Shown here: positions 1 through 64,000 of the stretch, in pieces | Position numbering within the stretch: position 1 is the first letter of the stretch | How the letters are laid out: each line of letters begins with the position of its first letter | Source of the DNA: Halomarina salina | Lineage (GTDB): Archaea > Halobacteriota > Halobacteria > Halobacteriales > Haloarculaceae | Direction: 5' to 3' | Length of the DNA stretch: 64,000 nt | Assembly: GCF_023074835.1 (NCBI RefSeq) | Contig: NZ_JALLGW010000001.1 | Coordinates: 1,860,001 to 1,924,000, forward strand | Program-made: the position numbers and the translations under genes | The notes under the pieces: generated by a model | What the model saw: the letters and a program-made list of their open reading frames with translations, nothing else | Databases searched by the model: none | What the model was told of the DNA's origin: nothing

Positions 1-432
1 GGCACCGACGAGTCCCAGCAGCAGGCCGACCAGCCCCGCCGCGTCGAGGCGGTCGCTGGGCAGCAGGCCTCGTGCGATGGCGGTGGTCAGGACGGGCGAC
101 AGCGAGACGATGGTGGCGGCGGCGGCGCTGGTCGTGTTCAGTTCGCCGACGAACAGGAACGCGTGGTAGGCGGCGATGAGGAACACTGCACCGACCGTCA
201 CCTCGGCGAGTTGGGCGCGAGTTCGGGGGAGCGGGTCGTCGAGGACGACGGCGGCGTAGCCGAGCATCAGGACGCCGGCGACGTCGTAGCGCACGGCGGC
301 GAACAGCACGGGCGTCTCGTAGAACGGGCCGGGTGCGTCGGGGCCGCCGAGTCCGGCCTTGATGGCCATGAACGCCGCGCCCCACGCCGCCGCGAGACAG
401 CAGAAGAGCGCCGCGTTCCGTGTGCGGGTCAC
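1..432 (-). CDS. EamA/DMT-family permease, N-terminal part
   Basis: This is the N-terminal 144 codons of a drug/metabolite-transporter superfamily (EamA) inner-membrane permease; the rest lies left of the window. It starts at a GTG (complement of 430-432). The first hydrophobic helix begins almost at once and carries the WGAAFMAIKAGL pattern typical of EamA helix 1. Further hydrophobic stretches follow at about residues 38-55, 75-95 and 98-118, including the SLSPVLTT motif near the end of the first repeat. EamA proteins are usually 280-300 residues, so about half is missing. The transported substrate cannot be inferred. It is divergent from the RNase H gene. Confidence 0.85.
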   Translation of the reverse strand, partial: MTRTRNAALFCCLAAAWGAAFMAIKAGLGGPDAPGPFYETPVLFAAVRYDVAGVLMLGYAAVVLDDPLPRTRAQLAEVTVGAVFLIAAYHAFLFVGELNTTSAAAATIVSLSPVLTTAIARGLLPSDRLDAAGLVGLLLGLVGA

Positions 433-580
433 GAGACCCGTCCGGGGAGCCACGGCCTCAAGGTTTCGTTCCCCCGTCTCCGTTCTCCCCGGCTTTCGAA
501 GGGAGCCTTCGACTCCGCTTCGGCGTGCATTCGCTCGACACAGTCCGGGATTTCTGCCGGTTGCGGCAGTTCTACCCGCA

Positions 581-588
581 AACTTAAG
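581..588 (+). promoter_or_regulatory. TATA-like box for the RNase HI gene
   Basis: AACTTAAG lies 24-31 nt before the ATG at 612, the normal distance for a leaderless haloarchaeal promoter. No Shine-Dalgarno is visible between it and the start codon. Confidence 0.55.
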
Positions 589-611
589 TCGGTCCGTGAG
601 AACGTATTGAC

Positions 612-1247
612 ATGGCCGCTTACGGTCGGCCGACCCTGCGAGACCTGTTCGACGAGTCCCCCACGCCGCACATCGCGCACCCCCCGCGCACCCATCACCG
701 AGACTACTACGTCGCTACCGATGGGTCGTTCCGGGGGTCGAGCGGTGGACTCGGCGTCGTCATCGAGACCCGCGACGGCGAGACGGTCGCCCGTCGCTCC
801 GTCACCGACGCCGTCCCCGACAACAACGTCGCCGAGTACCGGGCGCTGCACCTCGGTCTCGACCTGCTCGCCGTGCGCGCACCACGCGACGCGAGCGTGG
901 GACTCGTCCTGGACCACGACGACCTCGCCGCCAACGTCAACCGGGCGGCGCTGGCCGCTCGCCAACCGCGACACGGACCGCCCCACCCGTATCGCGTGCC
1001 GACCACCTCCCAGCACCACTGGCGAGGCATCCGTGCACGGGTCGCCGGCTTCCGCGAGGTTCGCGCCGCGCGCATCGACAGCGGCGTCAACCCCGCACAC
1101 TGCCTCGCGAACGCCCCCGACCAGTACGCGTTCGTCAACGACGAACCGGCGCGCTGCGTCCTGCCGACGGTGACCACCGACTCGCCGGGGCCGCAGTACC
1201 CGCCGCCGTCGCGCGCGAACCGCCACACCGGAAACGCGAGCGACTGA
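612..1247 (+). CDS. rnhA: ribonuclease HI family protein
   Basis: Predicted RNase H-fold endonuclease that cuts the RNA strand of RNA/DNA hybrids in the cytoplasm. The 211-residue product has the family's metal ligands in order: Asp37 in ATDGSF, Glu75 in NNVAEYRAL, and Asp103/104 in LDHDDLAANVN. A later His/Asn segment (VNPAHCLAN) sits where the fourth motif is expected. The N-terminal 30 residues and the Pro/Arg-rich C-terminal tail are extra to the fold. The start is set by the TATA-like box 24-31 nt upstream. It could alternatively act as a tRNA-removing or repair nuclease; the family call is firm, the substrate is not. Confidence 0.85.
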   Translation: MAAYGRPTLRDLFDESPTPHIAHPPRTHHRDYYVATDGSFRGSSGGLGVVIETRDGETVARRSVTDAVPDNNVAEYRALHLGLDLLAVRAPRDASVGLVLDHDDLAANVNRAALAARQPRHGPPHPYRVPTTSQHHWRGIRARVAGFREVRAARIDSGVNPAHCLANAPDQYAFVNDEPARCVLPTVTTDSPGPQYPPPSRANRHTGNASD

Positions 1248-1367
1248 CCGCCTACTTCTCGACTCTTTCACCCCATACCCGCAGGGCGACTCCAGACGTT
1301 GCGATTGGCACGTTCGATGCCCGAGCGTAATCGGGGACAATCAGCCACGGTACGGATTGCTGGTAAT

Positions 1368-1392
1368 GATAGACTGAGAGCGTGAGTGTATC
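1368..1392 (+). repeat. array repeat R0, right half only
   Basis: 25 nt: arm GATAGACT, a 9-nt centre GAGAGCGTG, then inverted arm AGTGTATC. The left part of the repeat (the CGCGGCACGCG segment) is absent, so this copy marks the left edge of the array. Confidence 0.85.
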
Positions 1393-1492
1393 AATGTAAT
1401 TTCGAAATGGTGACTCTCTACTAGTAGTGACGAGGCTGCACCTGAAGGCCGAATGGGGATACTCCTTCTACTCGTCATCGAAAACCTACACA

Positions 1493-2155
1493 ATGAGCAT
1501 CGTATCGACGATACAGGAGTTCATCACGAACCCCATAGTGATGGGAGCGTGGGTCGTGCTCGTGGTCGCCTCGCTGGGCACGCTCGTCTGGGACCTCCGG
1601 AGGAACAACGAGGAACTGGGCAGTCTCATGAAGTACGTCTGGGGGTTCACCGTGCTCTATTCGGGACCCATCGGCCTCGGGGTGTACTGGTACTCCGGAC
1701 GAACCCAGATATCACACGATTCACTCTGGCGACGAGGCTTCCGGTCGGTCTGCCACTGCTACTCCGGGTGTGGTGCGGGTGAGATTACCGGCGTCGTCAT
1801 AGCTGTCGGTTTACTGGCGATGGGGAACCTCTGGGTTGCCGCCGTCACGTTCTCACTGGCGTACGTCTTCGGCTACGCCATGACGATGGGGCCGTTGATG
1901 CAGGAGGGGATGGAGTTCCGCGAAGCGTTCGTCGACGCCTTCTACTCCGAGACCGCCAGCATCGCGGTCATGGAAATCGTTGCTATCAGTACTGACATCT
2001 GGCTCGCCGGTGAGGCGACGATGGGTGAACCACTGTTCTGGGCGGCGCTGGTCGTCTCGTTGTCTGTGGGTCTCATCGCCGCCTACCCGGTGAACCTCTT
2101 GCTCATCAGTCGCGGCGTCAAAGAAGGGATGATGAACCCCGCCGAGATGAGCTAA
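1493..2155 (+). CDS. DUF4396 domain-containing membrane protein
   Basis: A 220-residue membrane protein of the DUF4396 family, function unknown. Helices are visible at about residues 13-34, 47-65, 98-118, 119-140 and 170-210. The family's conserved segments are present: GVYWYSGRT, the Cys/His-rich HCYSGCGAGE, and GYAMTMGPLMQEG. DUF4396 genes often sit near copper or redox genes, and here the next gene is a DUF326 copper-binding type protein, consistent with a metal-related role (inference). The ATG at 1493 matches the usual family N-terminus; an in-frame GTG at 1427 would add 22 unsupported residues. First gene of cassette 1. Confidence 0.85.
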   Translation: MSIVSTIQEFITNPIVMGAWVVLVVASLGTLVWDLRRNNEELGSLMKYVWGFTVLYSGPIGLGVYWYSGRTQISHDSLWRRGFRSVCHCYSGCGAGEITGVVIAVGLLAMGNLWVAAVTFSLAYVFGYAMTMGPLMQEGMEFREAFVDAFYSETASIAVMEIVAISTDIWLAGEATMGEPLFWAALVVSLSVGLIAAYPVNLLLISRGVKEGMMNPAEMS

Positions 2156-2182
2156 TCGCCAACCAGGACACGTGTTAGGTCC

Positions 2183-2535
2183 TCAGGCGGACGTCATCTC
2201 GCGGCAGCTCTCGGCACACTCGCGGACGACCTCACCACAGACCTGACAGTGGTCGTGCTGTTCGCACTCCTCGGCGCACGCTTCACAGGCCTCCGCGCAC
2301 AGTTCGGCGAGGTGCTCGCTGTAGTCGGAGTCTCGCGCCATGAACCGCGCGTGGAGTGTGGTGGCTCTGCAACGTCCCGACATAGCCGGAGACACTCGGC
2401 CATCTCCTCGCCGTGGCCAGCACACTGGTCCGCACACCACTCACAGACCTCGGCGGCTTCGAGGCAGTTCTCGATGCACTCGCGCTCGTGATCGCTCAGG
2501 TGGTCGATCTCGGAGACGGTTTCTGACAGAGACAT
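2183..2535 (-). pseudogene. DUF326 four-helix-bundle copper-binding protein, frameshifted
   Basis: Small Cys-rich cytosolic protein of the DUF326/Csp type that binds Cu(I) inside a four-helix bundle. Reading from the ATG at 2535, the first 56 codons give CIENCLEAAEVCEWCADQC and CLRLCRDVA. The rest (TLHARFMARD, CAEACEACAEEC, HDHCQVCGEVVRECAESC) lies in another frame down to the TGA at 2183. The frame changes between 2360 and 2367, where 8 nt occupy the space of three codons, so one base has been lost. All expected Cys are present across the two frames, so the gene was intact recently. A sequencing error is possible. It is convergent with the DUF4396 gene in the same cassette. Confidence 0.8.
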
Positions 2536-2601
2536 TGCGTGTCAGTCCACAGCGCCACTCGACACGGTGGTTCGGCCCTCGGCTGCAGGGGATGGGAAGG
2601 T

Positions 2602-2651
2602 GACATACTCGCGGCACGTATCGAATGCGAGACGCAGAGCGTGAGTATATC
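2602..2651 (+). repeat. array repeat R1, internally shortened
   Basis: 50 nt. The left segment (ACTCGCGGCACG) and the right segment (GCAGAGCGTGAGTATATC) are both present, but about 12 nt of the middle are missing compared with the 62-nt copies. The right arm reads GAGTATATC. Confidence 0.85.
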
Positions 2652-2673
2652 GCCCTCGACATAGAGTCACCCA

Positions 2674-2681
2674 AGATATTT
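2674..2681 (+). promoter_or_regulatory. TATA-like box of cassette 2
   Basis: AGATATTT lies 26-33 nt before the ATG at 2707. It begins 23 nt past repeat R1, so the cassette carries its own promoter. Confidence 0.5.
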
Positions 2682-2706
2682 GTCTTCCACTCTCATCGAC
2701 AAGAAT

Positions 2707-3072
2707 ATGGGCACGTCGAAACTCCGAACGGTCCTCCTGCCGCTCGGTTTGTTCGTTCTCTCGGCAGCAGCGTACTGGTCCGTCCTGCTGGGTGTCGTTC
2801 CGTTCGGCCTCGATGCACCACTCATCTTCGCGGTTATCGCAGGAGTGACTGCACTCGGCGCTGGGAAGATTGGCGCGCGGACACCGGCCCTTACAGCAGG
2901 AGTGGCAGCACTTGAATTTACCCTCGCCGCCGCAAGTGTCGGTGGGATTCTCACTGTCGGTGACTCTGCAGTCTTCGTCGGGGCAGCACTCGCAACGCTC
3001 GGTGTACTGAGTTACGCAATCAGTATGGTCCACCACATCGGAACGCGCGTCAACAGTGTGCGTCCGGCGTAA
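2707..3072 (+). CDS. small four-helix membrane protein, unknown function
   Basis: A 121-residue protein I do not recognise. Nearly all of it is hydrophobic, with helices at about residues 8-28, 32-50, 60-78 and 83-105, and a short basic tail ending in RVNSVRPA. The ATG at 2707 is preferred because a TATA-like box lies 26-33 nt upstream; a TTG at 2680 would overlap that box. It is the only gene of cassette 2, and its stop is 29 nt before repeat R2. No catalytic motif is visible; a small integral membrane role is all that can be said. Confidence 0.7.
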   Translation: MGTSKLRTVLLPLGLFVLSAAAYWSVLLGVVPFGLDAPLIFAVIAGVTALGAGKIGARTPALTAGVAALEFTLAAASVGGILTVGDSAVFVGAALATLGVLSYAISMVHHIGTRVNSVRPA

Positions 3073-3101
3073 TCTGCGCAGACTCACATACTACTGGAGC
3101 G

Positions 3102-3163
3102 GTAGACTCGCGGCACGCGTCGCTCACTTGGCCCAATCGATACACGCAGAGCGTGGGTGTATC
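3102..3163 (+). repeat. array repeat R2
   Basis: 62 nt full-length copy. The left segment reads ACTCGCGGCACGCGTCGC, the middle arm GATACAC and the right arm GTGTATC. The middle and right arms pair perfectly. The last bases also form the TGA stop codon of the gene in cassette 3. Confidence 0.9.
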
Positions 3164-3770
3164 ATTCGGCCCCGGTGGTCGTCGCGGTGGATGTGACGTG
3201 GAACGTCTCATTGTAGGTCTCTCCGGTGAGGGCCTCATCGTAGTGGGTGACGTGAACCGTCTCGGGACACTCAGCGACAACCTCGACGGTGGCTCTGTAG
3301 AGAACGGGGTTGATTTCGGTCGTACACCCTTCTGGCCCCTCCTCGAACGTATCACGGATTGTCAGCCGAAGCGTGTTCGACGTCGCGTCGTACCGTACGG
3401 CATCAAGGATTGTCGTACGGCATGACCGTGAATTACTGTACATCCAGCCGTCGACAATCACCCGATTCGACCCACACTGGAAGCGGACCGTCGCCCCGTG
3501 GTGGACCTCATCCACCGACGTGAATATCGGCCCGGCATAGTCGGTGGACTCCTCGTCCGTTTGGTAGAGAGGGACGTCCAAGAACTGCTGGAATCGACTA
3601 TCAGCGATTCCGTCCGGCGTCTCAGAGGTCGAGGTGGGTGATGGAGTGGCGGTGGTCGTGGAGGCAGTGGTCGACTCGTTCGAAGAGGACGTACTCCGGT
3701 TACTCGCAACACACCCCGCGAGTGTTGTGAGGAGGCTCCCTGTCACCCCGAGATACCGACGGCGGTTCAT
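3162..3770 (-). CDS. Tat-type lipoprotein, unknown function
   Basis: A 202-residue predicted secreted lipoprotein. The N-terminus MNRRRYLGVTG has twin arginines, followed by a hydrophobic segment and a lipobox TLAGC, so it is probably exported by the Tat path and lipid-anchored at the Cys near residue 20. A Ser/Thr-rich linker (about residues 22-50) leads to a beta-rich domain with four Cys, suggesting two disulfides. The start at 3770 is chosen because an upstream in-frame ATG lacks any signal and a CTATTAG box lies 23-29 nt upstream. The stop codon TGA lies across the edge of repeat R2. Sole gene of cassette 3. Confidence 0.75.
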   Translation of the reverse strand: MNRRRYLGVTGSLLTTLAGCVASNRSTSSSNESTTASTTTATPSPTSTSETPDGIADSRFQQFLDVPLYQTDEESTDYAGPIFTSVDEVHHGATVRFQCGSNRVIVDGWMYSNSRSCRTTILDAVRYDATSNTLRLTIRDTFEEGPEGCTTEINPVLYRATVEVVAECPETVHVTHYDEALTGETYNETFHVTSTATTTGAE

Positions 3771-3792
3771 GCTTCTCTGTTGATGACTTTGC

Positions 3793-3799
3793 ACTAATA
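3793..3799 (-). promoter_or_regulatory. TATA-like box of cassette 3
   Basis: CTATTAG on the minus strand lies 23-29 nt before the start at 3770. Very similar boxes precede the genes of cassettes 9 and 10. Confidence 0.45.
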
Positions 3800-3826
3800 G
3801 GGTTCCTGTGCGTCAAACTGGTCGTT

Positions 3827-3890
3827 GATACACTCGCGGCACGCGTCGAGAGCCATCGCCCGTTTGAGAGACTCAGAGCGTGGGTCTATC
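3827..3890 (+). repeat. array repeat R3
   Basis: 64 nt. The left part is GATACACTCGCGGCACGCG and the right part is CAGAGCGTGGGTCTATC. The central 20 nt diverge from the other copies (GAGAGCCATCGCCCGTTTGA). The middle arm GAGACTC no longer pairs well with the right arm. Confidence 0.9.
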
Positions 3891-3947
3891 GTTCTTCTCT
3901 TCTCGTTATCAGAGGGCCACAATCGGTGTGTGCCGATACCGTGGGCT

Positions 3948-3955
3948 CAATAAAC
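3948..3955 (+). promoter_or_regulatory. TATA-like box of cassette 4
   Basis: CAATAAAC lies 22-29 nt before the GTG at 3977, which supports that codon as the start of the TRIC-family gene. Confidence 0.45.
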
Positions 3956-3976
3956 TCGGTTCCATATGTCGACGTA

Positions 3977-4651
3977 GTGATTCAGGACCTCACCGGGGTG
4001 TTGCCCGTTGACCCGTTCACTGTGATGAACGCAGTCGGTCTCGTCGCGTTTGCTCTGGTCGGGGCGACTAAGGCAATCCGTGAGGACTTCGATGTCTTCG
4101 GAATCGTCGTCGTCGCGCTCGCCACAGCGTTCGCCGGGGGGACGATGCGAGACCTTCTCGTGAATCGCGTGCCGCTGGCCCTCCAGTCAGTGGGCGAAAT
4201 CGGGTTCGGAGCACTCGGTGTGGGGGTCGCACTCGGAGTTAGTATGGTACTCGGGTCTCCAGAGGACCATCCGTTCACACTCGTCGCTGATGCGGTGGGA
4301 CTCGCTGCGTTCGCTACGGCCGGCGCGATTGTGGCAACGGGCAGTGGCGTCTCGGCCTTCGGTGTCGTTGCGATTGCGACGATTAACGCGGTCGGGGGTG
4401 GCGCGGTCGCCGATATTCTACTGGACCGGCCGCCGTTCATCCTCTTCGAGGACTTCTACGCGAGTTGTGCCGTTCTGGGTGGGAGTGCCTATTGGATAGT
4501 GACAGCTGGTATGGGGGCAGAACGTATCGCCGTCGCAGTCTGTGCTGTCGTAACCGTTGGGACACGTCTGGTCGCAGTCAACTACGGCTGGAGACTTCCG
4601 ACGGCACAGATGCTCGGGCTGTCTACTGGTGAGGTCAACGAAAACCGATAG
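3977..4651 (+). CDS. TRIC-type (UPF0126) cation channel family protein
   Basis: A 224-residue integral membrane protein of the trimeric intracellular cation channel family (UPF0126/YadS). These proteins form homotrimers with one K+/Na+-conducting pore per subunit. Two three-helix repeats are visible, each with a kinked Gly-rich motif: AFAGGTMRDLLVNRVP in the first and VGGGAVADILLDRPPF in the second. The second copy has Ala-Asp in place of Arg-Asp. The ATG at 4025 would cut into helix 1, so a start upstream is needed. The GTG at 3977 fits the TATA-like box; a GTG at 3926 is possible. Sole gene of cassette 4. Confidence 0.85.
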   Translation: MIQDLTGVLPVDPFTVMNAVGLVAFALVGATKAIREDFDVFGIVVVALATAFAGGTMRDLLVNRVPLALQSVGEIGFGALGVGVALGVSMVLGSPEDHPFTLVADAVGLAAFATAGAIVATGSGVSAFGVVAIATINAVGGGAVADILLDRPPFILFEDFYASCAVLGGSAYWIVTAGMGAERIAVAVCAVVTVGTRLVAVNYGWRLPTAQMLGLSTGEVNENR

Positions 4652-4685
4652 TGCGAGACATGAATGGTCACAGTCCGTGGTGAGC

Positions 4686-4710
4686 GATACACTGAGAGCG
4701 TGAGTGTATC
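4686..4710 (+). repeat. array repeat R4, right half only
   Basis: 25 nt with perfect arms GATACACT and AGTGTATC around GAGAGCGTG. The left segment found in most copies is missing, as in R0. Confidence 0.9.
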
Positions 4711-4727
4711 ATCGGCACGTCAGTCGC

Positions 4728-5219
4728 TTACTCTCCCTCGGGGGTGCTTGTGTCTGCAGAACAGTATCGAGGGTCGTAGGCGAACTCCTCACAGCGGTCA
4801 CGAACCCGGAGCCGGAGCCCGCCAGACTCGTCGGACTGGCCCTCGTGTACGACGACCGCGACAACGCACTCTGGCACGGTATCGTAACGGTCGAGCACGT
4901 CGAACGTCTGCCAAGACTCCCCATCGACGCGGGCGGAGACAGTATATGTACCGGGAACCGCTTCCCAATCACAATCGACAATCCGGCGAGGTAGGATGCC
5001 GTCTTCGGCTGCTTCGACCTCGTGCGTCGATTCGTGGACAATCATTTCGTCGCGCTCAATGCGCAGCACGTAGGTGTGCCCGGATGTCTCATCAGAGTTA
5101 ATTACGCCGAACCGACGAAGCGTCGTCATCGGCTCACCGGAGACGATTCCGTCGTGACAGCCTGCAACACCTGCCATCCCGACGGTTCCGAGTGAGGCGA
5201 GGAGGGTACGACGGTTCAT
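4728..5219 (-). CDS. Tat-type lipoprotein, unknown function
   Basis: A 163-residue predicted lipoprotein. The N-terminus MNRRTLLASLG has twin arginines, then a short hydrophobic stretch and lipobox VAGC, so the mature protein begins at a lipidated Cys near residue 21. The rest looks like a small beta-sandwich with two Cys pairs (DCDW, PECV, DRCEE, YCSAD). The pattern resembles haloarchaeal extracellular proteins of unknown role, and no enzyme motif is seen. The ATG at 5219 gives the signal sequence at once; upstream codons read through the repeat region and look non-coding. The stop is 18 nt after repeat R4. Sole gene of cassette 5. Confidence 0.75.
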   Translation of the reverse strand: MNRRTLLASLGTVGMAGVAGCHDGIVSGEPMTTLRRFGVINSDETSGHTYVLRIERDEMIVHESTHEVEAAEDGILPRRIVDCDWEAVPGTYTVSARVDGESWQTFDVLDRYDTVPECVVAVVVHEGQSDESGGLRLRVRDRCEEFAYDPRYCSADTSTPEGE

Positions 5220-5296
5220 ATCTCGGTAGCGGGTCACGTCGGTAAGTCCTTTCTGTCTACAGGCCTCCTTGACGTGAGTCCTCTGGCAACTGGCTC

Positions 5297-5323
5297 TCGA
5301 TTGACAGAGAGCGTGGGTGTATC
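5297..5323 (+). repeat. array repeat R5, degenerate
   Basis: Only the right part is clear (AGAGAGCGTGGGTGTATC). The middle arm is replaced by CGATTGAC, and the sequence further left only weakly recalls the CGCGGCACG segment. Confidence 0.75.
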
Positions 5324-5331
5324 GAACGGCC

Positions 5332-5655
5332 TCAGTGGAGGACTCGAATCGCTTGGATTCCTCTGAGAGTCGCAACGACACCCAGCACACCAAGCAGGAT
5401 TGCGTAGATAGTGTCTGCGTTTCTGGTATAGTACACGCCAGCGATGAGCAACGAGAACGCGCCGATGACGGGCAACAGATAGTAGATGTAGCGGCGGCGG
5501 CCCGCGATACCACATCCACCAGCGAGAGCAGCGAGGCCGAAGAAGACCGTGATGAGCGAGGGACCAAGAAGGACCGTCACCAGTATAGCGCCCCCGATTC
5601 CAACGAGGAGGAGCCCCCACTCACCAACAAGAGCGCGAATCTCTCTCGTGTCCAT
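5332..5655 (-). CDS. small membrane protein, unknown function
   Basis: A 107-residue protein I do not recognise. A short charged N-terminus (MDTREIRALVGEWG) leads into helices at about residues 15-42, 52-70 and 78-98, separated by a basic loop GRRRYIYY. The ATG at 5655 is chosen because codons further upstream only translate repeat R6, and a GTTATTA box lies 27-33 nt upstream (5682-5688). The stop is 8 nt after the end of repeat R5. Sole gene of cassette 6. No functional motif is seen. Confidence 0.65.
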   Translation of the reverse strand: MDTREIRALVGEWGLLLVGIGGAILVTVLLGPSLITVFFGLAALAGGCGIAGRRRYIYYLLPVIGAFSLLIAGVYYTRNADTIYAILLGVLGVVATLRGIQAIRVLH

Positions 5656-5681
5656 TTGTCGACCAATTCCACCACCGCTCG

Positions 5682-5688
5682 TAATAAC
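5682..5688 (-). promoter_or_regulatory. TATA-like box of cassette 6
   Basis: GTTATTA on the minus strand, 27-33 nt before the start at 5655 and only 7 nt inside the cassette from repeat R6. Confidence 0.4.
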
Positions 5689-5694
5689 GTTGCT

Positions 5695-5757
5695 GACAGA
5701 CTCGCGGCACACGTCGCTCACTCGGTCCGTTCGATAGACTGAGAGCGTGGGTCTATC
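5695..5757 (+). repeat. array repeat R6
   Basis: 63 nt full-length copy. Left segment ACTCGCGGCACACGTCGC; middle arm GATAGAC; right arm GTCTATC. Both arms differ from R2 and R4 at the same paired position, so pairing is kept. Confidence 0.9.
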
Positions 5758-5880
5758 AGTTGAGGCCGTAGTGGTTGCCAATCAGAGATAGCTCGAAGTG
5801 ACCCTCAGACAGTACTCTTTTGATGAGTACATACGTCGACACGGAGTATGCTACCACGGTGGAGTTCACCTACTTCGGGG

Positions 5881-6378
5881 ATGACTTCACCGTCTGCAGT
5901 CGTTGTCATCCTCGTTGTCCTCACGGGATGTATCGGAGTTCCTCTCGCCGGTGATGCCGAACAGGGAACTTCTGTCACTCTCGTGTCCAACAGTTCCGTA
6001 GCGGAACCGTACACACTCGAAGTGTTCGTCGTTGACCTCCCCGCGAACGTGAGTGTGAACTACAGTGACGAACGAGCGGCCGACACGGAGATCGACGAAG
6101 GAGTTAGCCTCGTCGATTCTGGCGAGTACTACTATACCGACGTCACTCCAGCCCCCGAGGTAACCCGCCATCACGGGAACGTGACCGTTCCGTCGGGAGC
6201 GTCTGCCACAACCACTGTTACAGGCCTTCACCAACGAGGTGCCGTAATTGTGGCCGCCTACGATGAGCGAGGACGAATCACTTCCTACGTAGTCGCGAAC
6301 TGTGACGACCTCGCCCTCAGTTATCTGCAAATACGCCTCGAATCCGATGGCGCGAGTATCACACACGCCTGTAGCTAA
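5881..6378 (+). CDS. secreted lipoprotein, unknown function
   Basis: A 165-residue predicted lipoprotein. The N-terminus MTSPSAVVVILVVLTGCIG is a Sec-type signal ending in lipobox LTGC, with the acceptor Cys at about residue 16. The mature part is beta-rich, acidic and has several Asn-X-Ser/Thr sites (NSS, NVS, NYS, NVT), suggesting possible N-glycosylation on the cell surface. Two late Cys (NCDD and HACS) may pair. The ATG at 5881 is chosen because it opens directly on the signal. The stop is 28 nt before repeat R7. Sole gene of cassette 7, with no known domain. Confidence 0.7.
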   Translation: MTSPSAVVVILVVLTGCIGVPLAGDAEQGTSVTLVSNSSVAEPYTLEVFVVDLPANVSVNYSDERAADTEIDEGVSLVDSGEYYYTDVTPAPEVTRHHGNVTVPSGASATTTVTGLHQRGAVIVAAYDERGRITSYVVANCDDLALSYLQIRLESDGASITHACS

Positions 6379-6406
6379 ATCGACCGCACTCTCCCCAAAC
6401 TGCGTC

Positions 6407-6469
6407 GTTACACACGCGGCACGCGTCGCTCACTCGTCCCTATCGATAGATGCAGAGCATGGGTCTATC
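6407..6469 (+). repeat. array repeat R7
   Basis: 63 nt full-length copy. Left segment ACACGCGGCACGCGTCGC; middle arm GATAGA; right arm TCTATC. The arms again pair although their bases differ from R2 and R4. The core reads GCAGAGCATGGG. Confidence 0.9.
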
Positions 6470-6538
6470 AGCGGGATACAAGGGCGGTGTCTTCGACCGC
6501 ACTGGTACGGACGATTGTTGCCTGACCATTGGCCACAC

Positions 6539-7054
6539 CTATAGTTCGAGTATCGGGGCTTCATCGAGGTCCAAATCGCCTCGGAGTAGTAATCCGACAT
6601 CTTCGGAGAGATTCGAGCCACCCACTAGTTTCGTGAACACCATTACCAGAACCGAGAGGACGAGACCGCCAATGACGATGACATTCGGAACCATCGCGAA
6701 CATGCGCCGTACGCTAGCAACGAGGGAAGAACGAAGGGCAGCGACATCTCGGGTGAGCGGCTCAACCACTGAAATTCCGAAAAACGATTCATCAATCTTA
6801 GCGTTCAAAAACACGAGTATGAACCCCCCGATGCCTGCGATGCCGAGTACTCCCACTACCAGTGTTAACCCTCCAAAGATGTGGGTGTCCCGCTCGTGGT
6901 AATCCTTCGGATGGAGGATGTCGGCGATGAGTCCGGTCGTCAGGACTATTCCCGGTATCGCGAGAACGCCGAACATTCCGAGGGTAGCCGGGTTAGACCC
7001 AACTATGCCCGCGAGAACCCCATACGAACCGATCACCGTGAGTGGGAGGGTCAT
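6539..7054 (-). CDS. four-helix membrane protein, unknown function
   Basis: A 171-residue membrane protein I do not recognise. Helices lie at about residues 3-20, 23-45, 57-80 and 118-140, the last after an amphipathic segment (TRDVAALRSSLVASVRRM). The C-terminus is acidic (LDLDEAPILEL). The start at 7054 is preferred because a TATA-like box GATATACT (7079-7086) lies 25-32 nt upstream. An ATG at 7117 would add 21 residues (MFSVGERVLVRVYP...) and cannot be excluded. The stop is 69 nt from repeat R7, the largest gap of this kind in the array. Sole gene of cassette 8. Confidence 0.65.
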   Translation of the reverse strand: MTLPLTVIGSYGVLAGIVGSNPATLGMFGVLAIPGIVLTTGLIADILHPKDYHERDTHIFGGLTLVVGVLGIAGIGGFILVFLNAKIDESFFGISVVEPLTRDVAALRSSLVASVRRMFAMVPNVIVIGGLVLSVLVMVFTKLVGGSNLSEDVGLLLRGDLDLDEAPILEL

Positions 7055-7078
7055 CCCCAACCCACGGAGATGAACGGG

Positions 7079-7086
7079 ATATACTC
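7079..7086 (-). promoter_or_regulatory. TATA-like box of cassette 8
   Basis: AGTATATC on the minus strand lies 25-32 nt before the ATG at 7054. Confidence 0.45.
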
Positions 7087-7202
7087 TCACGAGGACTCGT
7101 TCACCAACTGAGAACATAGGTATGCCCCAAGCTACTGCACAGCCACCAGCGGTAGCCTCCCTGCTAACTGCCGACGAACAACCCCTACGTTCGTTGAATG
7201 CC

Positions 7203-7265
7203 GATACACACGCGGCACGCATCGTTCACTCGGCCCGTTCGAGACACTGAGAGCGTGAGTTTCAC
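7203..7265 (+). repeat. array repeat R8
   Basis: 63 nt copy. Left part GATACACACGCGGCACGCA; middle arm GAGACACT; right end GAGTTTCAC, which no longer pairs. The last bases encode the stop codon of the cassette 9 gene. Confidence 0.85.
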
Positions 7266-7696
7266 AGCTCACTGTCCGGGGCGGTCGAGTCACCTGCCCC
7301 CGACTGATTGAGACCGGTGAAGTTACTCACTCCGATGACGAACAGCAGCACTACGAACCCCCAAAGTATCAGTGCCAGCACCCGTGCTCCGCCGGAATAG
7401 TCCCCAGAGAACGGGCGAAGCATCGGAACGGGCCACAAGACCCCCTCTATCAGCATACATACGCTGAACACAGTCAGGGCCAGCCCTTGCACTCGGCCCT
7501 CGAAGGATCCAGAATTGGTTTCGCCCAGACCGGCCATATTTCGTGCCAGAAGGGCGATACAGATGGTGAGTGCCATGCTGGTCGGGAGCCACCAGTGACG
7601 CGGGTGAGCACCCACAGCGAACAGGAGTGCTGCGACAGCGATGAAGATGCCAGCCAGTGCCAACGGGTGCTGTTGTGACCAGCTCTGGTTTCCCAT
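7262..7696 (-). CDS. four-helix membrane protein, paralogue of the next cassette's gene
   Basis: A 144-residue membrane protein of unknown function. Helices lie at about residues 11-30, 36-52, 70-90 and 100-122; conserved features are the HWWLPTS turn and a GRVQGLALTVFS helix start. It is clearly related to the cassette 10 protein (shared WWL, GRxxGL and LxxVWxG-like spacing) and to the fragment at 7803-7975, which ends almost identically (GDSTAPDSEL versus ANSTSPDGEL). The ATG at 7696 has a CTATTAG box 22-29 nt upstream. The stop codon lies inside repeat R8. Sole gene of cassette 9. Confidence 0.7.
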   Translation of the reverse strand: MGNQSWSQQHPLALAGIFIAVAALLFAVGAHPRHWWLPTSMALTICIALLARNMAGLGETNSGSFEGRVQGLALTVFSVCMLIEGVLWPVPMLRPFSGDYSGGARVLALILWGFVVLLFVIGVSNFTGLNQSGAGDSTAPDSEL

Positions 7697-7717
7697 ACTA
7701 TCCAGAACACTATACGT

Positions 7718-7725
7718 GCTAATAG
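7718..7725 (-). promoter_or_regulatory. TATA-like box of cassette 9
   Basis: CTATTAGC on the minus strand, 22-29 nt before the ATG at 7696. It is nearly the same box as in cassettes 3 and 10. Confidence 0.45.
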
Positions 7726-7745
7726 TTCATGACTACGAGTCAAAC

Positions 7746-7806
7746 GATACACACGCGGCACGCGTCGCTCACTCGTCCGTTCGATACACTGAGAGCGTGG
7801 TCTTAC
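7746..7806 (+). repeat. array repeat R9
   Basis: 61 nt copy. Left part GATACACACGCGGCACGCG; middle arm GATACACT; right end GTGGTCTTAC with two bases lost. The final bases provide the stop codon of the remnant in cassette 10. Confidence 0.85.
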
Positions 7807-7975
7807 AGCTCACCGTCTGGGCTAGTGGAGTTAGCTGCATCAGGTTGGAGGAGACCAGTCACGTGACCAACCCCGATGATTAACAGTACCACGACGAAAT
7901 CCCAGAGTATCACCGCCAGCGTTCGTGCACCGCCGGACACACTGGCTGAGAGTGGGCTACGCATCGGGTTGATAG
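7803..7975 (-). pseudogene. C-terminal remnant of a cassette 9-type membrane protein
   Basis: About 56 codons matching the end of the cassette 9 protein: SGGARTLAVILWDFVVV here against SGGARVLALILWGFVVL there, and the same NST/PDxEL tail. There is no usable start codon and the first half of the gene is missing. Its 5' end runs straight into the 3' end of the intact relative at 7957-8355, in another frame. The junction lies in a short shared sequence (AACCCGATGCG), so it looks like the scar of a deletion between two related genes. The stop codon is supplied by repeat R9. Confidence 0.7.
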
Positions 7976-8355
7976 ATGCCGAACAGTTCTCCAAGACCAC
8001 TGACGAGCATCACGAGCAGGACGCCCCACCACACCAATACGAATACCGTTAGGCCCCACACGTGGCCCTCACCGAATGGGTTGAACATCGGGAAGCCAAA
8101 CAGCATCCCTTCGGCAACCATGAGTACACTGAGGACACTGACACTGAGGCCACGTGCTCGACCCTCAATCGGGCCAGAGGTCGAACGGTCCATGTCGAAC
8201 ACTTCTCGTGCAGTAACCCCGACCAGCAACGTGGTTCCCAATGACGCTGACAGCCACCAAATCGCCGGAGGAATGCCGAGAACGAAGAGAGCGGCTCCAA
8301 CGGCCAAGGAAAGCGTAGTGAACGCCAGCATATACTTCGAGGTCGTGCTTACCAC
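7957..8355 (-). CDS. four-helix membrane protein, cassette 10 paralogue
   Basis: A 132-residue membrane protein related over its whole length to the cassette 9 product. Helices lie at about residues 8-28, 32-50, 68-88 and 97-118, with IWWLSAS and EGRARGLSVSVLS matching the relative. It ends early at FGIYQPDA followed by TAG, whereas relatives continue for about 10 residues, because the gene is fused there to another copy's remnant. The GTG at 8355 is preferred since a TATA-like box (8378-8386) lies 23-31 nt upstream; a GTG at 8370 is also in frame. The function is unknown. Confidence 0.65.
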   Translation of the reverse strand: MVSTTSKYMLAFTTLSLAVGAALFVLGIPPAIWWLSASLGTTLLVGVTAREVFDMDRSTSGPIEGRARGLSVSVLSVLMVAEGMLFGFPMFNPFGEGHVWGLTVFVLVWWGVLLVMLVSGLGELFGIYQPDA

Positions 8356-8377
8356 ATTGCCACCAAACACCCGTTTC

Positions 8378-8386
8378 GCTAATAAC
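8378..8386 (-). promoter_or_regulatory. TATA-like box of cassette 10
   Basis: GTTATTAGC on the minus strand, 23-31 nt before the GTG at 8355. Confidence 0.45.
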
Positions 8387-8404
8387 TCGTTGTGGCGACC
8401 AACC

Positions 8405-8429
8405 GATACACTCGCGGCACAAGTCTATC
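8405..8429 (+). repeat. array repeat R10, shortened end copy
   Basis: 25 nt. The first 16 bases of the repeat (GATACACTCGCGGCAC) are joined directly to the last nine (AAGTCTATC). The inner segment is gone. It marks the right edge of the array. Confidence 0.85.
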
Positions 8430-8479
8430 AGCTGAGTCACCACAGACCGGCGTGAAATAAACCGGCCGTGTCTCTCGCG

Positions 8480-9436
8480 CTACCGTACCGTCGCGCCCTC
8501 GTTCCGGGCGCGGACGACCCGTACCTCGCCGTCCACTCCCGCCTCGTCGAGCGCACGCTCCCCCGCCTCGTGAGCGGCGTCGGCGTTCGCCCGGTCGGTG
8601 ACGCCGTAGACGGTCGGTCCCCACGACGACTGGCCGACGCCGGTCACCGAGGGCTCCTCGCCCAGCGCCGCCACCAGTTCGCCGACGGGCGGGCGGTAGA
8701 CGCCGCCCTGTTCGTCCGCGTACCACGCGCCGTTGAGGCGGCCGAACTCGCCCACGGCGCGGCCGAACCGCTCGCGCTCGCCCGTCACGACCGCCGGGAG
8801 CAGTCGGCGGACGAGCACCGCCGAGAGGTCGTCGGCGATGCTCGGGTCGGCGCGTTCGACCACCGCACGCATGCTGTCGTCCTCGTCGCTCCCGGACCGC
8901 CCTTCGCCGTCGGGCGTCACGAGCAGGAACCGCCAGTCGTCGGGGACGGGGTGGCGGGCGACGACCGGCGGGACGGACCACTCGCCGCGGGCGGGCGGCG
9001 TCGTGGTGAACCGCTCGGTGGGGTGACCGGCGTCGACGACGAGGCCGCCCGTCTCGAACGTCGCGACGCCGACGCCCGAACGCCCGCCGCGTCCCAGCGC
9101 GGGCGCACTCGCACGGACCCGGGGGGCGCGGTCGTACGCCCGCGCAATCGCTTCGAGCGTCGCCAGCGCGTGCTGGGTGCCGCTCCCGAGGCCGACGTGG
9201 TGCGGGAGGCCGTCGACGAGGCGAACGTTCGCACCGGGCAGGTCGAGCAGTTCGCAGACCGCGTGTGTCGTCTCGCGGAGCGCCGGGTCGGCGGCGACGC
9301 CGTCGGCGCGCGTCGCCTCCACCACGACGCGCGGTTCGTCGAGCGCGAGGCCCACGCCGCCGTAGAGTCGCTCGTACGCGAGCGAGAGGTTCGTGAACCC
9401 GACGTGGAGGCGTGCCCCCGTCTCGACCCGGACCAT
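8480..9436 (-). CDS. beta-ribofuranosylaminobenzene 5'-phosphate synthase-like GHMP protein
   Basis: A 318-residue GHMP-superfamily enzyme of the beta-RFAP synthase type (MptG in methanogens). That enzyme joins 4-hydroxybenzoate or 4-aminobenzoate to PRPP in methanopterin synthesis. The GHMP phosphate-binding motif GLGSGTQ is at residues 82-88, preceded by HHV. The N-terminus MVRVETGARLHVGFTNLS is typical of the family, and the C-terminal segment contains GVGQSSWGPTVYG, a conserved Gly/Ser-rich loop. Haloarchaea do not make methanopterin as methanogens do, so the true acceptor in this organism is open. The ATG at 9436 is the only sensible start. It stands alone between the array and the glycosyltransferases. 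Confidence 0.8.
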   Translation of the reverse strand: MVRVETGARLHVGFTNLSLAYERLYGGVGLALDEPRVVVEATRADGVAADPALRETTHAVCELLDLPGANVRLVDGLPHHVGLGSGTQHALATLEAIARAYDRAPRVRASAPALGRGGRSGVGVATFETGGLVVDAGHPTERFTTTPPARGEWSVPPVVARHPVPDDWRFLLVTPDGEGRSGSDEDDSMRAVVERADPSIADDLSAVLVRRLLPAVVTGERERFGRAVGEFGRLNGAWYADEQGGVYRPPVGELVAALGEEPSVTGVGQSSWGPTVYGVTDRANADAAHEAGERALDEAGVDGEVRVVRARNEGATVR

Positions 9437-9518
9437 GCTCGACGCTGGTGGGGGTCGTGAAAGCCCGTTTCGCCACCGGAAACCTTCGCCTCGCTCCGGG
9501 ACTCGTCGGACGGGGGTG

Positions 9519-10490
9519 TCAGCGAAGCTCCGAGAGCACCCGGTCGGCCACCGCGTCGATACCGTTCTCGAACGGGGTCGGGTCGGGCGTCGTCTCGACG
9601 GCGCGGGCGACGCCGCCGACGGAGTGGGCGACGCAGAACCCGTGGACCGAGTCGAGCAGGCGGCCGACGCCGTACTGCTCGTCGGTGAACGGGCGGACGA
9701 CGCAGGCGGTCCCGGCGACGGCCGCCTCCATCACCGTCGAGTAGCCCGAGCAGACGACGACGTTCGCGCGCTCGACGTGCGGGAGCAGCGAGGGGACCGT
9801 CTCCCAGTCGGCGTCGCCGACGCTCGTCACGTCCCGTCCGGCGGCCTCCAGTCGGTCGACGAGCGCTCCCTGGTCGTCGGAGTACGCGCTGGGGACGAGC
9901 AGCACGTCGGGGTCGCCGAGCGTGGTGGTGTCTGAGGACCCACCGTCGGAGGCGACATCCGCCGGGAGCGCGACCGGGCCGATTCGTTCCACGCCACGCG
10001 GGTCGTGGCCGGTCGGCCAGACGGCCGGGTAGAAGAAGGCCCGCGAGAGACCGACCTGCAGTCGGGTGAGGCCGTCGGTCGCGACGCGCTCAAGCGGGTC
10101 GTCGTAGAGTGCGGGGGCGTTGTGGGTCAGGACGTACAGCGGGACGGACGCCAGCGGCGCGGCCATGGCGGCGAACATGTCGTCGGTGACGAGCGCGTCG
10201 GGGTCCTCGCGCCGGAGCCACTGGACGATGTCGCGGACGCGGCGCGCGGCGTTCGGGACGCTGTCGCCGAGGAGGGTGCCGTCGTCGTACTGGTAGCTGT
10301 CGATGAAGTCCACGACCGTCGGCTCGTACGGGTCGTAGCCGTTCCGTCGGAGGAAGCGGGTGCCGGGACCGCCACCGGCCATCGAGACCGCGGCGCCGCG
10401 GCGCTCGAACCCCCGCGCGACGGCGAGCATCCGCGTGGCGTGGCCCGCGCCCTCGGGGTAGTGGACGACGGCGACTGCGGGGTCGCTCAT
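9519..10490 (-). CDS. glycosyltransferase-like protein (GT-B, MurG-type)
   Basis: A 323-residue cytoplasmic protein with the two-domain GT-B pattern. The N-terminal half begins VAVVHYPEGAGHATRMLAVA with the Gly-His loop seen in MurG-like transferases, then GGGPGTRFLRRNGY. The C-terminal half carries ANVVVCSGYSTVMEAAVAG and RPFTDEQYG, the donor-nucleotide binding region. Donor and acceptor are unknown. The ATG at 10490 is chosen because this opens on the Rossmann strand; a much longer in-frame extension upstream overlaps the next gene and is non-coding. It lies 74 nt downstream of a family 2 glycosyltransferase on the same strand, so the two may form a surface-glycan unit. Confidence 0.75.
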   Translation of the reverse strand: MSDPAVAVVHYPEGAGHATRMLAVARGFERRGAAVSMAGGGPGTRFLRRNGYDPYEPTVVDFIDSYQYDDGTLLGDSVPNAARRVRDIVQWLRREDPDALVTDDMFAAMAAPLASVPLYVLTHNAPALYDDPLERVATDGLTRLQVGLSRAFFYPAVWPTGHDPRGVERIGPVALPADVASDGGSSDTTTLGDPDVLLVPSAYSDDQGALVDRLEAAGRDVTSVGDADWETVPSLLPHVERANVVVCSGYSTVMEAAVAGTACVVRPFTDEQYGVGRLLDSVHGFCVAHSVGGVARAVETTPDPTPFENGIDAVADRVLSELR

Positions 10491-10564
10491 ACCAGCGCTC
10501 GCGGTCCACGTCGGTAAGAAGCCTGCCATCCGACACGACTCGGTCCCCCAGTCACGTCGGGCGC

Positions 10565-11260
10565 TCACCGCCGCCGGAAGTAGCCGCTGTCTCGCTGTGC
10601 GTCGAGGAGGTACCGGGCGTAGCCCGCCGCGTACTCGCCGAGGAGACCGAGGTAGCCCTGGCGGTGCTGCCGACGCGGCGAGGTGGCGACCCACGCGTGT
10701 CGGTCGTAGACGGCCCGGCCACGCCGGGCGAGTCGCATCGAGCAGTCGGTGTCCTCCAGGAACGGCAGGGACTCGTCGAACCCGCCCGCGTCGAGCAGCG
10801 CCTCGCGTCGGTACGAGCAGTTGTTCCCGCTGGCCTGGACGAACCCGACCGGCCAGGAGACGCGGTACCACCAGTCCGAGAGGAGTCCGAACAGGAGTCG
10901 GTCCCGACGAGACCCGTCGAGCGGTCGGAGCGGCCCGCCGACGCAGACGACTCGCGGGTCGTGGTAGTGGCTCGCGTGGCGGGCGACCCACCCCGGCGCG
11001 ACGACGGTGTCGGCGTCGGTGAAGCAGACCACCTCGGCGTCCGTCGCCCGCGCGCCCCGGTTCCGGGCGGCGGCCGGGCCGCTCTCCTCCGTGTCGGTCA
11101 GCACGAGGTCGACGGCCGGGTGCGCGCGCGCGACGCCGGCCGTCCCGTCGGTGCCGCCGACGACGACGATGACCTCGCTCTCCGTCCCGACCAGCGAGTC
11201 GAGCGTCCGCTCGACGGTGCCGATCTCGTCGTACGCGGGGACGACGCACGCCACGTCCAT
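10565..11260 (-). CDS. glycosyltransferase family 2
   Basis: A 231-residue GT-A fold glycosyltransferase. CVVPAYDE at residues 5-12 is the first strand and nucleotide-binding motif. FTDADT at about 80-85 is the DxD-type metal site (Asp82, Asp84), and GPAAARNRGA precedes it as usual. SGNNCSYRREALLDAGGFDE and FLEDTDCSMRLARRG are the acceptor and catalytic-base segments. No membrane helix is seen, so it is probably soluble or peripheral. Sugar donor and acceptor are not predictable. It is the upstream gene of a pair with the GT-B protein. Confidence 0.85.
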   Translation of the reverse strand: MDVACVVPAYDEIGTVERTLDSLVGTESEVIVVVGGTDGTAGVARAHPAVDLVLTDTEESGPAAARNRGARATDAEVVCFTDADTVVAPGWVARHASHYHDPRVVCVGGPLRPLDGSRRDRLLFGLLSDWWYRVSWPVGFVQASGNNCSYRREALLDAGGFDESLPFLEDTDCSMRLARRGRAVYDRHAWVATSPRRQHRQGYLGLLGEYAAGYARYLLDAQRDSGYFRRR

Positions 11261-11344
11261 GCCAGCGACCGACGGCCGCCACCCGCTAAAACGTTGACAC
11301 GGCGGACGGTCGAGTCAGTCGAGGGTGACGCAAGGTCGCTCGAC

Positions 11345-11551
11345 CTACTCCTCCTGTCCCGGTTCGGGACGCGGCAGCGCGACGAACGACCGGCTGACGG
11401 GGCTGAACGGGTCGTAGACGAACTGGTGGCACGGACAGCACACCTCGTTCTCCGCGCCGAACTGCGTGCTCTGCTCGGTCGACTCGAACCCCGGAACGCC
11501 ACAGAAGTGCGTGCACTTCGAGAGCCAGGCGACGACGTCGTCCGAGGCGGG
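11345..11551 (-). pseudogene. C-terminal remnant of a Rieske iron-sulfur protein
   Basis: About 68 codons of the [2Fe-2S] cluster domain of a cytochrome-bc-type Rieske protein survive. The first cluster motif reads CTHFCGVPGFE and the second CPCHQFVYDPFS, followed by the usual tail FVALPRPEPGQEE and TAG at 11345. Reading upstream, the frame loses similarity near 11551 and meets a TGA in-frame near 11613, and no start codon lies between. The N-terminal membrane anchor and half the domain are therefore gone. All cluster ligands (two Cys, two His) remain, so the decay or truncation is fairly recent. It lies between a glycosyltransferase and a dehydrogenase, with no other bc-complex gene nearby. 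Confidence 0.8.
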
Positions 11552-11774
11552 GCGACTCCTCCGGGTAGCTGTTCGCTGCCCGTGGTGTGGTCGGACCGCT
11601 CCGCGTCAGTCGATATCGGAGGAGTGTCGACCATCTGTCGGTACGTCGCTGACGACGATAGCGGTTGCTGGGGGCCTCGAACGCCGAGCAGTCTCGGGTC
11701 CTGACGGTCCGCGCTCGCGACGGGCAGACGACTGCTGGGTGAACACCTTTCGGCGAGGCGCGAGAGGGTCCAGT

Positions 11775-13151
11775 ATGGACAGAGAGAACCCGGCGACAGA
11801 GGAGTCACTCGAACCGGTCGAGACTGACGACGCGGACGACGTGGAGGCCGCCCTCGCCCTCGCGGACGAGGTGTACCCGTCGTGGAGCGAGCGACGCCTC
11901 GAAGAGCGCCGCCAGCTGCTCGCCGACGCCGCCGACGTCCTCCGGGAGAACGAGGAGGAGTACGCCCAGTTGATGACCCGCGAGATGGGCAAACCCATCA
12001 CCGGCGCGCGCTCGGAGGTCGAGAAGTGCGCGTGGGTCTGCGAGCACTACGCCGAGTACGCCGAGACGTACCTCGCGGACGACGTCCACCAGAGTTCGCC
12101 CGAGGCGAAGGCGCTGACGTCGTACGAACCGCTCGGCCCCATCCTCGCAGTGATGCCGTGGAACTACCCGCTGTGGCAGGTGTTCCGGTTCGCCGCGCCG
12201 AACCTCGTCGCGGGGAACGTCGGCCTGCTGAAACACGCCTCGAACGTCCCCGGCACGGCCGAGATAATCGAGGAGGTGTTCCTCGAGGCGGGGTTCCCGG
12301 AGGGCGCGTTCCAGAGCCTCATCGTCGGCTCGGACGCCATCGAGGGGGTCATCGAGGACGAACGCGTCCGCGGCGTCACGCTCACCGGGAGCGAACCGGC
12401 GGGCCGCGCCGTCGCCGAGACGGCGGGCAGGGAGCTGAAACCCTCCGTCCTCGAACTCGGCGGGTCGGACCCCTTCGTCGTGCTGGACGACGCCGACGTC
12501 GAGACGGCCGCCGAGGTGGGCGTCCAGGCCCGGACGCTCAACTCCGGGCAGTCCTGCATCGCCGCCAAGCGGTTCATCGTCCACGACGCCGTCTACGACG
12601 AGTTCGTCGACGCCTTCGTCGAGGAGATGGAGGCGCTGACCGTCGGCGACCCGAGCGAGGAGGACACCGACGTCGGCCCGCAGGCCCGCGAGGACCTGAT
12701 GAAGGACGTCCACGAGCAGGTGCAGGACACCCTCGACGCGGGCGCGACGCTGGAGACGGGCGGCGAACCGCTCGATGGCGAGGGCTACTACTACCCGCCG
12801 ACGGTGGTCACCGACATCCCCCGCGACGCGACGATGGCGACCGACGAGGTGTTCGGCCCCGCGGCGGCCGTCTTCCGCGTCGAGAGCGAGGAGGAGGCTA
12901 TCGGACTCGCCAACGACTCGTCGTACGGTCTCGGCGGGTCGGTCTGGACCGAGGACCTCGACCGCGGCGAACGCGTCGCGCGCCGAGTCGAGTCGGGGTG
13001 TGTGTTCGTCAACGAACTCACGAAGTCCGACCCGCGCATCCCGTTCGGCGGCGTGAAGAACTCCGGCTACGGCCGGGAGCTCTCCGAACACGGGATGAAG
13101 GAGTTCCTCAACGAGAAGACCATCTGGGTGCAGTCGGCGAGCGACCAGTAA
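11775..13151 (+). CDS. NAD(P)-dependent succinate-semialdehyde dehydrogenase-like aldehyde dehydrogenase
   Basis: A 458-residue aldehyde dehydrogenase closest in pattern to the Sad/YneI group, which oxidises succinate semialdehyde to succinate with NAD+. The NPxxP-like PWNYPLWQ segment is near residue 127, and TGSEPAGRAVAE is the cofactor loop. The catalytic base is Glu227 (ELGGSDP) and the nucleophile is Cys261 (NSGQSC). The C-terminal FGGVKNSGYGRE is conserved. The length is normal. The ATG at 11775 is chosen because upstream in-frame sequence overlaps the Rieske remnant region and is low-quality. Exact substrate is inferred from family resemblance only. Confidence 0.85.
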   Translation: MDRENPATEESLEPVETDDADDVEAALALADEVYPSWSERRLEERRQLLADAADVLRENEEEYAQLMTREMGKPITGARSEVEKCAWVCEHYAEYAETYLADDVHQSSPEAKALTSYEPLGPILAVMPWNYPLWQVFRFAAPNLVAGNVGLLKHASNVPGTAEIIEEVFLEAGFPEGAFQSLIVGSDAIEGVIEDERVRGVTLTGSEPAGRAVAETAGRELKPSVLELGGSDPFVVLDDADVETAAEVGVQARTLNSGQSCIAAKRFIVHDAVYDEFVDAFVEEMEALTVGDPSEEDTDVGPQAREDLMKDVHEQVQDTLDAGATLETGGEPLDGEGYYYPPTVVTDIPRDATMATDEVFGPAAAVFRVESEEEAIGLANDSSYGLGGSVWTEDLDRGERVARRVESGCVFVNELTKSDPRIPFGGVKNSGYGRELSEHGMKEFLNEKTIWVQSASDQ

Positions 13152-13287
13152 CGCCGAGTCGGCCACCGACTGGCGGTCGTTCCGGGGAGCGCGGACGGTG
13201 AGCCGAGTGGAGGTGTGGAGGGGGTCGCGTCAGCGGAGGCGGTGCGGCGAGGTCGGAGGGGACGGCGGGAGCGCGTCGCCGAGGCGC

Positions 13288-14136
13288 TCACATCGCCATC
13301 GTGAACCCGATGCCGAGCGCCGGCTGGACCAGCAGGACGAACGCGCCAGCGAGCAGCGAAATGACGCCCGTCGCGCGCGATACCTCCTTGCCCCACGTCG
13401 GCAGACGCTCCATCGTGACGACGGCGGTCAGCGCGACCATCCAGAAGAAGTTCATCTCGCCGAAGAACGGCATGACGAGGAAGAACGCGGCGAAGCAGAT
13501 GAGCACGCAGTCGACGCCGTGTTCGACGCCGTGGCGGAAGCCGTCGAACAGGTCGTCGGTGTGCGCCTCGACCTCGGCACAGCAGGTGCGCAACAGGTCC
13601 TGCTTGGGCTTGCTCAACTGGAACACGCCCGTGAGCGCGAGGGCACTGCCGATCACGAGGTGGGGGCTCGACTGCGTGACCCCGTAGATACCGCCGGGCA
13701 CCAGTGCGTGGAGCGACAGCGGGACGACGGCCGAGAGCGCCCAGACGAGGTGGTACGTCGTCAGGAAGCCGGTGATGGCCGTCGTCGCCTCCAGTGCGCT
13801 TCCCTCGTGGGCGGCGGCGTAGTCCCGCGTGAACCGCGTCATCGCGGGGTACATCATCGCCCACATCATCACGCCCCACATCGTCGCGTAGCCGAGGACG
13901 GCCTCGACCGTCCCGACGTGGAAGACGCCGAGTTCCATCGCGCCGGGAGCAGCCATCGGGATGGACTGCTCCATCAGCCAGGCCATCCCCGGCATCGGGA
14001 CGTGACCGTCGAACAGCAGCACCCACCAGACGGCGTCGAGGCCGAGCATCATCACGACGACCAGCGTCGTTCGGTCCAGGTCGACGTCGAAGACGCCGTC
14101 GAACACGCTGAGCGCCGTGTCGACCTTCGTGCTCAT
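13288..14136 (-). CDS. DUF2182 domain-containing membrane protein
   Basis: A 282-residue multi-spanning membrane protein of the DUF2182 family (predicted metal-binding integral membrane protein, function unproven). The family signature is clear: Met-rich helix MWGVMMWAMMYPAM near residues 86-99, then FLTTYHLVWA. A Lys-x-x-Cys region LSKPKQDLLRTCC near 195-208 and the FGEMNFFWM helix follow. The Met- and Cys-rich face suggests copper or another soft metal (inference). Its ATG overlaps the TGA of a 36-codon ORF upstream (ATGA), so the two are translated together. The usual DUF1326 partner is absent. Confidence 0.85.
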   Translation of the reverse strand: MSTKVDTALSVFDGVFDVDLDRTTLVVVMMLGLDAVWWVLLFDGHVPMPGMAWLMEQSIPMAAPGAMELGVFHVGTVEAVLGYATMWGVMMWAMMYPAMTRFTRDYAAAHEGSALEATTAITGFLTTYHLVWALSAVVPLSLHALVPGGIYGVTQSSPHLVIGSALALTGVFQLSKPKQDLLRTCCAEVEAHTDDLFDGFRHGVEHGVDCVLICFAAFFLVMPFFGEMNFFWMVALTAVVTMERLPTWGKEVSRATGVISLLAGAFVLLVQPALGIGFTMAM

Positions 14137-14243
14137 TCCTCGTCCTCTCTCCCTGCCGTCTCGGGGAGGGCAGACCGAACGCGGTCACGAACCGAGTCGT
14201 ACAGGTCGCCGAACGTCTCGTCCAGGAGGGTTGGAAGCTCCAT
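14133..14243 (-). CDS. 36-residue ORF translationally coupled to DUF2182
   Basis: A small ORF of 36 codons, MELPTLLDETFGDLYDSV then RDRVRSALPETAGREDEE. It is amphipathic in the middle and acidic at the end. Its TGA overlaps the ATG of the DUF2182 gene. A TATA-like box AATAAAGC lies 24-31 nt before its ATG, so the transcript very likely begins at this ORF and the larger gene is read second. It could be a leader peptide or a small helper of the membrane protein. No homologue is recognised. Confidence 0.6.
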   Translation of the reverse strand: MELPTLLDETFGDLYDSVRDRVRSALPETAGREDEE

Positions 14244-14266
14244 ACTGGCGAGGAGATGGCGAAGGG

Positions 14267-14274
14267 GCTTTATT
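14267..14274 (-). promoter_or_regulatory. TATA-like box for the leader ORF and DUF2182
   Basis: AATAAAGC on the minus strand, 24-31 nt before the ATG at 14243. Confidence 0.5.
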
Positions 14275-14399
14275 CGGTATCTATTTCGTATGAAACAAAA
14301 TATCAGTGTGGACAGTCCACCGAACTACGCTGTCTCTCCGGAGTGTCGAGGAGAGCGAGGTGGCGCGGGAGTCGTCTGCGGCCGGTTCGTCAAACGGTG

Positions 14400-14504
14400 C
14401 TAGTCGCGGGTGACGCTGAGGTTCACCAGTCGACCGCCACAGACATGACAGCGGCCCGCGGACTCGGAGCGTCGCTCGCAGTCGTTACATTCGTAAAGCG
14501 CCAT
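14400..14504 (-). CDS. small zinc-ribbon protein (rubrerythrin-like domain)
   Basis: A 34-residue protein with two Cys pairs, YECNDCERR and CHVCGGRLVNLSV, forming a one-knuckle zinc ribbon. This pattern and length match the small haloarchaeal proteins annotated as rubrerythrin-like domain or CPxCG-type. They are thought to bind Zn(II) and act in regulation or protein interactions; the partner is unknown. The ATG is at 14504, 7 nt past the stop of the upstream SRPBCC gene on the same strand, so the two are probably co-transcribed. Confidence 0.75.
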   Translation of the reverse strand: MALYECNDCERRSESAGRCHVCGGRLVNLSVTRD

Positions 14505-14511
14505 GTTAGCG

Positions 14512-14982
14512 TTACGCAGTGTCAGTAGATGAACCTGTCGCGGGGAGCGCCTCGGCGCGTTCGCGGACGTGGTCCATCGCGTCGGGGAGCGTCCGGCGGT
14601 AGCGTCGTCCGACCGTTCTGGAGAGCAGTCCGCCGAGCGGCCCTTCGCACCACACCTCGTGAGTGAACGAGGTGCCGCCGTCGTGGCTGTGGAGCGAGCG
14701 CCGGACGACGAGCCGAGCCAGCGGGAACTGGAGGTCGTAGGCGTACGAGCGCACCGGGTCGAGTTCGGTGACGACGAACGACGGCGACGGGTCGACGGGG
14801 ACGGCCCGGCCGAGGCCGAGCGTAACCCGCCCGTGTGCGCCCTCCTCGAACGTGCCCCCGTCGGCGTCGAGCGAGGCGTCACGGAGCGCGACGTCCCACG
14901 TCGGCCAGCGCTCGACGTCGGTCCAGACCTCCCACACCCGCCCCGGCGGGGCAGTCGTCTCCATGCTGTGACTGAACCACAT
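14512..14982 (-). CDS. SRPBCC (START-like) family protein
   Basis: A 156-residue protein of the polyketide-cyclase/SRPBCC fold. The start MWFSHSMETTAPPGRVWEV is the family's first strand and helix. It is followed by WPTWDVALRDASL, a long strand region and the C-terminal helix RRYRRTLPDAMDHVRER. These proteins hold hydrophobic ligands in a deep cavity; the ligand here is unknown. The ATG at 14982 gives the family's usual N-terminus, and an ATG at 15003 is possible. It is followed directly by the zinc-ribbon gene. Confidence 0.8.
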   Translation of the reverse strand: MWFSHSMETTAPPGRVWEVWTDVERWPTWDVALRDASLDADGGTFEEGAHGRVTLGLGRAVPVDPSPSFVVTELDPVRSYAYDLQFPLARLVVRRSLHSHDGGTSFTHEVWCEGPLGGLLSRTVGRRYRRTLPDAMDHVRERAEALPATGSSTDTA

Positions 14983-15128
14983 GGCGACTCGTAGACTCCG
15001 CATCGATATGAGCAGTGCGTGGCGAGCCGACAGCGTCGGGGACCGGAGCCGTCGCGCGTGAGTCATGTCGTACGTTGACGGGACTGGCCTGGTCGGGGTT
15101 GATGTGTCGTCCGCTCGTTGCCCCTGGT

Positions 15129-16769
15129 ATGAAGACCGCCGACCTGCTCGTCTCCTGTCTCGAAGCGGAGGGCGTCGACTACGTGTTCGGCCTCCCCGGC
15201 GAGGAACTCGAGGACCTGCTGTTCGCGATGGGGGACTCCACCGTCGACTTCGTCCCGGTCCGCCACGAACAGGGCGCGGCGTTCATGGCCGACGTCCACG
15301 GTCGCATCACCGGCGACGCGGGCGTCTGCCTCTCGACGCTCGGCCCCGGTGCGACGAACCTGCTGACCGGCGTCGCCGACGCCCACCTCGACAAGTCGCC
15401 GCTCGTCGCCATCTCCGGGCAGGGGGGCCGCGAGCGCCTCCACCAGGAGAGCCACCAGCTCATCGACGTGGTGGAGATGTTCGGCCCCATCACGAAGTGG
15501 AACACGCGCCTCGACGACCCCGACGTGGTCCACGAGTCGGTGCGGAAGGCGTTCAAACTCGCCGAACACGAGAAGCCCGGCGCGACCCACCTCGAACTCC
15601 CGGAGGACGTCGCCGCCGCCGACACGGAGGCGACGGCCCTCGAACCGACCGCGCGGCACGTCCACCGACCGTCGCCGGACCCGGAGTCGGTCGCCGAGGC
15701 CGTCGCCGTAGTGCGGCACGCCGACCGACCGCTCGTGCTGGCGGGCAACGGCGCGGTCCGGTCACGGGCGTCCGAACAGCTCCGGTCGTTCGTCGACCAG
15801 ACGGACATCCCCGTGGTCGCCACCTACATGGGCAAGGGTGCGGTGTCCGACCGCGACGACCACTCGCTGATGACGCTCGACTCCGGCAGCGGCGAGGTGG
15901 ACCGCGTCATCGAGCGCGCCGACGCGGTGGTGACCGTCGGCTACGACATCGCCGAACACGACCCCGAGACGTGGAACCCCCAGAGCGACAAACGTATCGT
16001 CCACCTCGACTCGGAACCCGCCGAGGTGTACGAACACTACCTGCCGGACGTGGAGATGGTGTGTGACGTCGCGGCGGGCATCGAGGCGCTCTGCGGCGCG
16101 GACCTCGACGCCATCGACACCGACTGGTACGCCGACCTGCGCGAGAACCTCGTCGGGCAGGTGACCAGCGAACCGACCGACGACGACCCCGTCACCGTCG
16201 CGAACACCCTGCCGCTGCTCCGCGAGACGATGGCCGACGACGACGTACTCATCTCGGACGTCGGCAGTCACAAGATGGCCATCGCGCGGTCGTACCCCAC
16301 CTACGAACCGAACTCCTGCCTCATCTCGAACGGACTGGCGACGATGGGTATCGCCGTGCCGGGGGCCGTCTCCGCCGACGTGGCGCTCTCGGGAAGCAGC
16401 GCGCTGTCGAGCGACGAGAGCACCAAACCCGACAGCGACGGCGCGGGCGGCCCGAACGTCGTCGCGGCGACGGGCGACGGTGGCTTCCTGATGAACGCGG
16501 CCGAACTGGAGACGGCCCGGCGACTCGACTGCTCGTTCACCGTCCTCCTGTTCGTCGACGACGACTACGGCCTCATCTCGGAGAAACAGGAGGAACACCG
16601 CGGCGAGTCGACGGGCACACTCTTAGAGAACCCCGACTTCGTCACGTTCGCCGAGTCGTTCGGCGTCACCGCCTACCGCCCCGAGACGTGGGACGAGGTA
16701 CGGACGGCGCTGGACGAGGCGGTGGACAGCGACGACCTGTCGCTCGTCGAAGTGCAACTGGACCGCTGA
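15129..16769 (+). CDS. thiamine-diphosphate enzyme, acetolactate synthase large-subunit type
   Basis: A 546-residue ThDP-dependent enzyme resembling catabolic acetolactate synthase (two pyruvate to acetolactate and CO2). The activating Glu is Glu47 in VRHEQGAAFMA. The ThDP/Mg motif starts GDGG at residues 449-452 and ends with DDDYGLI. The central domain has VVATYMGKGAVSD. A Ser/Asp-rich insertion (about residues 420-443) just before the ThDP motif is unusual for the family. No regulatory ilvN/ilvH subunit is adjacent, favouring a catabolic or other decarboxylase role over branched-chain amino acid synthesis (inference). The ATG at 15129 opens on the family's N-terminal helix. Confidence 0.8.
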   Translation: MKTADLLVSCLEAEGVDYVFGLPGEELEDLLFAMGDSTVDFVPVRHEQGAAFMADVHGRITGDAGVCLSTLGPGATNLLTGVADAHLDKSPLVAISGQGGRERLHQESHQLIDVVEMFGPITKWNTRLDDPDVVHESVRKAFKLAEHEKPGATHLELPEDVAAADTEATALEPTARHVHRPSPDPESVAEAVAVVRHADRPLVLAGNGAVRSRASEQLRSFVDQTDIPVVATYMGKGAVSDRDDHSLMTLDSGSGEVDRVIERADAVVTVGYDIAEHDPETWNPQSDKRIVHLDSEPAEVYEHYLPDVEMVCDVAAGIEALCGADLDAIDTDWYADLRENLVGQVTSEPTDDDPVTVANTLPLLRETMADDDVLISDVGSHKMAIARSYPTYEPNSCLISNGLATMGIAVPGAVSADVALSGSSALSSDESTKPDSDGAGGPNVVAATGDGGFLMNAAELETARRLDCSFTVLLFVDDDYGLISEKQEEHRGESTGTLLENPDFVTFAESFGVTAYRPETWDEVRTALDEAVDSDDLSLVEVQLDR

Positions 16770-16824
16770 GCCGACGGCGATAGGAGCGACGCGCTGCCGG
16801 GAGGTCCCCGCTCGGCGGCGTACG

Positions 16825-17079
16825 CTACAGCACGTCGTCGAACTGCCCGACGAGCCACGGGCCGAGCCAGCCGCGGGCGACGACGAGCAGGAGGAACACG
16901 CAGAACAGCGCGATAGCGAGGAGGCCGATGTTGACCGCCGGTTCGACGAGTCCCTGGCTCCAGCCGTAGAGACTCATCACGCCGAACAGACCCGCGATAG
17001 CGAGCAACAGCCAGCCGACTCTCCCGAGGGCGTCCACGCTGTGGTGGGCTCTCGTAACGATGTCGGGGAGGCGAGGCAT
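16825..17079 (-). CDS. small two-helix membrane protein
   Basis: An 84-residue protein of unknown function. A basic N-terminus (MPRLPDIVTRAHHSVDALG) is followed by helices at about residues 20-40 and 48-70. It is divergent from the oxidoreductase at 17271 and convergent with the ThDP enzyme. No motif is recognised. The ATG at 17079 is preferred because upstream codons are rich in Arg/Ser and look non-coding. Confidence 0.6.
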   Translation of the reverse strand: MPRLPDIVTRAHHSVDALGRVGWLLLAIAGLFGVMSLYGWSQGLVEPAVNIGLLAIALFCVFLLLVVARGWLGPWLVGQFDDVL

Positions 17080-17270
17080 GCCACCTCGTTTCGACTCATC
17101 GGTAGAAAGCTTTCTCACTCTCTCGACTGTCACACGAACTGAAGGTCGACGCGAGAACCGCGGCCTCACCGCTGGAGACGAGTGCTGGCCACACTTTTTA
17201 GCGTCGGACGGTGGAAGCGTCCCACGACCAAACTCATGAGGGGACACGTTCCGAACCGCGAGGCAAATCG

Positions 17271-18515
17271 ATGACCGAGCGAGAAGAAGGGAACGAGGAG
17301 GCGACGCGCGTCGTCGTCCTCGGTGCGGGCTACGGTGGCTGTGCGGCCGTCCAGAGCCTCGAAGGCGAACGCGAGGACCGGGATATCGACATCGTCTGGG
17401 TGTCGGCGACGGACCACCACCTCGTCCTCCACGAGGCCCACCGGTGTCTCCGGACTCCGTCCGTCGCCGAGACCATCTCGATTCCGGTCGAGGAGGTGAA
17501 GTCGCCGGCGACGCGGTTCGTCGAGGCGACCGTCACCGGACTCGACGTGGACGAGCGACGGGTCGAACTCGACGACCACGACGACCTGGCGTACGACTAC
17601 GCGGTCGTCGGCCTCGGCAGTCAGACCGCCTTCTTCGGCATCGACGGCCTCGAAGACCACGCGCTCACGCTCAAGAGCCTCGACGACGCGCTCACCATCA
17701 CCGACCGCCTCCGAGACGCCGCCCGCGAGGCGACGCGGGACGACCCGGCGCAGGTCGTGGTCGGCGGGGGCGGCCTGACCGGTATCCAGACCGCGGGCGA
17801 GATAGCCGCGTGGCGCGAGGACCGCGACGCGCCCGTCGAGGTCCACCTCGTCGAGCGCTCCGGCGAGGTGTTCCCCGGACACGACCACGAGTTCCAGGGG
17901 GCGATCCAGAACCGGCTCGAGGCCCACGACGTGCACGTCGACACCGGCACGGCGGTGTCGAGCGTCGAGGACGACACCATCCGGTTCGAGGAGCGCGACC
18001 CGTTCGAGTACGACGTGCTGGTCTGGGCGGGCGGCGTCACCGGCCAGGCGGCCCTCGACGACGCCGACGTCGACAAGGAACACAACCGACTGTACACCGG
18101 GGCGACGCTGGAGACCAGCGACGACCGCGTGTTCGCCATCGGCGACAGCGCGCTGGTCCACCAGGACGCCGACGAAGGGCCGCTCACCGAGGAGGCCATC
18201 TGGGACTCCATCGCGGACGAGGACCTCGACGACGTGCCGCCGCCGACCGCCGAGGCGGCGTGGGAAGAGGGCCAGCACATCGGGGAGAACGTCGTGCGTG
18301 CCATCGACGGGCGGGACCGCCGCCACTGGGCGTACATGAACAAGGGGACGCTGGTCTCGGTCGGCGACGACGCCGTCGCCCACGACGTCGTCGGAGTCCC
18401 GCTCAACACGTTCGGCGGCCCCGGCGCGCGGGTCATCAAGAAGGCCATCTCGGCCCGCTGGATAGCGACGGTCGGGTCGTGGCGACGCGCGGCCCGTGCC
18501 TGGCCGAACATGTGA
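17271..18515 (+). CDS. NADH dehydrogenase-like FAD/NAD(P)-dependent oxidoreductase (NDH-2 type)
   Basis: A 414-residue two-dinucleotide-domain flavoprotein. The FAD-binding motif VVVLGAGYGG is near residues 14-23. The NAD(P)H motif VVGGGGLTGIQTAGE is near 162-176. The second FAD segment VFAIGDSALV closes the site. The C-terminal ARVIKKAISARWIATVGSW could be the membrane-docking part. The pattern fits type II NADH:quinone oxidoreductases, which pass electrons to quinone without pumping protons; a sulfide:quinone oxidoreductase relative is less likely because the catalytic Cys pair is missing. The TATA-like stretch CTTTTTA lies about 72 nt upstream, so this transcript may have a short leader. 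Confidence 0.8.
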   Translation: MTEREEGNEEATRVVVLGAGYGGCAAVQSLEGEREDRDIDIVWVSATDHHLVLHEAHRCLRTPSVAETISIPVEEVKSPATRFVEATVTGLDVDERRVELDDHDDLAYDYAVVGLGSQTAFFGIDGLEDHALTLKSLDDALTITDRLRDAAREATRDDPAQVVVGGGGLTGIQTAGEIAAWREDRDAPVEVHLVERSGEVFPGHDHEFQGAIQNRLEAHDVHVDTGTAVSSVEDDTIRFEERDPFEYDVLVWAGGVTGQAALDDADVDKEHNRLYTGATLETSDDRVFAIGDSALVHQDADEGPLTEEAIWDSIADEDLDDVPPPTAEAAWEEGQHIGENVVRAIDGRDRRHWAYMNKGTLVSVGDDAVAHDVVGVPLNTFGGPGARVIKKAISARWIATVGSWRRAARAWPNM

Positions 18516-18607
18516 GGGAGACGCCGCGGCCAGCGCGACCCGTCACCCGGTATCGCGTCGGTGGTTGGACTCGCTACCGGATGGAGGTTCGGAGCAGACG
18601 TCGGGCC

Positions 18608-20434
18608 TCACGACCGGGTCGGGAACTCTTGACTCGCCGTCCCCGCTTCGGCCTCGTGCAGGAACAGCGCCGTGTTGACGAGGCCGAGGTGACTGAACGC
18701 CTGCGGGAAGTTCCCCAGGAGCGCTCCCGTCTCCGGGTCCATCTCCTCGGAGACGAGTCCGAGCGGGCTGAACCGGTCCCGGACCTCGTCGTACAGCTCG
18801 CGTGCGCGCTCGGTCTCGCCCGCGAGGGCGAGGCAGTCCACCAGCCAGAACGAACAGAGGACGAACGTCCCCTCCTGGCCCGGCAGTCCGTCGTCCTCGT
18901 ACCGGTAGACGAGTCCGTCGTCGGTCGTGAGTCGGTCGAGGACGGCGTCGACGGTCCCCTCGACGCGCGGGTCGTCGATCGGGAGCATCCCGAAGAGGGG
19001 AATCAGCAGGGTGCTCGCGTCGAGCTGGTCGTCGTCGAACGCCTGCGTGAAGCTGTTCTGCTCCTCGTCGAACCCGCGCTCGACGACCGTCTCGCGGATG
19101 GTCTCGCGGTCCTCGCGCCACTCGTCGAGCGGTGCGTCGTATCCCCCATCCTCGGCTAGCGCGATGGCGCGGTCGAGCGCGACCCAGCACATCAGCTTCG
19201 AGTGGACGAACTGTTTCGGACCGCCGCGCATCTCCCAGATGCCGGCGTCGGGTTGCTCCCAGACCTCGCGGACGTACTCGACGATGTCGTAGATGGCGTT
19301 CCAGTTGTCCTGGCCGAGGTCACCGTCGGACCGGGTGAGTTCGTAGAACGCGAGGACGAGTTCGCCGTAGATGCCCAGCTGGAGCTGGTCGGCCGCGCCG
19401 TTGCCGATTCTGACGGGAGTCGAGTCCCGGTAGCCCGAGAGGTGGTCGAGCTCCAGTTCCTCGTACGTGGAGTCGTGCTGGAGGCCGTACAGCGGCTGGA
19501 GGTCGGCCGGGTCGGCCGAGCGCCCGAGTTCGAGGAACCCGTCGAGGTAGTTCATCGCCTTCTCCCGGTCGCCGAGGTTGTGGAACGCCCGGACCGCGAA
19601 CGCGCCGTCGCGTATCCAGCTGTACCGATAGTCCCAGTTGCGCACGCCGCCGACGACCTCCGGCAGCGAGGTGGTCGGCGCGGCGACGATACCGCCGGTG
19701 TCCTGATAGACCAGCAGTTCGAGGACGAGTTCAGACCGGACGACCTGGTCGTGCCCGTAGCCGACGAACGGGCAGTCCTCGCCGTCACAGGTGTGCGTGG
19801 AGTCGCGCCAGTACTGCGCCGTCCCGTCGAGCAGTCGCTCGCAGGCCTCCTCGTCGGTCGGCGCTCGCGTCCCGTACCCCAGGACGAACCAGCCGGTGTC
19901 GCCCTCTTCGACGGAGAGCGACCCCGACGCCTCGCCGTCCCCGGTGTCCAGGTCGACGGGACTCGTCAGCGTGACGCGTCTGGCGTCCCCGCTGGCGACC
20001 ACGCCGTCGGCCATCGGTTCGACGCGCGTATCCGCGCGAGCGTAGTCGAACGCCGGCGAGAACGTGACGTCGAGGTCGACGCGCCCGCCGGTCCCGGTCA
20101 CCTTCCGGTACAGCGCGCGGACCTTCGGCTGGTTCCCGTCGTTGTTCGGCGACAGCGGCATGAAGTCGGTCACCGTTACGGTACCCGACGCCGTCTCGAA
20201 CGTCGTCTGCAGGACGTTGGTCCGCTCCAGATACTCCTGTGTCGCCTCGAAGGAGTCGGTGGGTCGGATGGCGAACCGTCCTCCCCCGTCGTCGTCGAGG
20301 AGGGCGGCGAAGACGCTCGACGAGTTGAGGCGGGGAAGACAGCACCAGTCGACCGAGCCGTTGCGGCCCACGAGCGCACAGGTCTCCAGATTGCCGACGA
20401 TACCGTAGTGTTCGAGTGGTAGGTGATCCGTCAT
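18608..20434 (-). CDS. glycoside hydrolase family 15 protein (glucoamylase/trehalase type)
   Basis: A 608-residue cytosolic GH15 enzyme; the family releases glucose from alpha-linked glucans or trehalose by inversion. The N-terminal beta-sandwich starts LEHYGIVGNLETCALVGRNG with the WCCLPRLNSSSVFAALLD motif. The (alpha/alpha)6 barrel has RNWDYRYSWIRDGAFAVRAF at residues 265-284, QLQLGIYGELVLA, and ACSFW-like LCSFWLVDCLALAG near the C-terminus. No signal peptide is seen, so it acts inside the cell, perhaps on storage glycan or trehalose (inference). It is divergent from the gnd-rpiA operon, linking glucose release to pentose phosphate metabolism. Confidence 0.85.
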   Translation of the reverse strand: MTDHLPLEHYGIVGNLETCALVGRNGSVDWCCLPRLNSSSVFAALLDDDGGGRFAIRPTDSFEATQEYLERTNVLQTTFETASGTVTVTDFMPLSPNNDGNQPKVRALYRKVTGTGGRVDLDVTFSPAFDYARADTRVEPMADGVVASGDARRVTLTSPVDLDTGDGEASGSLSVEEGDTGWFVLGYGTRAPTDEEACERLLDGTAQYWRDSTHTCDGEDCPFVGYGHDQVVRSELVLELLVYQDTGGIVAAPTTSLPEVVGGVRNWDYRYSWIRDGAFAVRAFHNLGDREKAMNYLDGFLELGRSADPADLQPLYGLQHDSTYEELELDHLSGYRDSTPVRIGNGAADQLQLGIYGELVLAFYELTRSDGDLGQDNWNAIYDIVEYVREVWEQPDAGIWEMRGGPKQFVHSKLMCWVALDRAIALAEDGGYDAPLDEWREDRETIRETVVERGFDEEQNSFTQAFDDDQLDASTLLIPLFGMLPIDDPRVEGTVDAVLDRLTTDDGLVYRYEDDGLPGQEGTFVLCSFWLVDCLALAGETERARELYDEVRDRFSPLGLVSEEMDPETGALLGNFPQAFSHLGLVNTALFLHEAEAGTASQEFPTRS

Positions 20435-20756
20435 CTGTGAGTCGGTGAGTGCCAATCGTGGAGACCTGTCGGCCAGTGGCGGGATAACCGTTTGGCCCCC
20501 CTCGCCCGAGCGCTCCTCGGTGCCGTCCGTGCGCGGTCGGGCACGGCCAGTACCGTGCCCGCTCCACCGGCGACCCACTCCCGGTGACCGACTACCGAAG
20601 TGACCGACGGCGCGGGGGGCGACGAACGCAGGCAGCACGGCTATGAACGGTCCCTGAATCGGTACGCCCATGGTGGCCCTCGGCCGCCGTGCGGTGCCGT
20701 CAGCCGTCGAGACCGCCGGACTGACGGCGGGCGGGAGGGCCACGGTGACGCTGATT
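20435..20756. other. divergent intergenic region between GH15 and gnd
   Basis: 322 nt between two divergent genes. It must hold both promoters. GGTTATCC on the minus strand (about 20483-20490) is a possible TATA box for the hydrolase, and GATTATG sits at the gnd start. No small gene, repeat or clear operator was found. Confidence 0.4.
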
Positions 20757-21800
20757 ATGTCAGATACTGACCTCGAACTCGGAATCGTCGGACTCGGATC
20801 GATCGGTGGCAACCTCGCGAAGCAGGCCGTCGAGGAGGACATCCGCGTCGTCGGCCTCGACACCGAAGAACGCCCAGAACTGGACGACGCGGGCGTGGAG
20901 GTACACGACGCCGACCAGTACGACGTGCTCGTCGAGGAACTCGACGCGCCGCGACTGGTCTACCTCTCGCTCCCGGCGGGTTCGCTCATCGACGAGGAAC
21001 TCGACCAGATGCTCGACGCGTTCGAGGAGGGCGACGTCGTCATGGACGGCGGCAACTCCTTCTGGCGCGACTCCGTCCGCCGCGAGGAGCGCGCCTGGGA
21101 GGAGGGCGTCTACTTCCTCGACACCGGGACGAGCGGCGGCCCACCGCGTGCGCAGGAGGGGGCCTGCTTCATGGTCGGCGGCCGCGAGGAGGGCTACGAG
21201 CGGGCCGAACCGGTCCTCGACGCCCTCTCAGTCGAGGGAGGGTTGCTCCACGTCGGCCCGCCGGGGAGCGGCCACTTCGTCAAACTCGTCCACAACGGCA
21301 TCGAGTTCGGGATGCTCCAGTCCATCGCCGAGGGCGTCGAACTCCTCGAAGCGGGCCAGTTCGACGTCGACATGGCCGACGTGTTCCACAACTGGTCGAA
21401 CGGCGCGGTCATCGAGAGCTGGCTCGTCGAACTGATGGAGAAGGGTCTCCGCAAGGAGGACCAGCAGTCCGACGTGCCGGACTTCGACGACATCCCGAAC
21501 TACGTCGAGGACACCGGCGAGGTGAACTGGCTCGTCAGCGAGGCGTACAAGGGCGAGACCCCCATCCCGGTCATCTCCACGTCCGTCACGGAGCTGTTCA
21601 AATCGCGGGGCAACCAGCGCCACGCCTACAAGGCCATCGCGCTGATGCGCCACGGCTTCGGCACCCACCCCTTCGGCGAGGACGAACACATCCGTCAGGA
21701 ACGACTGGGGGGCCGCGTCGGGAACGAACCGCGACACGAACTCCGCGACGACGAGGACGTGGACCCCGTCGGTCCCCTCGCCGACGAGGGGGAGGACTGA
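20757..21800 (+). CDS. gnd: 6-phosphogluconate dehydrogenase, decarboxylating
   Basis: A 347-residue enzyme of the short, archaeal/NAD-type Gnd class that converts 6-phosphogluconate to ribulose 5-phosphate and CO2. The Rossmann motif LGIVGLGSIGGNLA is at about residues 7-20. The substrate motif DGGNSFWRDS, the GTSGGPPRAQEG loop and the catalytic-Lys helix GHFVKLVHNGIEFGM are all intact. The ATG at 20757 is chosen because it opens just before the Rossmann strand; upstream codons are non-coding. rpiA begins 3 nt after its stop, so product and next enzyme (ribulose 5-phosphate to ribose 5-phosphate) come from one operon. Haloarchaea use this oxidative pentose phosphate branch to make ribose. 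Confidence 0.92.
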   Translation: MSDTDLELGIVGLGSIGGNLAKQAVEEDIRVVGLDTEERPELDDAGVEVHDADQYDVLVEELDAPRLVYLSLPAGSLIDEELDQMLDAFEEGDVVMDGGNSFWRDSVRREERAWEEGVYFLDTGTSGGPPRAQEGACFMVGGREEGYERAEPVLDALSVEGGLLHVGPPGSGHFVKLVHNGIEFGMLQSIAEGVELLEAGQFDVDMADVFHNWSNGAVIESWLVELMEKGLRKEDQQSDVPDFDDIPNYVEDTGEVNWLVSEAYKGETPIPVISTSVTELFKSRGNQRHAYKAIALMRHGFGTHPFGEDEHIRQERLGGRVGNEPRHELRDDEDVDPVGPLADEGED

Positions 21801-21803
21801 CCG

Positions 21804-22679
21804 ATGGCGAAGGAGTTCACCTACGAGGCCGACGGCGAGGAACTCCGCGAGTGGGCCGAGGACGAGTCCGACGTGGTCGAACAGGCGAGAGCGACGCTCG
21901 ACGACCACGGCGTCTCGCTCTCGGACGACGAGATACGCCAACACGTCGAGGTGGTTCCGTCGCCACGACGCATCAAGAGCGGCGCGGACGGCGTCTTCGA
22001 CGAGCGGCGTCGCCGTGGCGGCCAGCGTGCCGCCCGGGAGGTCGTCGAGAGCGGCATGGACCTCGGACTCGGCACCGGGAGCACGACGGCGTGGGCCGTC
22101 GCCGAGGTCGGTCGACTGCTCCGCGAGGGCGAACTGGAGGACGTCCGCGGCGTCGCCACCTCGCTGCAGTCCCACGAACTCGCCAAGGAGGCGGGCATCC
22201 CGCTCGTCTCGCTCGACCAGGTGACGGAACTCGACGTCACCGTCGACGGCGCGGACCAGTACTCAGAGGAGGAGCCGACCGTCATCAAGGGCGGTGGCGG
22301 GGCACACGCTCGGGAGCGTGTCATCGACGCGATGGCCGACGAACTCGTCATCGCGACCGACGAGGAGAAGGCGACCGACCCGCTCGACTTCCCGGTTCCC
22401 GTCGAGGTGATGCCCGACGCGCGGTCGACGGTCGCCGAGGACATCCGTGACCTCGGCGGCGACCCCGAGTTGCGGATGGCCGAACGGAAGGACGGACCCC
22501 TGTTCACGGCGAACGGCAACCTCGTCCTCGACTGCGACTTCGGTGGTCTCGACGACACTCACGGGACGGCCGACGACCTCGACGATATCCCCGGCGTACT
22601 GGAACACGGCATCTTCCTCGACATGGTCGACACCGTCTACCTCGGGACCGCCGAGGACGTCGAAGTCCTGCGGTTCTGA
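21804..22679 (+). CDS. rpiA: ribose-5-phosphate isomerase A with N-terminal extension
   Basis: A 291-residue RpiA that interconverts ribulose 5-phosphate and ribose 5-phosphate. The phosphate loop GLGTGSTT is at residues 88-95, the active-site DVTVDGADQ near 148-156, and KGGGGAHARERV near 165-176, followed by DELVIATDEEK. RpiA is normally about 220-235 residues with GVGTGST near residue 30. The first 60 residues here, acidic and helix-forming (AKEFTYEADGEELREWAEDE), are therefore extra. They read as real haloarchaeal coding sequence in the same frame, with a start 3 nt after gnd. A separate small gene fused to rpiA is the likeliest explanation. Confidence 0.9.
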   Translation: MAKEFTYEADGEELREWAEDESDVVEQARATLDDHGVSLSDDEIRQHVEVVPSPRRIKSGADGVFDERRRRGGQRAAREVVESGMDLGLGTGSTTAWAVAEVGRLLREGELEDVRGVATSLQSHELAKEAGIPLVSLDQVTELDVTVDGADQYSEEEPTVIKGGGGAHARERVIDAMADELVIATDEEKATDPLDFPVPVEVMPDARSTVAEDIRDLGGDPELRMAERKDGPLFTANGNLVLDCDFGGLDDTHGTADDLDDIPGVLEHGIFLDMVDTVYLGTAEDVEVLRF

Positions 22680-22749
22680 GACGGACGGGCGCTCCTCTAT
22701 CGGTCGGTTCTCTCGCTTCGAAAACGGGCGTCGAGCGTGCCGAGCGCGT

Positions 22750-23313
22750 CTACTCGATACGGAGTTCGTCGCTCTCCGGGACGGTGTCCTTGTCCCAGTG
22801 CAGCGAGAACGTCACCTTCTCCGCGCCGCTGGACATCATCGAGGAGTCCTCGCCGACCTCGACGTTGAGCGTCACCTCCTCGGGCGGGTTGACGGTCGCA
22901 CTGTCGTTACCGACCAGGAACGTCACCTTGCCGTACTGTGGCGACACGCCCTCGGTCGCCACCTCGTCGGTCGTCGATGTCCCCTGTGTCGTGTCGGCCG
23001 TCTGGTCGTGCGTCGAGTCCGTGACGTCGCCGCCCGTCGTCCCGGTCGTCGACTCGTTCCGGTTCGACTCGCCCCTGGTCGTGTCGGTGGTCCGACCCGG
23101 CGACTGCTGGGTGGTCCCACTCGTGGACTGTCCGGCCGCCGACTGCTCGGTCGTCGACTGCCCAGTCGTGGTTCCGGTGGTCCGCCCCTGCTCACCGGCC
23201 GTGGAGTGGCCGCCGAACTGGTGGCCCTCCTCCGCGAGCTTGTCCGCGAACTGTCGCAGGTACTCGGCCGCTTCGTTGCGTGTGACGACGCGCTCGGTCT
23301 CTATCTCTCGCAT
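22750..23313 (-). CDS. amphi-Trp domain protein split by a Thr/Ser/Gln-rich linker
   Basis: A 187-residue haloarchaeal protein. Residues 1-37 (ERVVTRNEAAEYLRQFADKL) and about 126-187 (VNPPEEVTLNVEVGED... KVTFSLHWDKD) together match the small amphi-Trp domain, normally one unbroken unit of 80-100 residues. Between them lies a long low-complexity stretch built of Thr, Ser, Gly and Gln with repeated TTG, QST and DTT units. The domain's role is unknown; proposed roles in nucleic acid or protein binding are unproven. The ATG at 23313 is preferred over a GTG at 23322. Confidence 0.75.
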   Translation of the reverse strand: MREIETERVVTRNEAAEYLRQFADKLAEEGHQFGGHSTAGEQGRTTGTTTGQSTTEQSAAGQSTSGTTQQSPGRTTDTTRGESNRNESTTGTTGGDVTDSTHDQTADTTQGTSTTDEVATEGVSPQYGKVTFLVGNDSATVNPPEEVTLNVEVGEDSSMMSSGAEKVTFSLHWDKDTVPESDELRIE

Positions 23314-23365
23314 GCGTGTCACGAACGCGTCGTCCGGTGAGCCACGTTGTGCTTGCCTGTGCGCG

Positions 23366-23785
23366 TCAGTCGCTCACCGCGACCCACACCGCCAGCGCGG
23401 CGAGCACCAGCGCGGGCAACAGCGGCAGCGTGAGGTAGGCGTCGCGCCAGGTCAGCCCCAGCGACTGGAGGACCCCCTCCGAGTACGGCACCAGCAGGAT
23501 GACGACCGGGATGCAGACGAACGCGACGAACAGCGCCGCGACGAGCAGCCACCCTCTCGCGCCGAACTCCTCGGACTGGGGAACCTCCGGGTGGTACGCC
23601 CGCGTCGTCCGCGGTCCGTCACCGCCATCGCCGCCGTCCCCGTCGCCGCCGGTATCGCTCCGCTGTCCCCCCGGGAAGTTCGAGGGGTCGTGGACGTAGC
23701 CGCCACTGCTCGACCGGCCGCCGTTCGACCGCCCGCCGCCCGACGGACCGCTGTCGGCTGCGTCCCCCGTCGCCTCCTCAGCCAT
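23366..23785 (-). CDS. membrane protein with Gly/Ser-rich acidic head
   Basis: A 139-residue protein of unknown function. The first 60 residues are a disordered Gly/Ser/Asp segment (GGGRSNGGRSSSGG, DGDGGDGGDG). They are followed by two transmembrane helices at about residues 78-100 and 115-137. Its ATG overlaps the stop of the upstream zinc dehydrogenase gene by 8 nt, so it is translated from the same message. No motif identifies its role. Confidence 0.65.
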   Translation of the reverse strand: MAEEATGDAADSGPSGGGRSNGGRSSSGGYVHDPSNFPGGQRSDTGGDGDGGDGGDGPRTTRAYHPEVPQSEEFGARGWLLVAALFVAFVCIPVVILLVPYSEGVLQSLGLTWRDAYLTLPLLPALVLAALAVWVAVSD

Positions 23786-24824
23786 CGTACTCGTCGTCGG
23801 GGACGACGACGACCTTCCCGAACCCCTCGCGGTCCTGGAGCATCTCGTGGGCGCGCTGGGCCTCGCTCATCGGCAGGACCTCGCGGATGCGCGGTTCGAA
23901 CGTCCCGTCCCACACCAGCGGGAGCACGTCGTCTATCTCGCCGGGCGTCGCCATCGTCGAGCCGAGGAGTTCCAGCTGATTCCAAAACATGCGGTTGATG
24001 TTCGTCTCGGCCTTCGGCCCCGTCGTCGCGCCGCAGGTGACGAGACGGCCACCCTTCGTCAGCGCCTTCGTCGAGTCGTCCCACGTCGCCGGACCGATGT
24101 GGTCGACGACGACGTCGACGCCCCGGCCGTCGGTCTCCTCGTAGACGAAGTCGGCGAACGACTCCTCCTCGTAGTTGACGACGTGGTCAGCACCGCAGTC
24201 GCGGGCGTGGTCGAGTTTCTCCTCGGTGCTGGCGGTGGCGAACACCTCCGCCCCCGCGTGGTCGGCGATCTGGACCGCCGCGTGGCCGACGCCGCCGGAC
24301 GCGCCGAGCACGAGGATCGACTCGCCCTGCTGGAGGTCGGCGCGGGTCATCAGCATCCGCCACGCGGTCTGGAAGACGAGCGACGCGCTGGCGGCCGTCT
24401 CCCAGTCGACGTGGTCGGGCACCGCGACCAGGTTCTCGACGGGGACGGCAGTCTGCTCGGAGTGGACACCCCGGACGTGTTCGCCCATGATGTGGTAGTT
24501 GACGCACTCGGACTGCTCGCCGTCGCGGCAGTGCTCGCACTCGCCGCAGTACCGGCCCGCACAGACGGCGACGTGGTCGCCCTCGTCGAAGCGCGTCACG
24601 TTCGCGCCGACCTCGCTGACGACGCCCGCCGCGTCGCTGCCGGGGATGTGTGGCATCTCCAGGTCGACGCCGGGTAACCCGCGTCGCGTCCACACGTCGA
24701 GGTGGTTCAGCGCCCCCGCTTTCACGTCCACCAGGACCTCGTCGTCCCCTACCTCCGGGTCCGGGAACTCGTCGTACTCCAGCACGTCAGTCTCGCCGTG
24801 CTCGCCGAACTGGACAGCCTTCAT
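23778..24824 (-). CDS. zinc-binding alcohol dehydrogenase family protein (MDR)
   Basis: A 348-residue medium-chain dehydrogenase/reductase. The catalytic region has ALNHLDVWTRRG and HIPGSDAAGVV. The structural zinc lobe CAGRYCGECEHCRDGEQSEC provides four Cys near residues 89-108. The NAD(P) motif LVLGASGGVGHAAVQIA is near 170-186. ALNHLD replaces the catalytic-zinc Cys of classical alcohol dehydrogenases, so it may be quinone-reductase-like while keeping the structural zinc. The ATG at 24824 gives the usual MKAVQF start. The substrate is unknown. It overlaps the downstream membrane-protein gene. Confidence 0.85.
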   Translation of the reverse strand: MKAVQFGEHGETDVLEYDEFPDPEVGDDEVLVDVKAGALNHLDVWTRRGLPGVDLEMPHIPGSDAAGVVSEVGANVTRFDEGDHVAVCAGRYCGECEHCRDGEQSECVNYHIMGEHVRGVHSEQTAVPVENLVAVPDHVDWETAASASLVFQTAWRMLMTRADLQQGESILVLGASGGVGHAAVQIADHAGAEVFATASTEEKLDHARDCGADHVVNYEEESFADFVYEETDGRGVDVVVDHIGPATWDDSTKALTKGGRLVTCGATTGPKAETNINRMFWNQLELLGSTMATPGEIDDVLPLVWDGTFEPRIREVLPMSEAQRAHEMLQDREGFGKVVVVPDDEYDG

Positions 24825-24961
24825 GGTCGGGCGTCCGGGTGCCCCGCGCAAAACCCTGCCGATGAGTGGCACGCTCGCCGGTTCCGGGTCGTCCGTCGGT
24901 CGTCGCTGGCTTCGCGTCGCCGCTGGTTTCGCGTCGTTGGGTGGTCACCGTCGAGCGTCCG

Positions 24962-24970
24962 AGATTTATG
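24962..24970 (+). promoter_or_regulatory. TATA-like box for the MoaB gene
   Basis: AGATTTATG ends 25 nt before the ATG at 24995. The ATG inside this box (24968) is therefore not the likely start. Confidence 0.5.
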
Positions 24971-24994
24971 TCACCACCCGTCGAACGCCCGGCC

Positions 24995-25567
24995 ATGAGC
25001 GACGATCGCCCAGCGTCGGGGCACGAACACGGCGAATCGGGGACGCACGACCACCACCACCACGACCTCGACCGCCTGTCGATGGCGGTCGTCACCGTCT
25101 CCTCGACGCGGGGGGCGAGCGACGACGCCGCCGGCGACGCCATCGAGGAGGAACTCAGGGCCGCCGACAACGAGGTCGAGACGCGCTTCGTCGTCCCGGA
25201 CGACGCGGCGGCGGTGACCGAGGCCGTCCGAGAGGCAGTGGGCGACGCGTCGGTCGACGCCGTGGTCACGACCGGCGGGACGGGCGTCACGCCCGACGAC
25301 GTGACCGTCGAGGCGGTGGAGGCGCTGTTCGAGAAACACCTTCCCGGCTTCGGCGAACTGTTCCGCACCTTCTCGCGCGAGGAGGTCGGCACCCGCGTCG
25401 TCGGGACGCGCGCGACGGCGGGCATCGTCCCCCGCGACGAGGACGCCCCGGACGGGGACGGCGTGCCGGTCTTCTCGCTCCCCGGCAGCGAGAACGCCGC
25501 CCGCCTCGGGACGAGGGACATCATCGTCCCCGAAGCGCCCCACCTCGCGGGGCTGGCCCGCCGGTGA
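24995..25567 (+). CDS. moaB: molybdenum cofactor biosynthesis protein MoaB/MogA type
   Basis: A 190-residue MoaB-family protein that adenylylates molybdopterin before metal insertion. The MPT-binding strand TVSSTRGASDDAAGD is near residues 35-49 and the TTGGTGVTPDDVT motif near 90-102. FGELFRTFSREEVGTR and FSLPGSENAARLG complete the family pattern. The first 28 residues are a His/Asp-rich extension (HDHHHHDLD) that could bind metal (inference). Its TGA overlaps the GTG of the next gene (GTGA), so the two are co-translated. Confidence 0.87.
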   Translation: MSDDRPASGHEHGESGTHDHHHHDLDRLSMAVVTVSSTRGASDDAAGDAIEEELRAADNEVETRFVVPDDAAAVTEAVREAVGDASVDAVVTTGGTGVTPDDVTVEAVEALFEKHLPGFGELFRTFSREEVGTRVVGTRATAGIVPRDEDAPDGDGVPVFSLPGSENAARLGTRDIIVPEAPHLAGLARR

Positions 25568-26379
25568 CGGTCCTCGTCGTCGGGGCCAGCGGCTACCTCG
25601 GCCGCTCGGTCGTCGACGCGCTCCGGGACGCGGGCGTGGATACCCGCGGCACCTACTACAGCAACGCCATCGAGGGGGCGACGCACCGGTACGACTTCTT
25701 CGCCGACACACCAGACGTGCTCCCGCTCTCGGCCGTCGACGCGGTGGTGTTCGCGGCGCACGTCGAGCGCACCGACCACGAGTTCGAGGCGTTCGCGGCC
25801 GCCGCCGAACGATTCGTCGAGGCCGTCGACCTCGCCGGGCCGCGACTCGTCTACGTCTCCAGCGCGGGCGTGTTCGACGGCGAGGGTCGCAACTACGACG
25901 AGTCGACCACGCCGACCCCGAAGTCGCGCTACGGCCGCCGACTCCGGTGGTTCGAGGGGTGCGTCGCCGACCACCCTGACGCCTGCTGGTTCCGGGCCGA
26001 CTACCTGTTCGGCCACTCGCGCGGGACGCTCGACAGACGGCTCTCGCGGACCCGGCGGCTGGTCCGCGAGGGGCGGCGCGTCCCGTACTACGCGGACATG
26101 TGGAAGAGTCCGTGTCACGTCCGCGAGGCGGGCCGGGCGCTGGCGACGCTCGCGCGCGACGACGCGACCGGCGCGGTCCACGCCCCGGCCCCGCGGACGA
26201 GCGCCTGGGCGTTCCACCGCGCGGGGATGACCGCGCTCGGCGAGGCGGCGCGTCTCGTCGTCCCCGAACCGATGCCCGACGACCCGGCGCTCCACCGCGA
26301 CTCCTCGCTCTCCTCGTCGCGGTTCGAGGAACTGTGCGGGTTCAGGCCCCGGTCGGTCGTCAGAGCGATGCGGGGCTGA
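25564..26379 (+). CDS. NAD(P)-dependent sugar reductase/epimerase (RmlD-like SDR)
   Basis: A 271-residue extended short-chain dehydrogenase. VLVVGASGYLGRSVVDALRD at residues 3-22 is the cofactor motif. RLVYVSSAGVFDGEGRNYDE has the SSAGVF segment of dTDP-4-dehydrorhamnose reductases, and KSRYGRRLR contributes the catalytic Tyr/Lys region, although the spacing (YGRRLRW) departs from the usual YxxxK. So activity is uncertain. Its GTG start overlaps the moaB stop. The last 20 nt overlap the convergent membrane-protein gene. Confidence 0.75.
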   Translation: MTVLVVGASGYLGRSVVDALRDAGVDTRGTYYSNAIEGATHRYDFFADTPDVLPLSAVDAVVFAAHVERTDHEFEAFAAAAERFVEAVDLAGPRLVYVSSAGVFDGEGRNYDESTTPTPKSRYGRRLRWFEGCVADHPDACWFRADYLFGHSRGTLDRRLSRTRRLVREGRRVPYYADMWKSPCHVREAGRALATLARDDATGAVHAPAPRTSAWAFHRAGMTALGEAARLVVPEPMPDDPALHRDSSLSSSRFEELCGFRPRSVVRAMRG

Positions 26380-26797
26380 CGCTCCGCCGGTACATGCGGC
26401 GCGCACCGTGTTCAAGGAGTGCGGCGAGGAGGACGACCGGTGCGACGAGCCACGAGTATAGCACGACGACGACGGGAACCGCGTCGAACCCCGCCGGTGC
26501 CCGGACGCCCACGGTCCACGAGAACCAGACGAACGCGAGGACGACGACCACCAGCGGCGTGACCAGGCCGGCCCGTCCGTAGAACGCGACCGGCGCACCG
26601 ACGACCAGAAACGACGTGACGACGACCACCAGGAGCATCGCGCCGTCGGTGGCGACCCAGTCGGCCGACAGGTCGGCGAGCGCCGGCACCGTCCAGTCGT
26701 GCACGAGGAACCCGAGGAGTGCGGTGAACAGCAGGAACCCCGCCCAGCAGACGACCCCGTCGACGACCGCCTTCCGGAGGGTGCGCGGAGGACTCAT
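26360..26797 (-). CDS. four-helix membrane protein, unknown function
   Basis: A 145-residue protein with a short basic N-terminus (MSPPRTLRKAVVDG) and helices at about residues 12-32, 48-70, 75-95 and 108-130. It ends in a basic tail (EHGARRMYRRSVSPASL) that overlaps the convergent reductase gene by 20 nt. The ATG at 26797 is chosen; a GTG at 26836 would add 13 residues. No domain is recognised. Confidence 0.65.
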   Translation of the reverse strand: MSPPRTLRKAVVDGVVCWAGFLLFTALLGFLVHDWTVPALADLSADWVATDGAMLLVVVVTSFLVVGAPVAFYGRAGLVTPLVVVVLAFVWFSWTVGVRAPAGFDAVPVVVVLYSWLVAPVVLLAALLEHGARRMYRRSVSPASL

Positions 26798-26867
26798 CCG
26801 CCACACTTCGTCGTCTGCTGACAAAAACGTACTCACCGACCGACCGGTGGTCTACGCCCCCGGTGAG

Positions 26868-27182
26868 TCAGTTCGGGAGCGGGCACAGCGAGGCGGTGAA
26901 CACCGCCACCTCGTCGCTCTCGTTGCGCGCGCCGTGGGGGACGCCGCGGTCGTGGAGGACGACGCCCGGTGCCGTGACTGTCTCCTCCTCGTCGCCCTGG
27001 ACGACCACCACCTCCCCCTGCAGGACGTGGAACACGTTCGTCGCGTTGTCGTGTTCGTGCGTCGAGAGCGACGCCCCGGGACCGAGCGCGAAGTACTTCA
27101 CCAGCACGTCGTCGGTGACGACGAGTTCGCCGGACGTTCGTTCTCCCTCCGCTGGCTCGTCGAACTCGAAACGGTCGAGCAT
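26868..27182 (-). CDS. cupin domain-containing protein
   Basis: A 104-residue single-domain cupin, a small beta-barrel that often binds a metal. Motif 1 is GASLSTHEHDNATNVFHVLQG (metal-type His-x-His, then Glu replaced by Asn/Asp positions), and motif 2 is PGVVLHDRGVPHGARN with its His. The function is not predictable; such proteins act as dioxygenases, isomerases or sensors. It is divergent from the aldo/keto reductase at 27326. Confidence 0.85.
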   Translation of the reverse strand: MLDRFEFDEPAEGERTSGELVVTDDVLVKYFALGPGASLSTHEHDNATNVFHVLQGEVVVVQGDEEETVTAPGVVLHDRGVPHGARNESDEVAVFTASLCPLPN

Positions 27183-27325
27183 GGTCGGAGGTGGGTCGGA
27201 GACGACTTCAATCGACGGCCGTCACGACGAACCGGCGGACCGTGCCGAGGATTCGTTCCGACTCGTCAGACAATCGCGCGACGTCGGCGGTAAGCTATTC
27301 CCGCGGGGCGGTCCTACGGCGGACC

Positions 27326-28150
27326 ATGGAGATGGAGTACGTCACCGTCCAGGGCGTCGAGGTTCCGAAACTCGGTCTCGGGACGTGGCGGCTGACCGGC
27401 GACGACTGTCGCAGCGCCGTCGAGACCGCGCTCGAACTCGGCTACCGACACGTCGACACCGCACAGGCGTACGGGAACGAACGACAGGTCGGCGCGGCCA
27501 TCGCGTCGAGCGACGTCGACCGAGAGGACGTCTTCCTGACCTCGAAGCTGAAAGGCGGAAACCGCGACTACGACGGTGTCCTGCGCTCGACCGACGAGAG
27601 CCTCGCGAAACTCCGGACCGACCACCTCGACCTGCTCCTGATTCACTGGCCGAACCGTCGCGTCCCGACCCGCGAGACGCTCGACGCGATGGCCGAACTC
27701 GTCGAGAACGGGTCGGTGAAGCACGTCGGCGTCAGCAACTTCAAGCGCGAGGCGCTCGCGGAGGCCCGCGACTACGCCGACGTCCCCATCTTCACCGACC
27801 AGGTGCAGTTCCACCCCTACTGGGACCAGACCGACCTGCTCGACTACTGTGACATCCACGACGTGCTGCTGACGGCGTACAGCCCACTCGGTCACGGCGG
27901 CGTCCTCAGGGACCCCGTCCTCGCCGAGGTCGGCGAGGAGTACGACAAGTCGCCCGCGCAGGTCGCGCTGCGGTGGGTCACGCAGCACGAACCGGTCGCC
28001 ACGATTCCGAAGGCGACGAGCCGAGAGCACCTCGAAGCCAACCTCGAAGTGTTCGACTTCGAACTCACCGACGAGGAGATGGAGCGCATCCGTCAGCCCT
28101 CGAAGCTCCGCACGCTCTCGGGGGTCGTCCGGTCGCGCTCGCCGCTGTAA
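27326..28150 (+). CDS. aldo/keto reductase
   Basis: A 274-residue (beta/alpha)8 NADPH-dependent carbonyl reductase. The catalytic tetrad is complete: Asp44 and Tyr49 in VDTAQAYGNE, Lys74 in LTSKL and His107 in LLIHWPN. The cofactor end has IPKATSREHLEAN, the usual IPK-x-S/T motif. It is close to the 2,5-diketo-gluconate reductase group by pattern; the natural substrate is unknown. ATGs at 27326 and 27332 are both possible and differ by two residues. Confidence 0.9.
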   Translation: MEMEYVTVQGVEVPKLGLGTWRLTGDDCRSAVETALELGYRHVDTAQAYGNERQVGAAIASSDVDREDVFLTSKLKGGNRDYDGVLRSTDESLAKLRTDHLDLLLIHWPNRRVPTRETLDAMAELVENGSVKHVGVSNFKREALAEARDYADVPIFTDQVQFHPYWDQTDLLDYCDIHDVLLTAYSPLGHGGVLRDPVLAEVGEEYDKSPAQVALRWVTQHEPVATIPKATSREHLEANLEVFDFELTDEEMERIRQPSKLRTLSGVVRSRSPL

Positions 28151-28190
28151 GGCGCTATAGCTTTTCCCGCTGGAAGCGAAACGTGCAGTC

Positions 28191-29084
28191 ATGCCCACAG
28201 AACTGCGACCTGGCTGCTGGCTCATCGAACTGACCGGGGTGAACGCCTACCTCGTCGAGGACGTGACGGGCGAGGCGACCGCCGAGGACCGAGCGACGAC
28301 CCGCGAGGACCCCATCTCCGTCGACCTCTCGGGGGAGGAAGGCGAGGCGGCCGCCTCGGAAGCGGAGAGCGATGCCGCCGCCGAACCCGCCGACTCCGAC
28401 GGTGAGAGCGACGGCGACGAGGACGCCGAGAGCGACTACAGCGCGGCGGCCGAGGACGCCGACGATGCCGAGGACGCGGAACGGAGCGTCCTCACGCTCG
28501 TCGACGCGGGGTCGCCGTGGGACGCCGCGAAGGTGGAACGGGCCATCGAGGAGACGGGACACACGCTCGCCGACGTCGAACGCGTCCTCGTCACGCACTT
28601 CGACGTCGACCACGTCGGCGGCCTCTCGCGACTCGACCTGCCGAACGCGACGGTGTACATGGGGTCGCCCGACGCCGACTACCTCACCGGTCGCGAGACG
28701 CCGCCGGTCGACGGGCACAAGGGTGCCCTCCAGCGCGTCGTCTCGCCGTTCGTCGAGGCCGACCTCGACGTGCAGGTCGTCAACGACGGCGACCAGGTGG
28801 GGAGCTTCACCGTCTACGAGACGCCCGGTCACACCGAGGGCCACGTCGCGTACGTCAGCAGCGACCTCTCGGTGGCGTTCGTGGGGGACCTCGTCCGCGA
28901 GTCCGACGGCGACCTCGAACCGTCGCCGTGGATCATCAGCCACGACACCGCGGCCGTCGCCGACTCCATCCACGACCTCGCGGACCGCGAACCGGCCGTC
29001 GAGGTGCTCGGCATGGGCCACGGCGTCCCGTTCCTGCGCGGCGGGAGCGTCCGCCTCGCACAACTCGGCCAGCAGGTCGACTGA
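28191..29084 (+). CDS. MBL-fold metallo-hydrolase with acidic insertion
   Basis: A 297-residue metallo-beta-lactamase-fold hydrolase. The metal motif is THFDVDH (His136, Asp138, Asp140, His141), where Asp138 replaces the second His of the usual HxHxDH. The later ligands are in PGHTEGHVAY and GDLV, and the last His is in MGHGVP. Between the first two strands (about residues 26-97) lies an insertion of some 70 residues, almost all Glu, Asp, Ala and Ser. It is probably a flexible loop. The substrate is unknown; glyoxalase-II-like relatives cleave thioesters. Confidence 0.85.
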   Translation: MPTELRPGCWLIELTGVNAYLVEDVTGEATAEDRATTREDPISVDLSGEEGEAAASEAESDAAAEPADSDGESDGDEDAESDYSAAAEDADDAEDAERSVLTLVDAGSPWDAAKVERAIEETGHTLADVERVLVTHFDVDHVGGLSRLDLPNATVYMGSPDADYLTGRETPPVDGHKGALQRVVSPFVEADLDVQVVNDGDQVGSFTVYETPGHTEGHVAYVSSDLSVAFVGDLVRESDGDLEPSPWIISHDTAAVADSIHDLADREPAVEVLGMGHGVPFLRGGSVRLAQLGQQVD

Positions 29085-29164
29085 CCGGACGGCTGGCCCG
29101 AGAAACACCACAGAACCGCGCCTCTCGTCGGCACGCGCAGGCCCGACTCGCTCGACGCTTTCTC

Positions 29165-30319
29165 TCAGTCGCGCTTTGACGCACCGGGCGCCAGTCGCCG
29201 ACCGGCGAGGTAACCGGGGACGCCGACAGCCGTTACCGCGAGCGCACCGACCGCGACGGCCAGCACCGTGACCCAGTCTCTGGACGCCAGTTGCCCGTTC
29301 AGGACCAGCGCGACGACGCCGACCCACGGAGCGACGGCGAGCGCACCGATGGCCTGTCGGGTTCGGTCCCCGGTCGTCGCGCAGTAGCCGACCGCGAACA
29401 GCGCCGCCAGCGGGACGACGACCAGCGGTGCCACGCCCGGTCCCTCTGGGGACACGCCGAACAGCAGGACGTACGCGGTCCCGACCAGTCCGACGAACGC
29501 CGCGGCCACGACGACCAGGGTCACCGTCAATGGTGACAGTCCCAGTCCGTCGTCCGCGGTCCGTGAGCGGACGTAAAGTACGCAGACTGCGGCGACGAGC
29601 AGCGTGGGGACCAGCGCGAGTGCAGCCGCACCGAACAGCAGGGGTGGCGCGTCGGTCTGTACCGTCACCAGCGCGGCCCGGACCCCGCTCGCTGTGGTAC
29701 CGTCCTCGGCGAACGTTATGCGGCCCTCGACGTCGGGGCCGTAGTCGGCGGCCGGGGCGTCGTCGGTCCAGACGACGGCGCTCGCGTTCGTCTCCCCCTC
29801 GCCGTCCGGGCCGTCGACGAGGTGGTAGCCCTCGGGAGCGACGAGCGTCGCGCGGGCGGCCCCGACGTACGCCCACGACTCGCGGTCGGTGCGGTCGAAC
29901 AGGTCGACCGTCAGGACGCCCGCCGAGCGCGTCGCGAGATTCGGAACCCGGTAGGTGGTGACCAGCGTGTCGTTCTCGACCCGTGACCGCGTGTCAATCC
30001 GGTTCTCGCCCGCGGCGTGCCGGTGGAGCGCCCCCTCGACCACCTCGGCGCGGAACGTGTCGTTGGCCGCCAGGTCGTCCGCGCCGTATCGCAGTTCGAC
30101 GCGCTCCGTCCAGCGCGAGGAGCCGTTGGCGAACGACTCGACCGTCACGCTGGAGGTCGCGGGGTCGACGGCGACGCCGTGAACGCCGTCGCCGTCCTGT
30201 CCCATCGTGCAGGTCCCACAGAGCGGTTCGGGCGGCGGTCGTGCCACTGCCGGGGCGACGACCGGGAGCGCCACCAGAACGACCACGAGGAGGCCGAGGA
30301 GCCGTCTGCGGGAGGGCAT
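29165..30319 (-). CDS. exported membrane protein with C-terminal helices, unknown function
   Basis: A 384-residue protein. An N-terminal signal (RRRLLGLLVVVLVALPVVAPAVA) is followed by a short Cys pair CGTCTMGQDG. Next comes an external beta-rich domain to about residue 215, then five or six helices from about 220 to 375. The layout is a surface sensor or assembly protein anchored by a C-terminal membrane bundle. I do not recognise a named family. The ATG at 30319 opens directly on the signal. Confidence 0.65.
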   Translation of the reverse strand: MPSRRRLLGLLVVVLVALPVVAPAVARPPPEPLCGTCTMGQDGDGVHGVAVDPATSSVTVESFANGSSRWTERVELRYGADDLAANDTFRAEVVEGALHRHAAGENRIDTRSRVENDTLVTTYRVPNLATRSAGVLTVDLFDRTDRESWAYVGAARATLVAPEGYHLVDGPDGEGETNASAVVWTDDAPAADYGPDVEGRITFAEDGTTASGVRAALVTVQTDAPPLLFGAAALALVPTLLVAAVCVLYVRSRTADDGLGLSPLTVTLVVVAAAFVGLVGTAYVLLFGVSPEGPGVAPLVVVPLAALFAVGYCATTGDRTRQAIGALAVAPWVGVVALVLNGQLASRDWVTVLAVAVGALAVTAVGVPGYLAGRRLAPGASKRD

Positions 30320-30486
30320 CTACCACGAGGCAACACGTCCACTGGCTTGAACGACCCGGTGACTGAAACGACGGTGTGAGGGTCGGTCGGCGAGGAGGCA
30401 TCGCCGTCCCGTCCGGCGACGCACCAGAACCTGCAAGCACGTCGGCCGACGCCGAACTCTTGAGCGACACGCTCGTAGCGGGGGTG

Positions 30487-30822
30487 ATGAGCAACACCGA
30501 GTCGCTACCCGACGGGTGGTCCGAGGTCGACCACGACCCGCAGGTCGTCGACAAGTACGACGCCCGACAGCCGACGCTGTTCGAGAACGTCGACGGGACG
30601 ACGCTCCAGGTGGTTCCGGAGGTGGGTAACCGGGCCCCGACCGGCGAGGGAGACCACTGGCGGGTCGACAGCGTCGAGGGCGACCCGGCCGCCCCCGAGG
30701 AGACGACGGTGCTCGGCGAACGGGAGGGACGCTCGGACGCGCTGGCGTTCGCTCGCGAGGCGATGGAACACTACAACGAGGCGCGGAGCCTCGACGGCGT
30801 CCGCGAGGAGACCGCGCGGTAG
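30487..30822 (+). CDS. small haloarchaeal protein, unknown function
   Basis: A 111-residue acidic soluble protein. The N-terminus SLPDGWSEVDHDPQVVDKYD and VDGTTLQVVPEV, with a long C-terminal helix ALAFAREAMEHYNEAR, form a compact alpha+beta pattern that is seen in haloarchaea but has no assigned role. The ATG at 30487 is chosen because the coding character starts there. It is convergent with the DUF7126 gene. Confidence 0.6.
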   Translation: MSNTESLPDGWSEVDHDPQVVDKYDARQPTLFENVDGTTLQVVPEVGNRAPTGEGDHWRVDSVEGDPAAPEETTVLGEREGRSDALAFAREAMEHYNEARSLDGVREETAR

Positions 30823-30845
30823 CCGAGGCGCGGTCGGGGGTTCGG

Positions 30846-31175
30846 TCAGCCCTGCGAGACGAGTTCTTCGGCGACGGTGTCGACGTCCATCAGGTCCGGG
30901 TCGACCATCAGCCCCGCACTCGTCCGGGCGAACTCGGGGATGGAGTCACGCGAGTAGACGACGACGCGGAACGACTCGTTCAGTTCGCGGGCGACCGGAA
31001 TCGACGTGGCGAGGCCGACGTCCGTGACGACGAGGGCGTCCGTCTCCTCGATACCGGCCTCGACGAGCGAGTCCCGGTTCGCGGTCCCGGTGGCACGGGC
31101 GACGGTGACGCCGCGTTCTTCGAGGGCCTCGCCCAGACCGTCCGGGTCGGACCCGATGACGACAGCGTGGTTCAT
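30846..31175 (-). CDS. DUF7126-type small Rossmann protein downstream of guaA
   Basis: A 109-residue protein beginning [20 protein letters not shown], with a single Rossmann-like fold resembling TrkA-N subdomains (VTDVGLATSIPVARELN). Haloarchaeal relatives are often mislabelled CTP synthetase because they sit next to pyrG. Its ATG overlaps the guaA stop (TGATG), so it is the last gene of the pyrG-guaA message. A regulatory role in nucleotide synthesis is inferred from context only. A GTG one codon upstream is also possible. Confidence 0.75.
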   Translation of the reverse strand: MNHAVVIGSDPDGLGEALEERGVTVARATGTANRDSLVEAGIEETDALVVTDVGLATSIPVARELNESFRVVVYSRDSIPEFARTSAGLMVDPDLMDVDTVAEELVSQG

Positions 31176-32092
31176 CACTCGTACTCGATTGTCGCCGGTG
31201 GTTTATGTGTGACGTCGTAGACGACGCGGGCGACGTTCGGCAACTGGCCCGTGATGCGACTCTGGATGCGCTGGAGCGTCTCCCAGTCGAGTTCCTGGGC
31301 GCGGGCGGTCATCCCGTCGCGCGACTCGACGGAGCGCACGGAGACGACCCAGCCGTGGACGCGGTTGTCGCCCTTCACGCCCGTCGCTTTCCCGATGACG
31401 GCGGCGAACGCCTGCCACGGCTCGTACGCCTCCAGTTCCTCCTCGACGACGTGGCACGACTCGCGGGCCACCTCGACCTTCTCCTCGGTCACCTCGCCGA
31501 CGATGCGGACGGCGAGACCGGGGCCGGGGAACGGCATCCGCTCGGCGACGAGTTCGTCGAGGCCGAGTTCGCGGGCCACCTCCCGGACCTCGTCCTTGTA
31601 GAGGTCCCGGACGGGTTCGACGAGGCCGTCGAAGTCCACGACGTCGGGGAGGCCGCCGACGTTGTGGTGCGATTTGATGTTCCCCTCGCTCTCGATGCGG
31701 TCGGGGTAGATGGTGCCCTGCACGAGCCACGAGGCCCGCACGTCGGTGGCGACCGTCTCGAACTCGCGGATGAACTGCTCGCCGATGACCTTCCGCTTCT
31801 CCTCGGGGTCGGTGACGCCCGAGAGCGCGTCGAGGAACCGGCCCTGCGCCTCGACGATCTCGAGGCTGTCCATGTAGTCGAACGTCTCGCGAATCTGGTC
31901 GGTCTCGCCCTTCCGCATCAGACCGGTGTCGACGTAGACGGGCGTGAGACGGTCGCCGATGGCCTCGTAGGCCAGCGCCGCGGCGACCGAGGAGTCGACG
32001 CCGCCCGACAGGGCGATGAGCGCCCGGTCGTCGCCGACTTCCTCGCGAATCTCCTCGACGGCCTCGTCGACGAACGTCGGCGCGTCGACCAT
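31175..32092 (-). CDS. guaA: GMP synthase subunit B (glutamine-hydrolysing, ATP-PPase)
   Basis: The 305-residue ATP-pyrophosphatase subunit of archaeal two-subunit GMP synthetase, which aminates XMP to GMP. The PP-loop SGGVDSS is at residues 29-35. [15 protein letters not shown] and the C-terminal dimerisation tail ending PPATIEYE are standard. The glutaminase subunit (guaAa) is encoded elsewhere, as is normal in archaea. It overlaps pyrG upstream by one base and the DUF7126 gene downstream, so guanine and cytosine nucleotide synthesis are expressed together. Confidence 0.93.
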
Positions 32093-33735
32093 CAGGCGCT
32101 CACCTCCTCTCGCTCGGCGGCGCTGTCGGCGGCCGCGTCGACCAGACCGAGGAACGGCGGCGAGGCGCGACCGGGCCGCGAGCGGAACTCTGGGTGGAAC
32201 TGCGTCCCGACGAAGTACGGGTGGTCGGGCAGTTCGAGTATCTCCATGCGGTTGTTGACGCGCCCGGAGAAGACGAGTCCTGCGCCTTCGAGCGACTCGA
32301 TGTACTCGGGGTTGACCTCGTAGCGGTGGCGGTGGCGCTCGGTGCAGGAGGTGCCGCCGTAGAGGTCGGCGGCGAGCGTCCCCGGCGTGATGTCGGTCTC
32401 GTACGCGCCGAGGCGCATCGTCCCGCCCATGTCCTCGACCTCGTACTGCTCGGGTAGCAGGTCGATGACCGGGTTGGTGGGGTCGTCGGCGAGTTCGCTG
32501 GAGTGGGCGTCCGCCAGGTCGAGGACGTTCTGGGCGTACTCGACGACCGCCAGCTGGAAGCCCAGACAGAGCCCGAGGTACGGGACGCCCGCCTCCCGTG
32601 CGTAGCGGATGGCGTCGACCTTCCCGGTCGTCCCCCGGACGCCGAACCCGCCGGGGACGAGGACGGCGTCGGCCCCTTCGAGGCGGTCGGCGTGCTCGCC
32701 GTCTATCTCCTCGGCGTCGACCCACACGACGTTGACGTCGACGCCGCGTTCGAGTCCGGCGTGTTTCAGCGCCTCGTGGACCGAGAGGTAGGCGTCTTCG
32801 AGCGCGTACTTCCCGACGAGGGCGACGTCCACCTCGCCGGTCGTCTCCTGGGTGACGAGGTCGCGCCACTGGTTGTTGCGCTCCGCGGCGGGGAGCGCCC
32901 GCTCGCGGAGGCCGAGCCGGTCCATCACGTACTGGTCGAGGCCTTCCTCCTCGACGGTGAGCGGGACGTGGTAGATGTCCTCGACGTCCGGGTTCGAGAA
33001 CACGGCGTCGGTCGGCACGTCGCAGAACAGCGCTATCTTCCGCTTCGTCTCGGGGTCCAGGTGGTCCTCACAGCGGCCGACGAGGATGTCCGGCTGGAGA
33101 CCGATAGAGCGCAGTTCCTTCACGCTGTGCTGGGTCGGCTTGGTCTTCTGCTCGCCGTTCTTCGAGAACGGGACGAGCGTGACGTGGGTGAGCAGGAAGT
33201 CGTCCTCGTCCTGTTCGTGGACGAACTGGCGGAGGGCTTCGAGGAACGGCATCCCCTCGATGTCGCCGACGGTGCCGCCGACCTCGACGATGCAGACGTC
33301 GTGGCCCTCGGCCGCCTCGCGGATGCGCCGCTTGATGTCGTCGGTGATGTGGGGGATTATCTGGACGGTCTTCCCGAGGTAGTCGCCCGCGCGCTCCTTC
33401 TCGATGACCTGCTGGTAGACCTTCCCCGTCGTCACGTTGTGGTCGGAGGTCATGTCGATGTCGAGGAACCGCTCGTAGTTCCCCAGGTCGAGGTCGACCT
33501 CGCCGCCGTCCTTGAGGACGTACACCTCGCCGTGCTGGAACGGGTTCATCGTCCCCGCGTCGACGTTCAGGTACGGGTCGATCTTCACGGCGGTCACGTC
33601 GAACCCGGCGTTGGACAGCAGGCGACCCGTCGACGCCGCCGTGATGCCCTTGCCGAGCCCCGACATGACCCCGCCCGTGACGAAAATGAACTTGTTCCCC
33701 AGTGTCGGGTCGTAGCCCGTGGGCGCTGTCGGCAT
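32092..33735 (-). CDS. pyrG: CTP synthase
   Basis: A 547-residue CTP synthase that makes CTP from UTP, ATP and glutamine. The amidoligase domain begins [20 protein letters not shown], with [19 protein letters not shown]. The glutaminase domain has the nucleophile Cys in [12 protein letters not shown] and the His-Glu pair in QFHPEF. The length is normal. A GTTTTTGC box lies about 22-30 nt before the ATG. It is the first gene of a three-gene overlapping operon with guaA and a DUF7126 gene. Confidence 0.95.
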
Positions 33736-33756
33736 ACTGACGGTGTGCAGGTATGG

Positions 33757-33765
33757 GCAAAAACC
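33757..33765 (-). promoter_or_regulatory. TATA-like box of the pyrG operon
   Basis: GGTTTTTGC on the minus strand, 22-30 nt before the ATG at 33735. Confidence 0.45.
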
Positions 33766-33846
33766 ATTTCGGGGTCGTGCCGGAGCGAGGGGGGTTCACA
33801 CGTTCACGAACGGCGAGCGGTCGGCCGTCTCGTCGTCCGCCGACGG

Positions 33847-35538
33847 TCACCTCTCTTCGACGAAGGGACGGACGCGCACCGGGTCGACGGACTCCGCCGG
33901 CCCCGCCGGGTCGTACGCCACGCGGTCCAGCAGCCCGAGCGCGTGGAACTCGACGTGCGAGGGTACCGTGCGGTCCGCACCGGCCGCCACTATCGCCGCG
34001 AACTGCTCTTCGCTCATCATCCCCAGGTACGGGTCGTCGGGATACCGGTTCGGCGGCGACTGGAGGCGGCGGTACGCGCGCCGGGCGAGCGAGCCGAGCA
34101 CCGGGACGCGCTCGACGCGCTGTTTCACCGACGCGAGCGAGTCACTGCCCGACGGGAACGTCGCCGACGGGTCGTCGAGCGTCGAGGCCGCCTCGTACGC
34201 ACGTTCGACGAACTCGTCGTGGAACCGCTTGTCCACCCTGCGGTCGGTCGGGACGTCCCGCCAGAACGCGACGCACTCGGCGTCCCACAGCGGGAACCAC
34301 CAGTCGTAGCCGACGTGTTCGTAGACGGCGTTCGAGCGAATGCGCTTGGACTGTCGCTCGGCCCAGTCCCACTCCTCGTACGCGGCGACGGCTCGCTCGA
34401 ACGGTTCGTCGTCGCCCCTGAACCGGTCGCCGACGGCCTCCAGCACCCGAGTGCCCAGTTCGTCGCCGTGAGCCGCCCGGTCCCAGCCCCACGCGTCGTA
34501 GTTGGCGTCGAGCAGCGTCTCGACGAACAGGTCCCTGGAGATTCGGTCGCGCCCGCGGAACCGTGTCGGGACGTGCTCGCCCGTCGTGTGCGCGCCGTCG
34601 CCCGTGACGACGACGGCGTCCTCGGGGAGTCGACCCTGCCGACGAAGTTTCCGCATCGCCAGCGCGAGGCCGTAGTTCGGGGCCGACGCCAGCCACCCCG
34701 CGTCCCGGTCGAACGCTCGGCGGGCGGCGGAGTGGTACCAGTCGGCCACCTCGTCCTGGTCGATGGCGACGAACTCCCAGGGGATGCCCAGGTCGTCTGC
34801 GACCCGTTCGCTCGTCGTCGCCTCGTCGGCCGCCGCGCCGTAGGTGAACGCGACCAGGTCCTCGTACTCCTGTCGCTGGAGCGCCAGTGCGACGAGTCGG
34901 GAGTCGTGGCCCGCCGACAGGGAGATAGCGATGGGCCGACCGTCGGCGTGCTCGACGAGGCGGCCGAACGCACCGTCGAGTGCGTCCCAGTACGCGTCGA
35001 CGAGTCGGTCAGTGTCCGCCCGTTCGGGCGGGTCGTCGCGCTCGTAGCGGTAGTAGCGCTGACGCTGGACGTCGACGCCGTCGCTCGCCGTCGCGTCCGA
35101 CGCCGCCGTCGCCACGAGCAGTTCCCCGCTCTGGAGCTGTCGCACGCCGGGTGCGAGCGTATCGCTGCCGGTGACACAGCCGGTGAGGAGGTACTCGGCG
35201 GCGACGGTCGGGTCCGAGTCGTCCGCGTCGACCACTGTCGCGAGCCAGTGGGCGTCGTCGCTCAGGTAGAGTTCGCCGTCGGCGACGGCGTAGTACAGGG
35301 GGGCGCTCCGAATGCGGTCGACGGCGGCGACGACCGCGTCCTCCGTCTCCCGGAGCACGCCGAAGAATCCGTTCAGGTCGGCCACCGCTCGGCAGAACGC
35401 CTCCGCGCCTGTCCCGGCGACGTGGGCCGCGAACGCACTCGCGTCGAGGCACTCGTCGTCGAGGAAGGGACGTCCCGTGACGACGACGTCGCCGCTTCTG
35501 GTCCAGCGGTCGCCGAGCCGAACGCGTGCGGACTCCAT
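33847..35538 (-). CDS. asparagine synthase-like protein without the glutaminase Cys
   Basis: A 563-residue protein with an AsnB layout. An N-terminal Ntn-type region (DLNGFFGVLRETEDAVV, SAPLYYAVADGELYLSDD) is followed by an ATP-PPase domain with PP-loop SLSAGHDSRL near residues 206-215. The catalytic Cys2 needed to release ammonia from glutamine is missing, since the protein starts MESARVRLGD. The PP-loop has Ala-Gly-His in place of Gly-Gly-x. It therefore probably uses another amine source or a different acceptor, as in asparagine-synthase-like enzymes of surface-glycan clusters (inference). It stands alone on the minus strand. Confidence 0.8.
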   Translation of the reverse strand: MESARVRLGDRWTRSGDVVVTGRPFLDDECLDASAFAAHVAGTGAEAFCRAVADLNGFFGVLRETEDAVVAAVDRIRSAPLYYAVADGELYLSDDAHWLATVVDADDSDPTVAAEYLLTGCVTGSDTLAPGVRQLQSGELLVATAASDATASDGVDVQRQRYYRYERDDPPERADTDRLVDAYWDALDGAFGRLVEHADGRPIAISLSAGHDSRLVALALQRQEYEDLVAFTYGAAADEATTSERVADDLGIPWEFVAIDQDEVADWYHSAARRAFDRDAGWLASAPNYGLALAMRKLRRQGRLPEDAVVVTGDGAHTTGEHVPTRFRGRDRISRDLFVETLLDANYDAWGWDRAAHGDELGTRVLEAVGDRFRGDDEPFERAVAAYEEWDWAERQSKRIRSNAVYEHVGYDWWFPLWDAECVAFWRDVPTDRRVDKRFHDEFVERAYEAASTLDDPSATFPSGSDSLASVKQRVERVPVLGSLARRAYRRLQSPPNRYPDDPYLGMMSEEQFAAIVAAGADRTVPSHVEFHALGLLDRVAYDPAGPAESVDPVRVRPFVEER

Positions 35539-35607
35539 TCGAGGACGGTCCGGCGAGCGGACTAATCAGCGTACCGACGGCAGATTGGCTCGCGACGGAC
35601 GCCCCCG

Positions 35608-36231
35608 TCAGCAGTGCTCGCGCAGGAACGACGCACAGCGCCCCGCTACCTTCGTCTCCTGGCCGAGGAAGAAGTGGTCGCCGCTGAACCCCTCGACTGC
35701 GAGGCCGAGTTCGCGGGCCCGGTCGACGACGGGTTCCCAGTCCGCGGTCGTGTCGCGTTCGCCGTAGACGACCTGCGTCGGCGCGTCGACTGTGTCCAGC
35801 GCGGCGACGGCGTCCAGTTTTCCGGAGATTCGGGCCGCGGGGGCGAGCGCGCTCACACACGCGAGGTTCTCGCGTTCGCTGCCGACGACGAGCGCGAGAC
35901 AGCCACCGAACGAGAAGCCGAACAGGCCGACCGTCTCGTAGCGCTCGTCCGCCCAGTCGAGTGCGGCGTGGACGTCGGTCCGCTCGCCCTCGCCCTCGTC
36001 CCACGGGCCGTAGTCGAAGCGCAGACAGTCGACGTCGGGTGTGAGTGCCTCGCCGAGCGCGGTCAGGCGGGCGTCGCTCCGGGACCCGCCCATCTGGGGG
36101 TGCGGCGGGCAGGCGACGACGCACGCGTCGACGGTCCCCGCCGTGCCGTCGTCACCGTCCGAATCGGCGCCGGCGGTGTCGAGCGTCGCCCGGACGTCGC
36201 GGGAGTGGGGAACGACTACCGAGTCGGTCAT
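35608..36231 (-). CDS. alpha/beta hydrolase (dienelactone hydrolase-like)
   Basis: A 207-residue alpha/beta hydrolase. The nucleophile is Ser107 in GLFGFSFGGCLA, the acid lies after VVYGERDTTADW, and the His is in FSGDHFFLG. CPPHPQMGG near residue 41 is the oxyanion loop seen in the COG2945-type subgroup. Residues 18-35 are an acidic, flexible insertion. The natural ester or amide substrate is unknown. The ATG at 36231 is preferred to an upstream ATG with non-coding character. Confidence 0.85.
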   Translation of the reverse strand: MTDSVVVPHSRDVRATLDTAGADSDGDDGTAGTVDACVVACPPHPQMGGSRSDARLTALGEALTPDVDCLRFDYGPWDEGEGERTDVHAALDWADERYETVGLFGFSFGGCLALVVGSERENLACVSALAPAARISGKLDAVAALDTVDAPTQVVYGERDTTADWEPVVDRARELGLAVEGFSGDHFFLGQETKVAGRCASFLREHC

Positions 36232-36320
36232 ACCACGGGGAGGTGCGGCGCGGCCTTCAACGGCGGTGGTCCGTCCGGGTGGGTGCGAGAGGTGACGGTC
36301 CCCTGTCAATCCCCTGTGCG

Positions 36321-36326
36321 TTTAAG
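36321..36326 (+). promoter_or_regulatory. TATA-like box for the PspA gene
   Basis: TTTAAG lies 24-29 nt before the ATG at 36350. Confidence 0.5.
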
Positions 36327-36349
36327 CCTCCGGACACTAATCGTGCGGT

Positions 36350-37237
36350 ATGGGAATCCTCTCACGCACCTCGTACGTCATCCGGTCGAAGATCAACTCG
36401 GTCCTCGATCGAGCCGAGGACCCCACCGAGACCCTCGACTACTCGTACGAGCAGTTGCGCGACGAACTCCAGAACGTCAAACGCGGCATCGCCGACCTCA
36501 CGACCCAGAAGAAGCGCCTGGAAATCCAGAAGCGCCGCCTGGAGGAGAACGTCTCCAAGCACAACGAGCAGGCGCGACAGGCCGTCGAGCAGGACCGCGA
36601 CGACCTGGCCCGGAAGGCCCTCGAACGGAAGAAACAGAAGATGAACCAGATCGAGGAGCTGGAGGGGCAGATAGCGGACCTCCAGCAGACCCAGGACAAG
36701 CTCGTCGACAAGAAGGACACCCTCGAGTCGCGCATCGAGGAGTTCCGCACGAAGAAGGAGTCGATGAAGGCCCGCTACGAGGCCGCCGAGGCCAGCACGC
36801 GCGTCAGCGAGGCGATGACCGGCGCGGGCGACGACATGGCCGACCTCAACCGCTCCATCGAGCGCGCCGAGGAGCGCACCGAGGACATGGAGGCCCGTGC
36901 TTCGGCGCTCGACGAACTGCAGGAGTCGGGTGCGTTCGACGACGCGCTCTCGGACAAGGACTCGCTCGACCGCGAACTCGAACAGCTGTCGACCGACAGC
37001 GAGGTCGAGGCGGAACTCGACACGCTGCGCGCGGAGATGGGCAAGTCCTCGACCGACGGCGGCGAGACCGACACCCAGAGCGACGAGGAGGTCGAGTCGG
37101 CGCTCGAGGAACTGGAGACCGAGACGGAGGCCGACTCCGGGTCGGGGTCGTCGTCCGGGAACGGCGACGGCGACGCCGATACGAACGACGAGGCGGTCGA
37201 AGCCGAACTCGAGGAGCTGAAAGACGACGACCAGTAG
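36350..37237 (+). CDS. PspA/IM30 (Vipp1) family membrane-remodelling protein
   Basis: A 295-residue ESCRT-III-like protein of the PspA/IM30 family, which polymerises on the inner face of the cell membrane and protects or reshapes it under stress. Helix 0 is amphipathic (MGILSRTSYVIRSKINSVLD). It is followed by the long alpha-helical hairpin from about residue 25 to 200 rich in Glu, Lys and Gln, and a highly acidic flexible C-terminus (SGSGSSSGNGDGDADTNDE). The family's DPTETLDYSYEQLRDEL motif is near residues 24-40. No partner gene (such as PspB/C) is adjacent. Confidence 0.88.
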   Translation: MGILSRTSYVIRSKINSVLDRAEDPTETLDYSYEQLRDELQNVKRGIADLTTQKKRLEIQKRRLEENVSKHNEQARQAVEQDRDDLARKALERKKQKMNQIEELEGQIADLQQTQDKLVDKKDTLESRIEEFRTKKESMKARYEAAEASTRVSEAMTGAGDDMADLNRSIERAEERTEDMEARASALDELQESGAFDDALSDKDSLDRELEQLSTDSEVEAELDTLRAEMGKSSTDGGETDTQSDEEVESALEELETETEADSGSGSSSGNGDGDADTNDEAVEAELEELKDDDQ

Positions 37238-37391
37238 ACCGCCTCCCAGTCGGTCGATTCCCGTCGTCGCCCTGGTGGTTCCCCGTGGTCCCACCTCGTT
37301 CCCCTCCGTTCCGTCCGTCACTGCGAGACGTTGACATCAGTAACGCGACCGTCACGACCCCGTACCTGCCCTCGAAATCCGATGCCCGCAG

Positions 37392-37399
37392 TTCTATTA
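37392..37399 (+). promoter_or_regulatory. TATA-like box for the lipoprotein gene at 37423
   Basis: TTCTATTA lies 24-31 nt before the ATG at 37423. Confidence 0.45.
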
Positions 37400-37422
37400 C
37401 GACGGCACGAGTCGCTCCCGTC

Positions 37423-37836
37423 ATGGATAGCGACCAGGTGCCAACGCGCCGCGGCTTTCTGACCGGGGCGTCGGCAGTCGGCGCGATGGCACTGGCTGGC
37501 TGTGTGACGACTCGCCTCTCCGTCTCCGCCCCGAACGTCGACGACTCGCCCGTGTTCGACTCGTTCTCGGTCGCCAACGACGTGGTCTGGGGGAACGACG
37601 CGGCACAGGTGAAGGCGACGCTCACCGACGCGGCGACGACCGATGAGATGGTCCGGGAGCTGAGTGCCATCTCCTCGTTCGGGAGCGACGCGTGGACGGG
37701 GATGGTCTCCGGGGGACAGACGAGCGTGTCGATGTACCTGCCCGTCGGCACGGACCTCACCGTACACGCGTTCAATCACTCGGCCGAACCCGTCGACTCG
37801 CAGCCACTCCGAGTCGGCGGGAACAGCTTCCCGTGA
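37423..37836 (+). CDS. Tat-type lipoprotein, unknown function
   Basis: A 137-residue predicted exported lipoprotein. Twin arginines are in VPTRRGFLTG, followed by a hydrophobic stretch and lipobox ALAGC at about residue 27. The mature part is beta-rich (VWGNDAAQVKATLTD, TSVSMYLPVGTDLTV) and resembles small extracellular immunoglobulin-like domains, with no enzyme motif. A TATA-like box is 24-31 nt upstream. Nothing nearby suggests a partner. Confidence 0.7.
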   Translation: MDSDQVPTRRGFLTGASAVGAMALAGCVTTRLSVSAPNVDDSPVFDSFSVANDVVWGNDAAQVKATLTDAATTDEMVRELSAISSFGSDAWTGMVSGGQTSVSMYLPVGTDLTVHAFNHSAEPVDSQPLRVGGNSFP

Positions 37837-37885
37837 TGCTCGGCGTGCCCATCGTTCTTCGGCCTCGCTGGGGTAGTGAATCGGG

Positions 37886-38938
37886 ATGAGTGGCCCCGGA
37901 AACAGCGACGTCGAGGCTGGCGAGCAGCCAAAAGACAAGATGCGCCAGCGGACCGACACGAACACGCTCGTCCTCCGGGTCCTGCTGGAGACGGACCGGC
38001 GACTGTTCGCGCTGGGGCTGTTCGTCGTCGTCTTCGTCGCGCTGGTGGTCGTCGGTGTCGTTCACCCGACGTCGGCGATACTGCTGCGAGAGGGCGACAC
38101 GGTCGAGACGCTGTTCAACGCGCTCATCTCCGCGACGGTCACCGGCGTCACCGTCGTCCTCACGCTGAACCAGCTGGTGCTCTCCCAGGAACTCGGCGCG
38201 GTCGGCGACCAGCGCGAGCGGATGGAAGGGGCGATGGAGTTCCGCGAGGACGTCGAGAGTGTCCTGGATACCCCCGTCAGCCCCGCCGACCCCTCGGCGT
38301 TCCTCCGCGCGCTGGTCGAGGTGACCGCAGTGCGCGCCGAGGAGGTCCGCGACGTCCTCGACACGGACAACGAGGACCTGCGCGAGTTCGTCGACGACCT
38401 CGTCTCCTCGACGACGGGCAACGCCACGCAGGTCAGCGAGAGCCTCGAAGGCGAGAAGTTCGGCCGCTACTCCGTCCTGTCGGCCGCGCTCAACTTCAAC
38501 TACTCCTGGAAGCTGTACGCCGCCCGCCGCCTCCGCAACCAGTTCGCCGACGAGTTGAACGACGAGGCCGACGAGGCGCTGGAGGAGTTCGTCGAGACGC
38601 TGATGCTGTTCGGCCCCGGTCGCGAGCACTTCAAGACGCTCTACTTCCAGTGGGAGCTCATCAACCTCTCGCGGTCCATCGTCGTCACGGCGGTCCCGGC
38701 GCTCGTCGTCGCCATCTGCACGCTCGTCTACTACGACCCGGCGGTGTTCGGTGGCGTCGTCTTCGGCGTCGACCAGGTCGTCCTGCTGGTCGGCCTCACC
38801 GCCGCCATCGCCGTCGCACCGTTCGTCGTCCTGCTGTCGTACGTGCTCCGTATCGCGACGGTGACGAAGCGGACGCTCTCCATCGGTCCGTTCATCCTCC
38901 GGGAGACCGACCGCGACGAGGACATCGACTGGCAGTGA
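37886..38938 (+). CDS. haloarchaeal multi-helix membrane protein
   Basis: A 350-residue membrane protein. Helix pairs lie at about residues 40-62 and 75-100, a long soluble acidic middle section from about 105 to 255, and a second helix pair at 260-280 and 290-320. The middle has GRYSVLSAALNFNYSWKLY and a basic segment ARRLRNQFAD. The pattern recurs in haloarchaea without a known function. A ligand- or stress-sensing role would be speculation. It is not co-transcribed with a recognised gene. Confidence 0.7.
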   Translation: MSGPGNSDVEAGEQPKDKMRQRTDTNTLVLRVLLETDRRLFALGLFVVVFVALVVVGVVHPTSAILLREGDTVETLFNALISATVTGVTVVLTLNQLVLSQELGAVGDQRERMEGAMEFREDVESVLDTPVSPADPSAFLRALVEVTAVRAEEVRDVLDTDNEDLREFVDDLVSSTTGNATQVSESLEGEKFGRYSVLSAALNFNYSWKLYAARRLRNQFADELNDEADEALEEFVETLMLFGPGREHFKTLYFQWELINLSRSIVVTAVPALVVAICTLVYYDPAVFGGVVFGVDQVVLLVGLTAAIAVAPFVVLLSYVLRIATVTKRTLSIGPFILRETDRDEDIDWQ

Positions 38939-39006
38939 GCGGGACGGTCGGCTGCGATTCGACGACGTTCGATTCGACGACGTGAGAACCGGGACGCTCG
39001 ACGGCC

Positions 39007-40935
39007 TCAGTCGGAGAGGAAGTCCACGCTGACGTGCTTCTCGTCGCGTTCGCGCTCGACGTGGTCTCGGAACGCCTCAACGGACACGTCCTGTCGCTCG
39101 CGCTCCTCGCGGTCACGGACCGAGACGGTGCCGTCGGCCTCCTCGTTGTCGCCGACGATGAGCATGTACGGCACCCGGTCGTCGTGGGCCTGCTGAATCT
39201 TCTTGCCGACCGTCCACGAGCGGTCCTCGATCTCGACGCGGAACTCGCCGAGTTCGGCCGCGACTGCCTCGGCGTACTCCAGGTTGTCGTCCGTGACGGG
39301 GAGGATGCGGACCTGCTCGGGGGCGAGCCACAGCGGGAACTTCCCGTTGAAGTGCTCTATCATGACGCCCATGAACCGTTCGAACGTCCCGAGCAGCGCC
39401 CGGTGGACCATCACCGGCCGGTGTTCCTCGTTGTCCTCCCCGATGTAGGTGAGGTCGAGGCGCTCGGGGATGTTGAAGTCGAGCTGGACCGTCCCGATGG
39501 TCCACTCGCGGCCGATGGCGTCGACGGCGTTGATGCCTATCTTCGGGCCGTAGAACGCCGCTTCGCCCTCGTCGACCTCGTAGTCGAGCCCCTCGGATTC
39601 GAGCGCGTCGGCCAGTGAGTCGGTCGCCTCGCTCCATATCTCGTCCGACCCGACGGCGTTGTCGCCCTGGGTCTCCAGGACGTACTCCATCTCGAAGTCG
39701 AAGTGGCCGAGGATCTCGTCGATTGCCTCCAGCACGTCGACGATCTCGCCCTGGATCTGGTCCTTGCGGATGAACGCGTGGCCGTCGTCCTGGGTCATCC
39801 CGCGGACGCGCAGCAGGCCCGAGAGTTCGCCGGACTGCTCGTTGCGGTACACCGTGCCGAACTCCGAGAACCGGATGGGGAGGTCGCGGTAGGAGCGCTT
39901 CTCGCGCCCGTAGAGGTAGGCGTGGTTCGCGCAGTTCATCGGCTTCAGGCCGTACTCGGTGTCGTCCTGCTCCCAGTTGAACATCTCGCCCTCGGCGGTG
40001 AAGTTGTCGTAGTGGCCCGTCGGCTTCCAGAGGTCGGCCTTGTTGAGTTCGGGCGTCCACACCTCGTCGTAGCCGAGGTCGTCGTTCTGCTCGCGGATGT
40101 AGTCCTCCAGTTCCCGGCGGATGGTCATCCCGTTCGGGTGGTAGTGGGGACAGCCCGGCGAGTGCGACGGGATGGAGAAGAGGTCCATCTCGCGGCCGAT
40201 CTTCCGGTGGTCGCGCTCTTTCGCCTCCTCGCGTCGTTCGAGGAACTGCTCTAGCTGGGACTCGTTCGGGAACGCCGTGCCGTACACTCGGGTGAGCGTC
40301 TCGTTGGCCTCGTCACCGCGCCAGTACGCCGCGGAGATGTCGAGCAGTTTGAACCCGCCGACCTCGCCCGTCGACTCGACGTGCGGGCCCTTACAGAGGT
40401 CCTCGAACTCGCCCTGTCGGTAGAACGAGACGGGGTCCTCGCCCGCCGCCTCCGTCTCCAGGATGTCGCGTTTGAACTCGTTGTCCGCGTAGTGGTCCAG
40501 CGCTTCCTCCCGCGAGCGTTCGAACCGCTCGATATCGAGGTCCTCCTCCACTATCTCGGCCATCTCCGCCTCTATCTCGCTGAGGTCGGCCTCGTCGAGG
40601 TCGACGTTCGTCACGTCGTAGTAGTACCCCTCGTCCGTCCACGGGCCGATGGTGAGTTTCGCCTCGGGGTGGAGGCGCTGGAGCGCCTGCGCGAAGACGT
40701 GGGCCGCCGAGTGTCGGAGGACGTCGAGGTACTCGTCGGACTGGTCGGTGACGATCTCGATGCGGACGCCGTCGTACACCGGCGTCGCCTCGTCGACGAG
40801 GTCGCCGTCGAGGACGCCAGCGACGGTGTCTCGCCCGAGCCCCGGTCCGATTTCGTACGCTACGTCCGACACGGTGGCTCCCTCGTCGACGGAGAGTTTG
40901 GAGCCATCCGGGAGTTCGACGGTGATGTCGCTCAT
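39007..40935 (-). CDS. thrS: threonine-tRNA ligase, bacterial type with editing domain
   Basis: A 642-residue ThrRS that charges tRNA-Thr. An N-terminal TGS domain (residues 1-62, [17 protein letters not shown]) precedes the N2 editing domain with His75 and His79 in RHSAAHV and the distal CKGPHVES motif. The class II catalytic core includes [12 protein letters not shown] (a zinc-binding Cys), [13 protein letters not shown] and [13 protein letters not shown], and the anticodon domain follows ([15 protein letters not shown]). This full editing domain is the bacterial form rather than the archaeal editing domain. The ATG at 40935 is the usual family start. Confidence 0.95.
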
Positions 40936-41468
40936 GTATGGCGCGGAGTTGCCACCATGCAGGGAAAAACGTAGCCATCCCCCGTCGACGCGTCTCACTC
41001 CCCCGTCAGCGTTTTCACTGCGGTGTTGCGAAGCGACGCCGTCGCAGGCAGCCACGAACGAGAGCGTCTCGACTCCCGGCTTGTCACGAACGGTGGTAGT
41101 ACTCCGGGCAGATACTGTTCAGCACGAGGAGGGACGATACGGTTAACCGTCTCCACTAGAAGATTCACGCGCACTGGCGACCCGAACTGGGGGGTCGGCC
41201 GTGCACCGAGTGAGACATGTCGGAACGACCGACGGTACGCGGAGGTGGCCGTCGCGGTGGCCCCTCCCACCTACCGTCCGTCGTCGTGCAGTGCGCGTGT
41301 GATATCCCGTCCGCGTCCGTCGATTGTAGGGGTGCTGGTTGCGTGTGCAATACTGCTCGACCGACACGATAGGATGACGGTTCGGTTCCACAGGGTGACC
41401 GAGCGGTTCACGTGTCGACGAGATGGGAGCGCTCGTCGCTCGTCCCCGCAGGGCGTCGGTCCCGTCGA
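40936..41468. other. 533-nt stretch with no recognisable gene
   Basis: Open frames on both strands here are Arg/Ser/Thr-rich and look like shadows. No tRNA or repeat-array element was found. A perfect 12-bp palindrome ACGGTTAACCGT occurs at 41139-41150, and the promoter of thrS must lie near the right-hand side of its start. A small RNA cannot be excluded. Confidence 0.4.
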
Positions 41469-41951
41469 TCAGTCGGCCGCTTCTATCGCGTAGACGTCGC
41501 CCGACGAGTCCTCGGGCGCTGCGGCGAGTCGGTCGAGGCGCTCTCAAACCGTGTGGACCGTCTCGCCACGACAGGGCGCGACCCACGTGAGTGTCTCGCC
41601 GCGACGTTCCGCGAGCGCCACCGTCGGCACGGTGAGGTTGTGGCGGACCTCGCTCGTCACCGCCGACCGTGTGTCGCGCGTCTCGAAGCCGGAGAGCGTC
41701 CGCCCCGTCTCGTCGGCCCACCGCTGGAACTCCTCGACGCTGTCGCGGATGGTCCGGGCGGCATCGGTGGCCAGCACCCGGTCGTCGAGGCTGACGCCGT
41801 CGCCCCAGACGGTGACGTCGTAGCCATCGACGACGCCGTCCGCGACGAGGCCCGCCATTCGGTCCAGCACGTCCCCGACAGCGGCCGTCCCGGCGTCGGC
41901 CGAGAGCGAGCGGACGTACAGTTCGAGCGTGAGTGTGTCATTCTCTCCCAT
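41469..41951 (-). pseudogene. HTH-domain-associated haloarchaeal protein with in-frame TGA
   Basis: The first 135 residues match the haloarchaeal family that starts LTLELYVRSL, continues VTVWGDGVSLDD and FQRWADETGRT, and ends WVAPCRGETVHTV. Proteins of this family usually run on into a short helix after the TV. Here a TGA at 41544-41546 interrupts, and the same frame continues ERLDRLAAAPEDSSGDVYAI to a second TGA at 41469. The expected helix is thus encoded beyond the stop, so the stop looks like a recent nonsense change. The truncated 135-residue form (41544-41951) may still be made. The role is unknown. Confidence 0.65.
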
Positions 41952-42078
41952 GGTTACTTCTCGGTGGGCATCTCGACCGTATCAACCTTCTGTATATCGG
42001 CATTAGACGTCTCGATTCGGTCCTAGTAGCCTTATTTCAGTACAATCTGATGGTCGCAGGAAGTAGACACTCTCGGCG

Positions 42079-43164
42079 TCACGACCGTCGCGCGCCAGTC
42101 CCCGGTCGGTCGACCGTCGAGAGGTCGATGTCGCCGCCGGGCATCGGGACGCCGTCGTAGGGGTCCGAATCGAGCAACAGCGACCCGTCGAGGTCCGCGT
42201 AGTCGAGCAGCGGAGCGAGGTGGACCGACGCGGCGATGGCGGCGTTCGTCTCTATCATACAGCCGAGCATCGTCTCCAGACCGTGTGCGCGGGCGGCGTG
42301 GAACAGTTCGACGGCCTGTCGAGGCCCGCCGCACTTCATCAGCTTCACGTTCGCGATGTCGCAGGCGTCGGCGATGCGGGGGACGTCCGCGAGCGTCACG
42401 CAGGACTCGTCGGCCGCGATGGGGACGGCCGAGCGCTCGTAGACGTAGCGGAGGCCCTCCGGGTGGTCGGCGGGAACCGGCTGTTCGCAGAACTCCACGT
42501 CGTACTCGGCCAGCCACGCGCAGTTGCGGACCGCCTCGCGGGGCGTCCACGCCTCGTTCGCGTCGACACGGAGGCGGGCGTCTGGGGCGGCCTCCCGGAC
42601 CGCCGCCAGTCGCGCCTCGTCGTCGTCGGTCCCGAGTTTCGTCTTCAGGACGCTGTAGCCCGCGTCGACGGCGTCGCGGGTCTTCTCGGCCATCCGCTCG
42701 GGGTCGTCGATGCCGACGGTGAACGAGGAGGTGACCGTCCGCGACCCGTCGAGGCCCAACAGGCGGTAGAGCGGCACGTCGAGGCGTTTCGCAGCGAGGT
42801 CACAGCACGCGATGCGGACGGCGGCCTTCGCCGCCGGGTTCCGCTCCACGACCCGGTCGAGGCGCGCGTCGACGGCGTCCAGCGCCAACGGGTCGCCGAC
42901 CGCCTCGACTGCCGCGAGCAGGTCGGGCAGGACGGCCTCGACCGTGGCCGCCGTCTCGCCATAGTGTCGAGACGGTGCGGCCGCGCCGACGCCGACGTGC
43001 TCTCCGTCCTCGATACGAACGACGACGTTGTCGGCGGTGTGCTGGGTCCCCCGCGAGATGGTGAACGGGGTCTTCAGGGGGAGTTCCACCCGCTCGAACT
43101 CGGTCGTGAGGCTGGTCGTACCGGTCGCTCCCCCGGGGTCTGTCGAATCGGCCGGGTCGGTCAT
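42079..43164 (-). CDS. dgcA: N-acetyl-D-glutamate racemase (DgcA-like) / dipeptide epimerase
   Basis: A 361-residue enolase-superfamily enzyme of the muconate-lactonizing subgroup. The N-terminal cap has the LPLKTPFTISRGT segment. The catalytic Lys pair lies in VLKTKLG and NVKLMKCGG. The metal ligands are Asp in RVDANEAW, Glu in EQPVP and Asp in AADES. Members include L-Ala-D/L-Glu epimerases and the N-acetyl-D-Glu racemase DgcA. The overlapping upstream DUF1611 gene (dgcN partner) favours the D-glutamate route. Substrate choice is inference from context. Confidence 0.8.
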   Translation of the reverse strand: MTDPADSTDPGGATGTTSLTTEFERVELPLKTPFTISRGTQHTADNVVVRIEDGEHVGVGAAAPSRHYGETAATVEAVLPDLLAAVEAVGDPLALDAVDARLDRVVERNPAAKAAVRIACCDLAAKRLDVPLYRLLGLDGSRTVTSSFTVGIDDPERMAEKTRDAVDAGYSVLKTKLGTDDDEARLAAVREAAPDARLRVDANEAWTPREAVRNCAWLAEYDVEFCEQPVPADHPEGLRYVYERSAVPIAADESCVTLADVPRIADACDIANVKLMKCGGPRQAVELFHAARAHGLETMLGCMIETNAAIAASVHLAPLLDYADLDGSLLLDSDPYDGVPMPGGDIDLSTVDRPGTGARRS

Positions 43165-44168
43165 AGCGCGTCCAGAATCTCGTCACAACCGAACCGGACC
43201 GCGTCGGTTGCGGGCGCGTCGAGCGCCGTCGAGAACTGCTCGACCGCCGCTTCGGCCTCACTGGCGGCCAGTTTCGACGTGTTGAGCGACCCCGCGACGA
43301 CGCTCGTCGGGTGGACGGGTTCGGCGAGGTCCTCGTACAGCGTCGCGTGGTCGCCCACGTCGGGGATGGAGAACGACTCGTAGCCGTGGACCGACTCGCG
43401 GCCCGCCTCGTGGCAGTAGACCAGCGCGTCGGGCATCGACCCGTGGAGGATGCCACAGGTGACCGCGGAGTACGCGGGGTGGGTGATGGCTCCCTGCCCC
43501 TCGACGAACAGGTAGTCGTACTCCTCGGCGCGTTCCACTATCATCCGCTCGACCGCACCCGCGGTGAAGTCCGATATCGTCCGGTCGATGGGCAGCCCCC
43601 AGCCCTCTATCATGATGCCGGTCTGGCCGGTGGGGACGAACCCGGCACTCATCCCGCGGTCGCGGGCCGCTTCCACGAGTTCACAGGTCGCGGTCATCTT
43701 CCCCGTCGAGCAGTCGCTGCCGACGGTGGTGACGACGGTGGCGTCCACGTCGCGGGCGACGCCGTCGGCGACGGTGAGGTCGTCGGGCGGGTCCCGGACG
43801 TCCCAGAGACGCGCGTCGTGTTCCTCCGCGAGCGAGGCGAACTCCTCGTCGTCGGTCAGGAAGTAGTGGAGCCCCGACCACACCTCCGCGCCGCGTTCGA
43901 GCGCACCGCGAACGTCGTCGCGCCAGGTCTCGTCGAAGCCGCCACCGATGGGCGCGATGCCGACGACGAACGCGTCGATGTCGGGCACGTCGTCGATACC
44001 GGCGACGACCGGAGCGTCCTGTACGTCCCGGACGTGATCGGCGACGCGGTCCCCCGCGTGGTCGCGGTCGAGGACGGCGACGACCTCGTGGTCGGTGTAG
44101 CGGAGCAACCCCACGGCGGTCTTCGCCCGGTCGGGGAACTTCCCGTGAGCCAGGATGGCGAGTCGCAT
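43161..44168 (-). CDS. dgcN: DUF1611 family protein, N-acetyltransferase DgcN-like
   Basis: A 335-residue DUF1611 protein. An N-terminal Rossmann-like domain (AHGKFPDRAKTAVGLLRY) precedes a P-loop-type domain with GSDCSTGKMTAT and GFVPTGQTGIMIEGWG. FVEGQGAITHPAYSAVTCGI is the family signature. In bacteria the DUF1611 protein DgcN acetylates D-glutamate, and DgcA then racemises N-acetyl-D-glutamate, giving D-Glu catabolism. The stop of this gene overlaps the dgcA start (ATGA), matching that operon. Transfer of the function to this archaeon is inferred. Confidence 0.8.
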   Translation of the reverse strand: MRLAILAHGKFPDRAKTAVGLLRYTDHEVVAVLDRDHAGDRVADHVRDVQDAPVVAGIDDVPDIDAFVVGIAPIGGGFDETWRDDVRGALERGAEVWSGLHYFLTDDEEFASLAEEHDARLWDVRDPPDDLTVADGVARDVDATVVTTVGSDCSTGKMTATCELVEAARDRGMSAGFVPTGQTGIMIEGWGLPIDRTISDFTAGAVERMIVERAEEYDYLFVEGQGAITHPAYSAVTCGILHGSMPDALVYCHEAGRESVHGYESFSIPDVGDHATLYEDLAEPVHPTSVVAGSLNTSKLAASEAEAAVEQFSTALDAPATDAVRFGCDEILDAL

Positions 44169-44247
44169 ACCGACTCACGCGGAGCGAGACGGCTTAAACG
44201 GTGGTGCGAGTGACCGTGCGGCTGACAGCTCCTCGCCTCACTGGAGG

Positions 44248-44706
44248 CTACTCGTCGGCTTCTTCCGGGAACTTCACCGCGAGGACGGGCACCTCCGAGA
44301 GTCGTAGCACCTTCTCGGCGACGCTCCCCATCAGCAGGCGGTCGAGGCCGCGCCGTCCGTGGGTCGCCATCACGACGAGGTCGACGTCGTGGTCCTCGGT
44401 CGCGTCGACGATGGCGCGGTGGGGCGTCCGGCCGGTCACGACCTCGGTCTCGCAGTCGACGCCGCTCTCCGCCGCGCGCTCCGACGCCTCCCGCACGAGT
44501 CGGTCACCGCGTTCCTGGAGGTGTTTCTCGACCGAACTCATGTCGAAGTCGAACCCCTCCGGGTCGCCGCTGGGGTACCAGACGTCCGCGACGACGTGGA
44601 GCACGTGGAGCGTCGCGTCGTACGTCGATGCGAGGTCGATGGCGTGGTCGAGTGCGAACTCCGCCCCGTCGCTGCCGTCGGTCGGGAACAGGATGTGCTG
44701 GTACAT
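44248..44706 (-). CDS. universal stress protein (UspA family)
   Basis: A 152-residue single-domain Usp. The start MYQHILFPTDGSDGAEFAL and the ATP-type loop VVMATHGRRGLDRLLMGSVAEKVLRLSEVP (G-2x-G-9x-G-S/T pattern) suggest an ATP-binding member. The pocket residues are conserved. Usp proteins respond to stress by unknown partners; no dedicated partner is adjacent. The ATG at 44706 is preferred over one nine codons upstream. Confidence 0.9.
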   Translation of the reverse strand: MYQHILFPTDGSDGAEFALDHAIDLASTYDATLHVLHVVADVWYPSGDPEGFDFDMSSVEKHLQERGDRLVREASERAAESGVDCETEVVTGRTPHRAIVDATEDHDVDLVVMATHGRRGLDRLLMGSVAEKVLRLSEVPVLAVKFPEEADE

Positions 44707-44765
44707 GGCCGGTGGTTCGACGGCCACCGACATGAATCGGCGGGCCGCGTGGACGGGGTGCCGTC

Positions 44766-45659
44766 TCAGAGCGCCGACAGGCGCGCCGTCCAGAACTCCG
44801 CGGCCGCGTCGTCGAGGGACTCCTCGTCGTCGCCCGTCGCGTCGACGGCACGGGTCGCCGCTGCCCGGTCCGCGAACTCGTCGAGGACGGTGCGCTGGCC
44901 GGTGACGTACAGCGGGTCGGGAGCGTCGTCGAGCGCCTCCCGGCAGCGCTCCAGGTGGTCGGCTATCTGGCCGTCGCGGATGCGCTCGAACCGCCCCTGC
45001 GAGAACCCGCCCTTCGAGTGCTGTTCCTTCACGTCGCTCTCGAACCCCTCGAAGGAGACGCGCTCGGTGCCCTCGTAGACGCCCAGCGCGAACGTGTCCG
45101 ACCGGACGAGCGCGAGCGCGTGACGTTCCTCGGGGGCTGGCGCGAACCACGACCGGTCCACCGCGAAGGCCTCGCCCCACTCGCAGAACGGTTCGGGCGC
45201 TCGCGGCGGTGCCAGCGCGACGCTCACCAGTTCGGCGTCGTCGGCGTAGACGAGACACGGCGCGGCCCGCGAGACGAGCGCCGCCCGGTCGCCCAGCAGG
45301 TCCGTCACTTGCTCCGGCACCCGCTCGTCGACCATCGCGGAGAGCGCGCCCTCGGCGTCGGTCTCGACCGATTCGAGGCGGGAGAGCACTCTCTCCCGTC
45401 GGGTTCCGCGGATGGCCTCGCGCCGCCGGAAGTCGAGAGCGACGTCGTCGCTCTCCGATTCGTCGCCTCGTTCGCCCTCCAGCCCGGCGATGCGGTCCTC
45501 CAGCCGGTTGATGCGCTCGTCGGCCGCCTGTCGGTCGGTGACGGCCTCCTGGCGGCGTCGCTCCTCGGCCTCCAGCTGTCGTTCGAGGTGTCGCTTCTCG
45601 TCTTCCAGCGTCGCGATGCGCTCGCGAAGCTCCTCGCGGCCGAGCAACCGGTCGAGCAT
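44766..45659 (-). CDS. archaeal Vms1/Ankzf1-type peptidyl-tRNA hydrolase
   Basis: A 297-residue protein of the Vms1-like release-factor (VLRF1) family, which cuts peptidyl-tRNA on stalled large ribosomal subunits in ribosome-associated quality control. The N-terminal 65 residues form a coiled coil (ELRERIATLEDEKRHLERQ). The VLRF1 domain has the signature HSKGGFSQGRFERIRDGQI near residues 214-232, with the catalytic-type Gln221 in the GGFSQ loop. The C-terminal helical part ends TARLSAL. No ribosome-rescue partner gene is adjacent. Confidence 0.82.
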   Translation of the reverse strand: MLDRLLGREELRERIATLEDEKRHLERQLEAEERRRQEAVTDRQAADERINRLEDRIAGLEGERGDESESDDVALDFRRREAIRGTRRERVLSRLESVETDAEGALSAMVDERVPEQVTDLLGDRAALVSRAAPCLVYADDAELVSVALAPPRAPEPFCEWGEAFAVDRSWFAPAPEERHALALVRSDTFALGVYEGTERVSFEGFESDVKEQHSKGGFSQGRFERIRDGQIADHLERCREALDDAPDPLYVTGQRTVLDEFADRAAATRAVDATGDDEESLDDAAAEFWTARLSAL

Positions 45660-45681
45660 ACCGGGACGTGGGAGCGGGGGG

Positions 45682-46038
45682 TTAAATACCGACGGGAGCG
45701 CCGAGTTCGATGAGCCGTTCCGCCTGCGGCGCTTTCGCCAGCAACACCTCCTTGAGGTCGGGGTAGCTCCCGTCCTCGACGATGTCGAACGGGACGGCCA
45801 GCGTCCGGTCGGGCACCTCGTCGCGGCCGCGAACCGCGAGGTGACGCGTGCCGAGTTTCATCACGAGCGGCTGGTTCCCGTCCGCGACGGGGTCGGACGC
45901 CGCCCCTGTCGCGTCCGGTTCGTAGAGCTGTCGTGCTACCTGCTCGTGGTCGAGTCGACTGATCGCTGGCCGGTCGCCCTCGTACGGCTCGACGTACAGC
46001 CGTCCGAGATAGTATCCGACTGAGAACTGTTCGAACAT
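45682..46038 (-). CDS. DUF5802 family protein
   Basis: A 118-residue haloarchaeal protein of the DUF5802 family, function unknown. The start MFEQFSVGYYLGRLYVEPYEG and the motifs LVMKLGTRHLAVRG and PDLKEVLLAKAPQAERLIEL are the family pattern. The ATG at 46038 gives the canonical start; an upstream GTG/ATG at 46071 would add 11 residues. It is soluble and small. It lies divergent from the DUF1405 gene. Confidence 0.8.
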   Translation of the reverse strand: MFEQFSVGYYLGRLYVEPYEGDRPAISRLDHEQVARQLYEPDATGAASDPVADGNQPLVMKLGTRHLAVRGRDEVPDRTLAVPFDIVEDGSYPDLKEVLLAKAPQAERLIELGAPVGI

Positions 46039-46182
46039 CGGTACGAAACCACGTTTGTCATTGTGTGGCATAAACCTTCCCCGCAGGGTTCGCGTTTCTG
46101 ATAATCACGGCGGAGAACCGAATCCGGCGGCCGGTCTGCGTCAGACGACACCGCTTTCACCGGCCGCGCCGCGTGACTCGGT

Positions 46183-46881
46183 ATGATACCCGAGCGCTGG
46201 GCGGAGTACTACCTCTCGAACGCGCCCAGTCTCGTCTGGTTGCTCGTGGCGAACGTCGCCGCCGTGCTGGTCGGAGTGAAGTACTACGTCGCGTCGATGC
46301 CCGCGGTGAACACGTTCGCGTGGCCGCTGTACGCCGACTCCCCGACGGCCGTCTTCGTCGCCACGCTCTCGGTGGCGACGCTGCTCCCGAACCTCGGCCG
46401 CAGGCTCCGCGACGCGCCGATGAACCTGCCGCTGGCGTACCTCCACACGCTCGCGTTCGCCCTGCTCGTCAAGTACGGCCTGTGGACCGCCCTGGCGCTC
46501 AACCTCCGGTTCTCGCTGTACTTCCCCGAGGTGTGGGCGTACTTCGGCATCATCCTCACCCACCTCGCGTTCGTCGGGGAAGCGTACCTCATCCCCCACT
46601 ACGGGCGGACGACGCGCGGGGCGCTCGCGTTCGCGCTGGTGGTCATGCTCCTCGGGGACTTCGTGGACTACGGGCTGAGCGAGACGGCGGGCTGTGTCCT
46701 CGGGTCGCCGCTGGGCCGCTGTGACATCTACCCACCGCTCAGATACGAACCCGGACTGCTCCTCCCGCTGCTCACCGTCGCCACGACCGGGGTTACGATG
46801 CTCTTAGCTGTCCGGGCCTTCGACCGGTACGCGCCTGCAACTGTCACCCGGACTGGTACTGACGGTTCCGAGGGCCGTTAA
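46183..46881 (+). CDS. DUF1405 membrane protein
   Basis: A 232-residue protein of the DUF1405 family with six helices, at about residues 15-35, 48-68, 82-102, 108-135, 145-165 and 185-205. The family motif PLYADSPTAVFVATLSVAT is near residues 48-66, and VKYGLWTALALN follows. The function is unknown. The family is found in archaea and Bacilli. The ATG at 46183 starts with the expected short amphipathic segment. Confidence 0.85.
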   Translation: MIPERWAEYYLSNAPSLVWLLVANVAAVLVGVKYYVASMPAVNTFAWPLYADSPTAVFVATLSVATLLPNLGRRLRDAPMNLPLAYLHTLAFALLVKYGLWTALALNLRFSLYFPEVWAYFGIILTHLAFVGEAYLIPHYGRTTRGALAFALVVMLLGDFVDYGLSETAGCVLGSPLGRCDIYPPLRYEPGLLLPLLTVATTGVTMLLAVRAFDRYAPATVTRTGTDGSEGR

Positions 46882-46965
46882 CCCGTCCGTAGTGTCGCCG
46901 TGGACGGTCTGAACGATACGAACAGTGTGACAGTGTTATACTCCTAGGGGTCTCAGCTCCTGTCG

Positions 46966-48033
46966 ATGAACCGGCAGTGGGTCCTCGTACTCTCCGTGTT
47001 GGCGCTCGTCGTACTCGCAGCACCGACGAGCGGTGGTGCCCCACCCGCGGTCCAGTCTCCGTCGGCGCAGGCCACCAACGAGACGAGCCTCGGGACGAGC
47101 GTCTCCTCGTTCATGCAGGTGAGTTCCGTGGAGGCCGCGGGGGAGGTCGACCGGCAGATGTTCTCGGCAGCGCTGGCGAACGCACCCAACGAGTCGGTCC
47201 GGCAGCGACTCCTCGACCGACGCGCCGAACACCTGGCCGAGCGTCTCGACGACGTCGAGCAGAGCGTCGAGGCGGCGGACCGTGGCGAGGGCGCACAGCG
47301 GACCGTCGACCGGAGCGTCGCCGCCGCTCGCGTCGACGCACTGGAGCGAAGCGTCGTCGACGTCGGCGAGTTCACGAACCGCACCGGCTCCTCGCCCCCC
47401 GGCTTCGAGGAGTTGCGCGAGAGCGTCCGCGGACTCGCCGAACCGACCGCGTCACCGGTCCTCGACGGGGGGACCGACCCCGACCCGCCGGGGAACGGCG
47501 AGCCGGGTACCTCCGCCGCAGGCGGCAACGGCGCACGACCGACTCAGGGTGCGTCTGGCCAGTCGAACGGCAGCGGCGACGGCGCGTCCGGGTCGAACCC
47601 CGGCGAGGGTGCGTCTACCTCCAGAAACGGCAGCGGTGCGCCCACGTCCGGGAAGGGCACCGGTGCGTCCAACCCCGGCGACGGTAGCGGTGCCGCCGGC
47701 TCGAACCCTGGTGACGGGGGCGCAAGTTCGAACGGCGGTGGCGCGAGCGCCGGGCAGAACGGCGGTGGGCCGGGTAACGGCCCGTCGTCGGTCGGCACGA
47801 CGACACCCGACGCCGCGAGCGTTCCGACGGACCCCGGTCGACAGTCGAACGGCTCCAGTGAGGCGTCGAACGGGAGTGGGCCGCCTGCGGACGGCGGAAA
47901 CCAGGCGTCGGACGGTGCTGGTAACTAGTCGAACGGTGGCAGTCCGCCGTCGAACGGTGCCGGTGGGTCGGGGTCGTCCGACTCGTCGGCGTCCCTGCTC
48001 GGGCCCGATACCGTTTTCCCCGTCTACGACTAA
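46966..48033 (+). pseudogene. secreted Gly/Asn/Ser-rich repeat protein interrupted by in-frame TAG
   Basis: A signal peptide (VLVLSVLALVVLAAPTSGG) is followed by an alpha-helical stretch (about residues 40-150: EVDRQMFSAALANAP, RVDALERSVVDVGEF). A long low-complexity region built from Gly, Asn, Ser and Pro follows. Translation stops at TAG 47926-47928 after 320 residues, but the same frame continues through more of the same repeat and ends PDTVFPVYD at TAA 48031. The stop replaces a codon where neighbouring repeats carry CAG (Gln), so it is probably a single-base nonsense change. The truncated form may still be secreted. The gene for an ArsR-type regulator starts 9 nt further on. Confidence 0.6.
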
Positions 48034-48042
48034 CCTCGGGTA

Positions 48043-48723
48043 ATGGACTCCGCGGCGTTGCTGGATTTACTCGGCAACGAGAACCGTCGACGCATCCTCA
48101 GACTTCTCGCGCGGAAACCGTGTTACGTCACCGAGATCAGCGAGTACATCGGGGTCAGCCCGAAGGCCGTCATCGACCACCTCCGACGACTGGAGGAGGC
48201 CGGACTGGTCGAGTCCCGTGTCGACGACCAGCGCCGCAAGTACTTCTCCATCGCCCGGAACCTCCGTCTGGAGGTCAACGTCTCGCCGTACGGGTTCGGC
48301 GCGAAGTCGGCGTACCCAGCCAGTCGAGGACTGGACATGTCGCGGTGTCAGTACGTGACCATCGAGTGTACGACGCCCGACGACGCGGCACAGCTCGCGG
48401 AACTCGCCAGCGAACTCGAACGCCTGGAGCGCCTGTCGAGCGAGCTCTCGATGGCCCAGCGCTGGGTACAGGGCCGACTGACCGAGGTGATGGACGGTAT
48501 CTCCGACCGGGTCGGCGAGACGCCGTCGCTCGGCGCACCGGGCGGCGCGGACACCCGGTTCTACGCGGAGGTTCTCGCCGCCCTCGCCAACGGCGCGGAG
48601 ACGGCCAGCGAGGTCGCCCACCGCGCCGACGCGCCGACGGAACTCGCGGAGGAGGCGCTCCAGCGACTCGCCGAACACAGCGTCGTCGCCGAGGACGACG
48701 GGCGCTGGTCGCTCGTCGGCTGA
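48043..48723 (+). CDS. ArsR-type winged-helix regulator with C-terminal domain
   Basis: A 226-residue transcription regulator. The N-terminal winged helix LLGNENRRRILRLLARKPCYVTEISEYIG with the recognition helix SPKAVIDHLRRLEEAGLV is near residues 8-57. The central part contains Cys-rich residues (MSRCQYVTIEC) and a helical dimerisation segment. A second winged-helix-like segment (YAEVLAALANGAETASEVAH) is near the C-terminus. The ligand is unknown, and Cys positions could bind metal. It follows closely on the secreted protein, so it may regulate it (inference). Confidence 0.8.
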   Translation: MDSAALLDLLGNENRRRILRLLARKPCYVTEISEYIGVSPKAVIDHLRRLEEAGLVESRVDDQRRKYFSIARNLRLEVNVSPYGFGAKSAYPASRGLDMSRCQYVTIECTTPDDAAQLAELASELERLERLSSELSMAQRWVQGRLTEVMDGISDRVGETPSLGAPGGADTRFYAEVLAALANGAETASEVAHRADAPTELAEEALQRLAEHSVVAEDDGRWSLVG

Positions 48724-48775
48724 GCGCTGTCGGCGACGGCGCTGACAGGACCACGTGCCAGCGCTCGCGCCGCGG

Positions 48776-49492
48776 TCACTCGTCCGCTTCCTTCCACTCC
48801 CCAGGTCGCTCCCCGTGAATCTCGCCCTTCGCCTCGCGCTCGCTCGGCCACACCGCGAGCGCCACGAGGCCGAGGTAGAACGCCCCGAGGAACGCCGTGA
48901 CGGCGATACCCGGAACACCGGGGAGCGCCGCCGCCTCCAGCCAGCGCCCGTCACCCGCGAACAGCGTGACCTTCGCCAGCCACGAGATGCCCAGCACGCC
49001 GAACAGCAGTCCGTAGATGCGCCTGATGCGCCGGGAGAGCGCCTCCCAGTTCGAGACCTTGAACGTGGGGTAGCGGAGGTCCTCGCCGAGTTCCTCGCGC
49101 CACGCCGTGTGCTGGGCACCGACCGGGTCGAGGACGTTCGCGAAGACGTTCTCCTGTATCATCCGGACGCGCGCCCGGTAGAGGTCGTAGAAGCGGTACC
49201 GGCGCGTCTCGTAGACGAGGAAGACGCCGAGGACGACCAGGCCGACCAGCAGCAGGTACGCGGGCATATCGTCAGACGAGAAGACGATGGAGAGCAGAGC
49301 GGCGATGAGGGTGATTGCCCAGTTCGTCGTCTGGTCGATACGGTCGAGCGTGGTGTTCGCCTGGCTGACCTCGCCCCGGTAGTAGTGGGGGAGCGCCGAG
49401 AGCAACGCCTCGGCGTCGTCGGCGACGTCCGCGGCCACCTCCTCGTCGGGGTCGTCGGCCGCGCCGTCCGCGCGAGTGGAGTCGTGGCCCAT
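48776..49492 (-). CDS. DUF2270 family membrane protein
   Basis: A 238-residue protein of the DUF2270 family. An acidic N-terminus precedes two helix pairs at about residues 60-98 and 160-215, with a cytosolic amphipathic stretch YRFYDLYRARVRMIQENVF between them. The conserved segment HYYRGEVSQANTTLDRIDQT is the family signature. The function is unknown. The ATG at 49492 is chosen because upstream residues are Arg-rich and non-coding. Confidence 0.8.
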   Translation of the reverse strand: MGHDSTRADGAADDPDEEVAADVADDAEALLSALPHYYRGEVSQANTTLDRIDQTTNWAITLIAALLSIVFSSDDMPAYLLLVGLVVLGVFLVYETRRYRFYDLYRARVRMIQENVFANVLDPVGAQHTAWREELGEDLRYPTFKVSNWEALSRRIRRIYGLLFGVLGISWLAKVTLFAGDGRWLEAAALPGVPGIAVTAFLGAFYLGLVALAVWPSEREAKGEIHGERPGEWKEADE

Positions 49493-49654
49493 GCCGAACA
49501 GGTGGCGACCGGCGGAGAAGCCACTTCCCGGCGGTCGGCGGGAGCGTCGGCCGGAACGGAGTCTCACGACCCCGTACAGCAGCGACCGACGACGGGAGGT
49601 CTCGCGGTGCCGTGTCGTCGAACTCTGGCGGAGACGTGCGTCTGCCGTGCCGGA

Positions 49655-50122
49655 CTACTCGCCGATGTCCGCGGTGAGGCCGGACTTCAGGTCGCGGCCG
49701 AAGTAGGTGCCGACGACGGCCGCGAGGAGGCCGATGCCGCCCATCACGAGGGCGGCCTGCGGGCCGTTCGCCAGACCGATGGCGAACGCGGCGGGGTTGA
49801 ACAGGAAGAACCCGATGGCGGAGACGATACCTCCGGCGATGCCCGTCTCGAGGTAGCGTCGACCGCTGCTGACCAGTCCGAAGGCGAAGCCCGCCAGGAG
49901 GATGCCGACGACGCCCGGGAGCAGCGGAACGAACCCGCCGAGGACGAACCCACCGGCCATGAACAGCAGCGCGCTGACGAAGTGCTTGGGCGAGAAGACG
50001 CCGACGGCGCGCTCCTTGGCGCGCGCTCTCCGGGTGTCGCTCGCGGGGGCGTCCGACGACGTGGTTCGGGTGGAGGTGTCCTCCGACTCGATCTCGCGGA
50101 GGAGTTCGTCGGTGCTGGACAT
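49655..50122 (-). CDS. DUF456-like small membrane protein
   Basis: A 155-residue protein. A charged N-terminal segment (about residues 1-42) precedes four helices, with the VFSPKHFVSALLFMAGGF and GIAGGIVSAIGFFLF pairs. It resembles the DUF456 or phage-shock-type small membrane proteins of haloarchaea, but the family assignment is weak. It is followed on the same strand by another small membrane protein only in the opposite direction of reading order. No function can be given. Confidence 0.6.
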   Translation of the reverse strand: MSSTDELLREIESEDTSTRTTSSDAPASDTRRARAKERAVGVFSPKHFVSALLFMAGGFVLGGFVPLLPGVVGILLAGFAFGLVSSGRRYLETGIAGGIVSAIGFFLFNPAAFAIGLANGPQAALVMGGIGLLAAVVGTYFGRDLKSGLTADIGE

Positions 50123-50175
50123 GTACACTGCTCTGTCGTGTGGGGCAATGGCTCTTTTGCCGGTTCGGGTGTCCC

Positions 50176-50454
50176 TCAGTCTGCGGGGTTGGTCGCTGTC
50201 TGCGGTCGGTGGCTGTCGTCGTCCGTCGAACAGCGGAGGGCGATTGCGACCCAGAGCGTGCCCGTCGCGAGCGACCCGAGCGCCGAGAAGGTGAGGCCGA
50301 GCGTGACGAACGCGAGTGTGTAGGTCAGCGCGATGACGGCGCTCGGGACGCTCGTGGTCCGGGGTACCGACGAGCGGACGTCGGTGAGCGTTGGGGCGAG
50401 CGAGAGGATTGCGACGAACGAACCGGCGGTGAATATCAGATCTTGCCAGGGCAT
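50176..50454 (-). CDS. small three-helix membrane protein
   Basis: A 92-residue protein beginning MPWQDLIFTAGSFVAILS. This N-terminus and length are common in haloarchaea, but the function is unknown. Helices lie at about residues 5-25, 35-58 and 60-78, with an acidic tail. The ATG at 50454 matches the common form; a start 7 codons upstream is possible. It is divergent from gatD. Confidence 0.7.
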   Translation of the reverse strand: MPWQDLIFTAGSFVAILSLAPTLTDVRSSVPRTTSVPSAVIALTYTLAFVTLGLTFSALGSLATGTLWVAIALRCSTDDDSHRPQTATNPAD

Positions 50455-50647
50455 ACCCCTCGCTCGGTGACACAACGTGAGGAGCGTCCGGGCTTTAGGT
50501 GGTCATCTGTCACGCCCTCACAGCGCTACGCCTGTAGCCCCCGTTAACGACCGTGATGCTCTCCGGTCGTTCGCCGAACGACGTTCGACGGCCAGCGCGC
50601 TCCCCGCTACCGTCGATTTGAAGTCGGGGCGGCGGGAACTCGCGTCC

Positions 50648-51946
50648 ATGAATCCTGGAGACCGCGTGCGGGTCGACCGCGTGGGTGACGCCACGGGCGA
50701 CGCCGTCTACGAGGGCATCCTGCTCCCCTCCTCGACGGAGACGGAGGTGGTGGTGAAACTCGACGGCGGCTACAACGTCGGTATCGACCGCGCAGACAGC
50801 GAGGTGACGGTGCTGGAGTCCGACGTCTACAGCGTCGGCGAGAGCGAGTCGGGCGACGGGTCGAGCATCGAGTTCGACGACGACCTGCCGACCGTCTCGC
50901 TCATCTCGACGGGCGGGACCATCGCCTCGACGGTCGACTACCGAACCGGCGCGGTCACCGCCCAGTTCGACGCCGAGGACGTCCTCCGGGCCGTCCCCGA
51001 TCTGGCGGGCCGGGCGAACTACCGCGGTCGGGTCGTCGCCAACATCCTCTCGGAGAACATGACGCCCGACGTCTGGCAGGACCTCGCTCACGCTGTGTAC
51101 GAGGAGATAGAGGCGGGCGCGGACGGCGTCGTCGTGATGCACGGCACGGACACGATGCAGTACACCGCCAGTGCGCTGTCGTTCATGCTCGACACGCCCG
51201 TCCCCATCGTCTTCACGGGCAGTCAGCGCTCGGCCGACCGCCCCTCCTCGGACAACGTGATGAACGCGGTCTGCGCCGTCGAGGCCGCGAAGAGCGACTG
51301 CGCGGAGGTGCTGCTCTGCATGCACGCCACCGAGTCCGACGACCGCTGTGCCCTGCATCGCGGCACGCGCGTCCGGAAGAACCACACCTCCCGCCGGGAC
51401 GCCTTCGAGACGGTCGGGTCGAGACCGCTCGGCGAGGTCGACTACGCGCGCCTCGGCGACGAACTGGGCGACCACGACGGCGCGGAGGCGAGTGATGCCG
51501 TGTCGTTCCGCCGCCCGCACGTCGAGCGCGACGAGCGAGACCTGGCGCTCCACGACGACCTGGAGACGGACGTGGAACTGCTGAAGTTCGTCCCCGGCAT
51601 GGACCCGGCGTTCCTCGACGTCTGCGAGGGGAAGGCGGGCGTCGTCCTCGAAGGCACGGGTCTCGGGCACGTCCACACCGGGTTCATCGAGCGCATCGAG
51701 GAGTTGGTCGACGACGGCACGACCGTCGTGATGACCAGCCAGTGCGTCGAGGGCCGGGTCTGTGACCGCGTCTACGACACCGGTCGCGACCTGCTCGACG
51801 CGGGCGTCGTCGAGGGCGAGGACGTGCTCCCGGAGACGGCGCTGGTGAAGCTGATGTGGACGCTGGCGAACGACGACGACCCGGCGGCCGCGATGGCGCG
51901 ACCCGTCGCCGGCGAGGTGACTCCCCGGTCGGTGCCGTGGACATGA
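50648..51946 (+). CDS. gatD: Glu-tRNA(Gln) amidotransferase subunit D
   Basis: A 432-residue asparaginase-like subunit that makes ammonia from glutamine for conversion of Glu-tRNA-Gln to Gln-tRNA-Gln in archaea; the partner GatE is encoded elsewhere. The N-terminal SH3-like domain is at residues 1-70. Asparaginase motif 1, LISTGGTIAST, is near residues 86-96 with the nucleophilic Thr, and motif 2, VVMHGTDTMQYTA, follows. The C-terminal region has KFVPGMDPAFLD and TSQCVEGRVC. The ATG at 50648 is the family start. The GNAT gene overlaps its stop (ATGA). Confidence 0.93.
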   Translation: MNPGDRVRVDRVGDATGDAVYEGILLPSSTETEVVVKLDGGYNVGIDRADSEVTVLESDVYSVGESESGDGSSIEFDDDLPTVSLISTGGTIASTVDYRTGAVTAQFDAEDVLRAVPDLAGRANYRGRVVANILSENMTPDVWQDLAHAVYEEIEAGADGVVVMHGTDTMQYTASALSFMLDTPVPIVFTGSQRSADRPSSDNVMNAVCAVEAAKSDCAEVLLCMHATESDDRCALHRGTRVRKNHTSRRDAFETVGSRPLGEVDYARLGDELGDHDGAEASDAVSFRRPHVERDERDLALHDDLETDVELLKFVPGMDPAFLDVCEGKAGVVLEGTGLGHVHTGFIERIEELVDDGTTVVMTSQCVEGRVCDRVYDTGRDLLDAGVVEGEDVLPETALVKLMWTLANDDDPAAAMARPVAGEVTPRSVPWT

Positions 51947-52860
51947 GCACGAGCGTCGAACTGCGACAGGCCCGCCCCGAGGACCGGGACGACGTCGTCG
52001 CCTTCACGCAGGACACGTGGGCCGACCGCGAGGCCGAGGACTACATCCAGCACGTCTACGACGACTGGATAGCGGGCGACGGCGACCGCCAGCGGACGTT
52101 CGTCCTCGACGTGAACGACGGCGAGGACGTCGCGGGCATCTGTCAGGGCGTCCTCCTGAGCGACGACGAGGCGTGGGCACAGGGGATGCGCGTCAACGGC
52201 GACTACCGGGGCCACGGCGTCAGCCTCGACCTGACACACGGCCTGTTCGACTGGGCGGCCGACGCCGGGGCCACCGTCTGCCGGAACATGGTGTTCTCGT
52301 GGAACGTCGCCGGACTCGGTCAGTCGCGGGCCGCCGGGTTCGAACCGGGGACGGAGTTCCGCTGGGCGCACCCCGACCCGGACCCGGACGCCGAGAGCGA
52401 CCACGAGGTGACGGACGACCCGACCGCCGCGTGGCGCTACTGGACGGACTCCCACGCCCGCGACCACCTCCGGGGGCTGGCACTGGACGCGAACGAGTCG
52501 TGGGCCGTCTCGGAACTCACCCCAGAGAAACTCGCGACGGCGGCCGACGAGACGGCCGTCTTCGCGGTCCACGACGAGGGATTGCGCGGGATGGCCTACC
52601 GGACCCGGACCTACGACCGCCCGAACGACGAGGGTGAGCAGGTCACCTGGGCGGAGTACGGCGTCGGCGCGTGGGAGAGCGTGGACCACGCCCGGTCGCT
52701 GTTCGCGGCCGTCCAGCGCGACGCCGCCTCGGTGGACGCCGACCGCACGCGGGTCCTGATTCCCGAGACGGCCTACCACGTCTCCGACGCGGCGTACGCT
52801 CGCGCCGGCGTCTCCGACGAACCGGACTTCGTGATGGCGGCCGACCTCACCGACTGGTAG
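51943..52860 (+). CDS. GNAT-family N-acetyltransferase with two domains
   Basis: A 305-residue acetyl-CoA-dependent N-acetyltransferase. The first GNAT domain has VELRQARPEDRDDVVAFTQD and the acetyl-CoA loop MRVNGDYRGHGVSLDLTHGL (R/Q-x-x-G-x-G/A type) near residues 80-100. The second half resembles a C-terminal GNAT-like domain without a clear acetyl-CoA loop. The substrate is unknown. Its ATG overlaps the gatD stop, so the two genes are co-translated, but a functional link is not evident. Confidence 0.85.
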   Translation: MSTSVELRQARPEDRDDVVAFTQDTWADREAEDYIQHVYDDWIAGDGDRQRTFVLDVNDGEDVAGICQGVLLSDDEAWAQGMRVNGDYRGHGVSLDLTHGLFDWAADAGATVCRNMVFSWNVAGLGQSRAAGFEPGTEFRWAHPDPDPDAESDHEVTDDPTAAWRYWTDSHARDHLRGLALDANESWAVSELTPEKLATAADETAVFAVHDEGLRGMAYRTRTYDRPNDEGEQVTWAEYGVGAWESVDHARSLFAAVQRDAASVDADRTRVLIPETAYHVSDAAYARAGVSDEPDFVMAADLTDW

Positions 52861-52895
52861 GCCGACGGGTGTCGACTGCCACCGCCTCCTTCTCG

Positions 52896-53360
52896 CTAGC
52901 CGGCGTCCGGCGTCGGCCCGTCGCCGGCGGACCCGACGACGCCGACGAGCACTCCCTCGGCGACCAGCAGCACAGGGGGAACACCGAGGACGACGACGGT
53001 GAACGGGTCGACGTCGAGCGTCTCGGTGACGACCGGTACGGCGAGGAGCGCCAGCACCCCGACCACCGCGGTGAGGCGTCGCGTGCGACGGGTGTCGCGC
53101 CCGCTGTCGAGTCGCGGGAGGACGCGTCGGAGCAGGCGCACCTCGGCGTAGGTGAGAGCGACGAAGGCGGCCAGCGCCCCGAGACTGGCCAGGTTGAAGT
53201 AGAGCGTCCGCGGGATGCCGCGGCCGACGAGCACCATCGGGAGTTCGCCGCCGAGAACGTTGACGATGCCCGTCGCCAGCCAGCCGTTCAGCCAGCAGCA
53301 GAACAGCACCCACCCGAGGACGTAGGGACGTTCGACGGAGGTTCGGGCGAGCCAGGACAT
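52896..53360 (-). CDS. four-helix membrane protein, unknown function
   Basis: A 154-residue membrane protein with helices at about residues 12-38, 55-78, 95-115 and 120-142. A basic region RRVLPRLDSGRDTRRTRR separates the two pairs. It is convergent with the GNAT gene. The ATG at 53360 is preferred. No domain is recognised. Confidence 0.65.
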   Translation of the reverse strand: MSWLARTSVERPYVLGWVLFCCWLNGWLATGIVNVLGGELPMVLVGRGIPRTLYFNLASLGALAAFVALTYAEVRLLRRVLPRLDSGRDTRRTRRLTAVVGVLALLAVPVVTETLDVDPFTVVVLGVPPVLLVAEGVLVGVVGSAGDGPTPDAG

Positions 53361-53493
53361 ACCACTGAGCGTTCTCCCGAACGACAAGAAACCACCTGTT
53401 GCTGAGACGGAGATGTGAGTGACGTCCGGGGCGAGACGGAATCTGCAACGTCCGTGTTCATTGCCGCGGCACGCCTAGTAGCGTCGATTCTCC

Positions 53494-54345
53494 GTGACCC
53501 CGACGACAGCATCGAGTACCCAGCCAGGCGACGACTCCTCGACGGACCCGACGGCCGCCACCGTCGCGCGACTGGTCGAACGTGCCGCCGACGCGCTCGC
53601 CGGACTGGCCGACGAGCGCCGTGACGACGGCCTCCTCGACGAACTGGTCGACGTCGTCGAGGAGCTCCTGCCGCTGCTCGAGACGGTGGACCCGGCGACA
53701 GTCCTCGACGCCGTGGACGTCGAGCGCCTCCCGACGCTCGTCGACCCGGCGGGGTTGCTCGAGGCGCTGACGACGGGCGACTACCGCTCGGCTATCGCCT
53801 ACGAGCACCTCTCCGACGTCGTCGACGCTCCCCGGGTGGTCGAGTCGACGGACGTCCGCGAGGGCTGGCGGCGGAGCCGCGACCTGGGCGACGAGGTGGC
53901 GGACGTGACCGACGCGCTCTCGGGGGACGACGGCGACGACGCCGCGTCCGAGGCGGAGCGCGACGACTCCAGCGAGGCCGAGGCGACCAACGACGCCGCG
54001 GAGCACGAGGCCGCCGTCGAGGTGGCGGCCTCGCTCTCCGAGACGGACGAGGGGCGGCAACTCGTCGTCCAGAAGACGGTGAGCAGTGCCGTCGCCGAGG
54101 TCCGCTCGGACATCCTCGATGCGCGCGACCGTATCGCCGCCACCGTCGAGGACCACGAGGCCCGGACCGGTCGCGTCGACCGCCCGACCTCCCGGAACCC
54201 CTCGGCGTTCTCGACGCTCCCGAGGTCCGGGCCACCCGCGGGGACCGCGGCGTTCTCGACGGTCCCGATGGAGACCCGATACTCGGACGCGCCGAACTTC
54301 GAGCGTATCTACGGGCGGCGCTTCGAGCGGGAGCGCGAGGAGTGA
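53494..54345 (+). CDS. acidic haloarchaeal protein, unknown function
   Basis: A 283-residue soluble protein of unknown function. The first 60 residues and the stretch ARLVERAADALAGLADERR and LVDVVEELLPLLETVD form helices. A highly acidic linker lies near 142-165. The C-terminus carries RNPSAFSTLPRSGPPAG and AFSTVP, then PNFERIYGRRFERERE. This C-terminal pattern recurs in haloarchaea. It starts at a GTG (53494). It is convergent with samp1. Confidence 0.6.
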   Translation: MTPTTASSTQPGDDSSTDPTAATVARLVERAADALAGLADERRDDGLLDELVDVVEELLPLLETVDPATVLDAVDVERLPTLVDPAGLLEALTTGDYRSAIAYEHLSDVVDAPRVVESTDVREGWRRSRDLGDEVADVTDALSGDDGDDAASEAERDDSSEAEATNDAAEHEAAVEVAASLSETDEGRQLVVQKTVSSAVAEVRSDILDARDRIAATVEDHEARTGRVDRPTSRNPSAFSTLPRSGPPAGTAAFSTVPMETRYSDAPNFERIYGRRFEREREE

Positions 54346-54373
54346 CGCGCGGCCGGTCGGCCGTCTCCCTCGC

Positions 54374-54652
54374 TCACCCGCCGGAGACGGGCGGGAACAT
54401 CGCCAGTTCGTCGTCCGCCTCCAGCGTCGTCTCGTAGCCCTCGCCCTCGACGAACGGGTCGGTCGAGTTCCGGAGGACGCGGACGTGGTCGTGGAGCGTC
54501 CCGTCGTCGTCGGTGACCTGCTCGCGGAGTTCGGGGTGGCGGTCGAACAGGGCGTCGAGGGCGTCGCGGAGCGTCGCCCCCGGTTCCACGTCGACCTCCG
54601 TCTCGCGTTCGCCCGCCGTCTCGGCGAGGTTGGCGAACAGCTTCCAGCGCAT
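54374..54652 (-). CDS. samp1: ubiquitin-like small archaeal modifier protein SAMP1-type
   Basis: A 92-residue beta-grasp protein ending in the diglycine PPVSGG, so its C-terminus can be adenylylated by the E1-like UbaA. It is then joined to lysines (sampylation) or used as a sulfur carrier for molybdopterin synthase. The start MRWKLFANLAETAGERETEV and the later DDELAMFPPVSGG match the MoaD/SAMP1 family. The length is typical (about 87-92). It sits alone between two larger genes. Confidence 0.9.
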   Translation of the reverse strand: MRWKLFANLAETAGERETEVDVEPGATLRDALDALFDRHPELREQVTDDDGTLHDHVRVLRNSTDPFVEGEGYETTLEADDELAMFPPVSGG

Positions 54653-54682
54653 ACCCGGACTACTCGGTCCGGGCTGAAGAAC

Positions 54683-55858
54683 CTACTCAGTCGTCGCAGG
54701 CGACGGCGTCGCGACGCCGTCGGTCGACTCCAGTTTCCGGAGGACGTCCGGCCGGGCGACGACGAACAGCGACTCGCCAGCGCCGACGGTCCGCGACCGG
54801 TCGGGGAGCGTCGTCACGGCTCCGTCGCCCGCCCGGACGGCGACGACGGCGGCGGGGAGCGACCCGACAGTGCGCCCGACGAGCGCGCTCCCCTCGGCGA
54901 CGGCGAGGACGGCCAGCGTCTCCTCGGCCGCGCGGAACAGCGCGGCGAACTCGCGGTCGACCCGCACCTGCGACGGGAGCGTGACGAGCCGGTAGCTCGT
55001 CTCGCCGTCGAGCGCGTCGGCGTCTGCGTCGTCCAGCGCGACTGTCGCCACGTCGCCCGCGACGTCCCGGAGTTCGCCGGTCACGACGTGTTCGGGCGGG
55101 TCCCACACCTGGACCAGGTCGCCCGCGCTCGCCGCGCTCGACGGGTCGGCGCGAATCGCGACGGCGGCCTGTCCCGGCGGGAGCGTCGGCCCGATGCCCG
55201 CCGCGCGGCCGCCGAGCGCGAGGTACTCCACGGTGCCGTCGGGCGTCAGGTCGACGTCGACGTGGCCCACCTCGTAGTCGCTCTTGAGTCGCTCGACCAG
55301 CCGGTGGCGCAGTTCCTCTACGGTGAGCCGTCGCGGGAAGCCGAACGAGGTGCCTTCGAGGCGCGTCTTCGTCTCCGGGGGTACCCGGTCGTGGTTGGGA
55401 ATGTCGTCGATGCTCTGCGGGAGCGTGACCGATATCTGGCGGCCGACGGCTCGGACGATGTCGCGTGCGTCGGGCGCGTCGTCGAACACCGCGCGAGCGA
55501 TGCGGTCGCCCGCCCGGCCAGCGAGGAAGGCGACGAGCGTCGCCGCGAGGAACGTCCCGACGTTGAGGAGCACTGCATCGACGACGATATCCCCCGCTTC
55601 GGTCATCGCCTCGCCGAGCGCAGCCTTCGTGTTCAGACCGATGGCGGCGACGCTGATTCCGGCGAGTATCGAGAGACCGTCCGGCACCTGCGACCGGGCG
55701 TACCAGCGGTAGACGCCGCCGACGGCACCGGCGACCACCGCACAGGCGAGGACGAGACTGGCGAGCAGGACCAGCTGGACGACGTCGTCGGCGAGCGCCT
55801 GCAACTGGGCCTGAGCGAGCGGAGCGACCCCTCCGACGAGCGAAGTCGGGTTGATCAC
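54683..55858 (-). CDS. membrane protein with two TrkA-C-like regulatory domains (copy 2)
   Basis: A 391-residue protein. Three N-terminal helices (about residues 25-50, 60-80, 90-115) are followed by a domain around SVTLPQSIDDIPNHDRVPPE and later TrkA-C/RCK-C-like segments (AAVAIRADPSSAASAG, EGSALVGRTVGSLPAAVVAV, RTVGAGESLFVVARPDVL). Such domains bind small ligands and gate transport. The start GTG overlaps the stop of the upstream gene (GTGA). It pairs with a similar gene (55855-57081), so the two may form a heteromeric transporter or sensor near the RCK channel. Confidence 0.7.
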   Translation of the reverse strand: MINPTSLVGGVAPLAQAQLQALADDVVQLVLLASLVLACAVVAGAVGGVYRWYARSQVPDGLSILAGISVAAIGLNTKAALGEAMTEAGDIVVDAVLLNVGTFLAATLVAFLAGRAGDRIARAVFDDAPDARDIVRAVGRQISVTLPQSIDDIPNHDRVPPETKTRLEGTSFGFPRRLTVEELRHRLVERLKSDYEVGHVDVDLTPDGTVEYLALGGRAAGIGPTLPPGQAAVAIRADPSSAASAGDLVQVWDPPEHVVTGELRDVAGDVATVALDDADADALDGETSYRLVTLPSQVRVDREFAALFRAAEETLAVLAVAEGSALVGRTVGSLPAAVVAVRAGDGAVTTLPDRSRTVGAGESLFVVARPDVLRKLESTDGVATPSPATTE

Positions 55859-57081
55859 GACACGACCTCTCCGAACTGGGTGAGCGCCGACCCGGTCCCC
55901 ACGGCGTACAGTTCGTCGCCCGCCGCAAGCGTGGTCTCGCCCTCGGGAGCGAACTGCCAGCGACCGTCGTGGCGGACCGCGAGCACTTCCACGTCGTAGC
56001 GCTCGCGGACGCCCGCGTCGGCGAGCGACGCGCCAGCGAGGTCCCCGCCCACGGCGAATCGACGGACGCGCCGACCGGCGCGACGGAACAGCGAGAGGAG
56101 TTCGAACTCGCGGCGCTCGCCGCGGGCGGTGACGACGAGCGACGGTCGCTCCGCGGTCAGCAGCGTCGTCGCGTCGCTCCGGGCGACGGCGAGCGTCACC
56201 CGACCCTCGCCGCCGACCGCCTCGACCGAACGAGGCGTCGAGGGTGGGGACTCGTCCGTGGCTTCGTCGGGCGTCGCGTCGGCCGTATCGTCGTCTCCGT
56301 TCGTCCCGTGGTCGTCCGACGGTACCGGCGCGAGGGGGACGCCGAGCACCGTCGCCTCGACGCTCCCGTCCCCGGTCCGAACGCGGACCTCGTCGCCCGG
56401 TGCCAGCCCGGAGGGGACGAGCGTGTCGACGCTGACGGCTCGCATCCCGTCCGGGACGCGCTTCGAGAGGCCCGACAGCGGCGGCGCGGCGGCGACGCTC
56501 GCCCGGCCGCGTTCGTCGAGCGCGACGGTGACCTCCGCGAGGTCGAACTCGGCGCGCAGGCGGTCGGCGAACCGCGTCTCCAGTTCCCCGACCGGGAGGT
56601 CCGCGGGCAGTGTGGTCGCGAAGTCGGCCACCCGCGCCCGGAGGTCGGCACCGAGCGGCGGGTAGCCCTCGATGTCGTCGACGGTCCCGCGGACCCGAAC
56701 GCGGGCGTCGCCGCCGACGCGTTCGACGAGGTCCGAGGAGAGCGTCCGGTCGCGGAGCGCCCGGAGGGAGACGCGTCGCGGGAACGTCGCGGCCATCTCG
56801 TCGCCCTTGGCGTGGGCGTAGAGGGTCATCATCACGATGACGACGATGGCGACGGCGATGCGCTCGCCACCGGCGAGCACGCTCGCGTCAGAGAGCGCGA
56901 GCAACCCGCCCTGCACGCCCGCGACGGCGAGGCCGAGGACCACCACCGCGAAGCCGGGGATGGTGATGCCGGTGAAGTAGCGCACGGTGAACCCGAGCAC
57001 CCACGAGATGAGCGCCGGGATGACGCCCGTGAGCAGCCCGAGATAGAGACCCACGAGGAGTTCGACTGGGAGCGCTGCCAT
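55855..57081 (-). CDS. membrane protein with TrkA-C-like regulatory domain (copy 1)
   Basis: A 408-residue membrane protein. Helices lie at about residues 5-25, 35-55 and 65-80, followed by a soluble region with RRVSLRALRDRTLSSDLVER. Repeated domains ending GERREFELLSLFRRAG and TTLAAGDELYAVGTGSALTQF resemble TrkA-C (RCK-C) ligand-binding units. An acidic linker lies near residues 254-282. It overlaps the next gene in operon. The ATG at 57081 is preferred because the upstream extension is Arg/Thr-rich and non-coding. It is divergent from the potassium channel gene, so the three genes probably serve ion homeostasis. Confidence 0.7.
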   Translation of the reverse strand: MAALPVELLVGLYLGLLTGVIPALISWVLGFTVRYFTGITIPGFAVVVLGLAVAGVQGGLLALSDASVLAGGERIAVAIVVIVMMTLYAHAKGDEMAATFPRRVSLRALRDRTLSSDLVERVGGDARVRVRGTVDDIEGYPPLGADLRARVADFATTLPADLPVGELETRFADRLRAEFDLAEVTVALDERGRASVAAAPPLSGLSKRVPDGMRAVSVDTLVPSGLAPGDEVRVRTGDGSVEATVLGVPLAPVPSDDHGTNGDDDTADATPDEATDESPPSTPRSVEAVGGEGRVTLAVARSDATTLLTAERPSLVVTARGERREFELLSLFRRAGRRVRRFAVGGDLAGASLADAGVRERYDVEVLAVRHDGRWQFAPEGETTLAAGDELYAVGTGSALTQFGEVVS

Positions 57082-57178
57082 GCACGGCCCTTGGAACCGG
57101 ACGGCAAAGCGTTGACGAACCACGAGGAGAGGGTCGGTGAAGGGGACGGCTTTTGTCCTCGAACCACCAGACGGAGGT

Positions 57179-58357
57179 ATGGCCGACGAACGAGGGATCG
57201 GGTCACGGCTGTTCCGGGTCCGGTTCGCCCTGTTGCTGGTGACCGTCACCGCCGTCATCTCGTTCGTCACGGGACTGGCCGCCATCGGCCTGGAGGCTCT
57301 CGACCTGGGGGTGGCGCTCGCGGGTGTGGTCCCGCAGGCGGTGAAGACGACCGTCGCCTTCACAGCCGTCCTGACGGGGTTCCTCCTCCTCGTGACGGCG
57401 TACCTGCTCCGCCACCGGTTCGAGGCGGGCTGGTACACGGCGTTGCTGTTGCTCCCGCTGTCGGCACTGCAGGGCGTGTTGCTGGTGAGCGCGTACTCGG
57501 TACCGCTCGTCGTGCTCTCGCTCGCGGCGATTCCGGGCGTCTACTTCAACCGCTCGGCGTTCGACCGCCAGGACTGGCTGACGACGAGCCAGCAGGCCGC
57601 CCTGGGCGCTCTCGTCGGGAGCCTCGCCTACGGCACCGCCGGGGCCTGGTTCCTGCGCGAGCAGTTCGTACGGGGTGCCATCGACGCTCCCGTCGACGCG
57701 TTCTACTTCGCCGTCGTCACGGCGAGCACCGTCGGCTACGGCGACGTGACGCCCGTCCCGGGGTCGAACGTCGCCCGCCTGTTCACGCTCACGTACCTCG
57801 TCGTCGGCATCGCCAGTTTCACCGCCGCCCTCGGGACCCTGCTCGGTCCCGCCATCGAAGCCCGCTTCGCCAGCGCCCTCGGCACCATGACCGACTCATC
57901 ACTCGAACTGCTGGACGACCACGTCATCGTGGTCGGCTTCAGCGACCTGACCGAACCCATCGTATCGGAACTCGACCGCCAGGAGATACCGTTCGTCGTC
58001 ATCACGCGCCACCCCGAACGCGCCAGCGCGCTCCGGGAACGCGACATCGACGTCTACACCGGCGACCCGAGCAGCGACGAACCGCTCCACGCCGTCGGAA
58101 TCGAGCGCGCTCGGGCGCTCATCACCGCCACCGAGGACGACGCACAGGACGCCCTCGCCGTGCTCACCGCGCGGGAGCTCAACCCGGACGTCCGCATCGT
58201 CGCGGCCGCGACGGACGCGGACAACCAGCGGAAACTGAAGCGCGCCGGTGCGGACACCGTCATCAGTCCGGCCGTCCTCGGCGGCCACCTGCTGGCGCTG
58301 TCGGCGTCGGGGAGTATCGACACCGAGCAGATCGCGGCGCGCGTGCTCCGGGAGTAG
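57179..58357 (+). CDS. potassium channel with RCK (TrkA-N) NAD-binding domain
   Basis: A 392-residue K+ channel of the Kch/MthK type. Extra N-terminal helices (to about residue 120) precede the pore, where the filter TVGYGD is at residues 184-189. The RCK domain starts near 248 (HVIVVGFSDLTEPIVSEL) with the Rossmann motif and ends near 392. The filter sequence predicts K+ selectivity; the RCK part is gated by a ligand such as NAD(H) or Ca2+ (unknown here). The ATG at 57179 is the natural start. It is divergent from the TrkA-C-like membrane pair. Confidence 0.88.
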   Translation: MADERGIGSRLFRVRFALLLVTVTAVISFVTGLAAIGLEALDLGVALAGVVPQAVKTTVAFTAVLTGFLLLVTAYLLRHRFEAGWYTALLLLPLSALQGVLLVSAYSVPLVVLSLAAIPGVYFNRSAFDRQDWLTTSQQAALGALVGSLAYGTAGAWFLREQFVRGAIDAPVDAFYFAVVTASTVGYGDVTPVPGSNVARLFTLTYLVVGIASFTAALGTLLGPAIEARFASALGTMTDSSLELLDDHVIVVGFSDLTEPIVSELDRQEIPFVVITRHPERASALRERDIDVYTGDPSSDEPLHAVGIERARALITATEDDAQDALAVLTARELNPDVRIVAAATDADNQRKLKRAGADTVISPAVLGGHLLALSASGSIDTEQIAARVLRE

Positions 58358-58396
58358 GTTCGCAACGACGCGGCCCGCCGTCTCGACGGTGCTCGC

Positions 58397-58669
58397 TCAC
58401 CGGCCCGCGCCCGACGGCCCGCACTCCACGTCGATGACGGCGTCGACAGCCATCGCCAGCCCTGTCGAGTAGTCGTCCGTCGTGCCGACGGTCCGCGCGG
58501 TTCGCCACCGACCGTCGCGCTCGCGGTGCACCTCCACGACGTAGCGCGTGCCGTTCGACCCGTCGTACGGGACCATCGCCACCTCGACCGCTCCGGTGGT
58601 CCGCACCAGCCTGAGTTCGACTCGTCCGTCCGACCCGCGTAGCGTCAGCGCCTCCCACCGGAACTCCAT
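58397..58669 (-). CDS. small haloarchaeal beta-rich protein, unknown function
   Basis: A 90-residue protein, MEFRWEALTLRGSDGRVEL to VDVECGPSGAGR. It is mostly beta-strands with a helix at TGLAMAVDAVID. No motif is recognised. The ATG at 58669 was chosen; the frame extends upstream with less coding character. It lies convergent with the potassium channel gene. Confidence 0.55.
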   Translation of the reverse strand: MEFRWEALTLRGSDGRVELRLVRTTGAVEVAMVPYDGSNGTRYVVEVHRERDGRWRTARTVGTTDDYSTGLAMAVDAVIDVECGPSGAGR

Positions 58670-58788
58670 GTCGGCGTTCTCGCCGCTCGGACAATCAATA
58701 GCAGTGAACGTTCCGTCAGTTCGACAGGTGAAACGGTCTGCAACGGGCCGGGACCGGCGTGAAGTCGGTGGGACGGACCGCCCGACGG

Positions 58789-60246
58789 TCAGTACTTGAA
58801 GTTGCGGTCGACGATGACGACGTCGGCGTCGAGGTCCCGGACCCGTTCGAAGGTGGGGCGGGAGATGAACCGGGAGGCTGCAGAGCGCTCCTGGCTCGCG
58901 CCGATGATGACGAGGTCGTAACTCGGGGCGTTCGACTCCAGGAACTGCGCGATGTCCGACCGGGAGATGCGGGTCTCGACCGCCGCACTGACGGTCTCGA
59001 CCAGGTCTCGGAGCATCGTCTCGGCCTCGCGGCGACTCTCCTCGCTCTCGATGCAGTGACAGACCGCGACCCGGCCCGTGCGACCGGAGAGGCGAGCGGC
59101 GAAGTCGAGCATCTCGTGGGCGACGTCGCCCGCCTTCCGGACGGGGACCATCACGTGGTTCCACCGCGTCCGGCCGTCGCACGACCGGTGGACGAGGACG
59201 TCGACGTCGCCTCTGAACAGTTCGCGGATGTACGGCGAGAGCGACACGCCCTCGGTCTCGTACGACGCGGCGATGAGGTCGCAGTTGGTGTCGTGTGCGG
59301 TCCGCAATATCGTCGACGCCGGGTTCGCCCCCTCGCTGGCGACGACCACCTCGCAGGGGACGCCCACCCGCGTCCGAATCGCCGAGGCCCGCGCTTCGAG
59401 GTCCGTCGCGGCGCGGGCGGCGACTCGCTGTTCAGGGTCCTCGGAGTCGCTCTCCTGCCCGCCGTCGGTCGCGACCGTCTCGTCGCCCCGCTCGGCCGAC
59501 TCTCGCTCGGCGTCGGCCACCGCCTCGTCGGTGACGAGGTCCAGCAGGACGACCTTCCCCGCGTCGTGGGCGGCCGCGAGTCGCGCCCCGAGCATCGCCG
59601 TCGCGTCCGTGTGTGGACCGCGCATCGGGACGAGGACGTGGTCGTCGCCCTTCGTCGACTGGTAGAGGTACTGGGCGCGTTCGGCGTACACCTCCCGTCG
59701 CCAGAGGACGAACGCGCCCGCGACGACCATCGAGGAGAGCGCGATACTCAGCACGTACAGCACCCGCGACCCCGGCGCGCCGTTCGTAACGAGGATGAGC
59801 AGTGCCGAGGAGAACGCCGGTGGCACCTCGACGTCGAGCGCCCACGTCACCGCCCCGGTGAGGAACACCGCGAGGGCGGCGCTCCCGGCGTGGACGGACA
59901 TCTGACTCTCCGGGTAGAACAGGGCTCCCGCGTGGAAGGCGACCAGTCCGCAGACGGCTCCGAGCGTCAGCCCCACGACGAACTTGACCGGCGAGGAGTG
60001 CTTCCCGGTCGGGTCGGCGAACAGCGCGTACGTCCCCGACGCCAGCGGCGGGAACAGGAAGAACGAGAACTGCGCGATGGCGTTCGACAGACCGGTGACC
60101 AGCGCCAGCAACAGCGGAACGAAGACGAGCGCGGAGACGTGGATGAGGTTGCGGGTCGTCTCCAGCCACACCCGGAGTTCGCGCAACTCCCGTCGCTCGC
60201 GGCGGTGAATCCGCCGCAGGACGTCACGTACCCCCTCGCCGCGCAT
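58789..60246 (-). CDS. HPP-family membrane protein fused to two universal stress domains
   Basis: A 485-residue fusion. The N-terminal HPP-type membrane part (about residues 35-190) has five helices with FPPLASGTYALFADPTGKHSSP, the family signature. Two Usp-like domains follow, around HVLVPMRGPHTDATAMLGAR and NHVMVPVRKAGDVAHEMLDF. The second ends DLVIIGASQERSAASRFIS. In bacteria HPP proteins move nitrite. Joining it to stress domains suggests regulated transport (inference). The ATG at 60246 is the only reasonable start. Confidence 0.8.
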   Translation of the reverse strand: MRGEGVRDVLRRIHRRERRELRELRVWLETTRNLIHVSALVFVPLLLALVTGLSNAIAQFSFFLFPPLASGTYALFADPTGKHSSPVKFVVGLTLGAVCGLVAFHAGALFYPESQMSVHAGSAALAVFLTGAVTWALDVEVPPAFSSALLILVTNGAPGSRVLYVLSIALSSMVVAGAFVLWRREVYAERAQYLYQSTKGDDHVLVPMRGPHTDATAMLGARLAAAHDAGKVVLLDLVTDEAVADAERESAERGDETVATDGGQESDSEDPEQRVAARAATDLEARASAIRTRVGVPCEVVVASEGANPASTILRTAHDTNCDLIAASYETEGVSLSPYIRELFRGDVDVLVHRSCDGRTRWNHVMVPVRKAGDVAHEMLDFAARLSGRTGRVAVCHCIESEESRREAETMLRDLVETVSAAVETRISRSDIAQFLESNAPSYDLVIIGASQERSAASRFISRPTFERVRDLDADVVIVDRNFKY

Positions 60247-60341
60247 GCTCTGAGTGCAACGGGCGTCGGGTATGTGCGTTTCGTTCCCCGGAGGGAGGTC
60301 ACGACCCGAACACGTATGCCGGACGACACGAACGTGGGCGC

Positions 60342-60836
60342 ATGCGTACCCTCCACGCCCTGCTGGTCTGCTGTTGCCTGCTCGCTGGCTGTGTCTCGGG
60401 AGTCGGCTCTCCAGAGACAGCGCCGGTGGCCGAGACCGCGAACGGGTCGGTGTACACGGCCGATTCCGGTGGCTCCGTCTCCGCGTCGGCGTCCTTCGAG
60501 GCCGTCCGCGAGCTCAGAGTCGCTCCCGCGAACGTCTCGGCCTGGCCCGGCGACCACGACGCCGTCACGGTCGAGTCGTCGTCGTTCTCGCCCCGGCAGT
60601 CCGCACAGGTCGACACGCTGCCGCCGTACCACCTCTGGGACGCCCCGACCGACGTGGACGCGACGTTCCGGTTCGACATCTCCGAGTCGGCCGCTCCGGG
60701 CGACTACCGGTTCACGGTCACGGCGTGGGACGACGGGAACCACAGCCACGAGAGCGGGACGACCGAGACGGTCGTGATACGCGTCACGGAGGACGAGAGC
60801 CCCCGAGAAATGGGCGCTACGGCTACAGTTCGGTAG
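60342..60836 (+). CDS. secreted lipoprotein, unknown function
   Basis: A 164-residue predicted lipoprotein. Signal MRTLHALLVCCCLLAGCVSG has lipobox LAGC; the mature part is a beta-sandwich-like domain with VRELRVAPANVSAWPGDHD and FRFDISESAAPGDYRFTVTA. The fold resembles small extracellular Ig-like or alpha-galactosidase-NPCBM-like domains, but the family is not fixed. Its 3' end overlaps the convergent phosphorylase gene by 14 nt. Confidence 0.65.
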   Translation: MRTLHALLVCCCLLAGCVSGVGSPETAPVAETANGSVYTADSGGSVSASASFEAVRELRVAPANVSAWPGDHDAVTVESSSFSPRQSAQVDTLPPYHLWDAPTDVDATFRFDISESAAPGDYRFTVTAWDDGNHSHESGTTETVVIRVTEDESPREMGATATVR

Positions 60837-61548
60837 TCGCCGTCAGCGCGATGTCGATGGCGCGTTCGACGTTGTTCTTCGCCTTCTCGGGCAGCTCTTC
60901 GCCCTCCGTCTCGCCCTTCTGGGTCCCTTCGACGAGGTTACCGTCGACGGTGCAGATGGCACCCGCACGGAGGCCCTTCCGCCGGGCGAGGGTGAACACG
61001 GTCGCCGCCTCCATCTCGACGGAGAGGATGCCCGCGTCCTCCCAGTCGGTCACGTACTCGTCGGTCTCGGCGTAGAACGCGTCGTCGGAGGCGATTGGGC
61101 CGACGTGGACCTCCTCGTCGTTGTTCTCGGCGGATTCGACCAGCGACGTGAGGACGTCGTAGTCCGGGACGGCGGGGTACTCGACGGACTCGTAGCGCTT
61201 GCTCGTCCCCTCGTTCTTCGCCGCGCCCGTGGCGACGACCATGTCGCCGATCTCGATGTCCGACTGGAGCGCCCCGGTCGTCCCGACGCGGATGAACGTC
61301 TCCACGCCCACGCGCGATAGTTCTTCGACCGCGATGCCCGCGGAGGGACAGCCGATGCCGGTCGAGCAGATGGTCAGTTCGCGCCCCTCGAACTCGGCGT
61401 TGACGAGTTTGTACTCGCGGTTCTCGGCGACGGTCTCGACGTTCTCGCAGTGGCCGGCGATGCGGTCGACGCGACCCGGGTCGCCGGGGATGAGTGCGAT
61501 ATCGTTCACGTCGCCCTCCTCGGCGAGGATGTGGGGCTGTTTGGCCAT
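60823..61548 (-). CDS. udp: nucleoside phosphorylase (uridine phosphorylase-type)
   Basis: A 241-residue nucleoside phosphorylase-I family enzyme that splits nucleosides with phosphate to base and ribose 1-phosphate. The N-terminal IALIPGDPGRVDRIA is the phosphate-binding start. FIRVGTTGALQSDIEIGDMVVATGA and GILSVEMEAATVFTLARRKG hold the substrate site with the Met-Glu pair of uridine phosphorylases. In haloarchaea this enzyme feeds nucleoside degradation; deoC lies further downstream in the window. Which nucleoside it prefers is not certain. Confidence 0.85.
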   Translation of the reverse strand: MAKQPHILAEEGDVNDIALIPGDPGRVDRIAGHCENVETVAENREYKLVNAEFEGRELTICSTGIGCPSAGIAVEELSRVGVETFIRVGTTGALQSDIEIGDMVVATGAAKNEGTSKRYESVEYPAVPDYDVLTSLVESAENNDEEVHVGPIASDDAFYAETDEYVTDWEDAGILSVEMEAATVFTLARRKGLRAGAICTVDGNLVEGTQKGETEGEELPEKAKNNVERAIDIALTATTEL

Positions 61549-61599
61549 GTCCGGGACTCTCCGGCGGGGCTGAAAAGTACGACGGCTTCCCGTAGCGAC

Positions 61600-62253
61600 T
61601 CAGTCGAACGACTCCCGGAGCCGTCTGAGTTCCGTGGGCGAGTCGACACAGACCGTCGCTCGGTCGTCCTCGTCGCCGACGAGCACCACGTCGAACCCGA
61701 GTTCGAGCGCCGGTTCGAGGTCGCCTTCCACGCTGTCGCCGACGACGACGTACCGGTCGGCGGGGAGCGTCTCTGCCGCGAGTCGGAGCAGCGCCGGGTC
61801 CGGTTTGAACGCTCGCGTCTCGACGGGTGAGACGAGCAGGTCGACGCTCGACGACAGGCCCGCGTGGTCGAGTTTCCGGCGCTGGACCGGGCCGTGACCG
61901 CCGGTCACGACGCCGACCGGGTGGCGCTCGGCGAGCGTCGCTAGCGTCTCGCGAACACCGTCGGGGACGGACATCGCGGCTATCTCCGCCCGGAGGAGGT
62001 GGGCGGTGAGTCGCTCCGGGTCGACCGAGAGGTCGTGCGTCGCGACGACGTCGCGCATCGCCGCGAGGAACGGGTCGGGGTGGAACGACGCGGAGCGCTC
62101 GCGAATCGCCTCGCCGAACGTCGCCAGCAGGTCGTCGCTCGCGGCGAGTCCGTAGTCGGCACAGACGCCGTGGAAGATGCCCGCCGGTTTCGGGTCGTAG
62201 GTGACGAGGGTCTCGTCGAGGTCGAACAGGTACCCTCGGTCGGTGGGGGTCAC
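61600..62253 (-). CDS. HAD-superfamily hydrolase
   Basis: A 217-residue phosphatase of the HAD superfamily. Motif I is FDLDETLVTYD with nucleophile Asp11 and Asp13. Motif II (Thr/Ser) is in VGVVTGGHGPVQR. Motif III/IV is FKPDPALLRLA followed by VVVGDSVEGDLEPA with the acidic pair. The cap is helical between motifs I and II (about residues 25-90). The substrate is unknown. The GTG at 62253 gives the ordinary start; upstream residues are non-coding in style. Confidence 0.85.
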   Translation of the reverse strand: MTPTDRGYLFDLDETLVTYDPKPAGIFHGVCADYGLAASDDLLATFGEAIRERSASFHPDPFLAAMRDVVATHDLSVDPERLTAHLLRAEIAAMSVPDGVRETLATLAERHPVGVVTGGHGPVQRRKLDHAGLSSSVDLLVSPVETRAFKPDPALLRLAAETLPADRYVVVGDSVEGDLEPALELGFDVVLVGDEDDRATVCVDSPTELRRLRESFD

Positions 62254-62407
62254 TGCAGGTGCGCCGTCGCGTTCTCGTGGTACTCCTCTGTTCGCGTCGA
62301 ACTGCCGTCTCCGCTCGGTGTTCGCGTCATCCCCGATGCTCGAACGGTGGTTCGCCGTCGGTGGTGATAACGATACGCCCACGGAACGCAGGTGGTACAA
62401 GTTCGAC

Positions 62408-62908
62408 TCAGGCCAGCAGGAGCGAGAACAGCGGGACGAACGCCCAGAGCGAGAGGACGTAGACGGCGACGGAGAGCGCCCACGACCGACGGACCGTCGG
62501 GGCGACGGCGCGCTTCCCGCCGCCGAACCGGGGCAGGACGTACAGCGCGAAGAAGCCGTAGAGGAAGAGGCCGGTCACGAGGCCAGCGAGGAGGTGTGGC
62601 ACGAGCGGAATCTCGGCGAACGTGGCGACCGGCGGGAGGAGTGTATCGAGTAGCAGGGCGACGACCGCGTAGACGACGCCAGCGAGGATGCCCGCGGTGT
62701 AGTGGACCGCCCGCGCCTGTCGCCCCTGTAGCGTCGCGGGCGGTCTGTCGTAGAGGACGCCCGCGGCGACGAGCGACGGCGTCGTTCCCTCCTCCAGTCG
62801 GCTCATCGGGAGGTCCATGACCAGCGCCGCGAAGAACCCCCCGAGCATCGCGACGGGAATCCAGCGCGTGACCGCGACGACCAGCGGAAGTGTCGCCACA
62901 CCCGTCAT
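62408..62908 (-). CDS. four-helix membrane protein, partner of DUF63 gene
   Basis: A 166-residue membrane protein. Helices are at about residues 15-35, 66-88, 95-118 and 135-160. A loop with LYDRPPATLQGRQARAVHY separates the first two. Its ATG overlaps the stop of the DUF63 gene (ATGA), so both come from one transcript. No family is recognised with confidence. Confidence 0.7.
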   Translation of the reverse strand: MTGVATLPLVVAVTRWIPVAMLGGFFAALVMDLPMSRLEEGTTPSLVAAGVLYDRPPATLQGRQARAVHYTAGILAGVVYAVVALLLDTLLPPVATFAEIPLVPHLLAGLVTGLFLYGFFALYVLPRFGGGKRAVAPTVRRSWALSVAVYVLSLWAFVPLFSLLLA

Positions 62909-63840
62909 CGGAGGAACGAGAGGCCGCCGTCGAGCACGAACGGGTGAGTGGCGACGAGCGGCCGGACGGCCGCGGCCAGCGGTTCGAAGGTGACGACGAG
63001 CGATTCGGCGGCGGGCTGGGTCGGCGAGATGCTGAAGAGGATGATGTTGTGCGCGCCGGGGCCGAGACCGACCGCGGCGATGGCCGCCAGCAGCAGGTAG
63101 CCCTCGGTCGGTTCGTCCTCGACGTATCCGGCGATGAGCGCGATGACGACCAGCGCGAGCGTTATCTTGAGCAGGACGAACAGCCACGCGGTGCCGAGCA
63201 GCGGTTCGGTCGGGAGGCCCTCGCCCAGCGAGATGACGACCGCCGACAGCGGCGTCTGCTCGCCGAACCCGAGCTGGTCGACGCCGACGGCCGTCGAGAT
63301 GCCGTCGAGAGTGTGGGCGAACACGACGAGCAAGCCAGCCAGGCCGGTGGTCCGTTGGGCATCCTTCGCGACCTGGCCGAGCAGCACCCACGCGACCATC
63401 GTCAGGACGACGGCGACGACGAGGCCGAGCCCCGGCCAGAGGAGGTGGAGTTCGGTCGTCGTGAGGCCGACGACCAGCGCGATGCCGACGACGGCCAGCA
63501 GCAGGCCACTGCCGAGGACGGCGATGACCATCGTGGCGAGTTCGGGACCACTGGCGAGCGACGACAGCCCCCAGACGAACCCGAGCAGTCCGAAGACGGT
63601 CAGGTAGACGATGGGCGAACTGAAGAACGGTGCCACGACGTCCGGAATCACGTCGACCTGGTACAGCGCGTAGAGACCGGCCCCGACGACCATCCACGGC
63701 GTGAGCGCGAGCACCGTCCCCTCGCGGACGACCGGGCGCGCGAGCGCGAGCGCCAGAACGGCGACCGCCACCAACCCGGCGACGACGACGAGATACTGGA
63801 CGTCGGGCAGTGCGAATCCCGACGGCAGGAGCTGGAACAT
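62905..63840 (-). CDS. DUF63 family membrane protein
   Basis: A 311-residue protein of the DUF63 family, archaeal membrane proteins of unknown role. About eight helices fill the sequence. Conserved segments are VGAGLYALYQVD near residues 52-63 and FAHTLDGISTAVGVD near 174-188; the latter includes the family's characteristic Asp. It is the first gene of a pair with the four-helix protein (overlap ATGA). It is divergent from deoC. Confidence 0.85.
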   Translation of the reverse strand: MFQLLPSGFALPDVQYLVVVAGLVAVAVLALALARPVVREGTVLALTPWMVVGAGLYALYQVDVIPDVVAPFFSSPIVYLTVFGLLGFVWGLSSLASGPELATMVIAVLGSGLLLAVVGIALVVGLTTTELHLLWPGLGLVVAVVLTMVAWVLLGQVAKDAQRTTGLAGLLVVFAHTLDGISTAVGVDQLGFGEQTPLSAVVISLGEGLPTEPLLGTAWLFVLLKITLALVVIALIAGYVEDEPTEGYLLLAAIAAVGLGPGAHNIILFSISPTQPAAESLVVTFEPLAAAVRPLVATHPFVLDGGLSFLR

Positions 63841-63880
63841 ATCAACTACTGTGAGTACTACCCCGAAAGGTTTACTAATC

Positions 63881-63888
63881 GCTTTTGT
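63881..63888 (+). promoter_or_regulatory. TATA-like box for deoC
   Basis: TCGCTTTT lies 23-30 nt before the ATG at 63911. Confidence 0.4.
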
Positions 63889-63910
63889 GCGCCGAGTCGC
63901 ACGTGGGGGT

Positions 63911-64000
63911 ATGGACTACGAGGAGTTCGCCGCCAGCATCGACCACACGGTCCTCGGCCCGGAGACGACCCTCGACGACGTCCGGCGGGTCGTCGACGAT
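63911..64000 (+). CDS. deoC: deoxyribose-phosphate aldolase, 5' end only
   Basis: Only the first 30 codons are in the window. MDYEEFAASIDHTVLGPETT has the family's IDHTxLxPxTT signature at the start of the TIM barrel. The enzyme cleaves deoxyribose 5-phosphate to glyceraldehyde 3-phosphate and acetaldehyde. With the nucleoside phosphorylase at 60823 it suggests nucleoside breakdown is encoded in this neighbourhood. Confidence 0.85.
   Translation, partial: MDYEEFAASIDHTVLGPETTLDDVRRVVDD

Follow-up and report, generated by a model that had tools for sequence, protein, structure and literature searches.

Repeats in Halomarina salina as probable joints of an integron-like gene-cassette array with a candidate recombinase of the PhiCh1 Int1 group

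Introduction

Among bacterial devices for the capture and reshuffling of genes, the integron is the standard example. The pdif modules of Acinetobacter resemble the array described here in being small gene modules bounded by tyrosine-recombinase sites (XerC/XerD), but they depend on dif sites and the chromosomal XerCD and show an alternating site order, both recombinase and site being different.

A 2022 survey of 6718 archaeal genomes reported integrons only in metagenome-assembled genomes of nine phyla, with no haloarchaea or Halobacteria in its main text (PMC9668308). The PhiCh1 Int1 gene lies between inverted repeats in a flipping segment, the inversion of which switches tail fibres (PMC6210493), and a note in the database record likewise places Int1 of PhiCh1/PhiH1 within an invertible segment. 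The homeocassettes of Halorubrum share with the present locus a variable gene content at fixed haloarchaeal loci, but they are islands of several genes, attributed to homologous recombination within the conserved sequences around them, with no joints described (PMC11078007); considered as a prior account of haloarchaeal arrays, they were set aside as something else (PMC11078007). A search of the open-access literature revealed no published account of integron-like arrays in haloarchaea.

Here, a stretch of 64,000 nucleotides of the Halomarina salina genome (contig NZ_JALLGW010000001.1, positions 1,860,001 to 1,924,000; hereafter, the window) was analysed. The best reading of its repeats is an integron-like cassette system unrelated to IntI/attC. 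We consider it quite probable that the repeats are the joints of a chromosomal gene-cassette array on which a recombinase of the PhiCh1 Int1 group acts in trans.

Results

Repeat element and window array

The repeat at 5695–5757 (plus strand) is present with the three arms described in the earlier note, GACAGAC (5695), GATAGAC (5733) and GTCTATC (5751), in the layout GACAGAC-TCGCGGCACAC-GTCGCTC-(13 bp)-GATAGAC-TGAGAGCGTGG-GTCTATC. Further copies or half copies start at 1368, 2602, 3101, 3827, 4686, 5299, 6407, 7203, 7746 and 8405 of the window, all on the plus strand and at intervals of approximately 400–1200 bp from 1368 to 8429. The first copy (1368) is the right half only (LE), and the last (8405) consists of the left half completed by a right arm (RE). 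These array-end copies are simple 7-11-7 inverted-repeat sites of 25 bp, and some internal copies are simply two 25-bp sites abutting. In the best reading, the internal 63-bp copy is a tandem of two such sites joined by a linker, the first RE-like but with a degenerate right arm and the second LE-like. A whole-genome profile search with a model from seven copies gave 101 matches at E ≤ 0.1, and therefore the abundance of the repeat is far beyond chance. Approximately 100 joints are distributed across some 25 loci, with a median spacing of about 600 bp, a count in which the palindromic core was sometimes detected on both strands; the longest ORF per unit has about 119 aa.

In the window array, about ten units of one gene each are arranged with their joints in the same orientation throughout, while the cassette genes, encoding a DUF4396 protein, a glycine-transporter family protein and small membrane proteins or lipoproteins, lie in either orientation. 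On the plus strand, the conserved A flank (ATTGCTGGTAAT, about 1350–1367), which is also found in H. oriensis, precedes the LE site GATAGAC-TGAGAGCGTGA-GTGTATC (1368–1392). A gene encoded in the A flank was considered as the target and rejected, the genes flanking the A flank copies being unrelated. The first interval holds both the DUF4396 membrane protein gene (1427–2155, plus; PF14342, 7e-32) and an ORF for a Cys-rich small protein without Pfam match (2194–2535, minus), and no site was recognised between the two. The subsequent joints, all plus-strand site matches, alternate with single genes, which are ORFs named by their character unless a Pfam match is given: the short composite joint R1 of 50 bp (2602–2651), a small membrane protein (2680–3072, plus), composite joint R2 (3101–3163), a lipoprotein-like protein (3162–3794, minus), composite joint R3 (3827–3890), the glycine-transporter family protein (3926–4651, plus; PF03458, 1e-33), joint R4 (4686–4710), a lipoprotein-like protein (4728–5219, minus), joint R5 (5299–5323) and a small membrane protein (5332–5655, minus). 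R4 and R5 are recognisable in their right halves only, the left halves having decayed.

Composite joint R6 (5695–5757, plus) is made up of a left simple site (5695–5719), a linker and a right simple site (5733–5757), and its crossover point would fall after 5749 (GAGAGCGTG/GGTCTATC; here and below, the slash marks the point of exchange). It is followed by a lipoprotein-like protein (5848–6378, plus), composite joint R7 (6407–6469), a membrane protein (6539–7117, minus), composite joint R8 (7203–7265), a small membrane protein (7262–7696, minus), composite joint R9 (7746–7806) and another small membrane protein (7957–8370, minus). The starts of two neighbouring cassettes (7202–7396 and 7745–7937) are 77% identical, and the two cassettes encode similar small membrane proteins; to judge by this likeness, the cassettes starting at 7202 and 7745 are diverged duplicates of one cassette. 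The array closes with the RE site GATACAC-TCGCGGCACAA-GTCTATC (8405–8429, plus) and the conserved B flank (AGCTGAGTCA...CGGCGTGAAATAAA; 8430–8470, plus), which is common to the RE sites flanking the recombinase gene elsewhere. RNase HI (612–1247) and RFAP synthase (8480–9436), both named from reading their translations, lie outside the array and are unrelated to it.

Exchange of cassettes at the joints

Comparison of related sequences revealed abrupt switches at GAGAGCGTG/RGTNTATC (LE type) or TCGCGGCAC/R..TATC (RE type). The glycine-transporter cassette (3866–4701) recurs with 94% identity at a distance of more than 100 kb, in a different array (L068, 12606–13436), and its end diverges from that copy within GAGAGCGT/G. 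Similarly, contigs C1 and C2 carry cassettes with 99.1% identity to each other, the C2 copy ending at GATAGACTCGCGGCAC/R. H. rubra and H. oriensis have two flanks in common, one of 4.9 kb (99.9%) and one of 1.3 kb (99.2%), which cross the LE site as far as ...AGAGCGTG and break at the next base, the break point in such species-to-species segments lying directly after GAGAGCGTG. These data point to a single crossover position adjoining the right arm; the shared cassettes and the breaks at GAGAGCGTG/R speak for cassette mobility with a fixed crossover point. On the basis of sequence comparison, site-specific exchange at the joints is very probable.

At the RNase HI/RFAP-synthase locus, H. oriensis shares the left flank and LE site, after which come a single, unrelated cassette and the B flank with its RE site in decayed form. 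The RNase HI locus of H. rubra contains another gene and no array, with neither LE nor RE. A search of the H. salina genome for empty target sites, allowing up to 3 mismatches, returned none.

The aligned stretches of H. rubra and H. oriensis (L138 1–4943 with L140 6519–11456; L138 6788–8111 with L143 138–1461) are 99–99.9% identical, unlike the RNase HI region, which is approximately 80–85% alike in these species. From this identity, the stretches adjoining arrays appear to have been transferred recently between H. rubra and H. oriensis.

Candidate recombinase

The genome encodes ten PF00589 proteins, nine besides the candidate, a tyrosine recombinase of 285 aa (G000, C1:1975798–1976655). Its gene, approximately 108 kb from the window array, is positioned between an RE site on the plus strand and an RE site on the minus strand. 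The same arrangement is present in H. oriensis (L140) and H. rubra (L138), and a second H. oriensis copy (L143) also lies between RE sites. In H. rubra, the gene (L138, 5758–6516) has an in-frame stop; the copies in H. salina and H. oriensis (L140) are open. A serine resolvase/invertase-like gene (L068, about 16060–16800) is located immediately beyond the left end of the array adjoining the recombinase.

All six catalytic residues (R105, K172, H231, R234, W257 and Y266) are invariant in ten relatives. The nearest phage relatives are those of HCTV-5, CGphi46 and ChaoS9 and PhiCh1 Int1, with 45–49% identity (PhiCh1 Int1, 45% over 217 aa). By homology and its catalytic R-K-H-R-(H/W)-Y set, the protein belongs with the PhiCh1 Int1-like recombinases; no relative of solved structure was found by sequence search. 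Its position and homology make it a fairly likely candidate for the enzyme acting on the joints.

The same position between inverted RE sites would also suit a DNA-inversion system, shufflon-like or tail-fibre-switch-like, in which the chief activity of the recombinase is to flip segments, the arrays having built up as its substrates or as by-products. Such flipping is suggested by the recombinase block, whose orientation with respect to one flank is reversed between H. rubra and H. oriensis (the neighbouring cassettes differing too), by some arrays that are inverted between A and B flanks, and by the related Int1 of PhiCh1/PhiH1 residing in invertible segments. The phage module has a homologous short tyrosine recombinase (45%) encoded between inverted sites in common with the present system, but it is a single invertible segment with tail-fibre genes and without a cassette array, and LE/RE-like sites were not found in the PhiCh1 invertible segment. 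A shufflon is marked by inverted sites within the array and exchanged gene ends, whereas the window joints are all on the plus strand, with whole ORFs between them and not variable gene ends. One joint orientation per array predicts excision and insertion instead, and the same cassette is present in different arrays. Inversion as the main activity is, thus, an unlikely reading of the arrays.

Covariation and folding of the arms

The earlier note had read compensatory changes, and from these a selected stem, out of the arms of R2, R4, R6 and R7. This was not borne out; the copies listed had been those that match. By eye, perfect pairing of the right-hand arms is seen in only 3 of 10 cases in the window, and the mismatched ones include R0 (GATAGAC/GTGTATC), R3, R5, R8 and R9. 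Over 83 right-hand sites of the H. salina genome, the arms agree at 459 of 581 positions, compared with 450.9 ± 5.0 when arms are re-dealt among sites (p = 0.06). At the variable G/C position, which has two common states on both sides, 50 of these sites agree where 44.4 are expected (p = 0.07). A weak excess is seen in 46 congener copies (257 agreements; 247.2 ± 3.6 expected; p = 0.01). The covariation signal is a weak residual at best.

Folding energies, proposed as a check on each single strand, revealed no favoured strand: 38 full copies fold slightly better than shuffles on either strand, with a mean z of −0.58 (top) and −0.61 (bottom), the strands being alike (p = 0.49). An Rfam search of the repeat gave zero matches. 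Because arm changes are nearly independent and folding is weak and without strand preference, the data do not support selection for a single-strand stem. They do support conserved two-fold arms, and the two-fold protein site that the earlier note had offered as its alternative is well founded, the end copies being simple 7-11-7 inverted repeats as well as recombination joints. The arms of one site would vary almost independently because the crossover falls between spacer and right arm; the two arms of a site likely derive from different cassettes.

The comparison of the repeat with an attC holds as an analogy, in that the 63-bp copy separates single-gene cassettes and consists of two simple sites in tandem, and fails for the selected single-strand stem. 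If the repeat were a hairpin site that is homologous to attC or shares its mechanism, recombining as one folded strand, the arm order (left, degenerate inner, inner, right), which is that of attC, would speak in its favour, as would the exchange at one point adjoining the last arm. However, the spacers show no in-register pairing, the 38 copies fold at z of about −0.6 on both strands without strand bias, no clear arm covariation is seen, the array ends are simple and duplex-like, and Rfam has no match, so we regard such a site as improbable.

That the copies are dispersed, non-mobile repeats (terminators, regulator sites or MITE-like debris) lying by chance between small genes is hardly credible: the sites are intergenic, many are half copies and the B flank has a T-rich stretch on the opposite strand, but array ends have a special form, cassettes shared by arrays break at one base, and 99% identity between species stops at the site.

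Distribution beyond the genus

The model of the present sites (type 1) found copies in 7 of 8 Halomarina genomes and in none of the other 138 genomes of the family. Around recombinase homologues in other genera, inverted copies exceed shuffled controls in only two tested loci (L123 and L125), and similar motifs are found at the same places at further loci of other genera. At L124, short repeats (TATAGTGAGACTAT) occur at 2773, 2940, 3106 and 3259 in both orientations, approximately 3 kb from a recombinase homologue of another genus. Viral contigs contained four exact matches to short site patterns, none with a recombinase of the group or a convincing composite site.

A second kind of composite site (type 2), in which the arms differ from those of type 1, was first seen on a complete, annotated plasmid of Haloarcula marina, where such sites lie between single genes within a few kb of the recombinase. 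The type-2 model matched 101 of the 146 genomes of the family (E ≤ 0.001), representing 20 of 22 genera, and, across the phylum, 29 of 295 genomes (E ≤ 1e-5), all of the same order. The H. salina genome itself also has type-2, Haloarcula-like joints (contig C5:81892–88150), on a contig without a PF00589 match. In our reading, the shared GACTCAGAG.GTG and CTCGCG blocks suggest a common origin of types 1 and 2.

No recombinase homologue was detectable in three congeners with joints (G052, G053 and G057). Within the family, a homologue at E ≤ 1e-10 is present in just 36 genomes, compared with the 101 that have type-2 sites; therefore, another enzyme may act on these sites, or many arrays may be relics.

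Discussion

The system shares with integrons the arrays of single-gene cassettes between recombination sites (in H. salina and on the Haloarcula marina plasmid), the one site orientation, the composite four-arm site, the fixed exchange point, a recombinase able to act in trans and arrays without a recombinase. It differs in lacking IntI and attC matches, in duplex-like inverted-repeat sites without clear folding, in genes lying in both orientations, in a special right-end site and in two arrays around one recombinase. NCBIfam returned for the recombinase only weak matches to archaeal XerA/XerC (2e-6 and 0.004), far under the cut-offs, and no integron-integrase model. Because neither an IntI-type integrase nor the single-strand fold of an attC (z −0.58/−0.61, no strand bias, no Rfam match, weak or no covariation) was found, we conclude that the system, which works like an integron, is outside the integron family.

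In the proposed mechanism, a tyrosine recombinase of the PhiCh1 Int1 group, acting in trans, would bind the 7-bp arms and exchange DNA at the border of spacer and right arm. Cassettes would be excised as circles, with an expected junction of GATACACTCGCGGCAC/RGTSTATC, and inserted at LE or composite sites. The spacer of LE (TNAGAGCGTG) and that of RE (TCGCGGCAC) are each retained on either side of the exchange, which is unexpected for an ordinary duplex exchange across an 11-bp spacer. Because the spacers differ and each is kept, probably one strand pair is exchanged and then resolved by replication, as in integrons. The last cassette nearly always carries the short RE form and inner cassettes the composite joint, a pattern that fits a founder insertion with later insertions at the LE side. 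In comparison with an attI site, RE sites are present on both sides of the recombinase gene, but insertion seems to take place on the LE side, and no empty site was seen. Points that weigh against the overall reading are the lack of any empty target site among those searched for in the H. salina genome, its nine further PF00589 proteins, the two genes sharing the first interval and the decayed left halves of R4 and R5.

The function of the system would be the capture, storage and reshuffling of accessory genes, and the system seems to be a separate, haloarchaeal equivalent of the bacterial integron. With some caution, we incline to the view that this order carries a gene-capture platform independent of integrons, with a recombinase akin to the tail-fibre invertases of haloviruses, one-strand-pair exchange at simple sites, and types 1 and 2 as branches of one system. 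If true, a separate device of the integron kind would be present across an archaeal order in which genes are known to be exchanged heavily. It would account for a class of small, variable haloarchaeal islands and supply a new recombinase with short, defined sites. It would also allow one to ask whether one-strand cassette exchange arose twice.

Follow-up and report, generated by a model that had tools for sequence, protein, structure and literature searches.

The window, a 64,000-nucleotide stretch of a 4.46-Mb genome of the genus Halomarina (G000:C1:1860001-1924000), carries at positions 1368-8429 an array of 10 cassettes, with a GC content of 0.583 vs 0.708 and 0.695 on either side. The array lies between a gene at 612-1247 (RNase H-like by eye, with no Pfam match) and a GHMP-kinase-like gene at 8480-9436. 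Its left flank, an attI-left-like segment called B (1344-1367, plus strand), ends in ...CGGATTGCTGGTAAT adjoining the first repeat, R0; its motif (consensus GATTGCCGGTATT) recurs in other arrays and in the corresponding locus of H. oriensis (G002). The right flank, an attI-right-like segment called C (8430-8463, plus strand), reads AGCTGAGTCACCACAGACCGGCGTGAAATAAACC; the same motif occurs at other right edges, and its start is present in G002.

A full repeat consists of two different 25-bp near-palindromic sites standing side by side, RE and then LE, as found in scans of the window and of Halomarina loci; RE is the left half of most internal copies, which are laid out as RE, linker and LE. The left array edge, R0 (1368-1392, GATAGACTGAGAGCGTGAGTGTATC), is a lone LE with no RE upstream, in agreement with the original prediction that it is the right half of the repeat only. 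R10, the right array edge (8405-8429), had been read as the first 16 bases fused to the last nine, and this holds exactly (GATACACTCGCGGCAC + AAGTCTATC). It need not be a deleted repeat, being a lone but complete RE with an intact right arm. R4 (4686-4710) and R5 (5299-5323) were likewise rightly said to lack most of the left segment, and each consists of LE alone.

All repeats lie on the plus strand. Cassette 1 (1393-2601, plus) carries an ORF at 1499-2155 (DUF4396) and a minus-strand ORF at 2194-2535, and is followed by R1 (2602-2651), where RE (2602-2626) abuts LE (2627-2651). Cassette 2 (2652-3100, plus; ORF 2680-3072) precedes R2 (3101-3163; RE 3101-3125, LE 3139-3163), and cassette 3 (3164-3826, minus), whose minus-strand ORF at 3162-3794 has a lipobox-like start by eye, precedes R3 (3827-3890; RE 3827-3851, LE 3866-3890). 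Cassette 4 (3891-4685, plus; ORF 3926-4651, PF03458), which ends at R4, is also found in array L005 at 93.9% identity. Between R4 and R5 lies cassette 5 (4711-5298, minus) with a small ORF that is lipoprotein-like by eye, and between R5 and R6 (5695-5757; RE 5695-5719, LE 5733-5757) lies cassette 6 (5324-5694, minus) with a small ORF that is membrane-protein-like by eye. Cassette 7 (5758-6406, plus; ORF 5848-6378) leads to R7 (6407-6469; RE 6407-6431, LE 6445-6469), and cassette 8 (6470-7202, minus), with a minus-strand ORF at 6539-7222 whose true start is probably inside, leads to R8 (7203-7265; RE 7203-7227, LE 7241-7265). Cassette 9 (7266-7745, minus; ORF 7262-7696, minus) is followed by R9 (7746-7807), which holds RE at 7746-7770 and an imperfect LE at ~7783, one base short and missed by the LE model. 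Cassette 10 (7808-8404, minus; ORF 7957-8370, minus) ends at R10. No Pfam match was obtained for the ORFs of cassettes 2, 3, 7, 8, 9 and 10. Cassettes 9 and 10 are alike, with 72% identity over 138 bp (window 7259-7396 vs 7800-7937), and are perhaps a duplicated, diverged cassette.

The grammar of the sites can be read directly from the sequence. The consensus of RE is GATACAC-TCGCGGCAC-RR-GTCTATC, with the variants G-A/T-TA-C/G-AC-TCGCGGCAC-RR-GTCTA-T/A-C, and that of LE is GATAGAC-NN-AGAGCGTG-R-GTCTATC, with the variants G-A/T-TAGAC-NN-AGAGCGTG-R-GTCTA-T/A-C. The arms, GATAGAC/GTTAGAC and their complement, are common to LE and RE, whereas the 8-bp centres differ, being AGAGCGTG in LE and CGCGGCAC in RE. 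In the fetched Halomarina loci there are 197 LE and 148 RE sites at a score >=20, and the LE model, which was built from the same loci, gives 201 matches vs 0 in the reversed control. Since the LE and RE models select sites partly by centre, the conservation of the centres was re-tested by the arms alone. At no more than 1 mismatch in the 14 arm bases, this search returned 226 sites and none in the reversed control, and 224 of the 226 have one of the two centres with at most 1 of the 8 bases mismatched (LE 141, RE 83), while one has a looser LE centre and one has neither. With perfect arms there were 138 sites (85 LE centre, 52 RE centre, 1 looser), and with up to 2 mismatches 315 sites, 14 of them with neither centre, vs 6 in the control.

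Same-strand neighbours less than 3 kb apart in the fetched Halomarina loci follow the order LE-cassette-RE 125 times and RE-junction-LE 68 times. The 68 junctions measure, from start to start, 25 bp (11), 33 bp (1), 36-39 bp (29) or 80-82 bp (27). The long junction carries both flank motifs, C and then B, in the form RE-AGCTGARTCAC...GTGAAATNAACC...GATTGCCGGTATT-LE (20 examples). Exceptions to the grammar are 44 LE-LE steps with no detectable RE, 7 RE-LE steps of more than 110 bp and 8 RE-RE steps. In many internal repeats of the window genome the right arm of RE has degenerated to GTCGCTC, which may leave LE as the one working site.

Under a fixed mismatch rule, the array (1300-8500) contains 8 LE and 8 RE; outside it the window has no LE and one RE, the window when reversed likewise gives no LE and one RE, and 20 two-base-block shuffles of the array give 0 and 2 in total. 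An 18-bp right-end motif at up to 2 mismatches occurs 75 times genome-wide vs once in the reversed control. Chance does not explain the repeats. A heuristic chose an ORF in 83 of the 87 cassette-like intervals that follow an LE in the window genome, 42 forward and 41 reverse. As cassette ORFs stand in both orientations, they may well have their own promoters. By eye, some cassette products are lipoprotein-like and some are membrane proteins; HTH_10/BAT and CDC48_N proteins also occur.

The pattern GATASACNNAGAGCGTGNGTSTATC, searched at up to 2 mismatches in 59 genomes, is present in 5, every one of them Halomarina: the window genome (72), H. rubra (G007, 45), G002 (26), G001 (15) and G006 (8). 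It was not found in G003 (73% complete), G004 and G005, nor in any of the 51 genomes from other genera. G004 has a weak relic, one LE-like site at 3 mismatches. A degenerate RE-LE pair (L039:188-237, scores 26 and 12) was seen as a relic in G003, whose genome is otherwise motif-free.

At the same locus of H. oriensis, the left flank aligns at 83% identity up to window position 1392, the end of R0 (L033 7062), where the homology stops. The interior consists of one unrelated cassette of ~1.2 kb with a 336-aa ORF and has no similarity to the window interior. On the right side, BLAST homology restarts at window position 8470, 40 bp beyond R10; RE and the start of the C flank are recognisable in both genomes, with gaps, and the RE of the H. 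oriensis locus is weak (score 24). Because this genome keeps the left edge and the right RE around an unrelated cassette, the alignment indicates that the edges are fixed and the content between them differs in the only occupied relative that is informative. The original prediction would have been refuted by breakpoints that do not coincide with R0 and R10; the left break is exact at R0, the right one fits R10 within ~40 bp, and the refuting outcome was not seen.

The empty site fared differently. It had been expected to contain one half repeat, but in the array-less G001, G003 and G007 the ~320, 95 and 415 bp between the flanking genes show no LE or RE by the site models, and the flank motifs B and C were also not found there by eye. 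The array-less relatives lack the whole platform. G004, G005 and G006 align on the right side alone and are uninformative for this question. Of the idea that units join at a fixed site, one part is supported, as the edges are fixed and unlike the internal copies, with varying content between them in H. oriensis; the expected empty site with a half repeat is not supported. An exact pattern search for an empty platform elsewhere gave 0 matches. LE followed by flank C (up to 3 mismatches) gave 5 matches and no convincing empty platform, four of them being occupied LE sites known already and the fifth (G002:C31) looking by eye like a variant of RE; the search for flank B and then RE (up to 3 mismatches) gave 2 matches, which are RE sites of inverted platforms (L087, L080), neither convincing.

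A typical array starts with B-LE and finishes with RE-C. The fetched loci contain 85 site chains, of which 40 were assigned a type at each end: B...C (28), C'...B' (11) and B...B' (1); the remaining 45 are cut by the fetched stretch, are RE-first or LE-last, or have an unrecognised flank. B is thus on one side and C on the other in 39 of 40 typed arrays (Fisher p = 5e-9). The 11 arrays that are inverted relative to B and C would not be yielded by strict LE x LE and RE x RE exchange.

Where exchange takes place can be judged from blocks of identity in different Halomarina loci. A stretch of 5487 bp, 99.9% identical between H. rubra L041 and H. oriensis L047, runs into an LE of which positions 1-17 are equal and 18 differs; beyond this break the two loci carry unrelated cassettes. 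L041 and L049 (1324 bp, 99.2%) likewise switch at 17|18 of an LE. The int block (94.5% identical) has two RE sites, and in each of them the sequences agree from position 9 to 25 and part at position 8; arm positions 1-7, which are mostly consensus, are equal at one RE and have one base different at the other. The cassette of L001 and L017 (99.1% over 325 bp) is equal through RE position 16 and differs at 17, and that of L007 and L012 (93%) differs at LE position 9, with a rare A at 19 common to both. Since these blocks (93-99.9% identity) stop inside LE or RE, they fit an exchange that would fall within the conserved centres, LE 10-17 and RE 9-16. L001 and L017 also have TT in common at the variable LE positions 8-9, which speaks mildly against a crossover at 10-17. 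The 5.5 kb at 99.9% between H. rubra and H. oriensis (L041:2458-7944, L047:6519-12000) adjoins a platform, and such near-identity suggests a recent transfer of platform-carrying DNA.

These breakpoints bear on two other explanations. In the first, B-LE-gene-RE-C units would be tandem non-autonomous transposons that insert serially through an IS605-type or other transposase, as PATEs do. The palindromic ends and the single copies dispersed genome-wide would agree with this, and an array edge would then be nothing more than the end of a unit, but the exchanged unit stops inside LE and RE while B and C stay put, and PATEs are described, in the sections of the source drawn on here, as IS605-related elements without inverted repeats at their termini and of insufficient length for a transposase (PMC3119063). 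We consider such units very unlikely, and IS605- or PATE-like movement of whole units was set aside on the ground that exchange stops inside the two sites.

The second explanation is passive shuffling, by ordinary homologous recombination between repeats with no dedicated recombinase. Homologous recombination is common in haloarchaea, and the repeats are numerous; however, the breakpoints recur within a few bases where the contexts share little besides the site, the two centres are conserved despite variable arms, and a recombinase, Int, sits at several hubs. Passive shuffling is accordingly rated as highly improbable.

Int is a tyrosine recombinase of ~271-285 aa encoded between convergent RE ends, in L005, L041 (broken), L047 and L049 (broken). 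The window genome has ten PF00589 matches, nine of them above the cut-off, and one (C1:1976005) is inside a platform, its gene being flanked by two RE sites facing toward it (L005). At E<=1e-3, homologs of Int were found in the window genome (1), G002 (7 pieces), G007 (3) and G004 (1, weaker), and none in G001, G003, G005 and G006. The presence of Int parallels the number of sites, 72, 45 and 26 with it and 15 and 8 without. The sites of G001 and G006, genomes with no detectable homolog, are either relics or served by another recombinase.

Tyrosine recombinases are marked by a conserved R, K, HxxR, W/H and Y. In 14 Int sequences, R91, K158, H217, R220, W243 and Y252 are invariant, and so is a C...CxxC motif. 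Together with the PF00589 match and a fold match to XerA and Tn1549 Int, these residues assign the predicted protein to the tyrosine recombinase superfamily. By sequence profile, the nearest solved chains are XerC-like, XerD and XerA (2e-6 to 3e-5), with IntI4 at E=0.19; in the fold comparison the best matches are Tn1549 Int and XerA (E about 1e-4), and IntI4 ranks 18 at 0.011. The model used for this, built from 11 sequences, has a mean pLDDT of 67.2 and a pTM of 0.66, with residues 1-51 and most of 234-271 below 50, and supports the fold only. In NCBIfam, Xer-type models alone match, all far below the cut-off (best XerA_Arch, 27/220 bits), in a library that may lack an IntI model. The PHROG matches of Int, 216 and 1, are both integrases.

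Other genes and arrangements occur at these positions. A gene for an Orc1/Cdc6-like AAA+ ATPase can replace int between convergent RE ends (L045:6154-7152, L068:437-1435, L064 ~2734-3731); PF22703 (Cdc6_lid) is found in the hub genes of L045 and L068, and similar pieces in L064. The hub of L003, between convergent RE ends, is just 202 bp. A serine recombinase gene (PF00239; L005:16090-16761) stops 22 bp short of the LE at the left edge of the L005 array. This closeness could be taken to mean that the serine recombinase is the enzyme, but it was noticed, in passing, at one array, whereas Int recurs at several hubs; as the enzyme of the system it is extremely unlikely, and it was rejected in favour of Int.

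Among 392 genomes sampled from the order, 80 have Int relatives (E<=1e-20). A generic search around Int in other genera, run first, found 65 candidate sites vs 51 in the control and was set aside. In 29 loci around Int relatives, GCTGAAT-armed sites give 77 LE and 49 RE matches vs 1 and 0 in the reversed control, the motif having been derived from those same loci and palindromes being counted on both strands. Of the 14 close pairs in these loci, 11 have LE exactly 66 bp after RE. A second set of 51 Int-relative loci, from partly the same genomes, gave 55 GCTGAAT-type sites vs 0 in the control and one 66-bp pair; 20 loci have such a site and 31 do not. Several GCTGAAT-type sites are near one end of int or the other. 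In other haloarchaeal families, LE/RE sites with GCTGAAT arms form cassette-like arrays near Int (L136, L140, L145, L147). In Halobium salinum (G399), where Int is 75% identical, CCTAGAG-armed sites occur 5 times (up to 3 mismatches) vs 0.

The array probably represents an integron-like platform of exchangeable gene cassettes, in which the edge sites have different crossover sequences, so that cassettes would be swapped between LE and RE. Each cassette would lie between LE on its left and RE on its right, and an internal repeat would arise where the RE of a cassette meets the LE of the following one. R0 and R10 would be the platform's own boundary sites, flank B plus LE and RE plus flank C. 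Int, presumed to act on LE and RE as a dedicated enzyme, would exchange strands within the centres, each site pairing with its own kind (LE x LE, RE x RE). A double exchange, possibly through a circular or cointegrate intermediate, would swap the content of the platform and thus amount to natural recombinase-mediated cassette exchange, and an LE x LE exchange would add or remove one cassette plus an RE-linker-LE junction.

A true integron or CALIN, with IntI working on single-stranded folded attC and attI at one edge, would likewise account for arrays of cassettes separated by repeats, a fixed edge and a tyrosine recombinase nearby. The integron core consensus is GTTRRRY/RYYYAAC. The arms of G002 and G007, often GTTAGAC/GTCTAAC, fit this core, and the distance from the RE right arm to the LE left arm is ~70 bp. 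Yet Int is closer to Xer-type recombinases and Tn1549 Int than to IntI4 by both profile and fold, the breakpoints lie in the centres and not in the GTT core, and cassette ORFs are oriented about 42:41 by the heuristic. Of 8 strands folded, from 6 sites, 7 are ordinary (z -1.8 to +0.5) and one is at -3.9. Covariation between the RE-left and LE-right arms was not found; pooled associations of RE-right with LE-left (p=1e-4) and of LE-left with LE-right (p=0.008) may reflect relatedness. An IntI-type integrase, a GTT crossover and an attI at one edge beside the integrase were all lacking, and a true integron was rejected as a most improbable reading. Both array edges carry a site and a flank, unlike the one-edge attI, and Int lies between two convergent RE ends in 4 Halomarina loci. 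In the parallel with attI and attC drawn by the original prediction, the logic is borne out and the parts are different, as each edge has a site of its own kind and the integrase is nearer to the Xer type than to IntI.

Haloarchaea exchange genes heavily. It is conceivable, if somewhat less than probable, that they have evolved an order-wide natural cassette exchange independently of integrons, with a dedicated integrase, two mutually incompatible core sites, and arms diverging together with the integrase; with two fixed incompatible sites, such a platform would be refillable and never emptied. If the platform reading holds, part of the small accessory gene content of these genomes would be an organised, refillable store (87 cassette-like intervals in the window genome), and the system would be a second solution to the problem that integrons solve. 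It would also offer natural examples of heterospecific recombination sites and possible archaeal cassette-exchange tools. No integron-like platform in haloarchaea was found in the open-licence PMC literature; as these papers alone were covered, this absence is weak evidence of novelty.

Recombinase-mediated cassette exchange in the laboratory uses heterospecific sites, with the same arms and incompatible spacers, and content is swapped between them. The proposed platform resembles it in both arms and spacers, and differs from that engineered system in being natural and repeated in arrays. The PATEs of Haloquadratum are likewise haloarchaeal, short and with palindromes near their ends, and differ in their IS605 relation and size and in that no fixed platform is described for them in the sections of PMC3119063 used here.

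In the gene modules of Acinetobacter plasmids that are bounded by pdif sites of XerC/XerD, replacement affects single modules and takes place between sites whose spacers match, according to the part of PMC13141974 considered here. These dif modules are alike in their bounding tyrosine-recombinase core sites, short-spacer exchange and alternating module types (PMC13141974). They differ in their variable 6-bp spacers, whereas two fixed 8-bp centres, a dedicated integrase, palindromic arms and a composite RE-linker-LE junction are found here; the present sites, 25 bp long with inverted 7-bp arms and 8-bp centres, are not dif-type XerC/XerD sites with a 6-bp spacer. Integrons, including archaeal integrons, share small unrelated genes with sites between them, fixed platforms, a tyrosine recombinase and array-only clusters elsewhere in the genome, as far as the main text of PMC9668308 was drawn on, in which the strings "haloarch" and "halobact" were not found. 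The present system differs in an Int nearer to XerA and Tn1549 Int, breakpoints in 8-bp centres, two different sites per cassette, sites at both array edges and cassette ORFs in both orientations. It would work like the integron and the dif modules and, by the features tested, belongs to neither.
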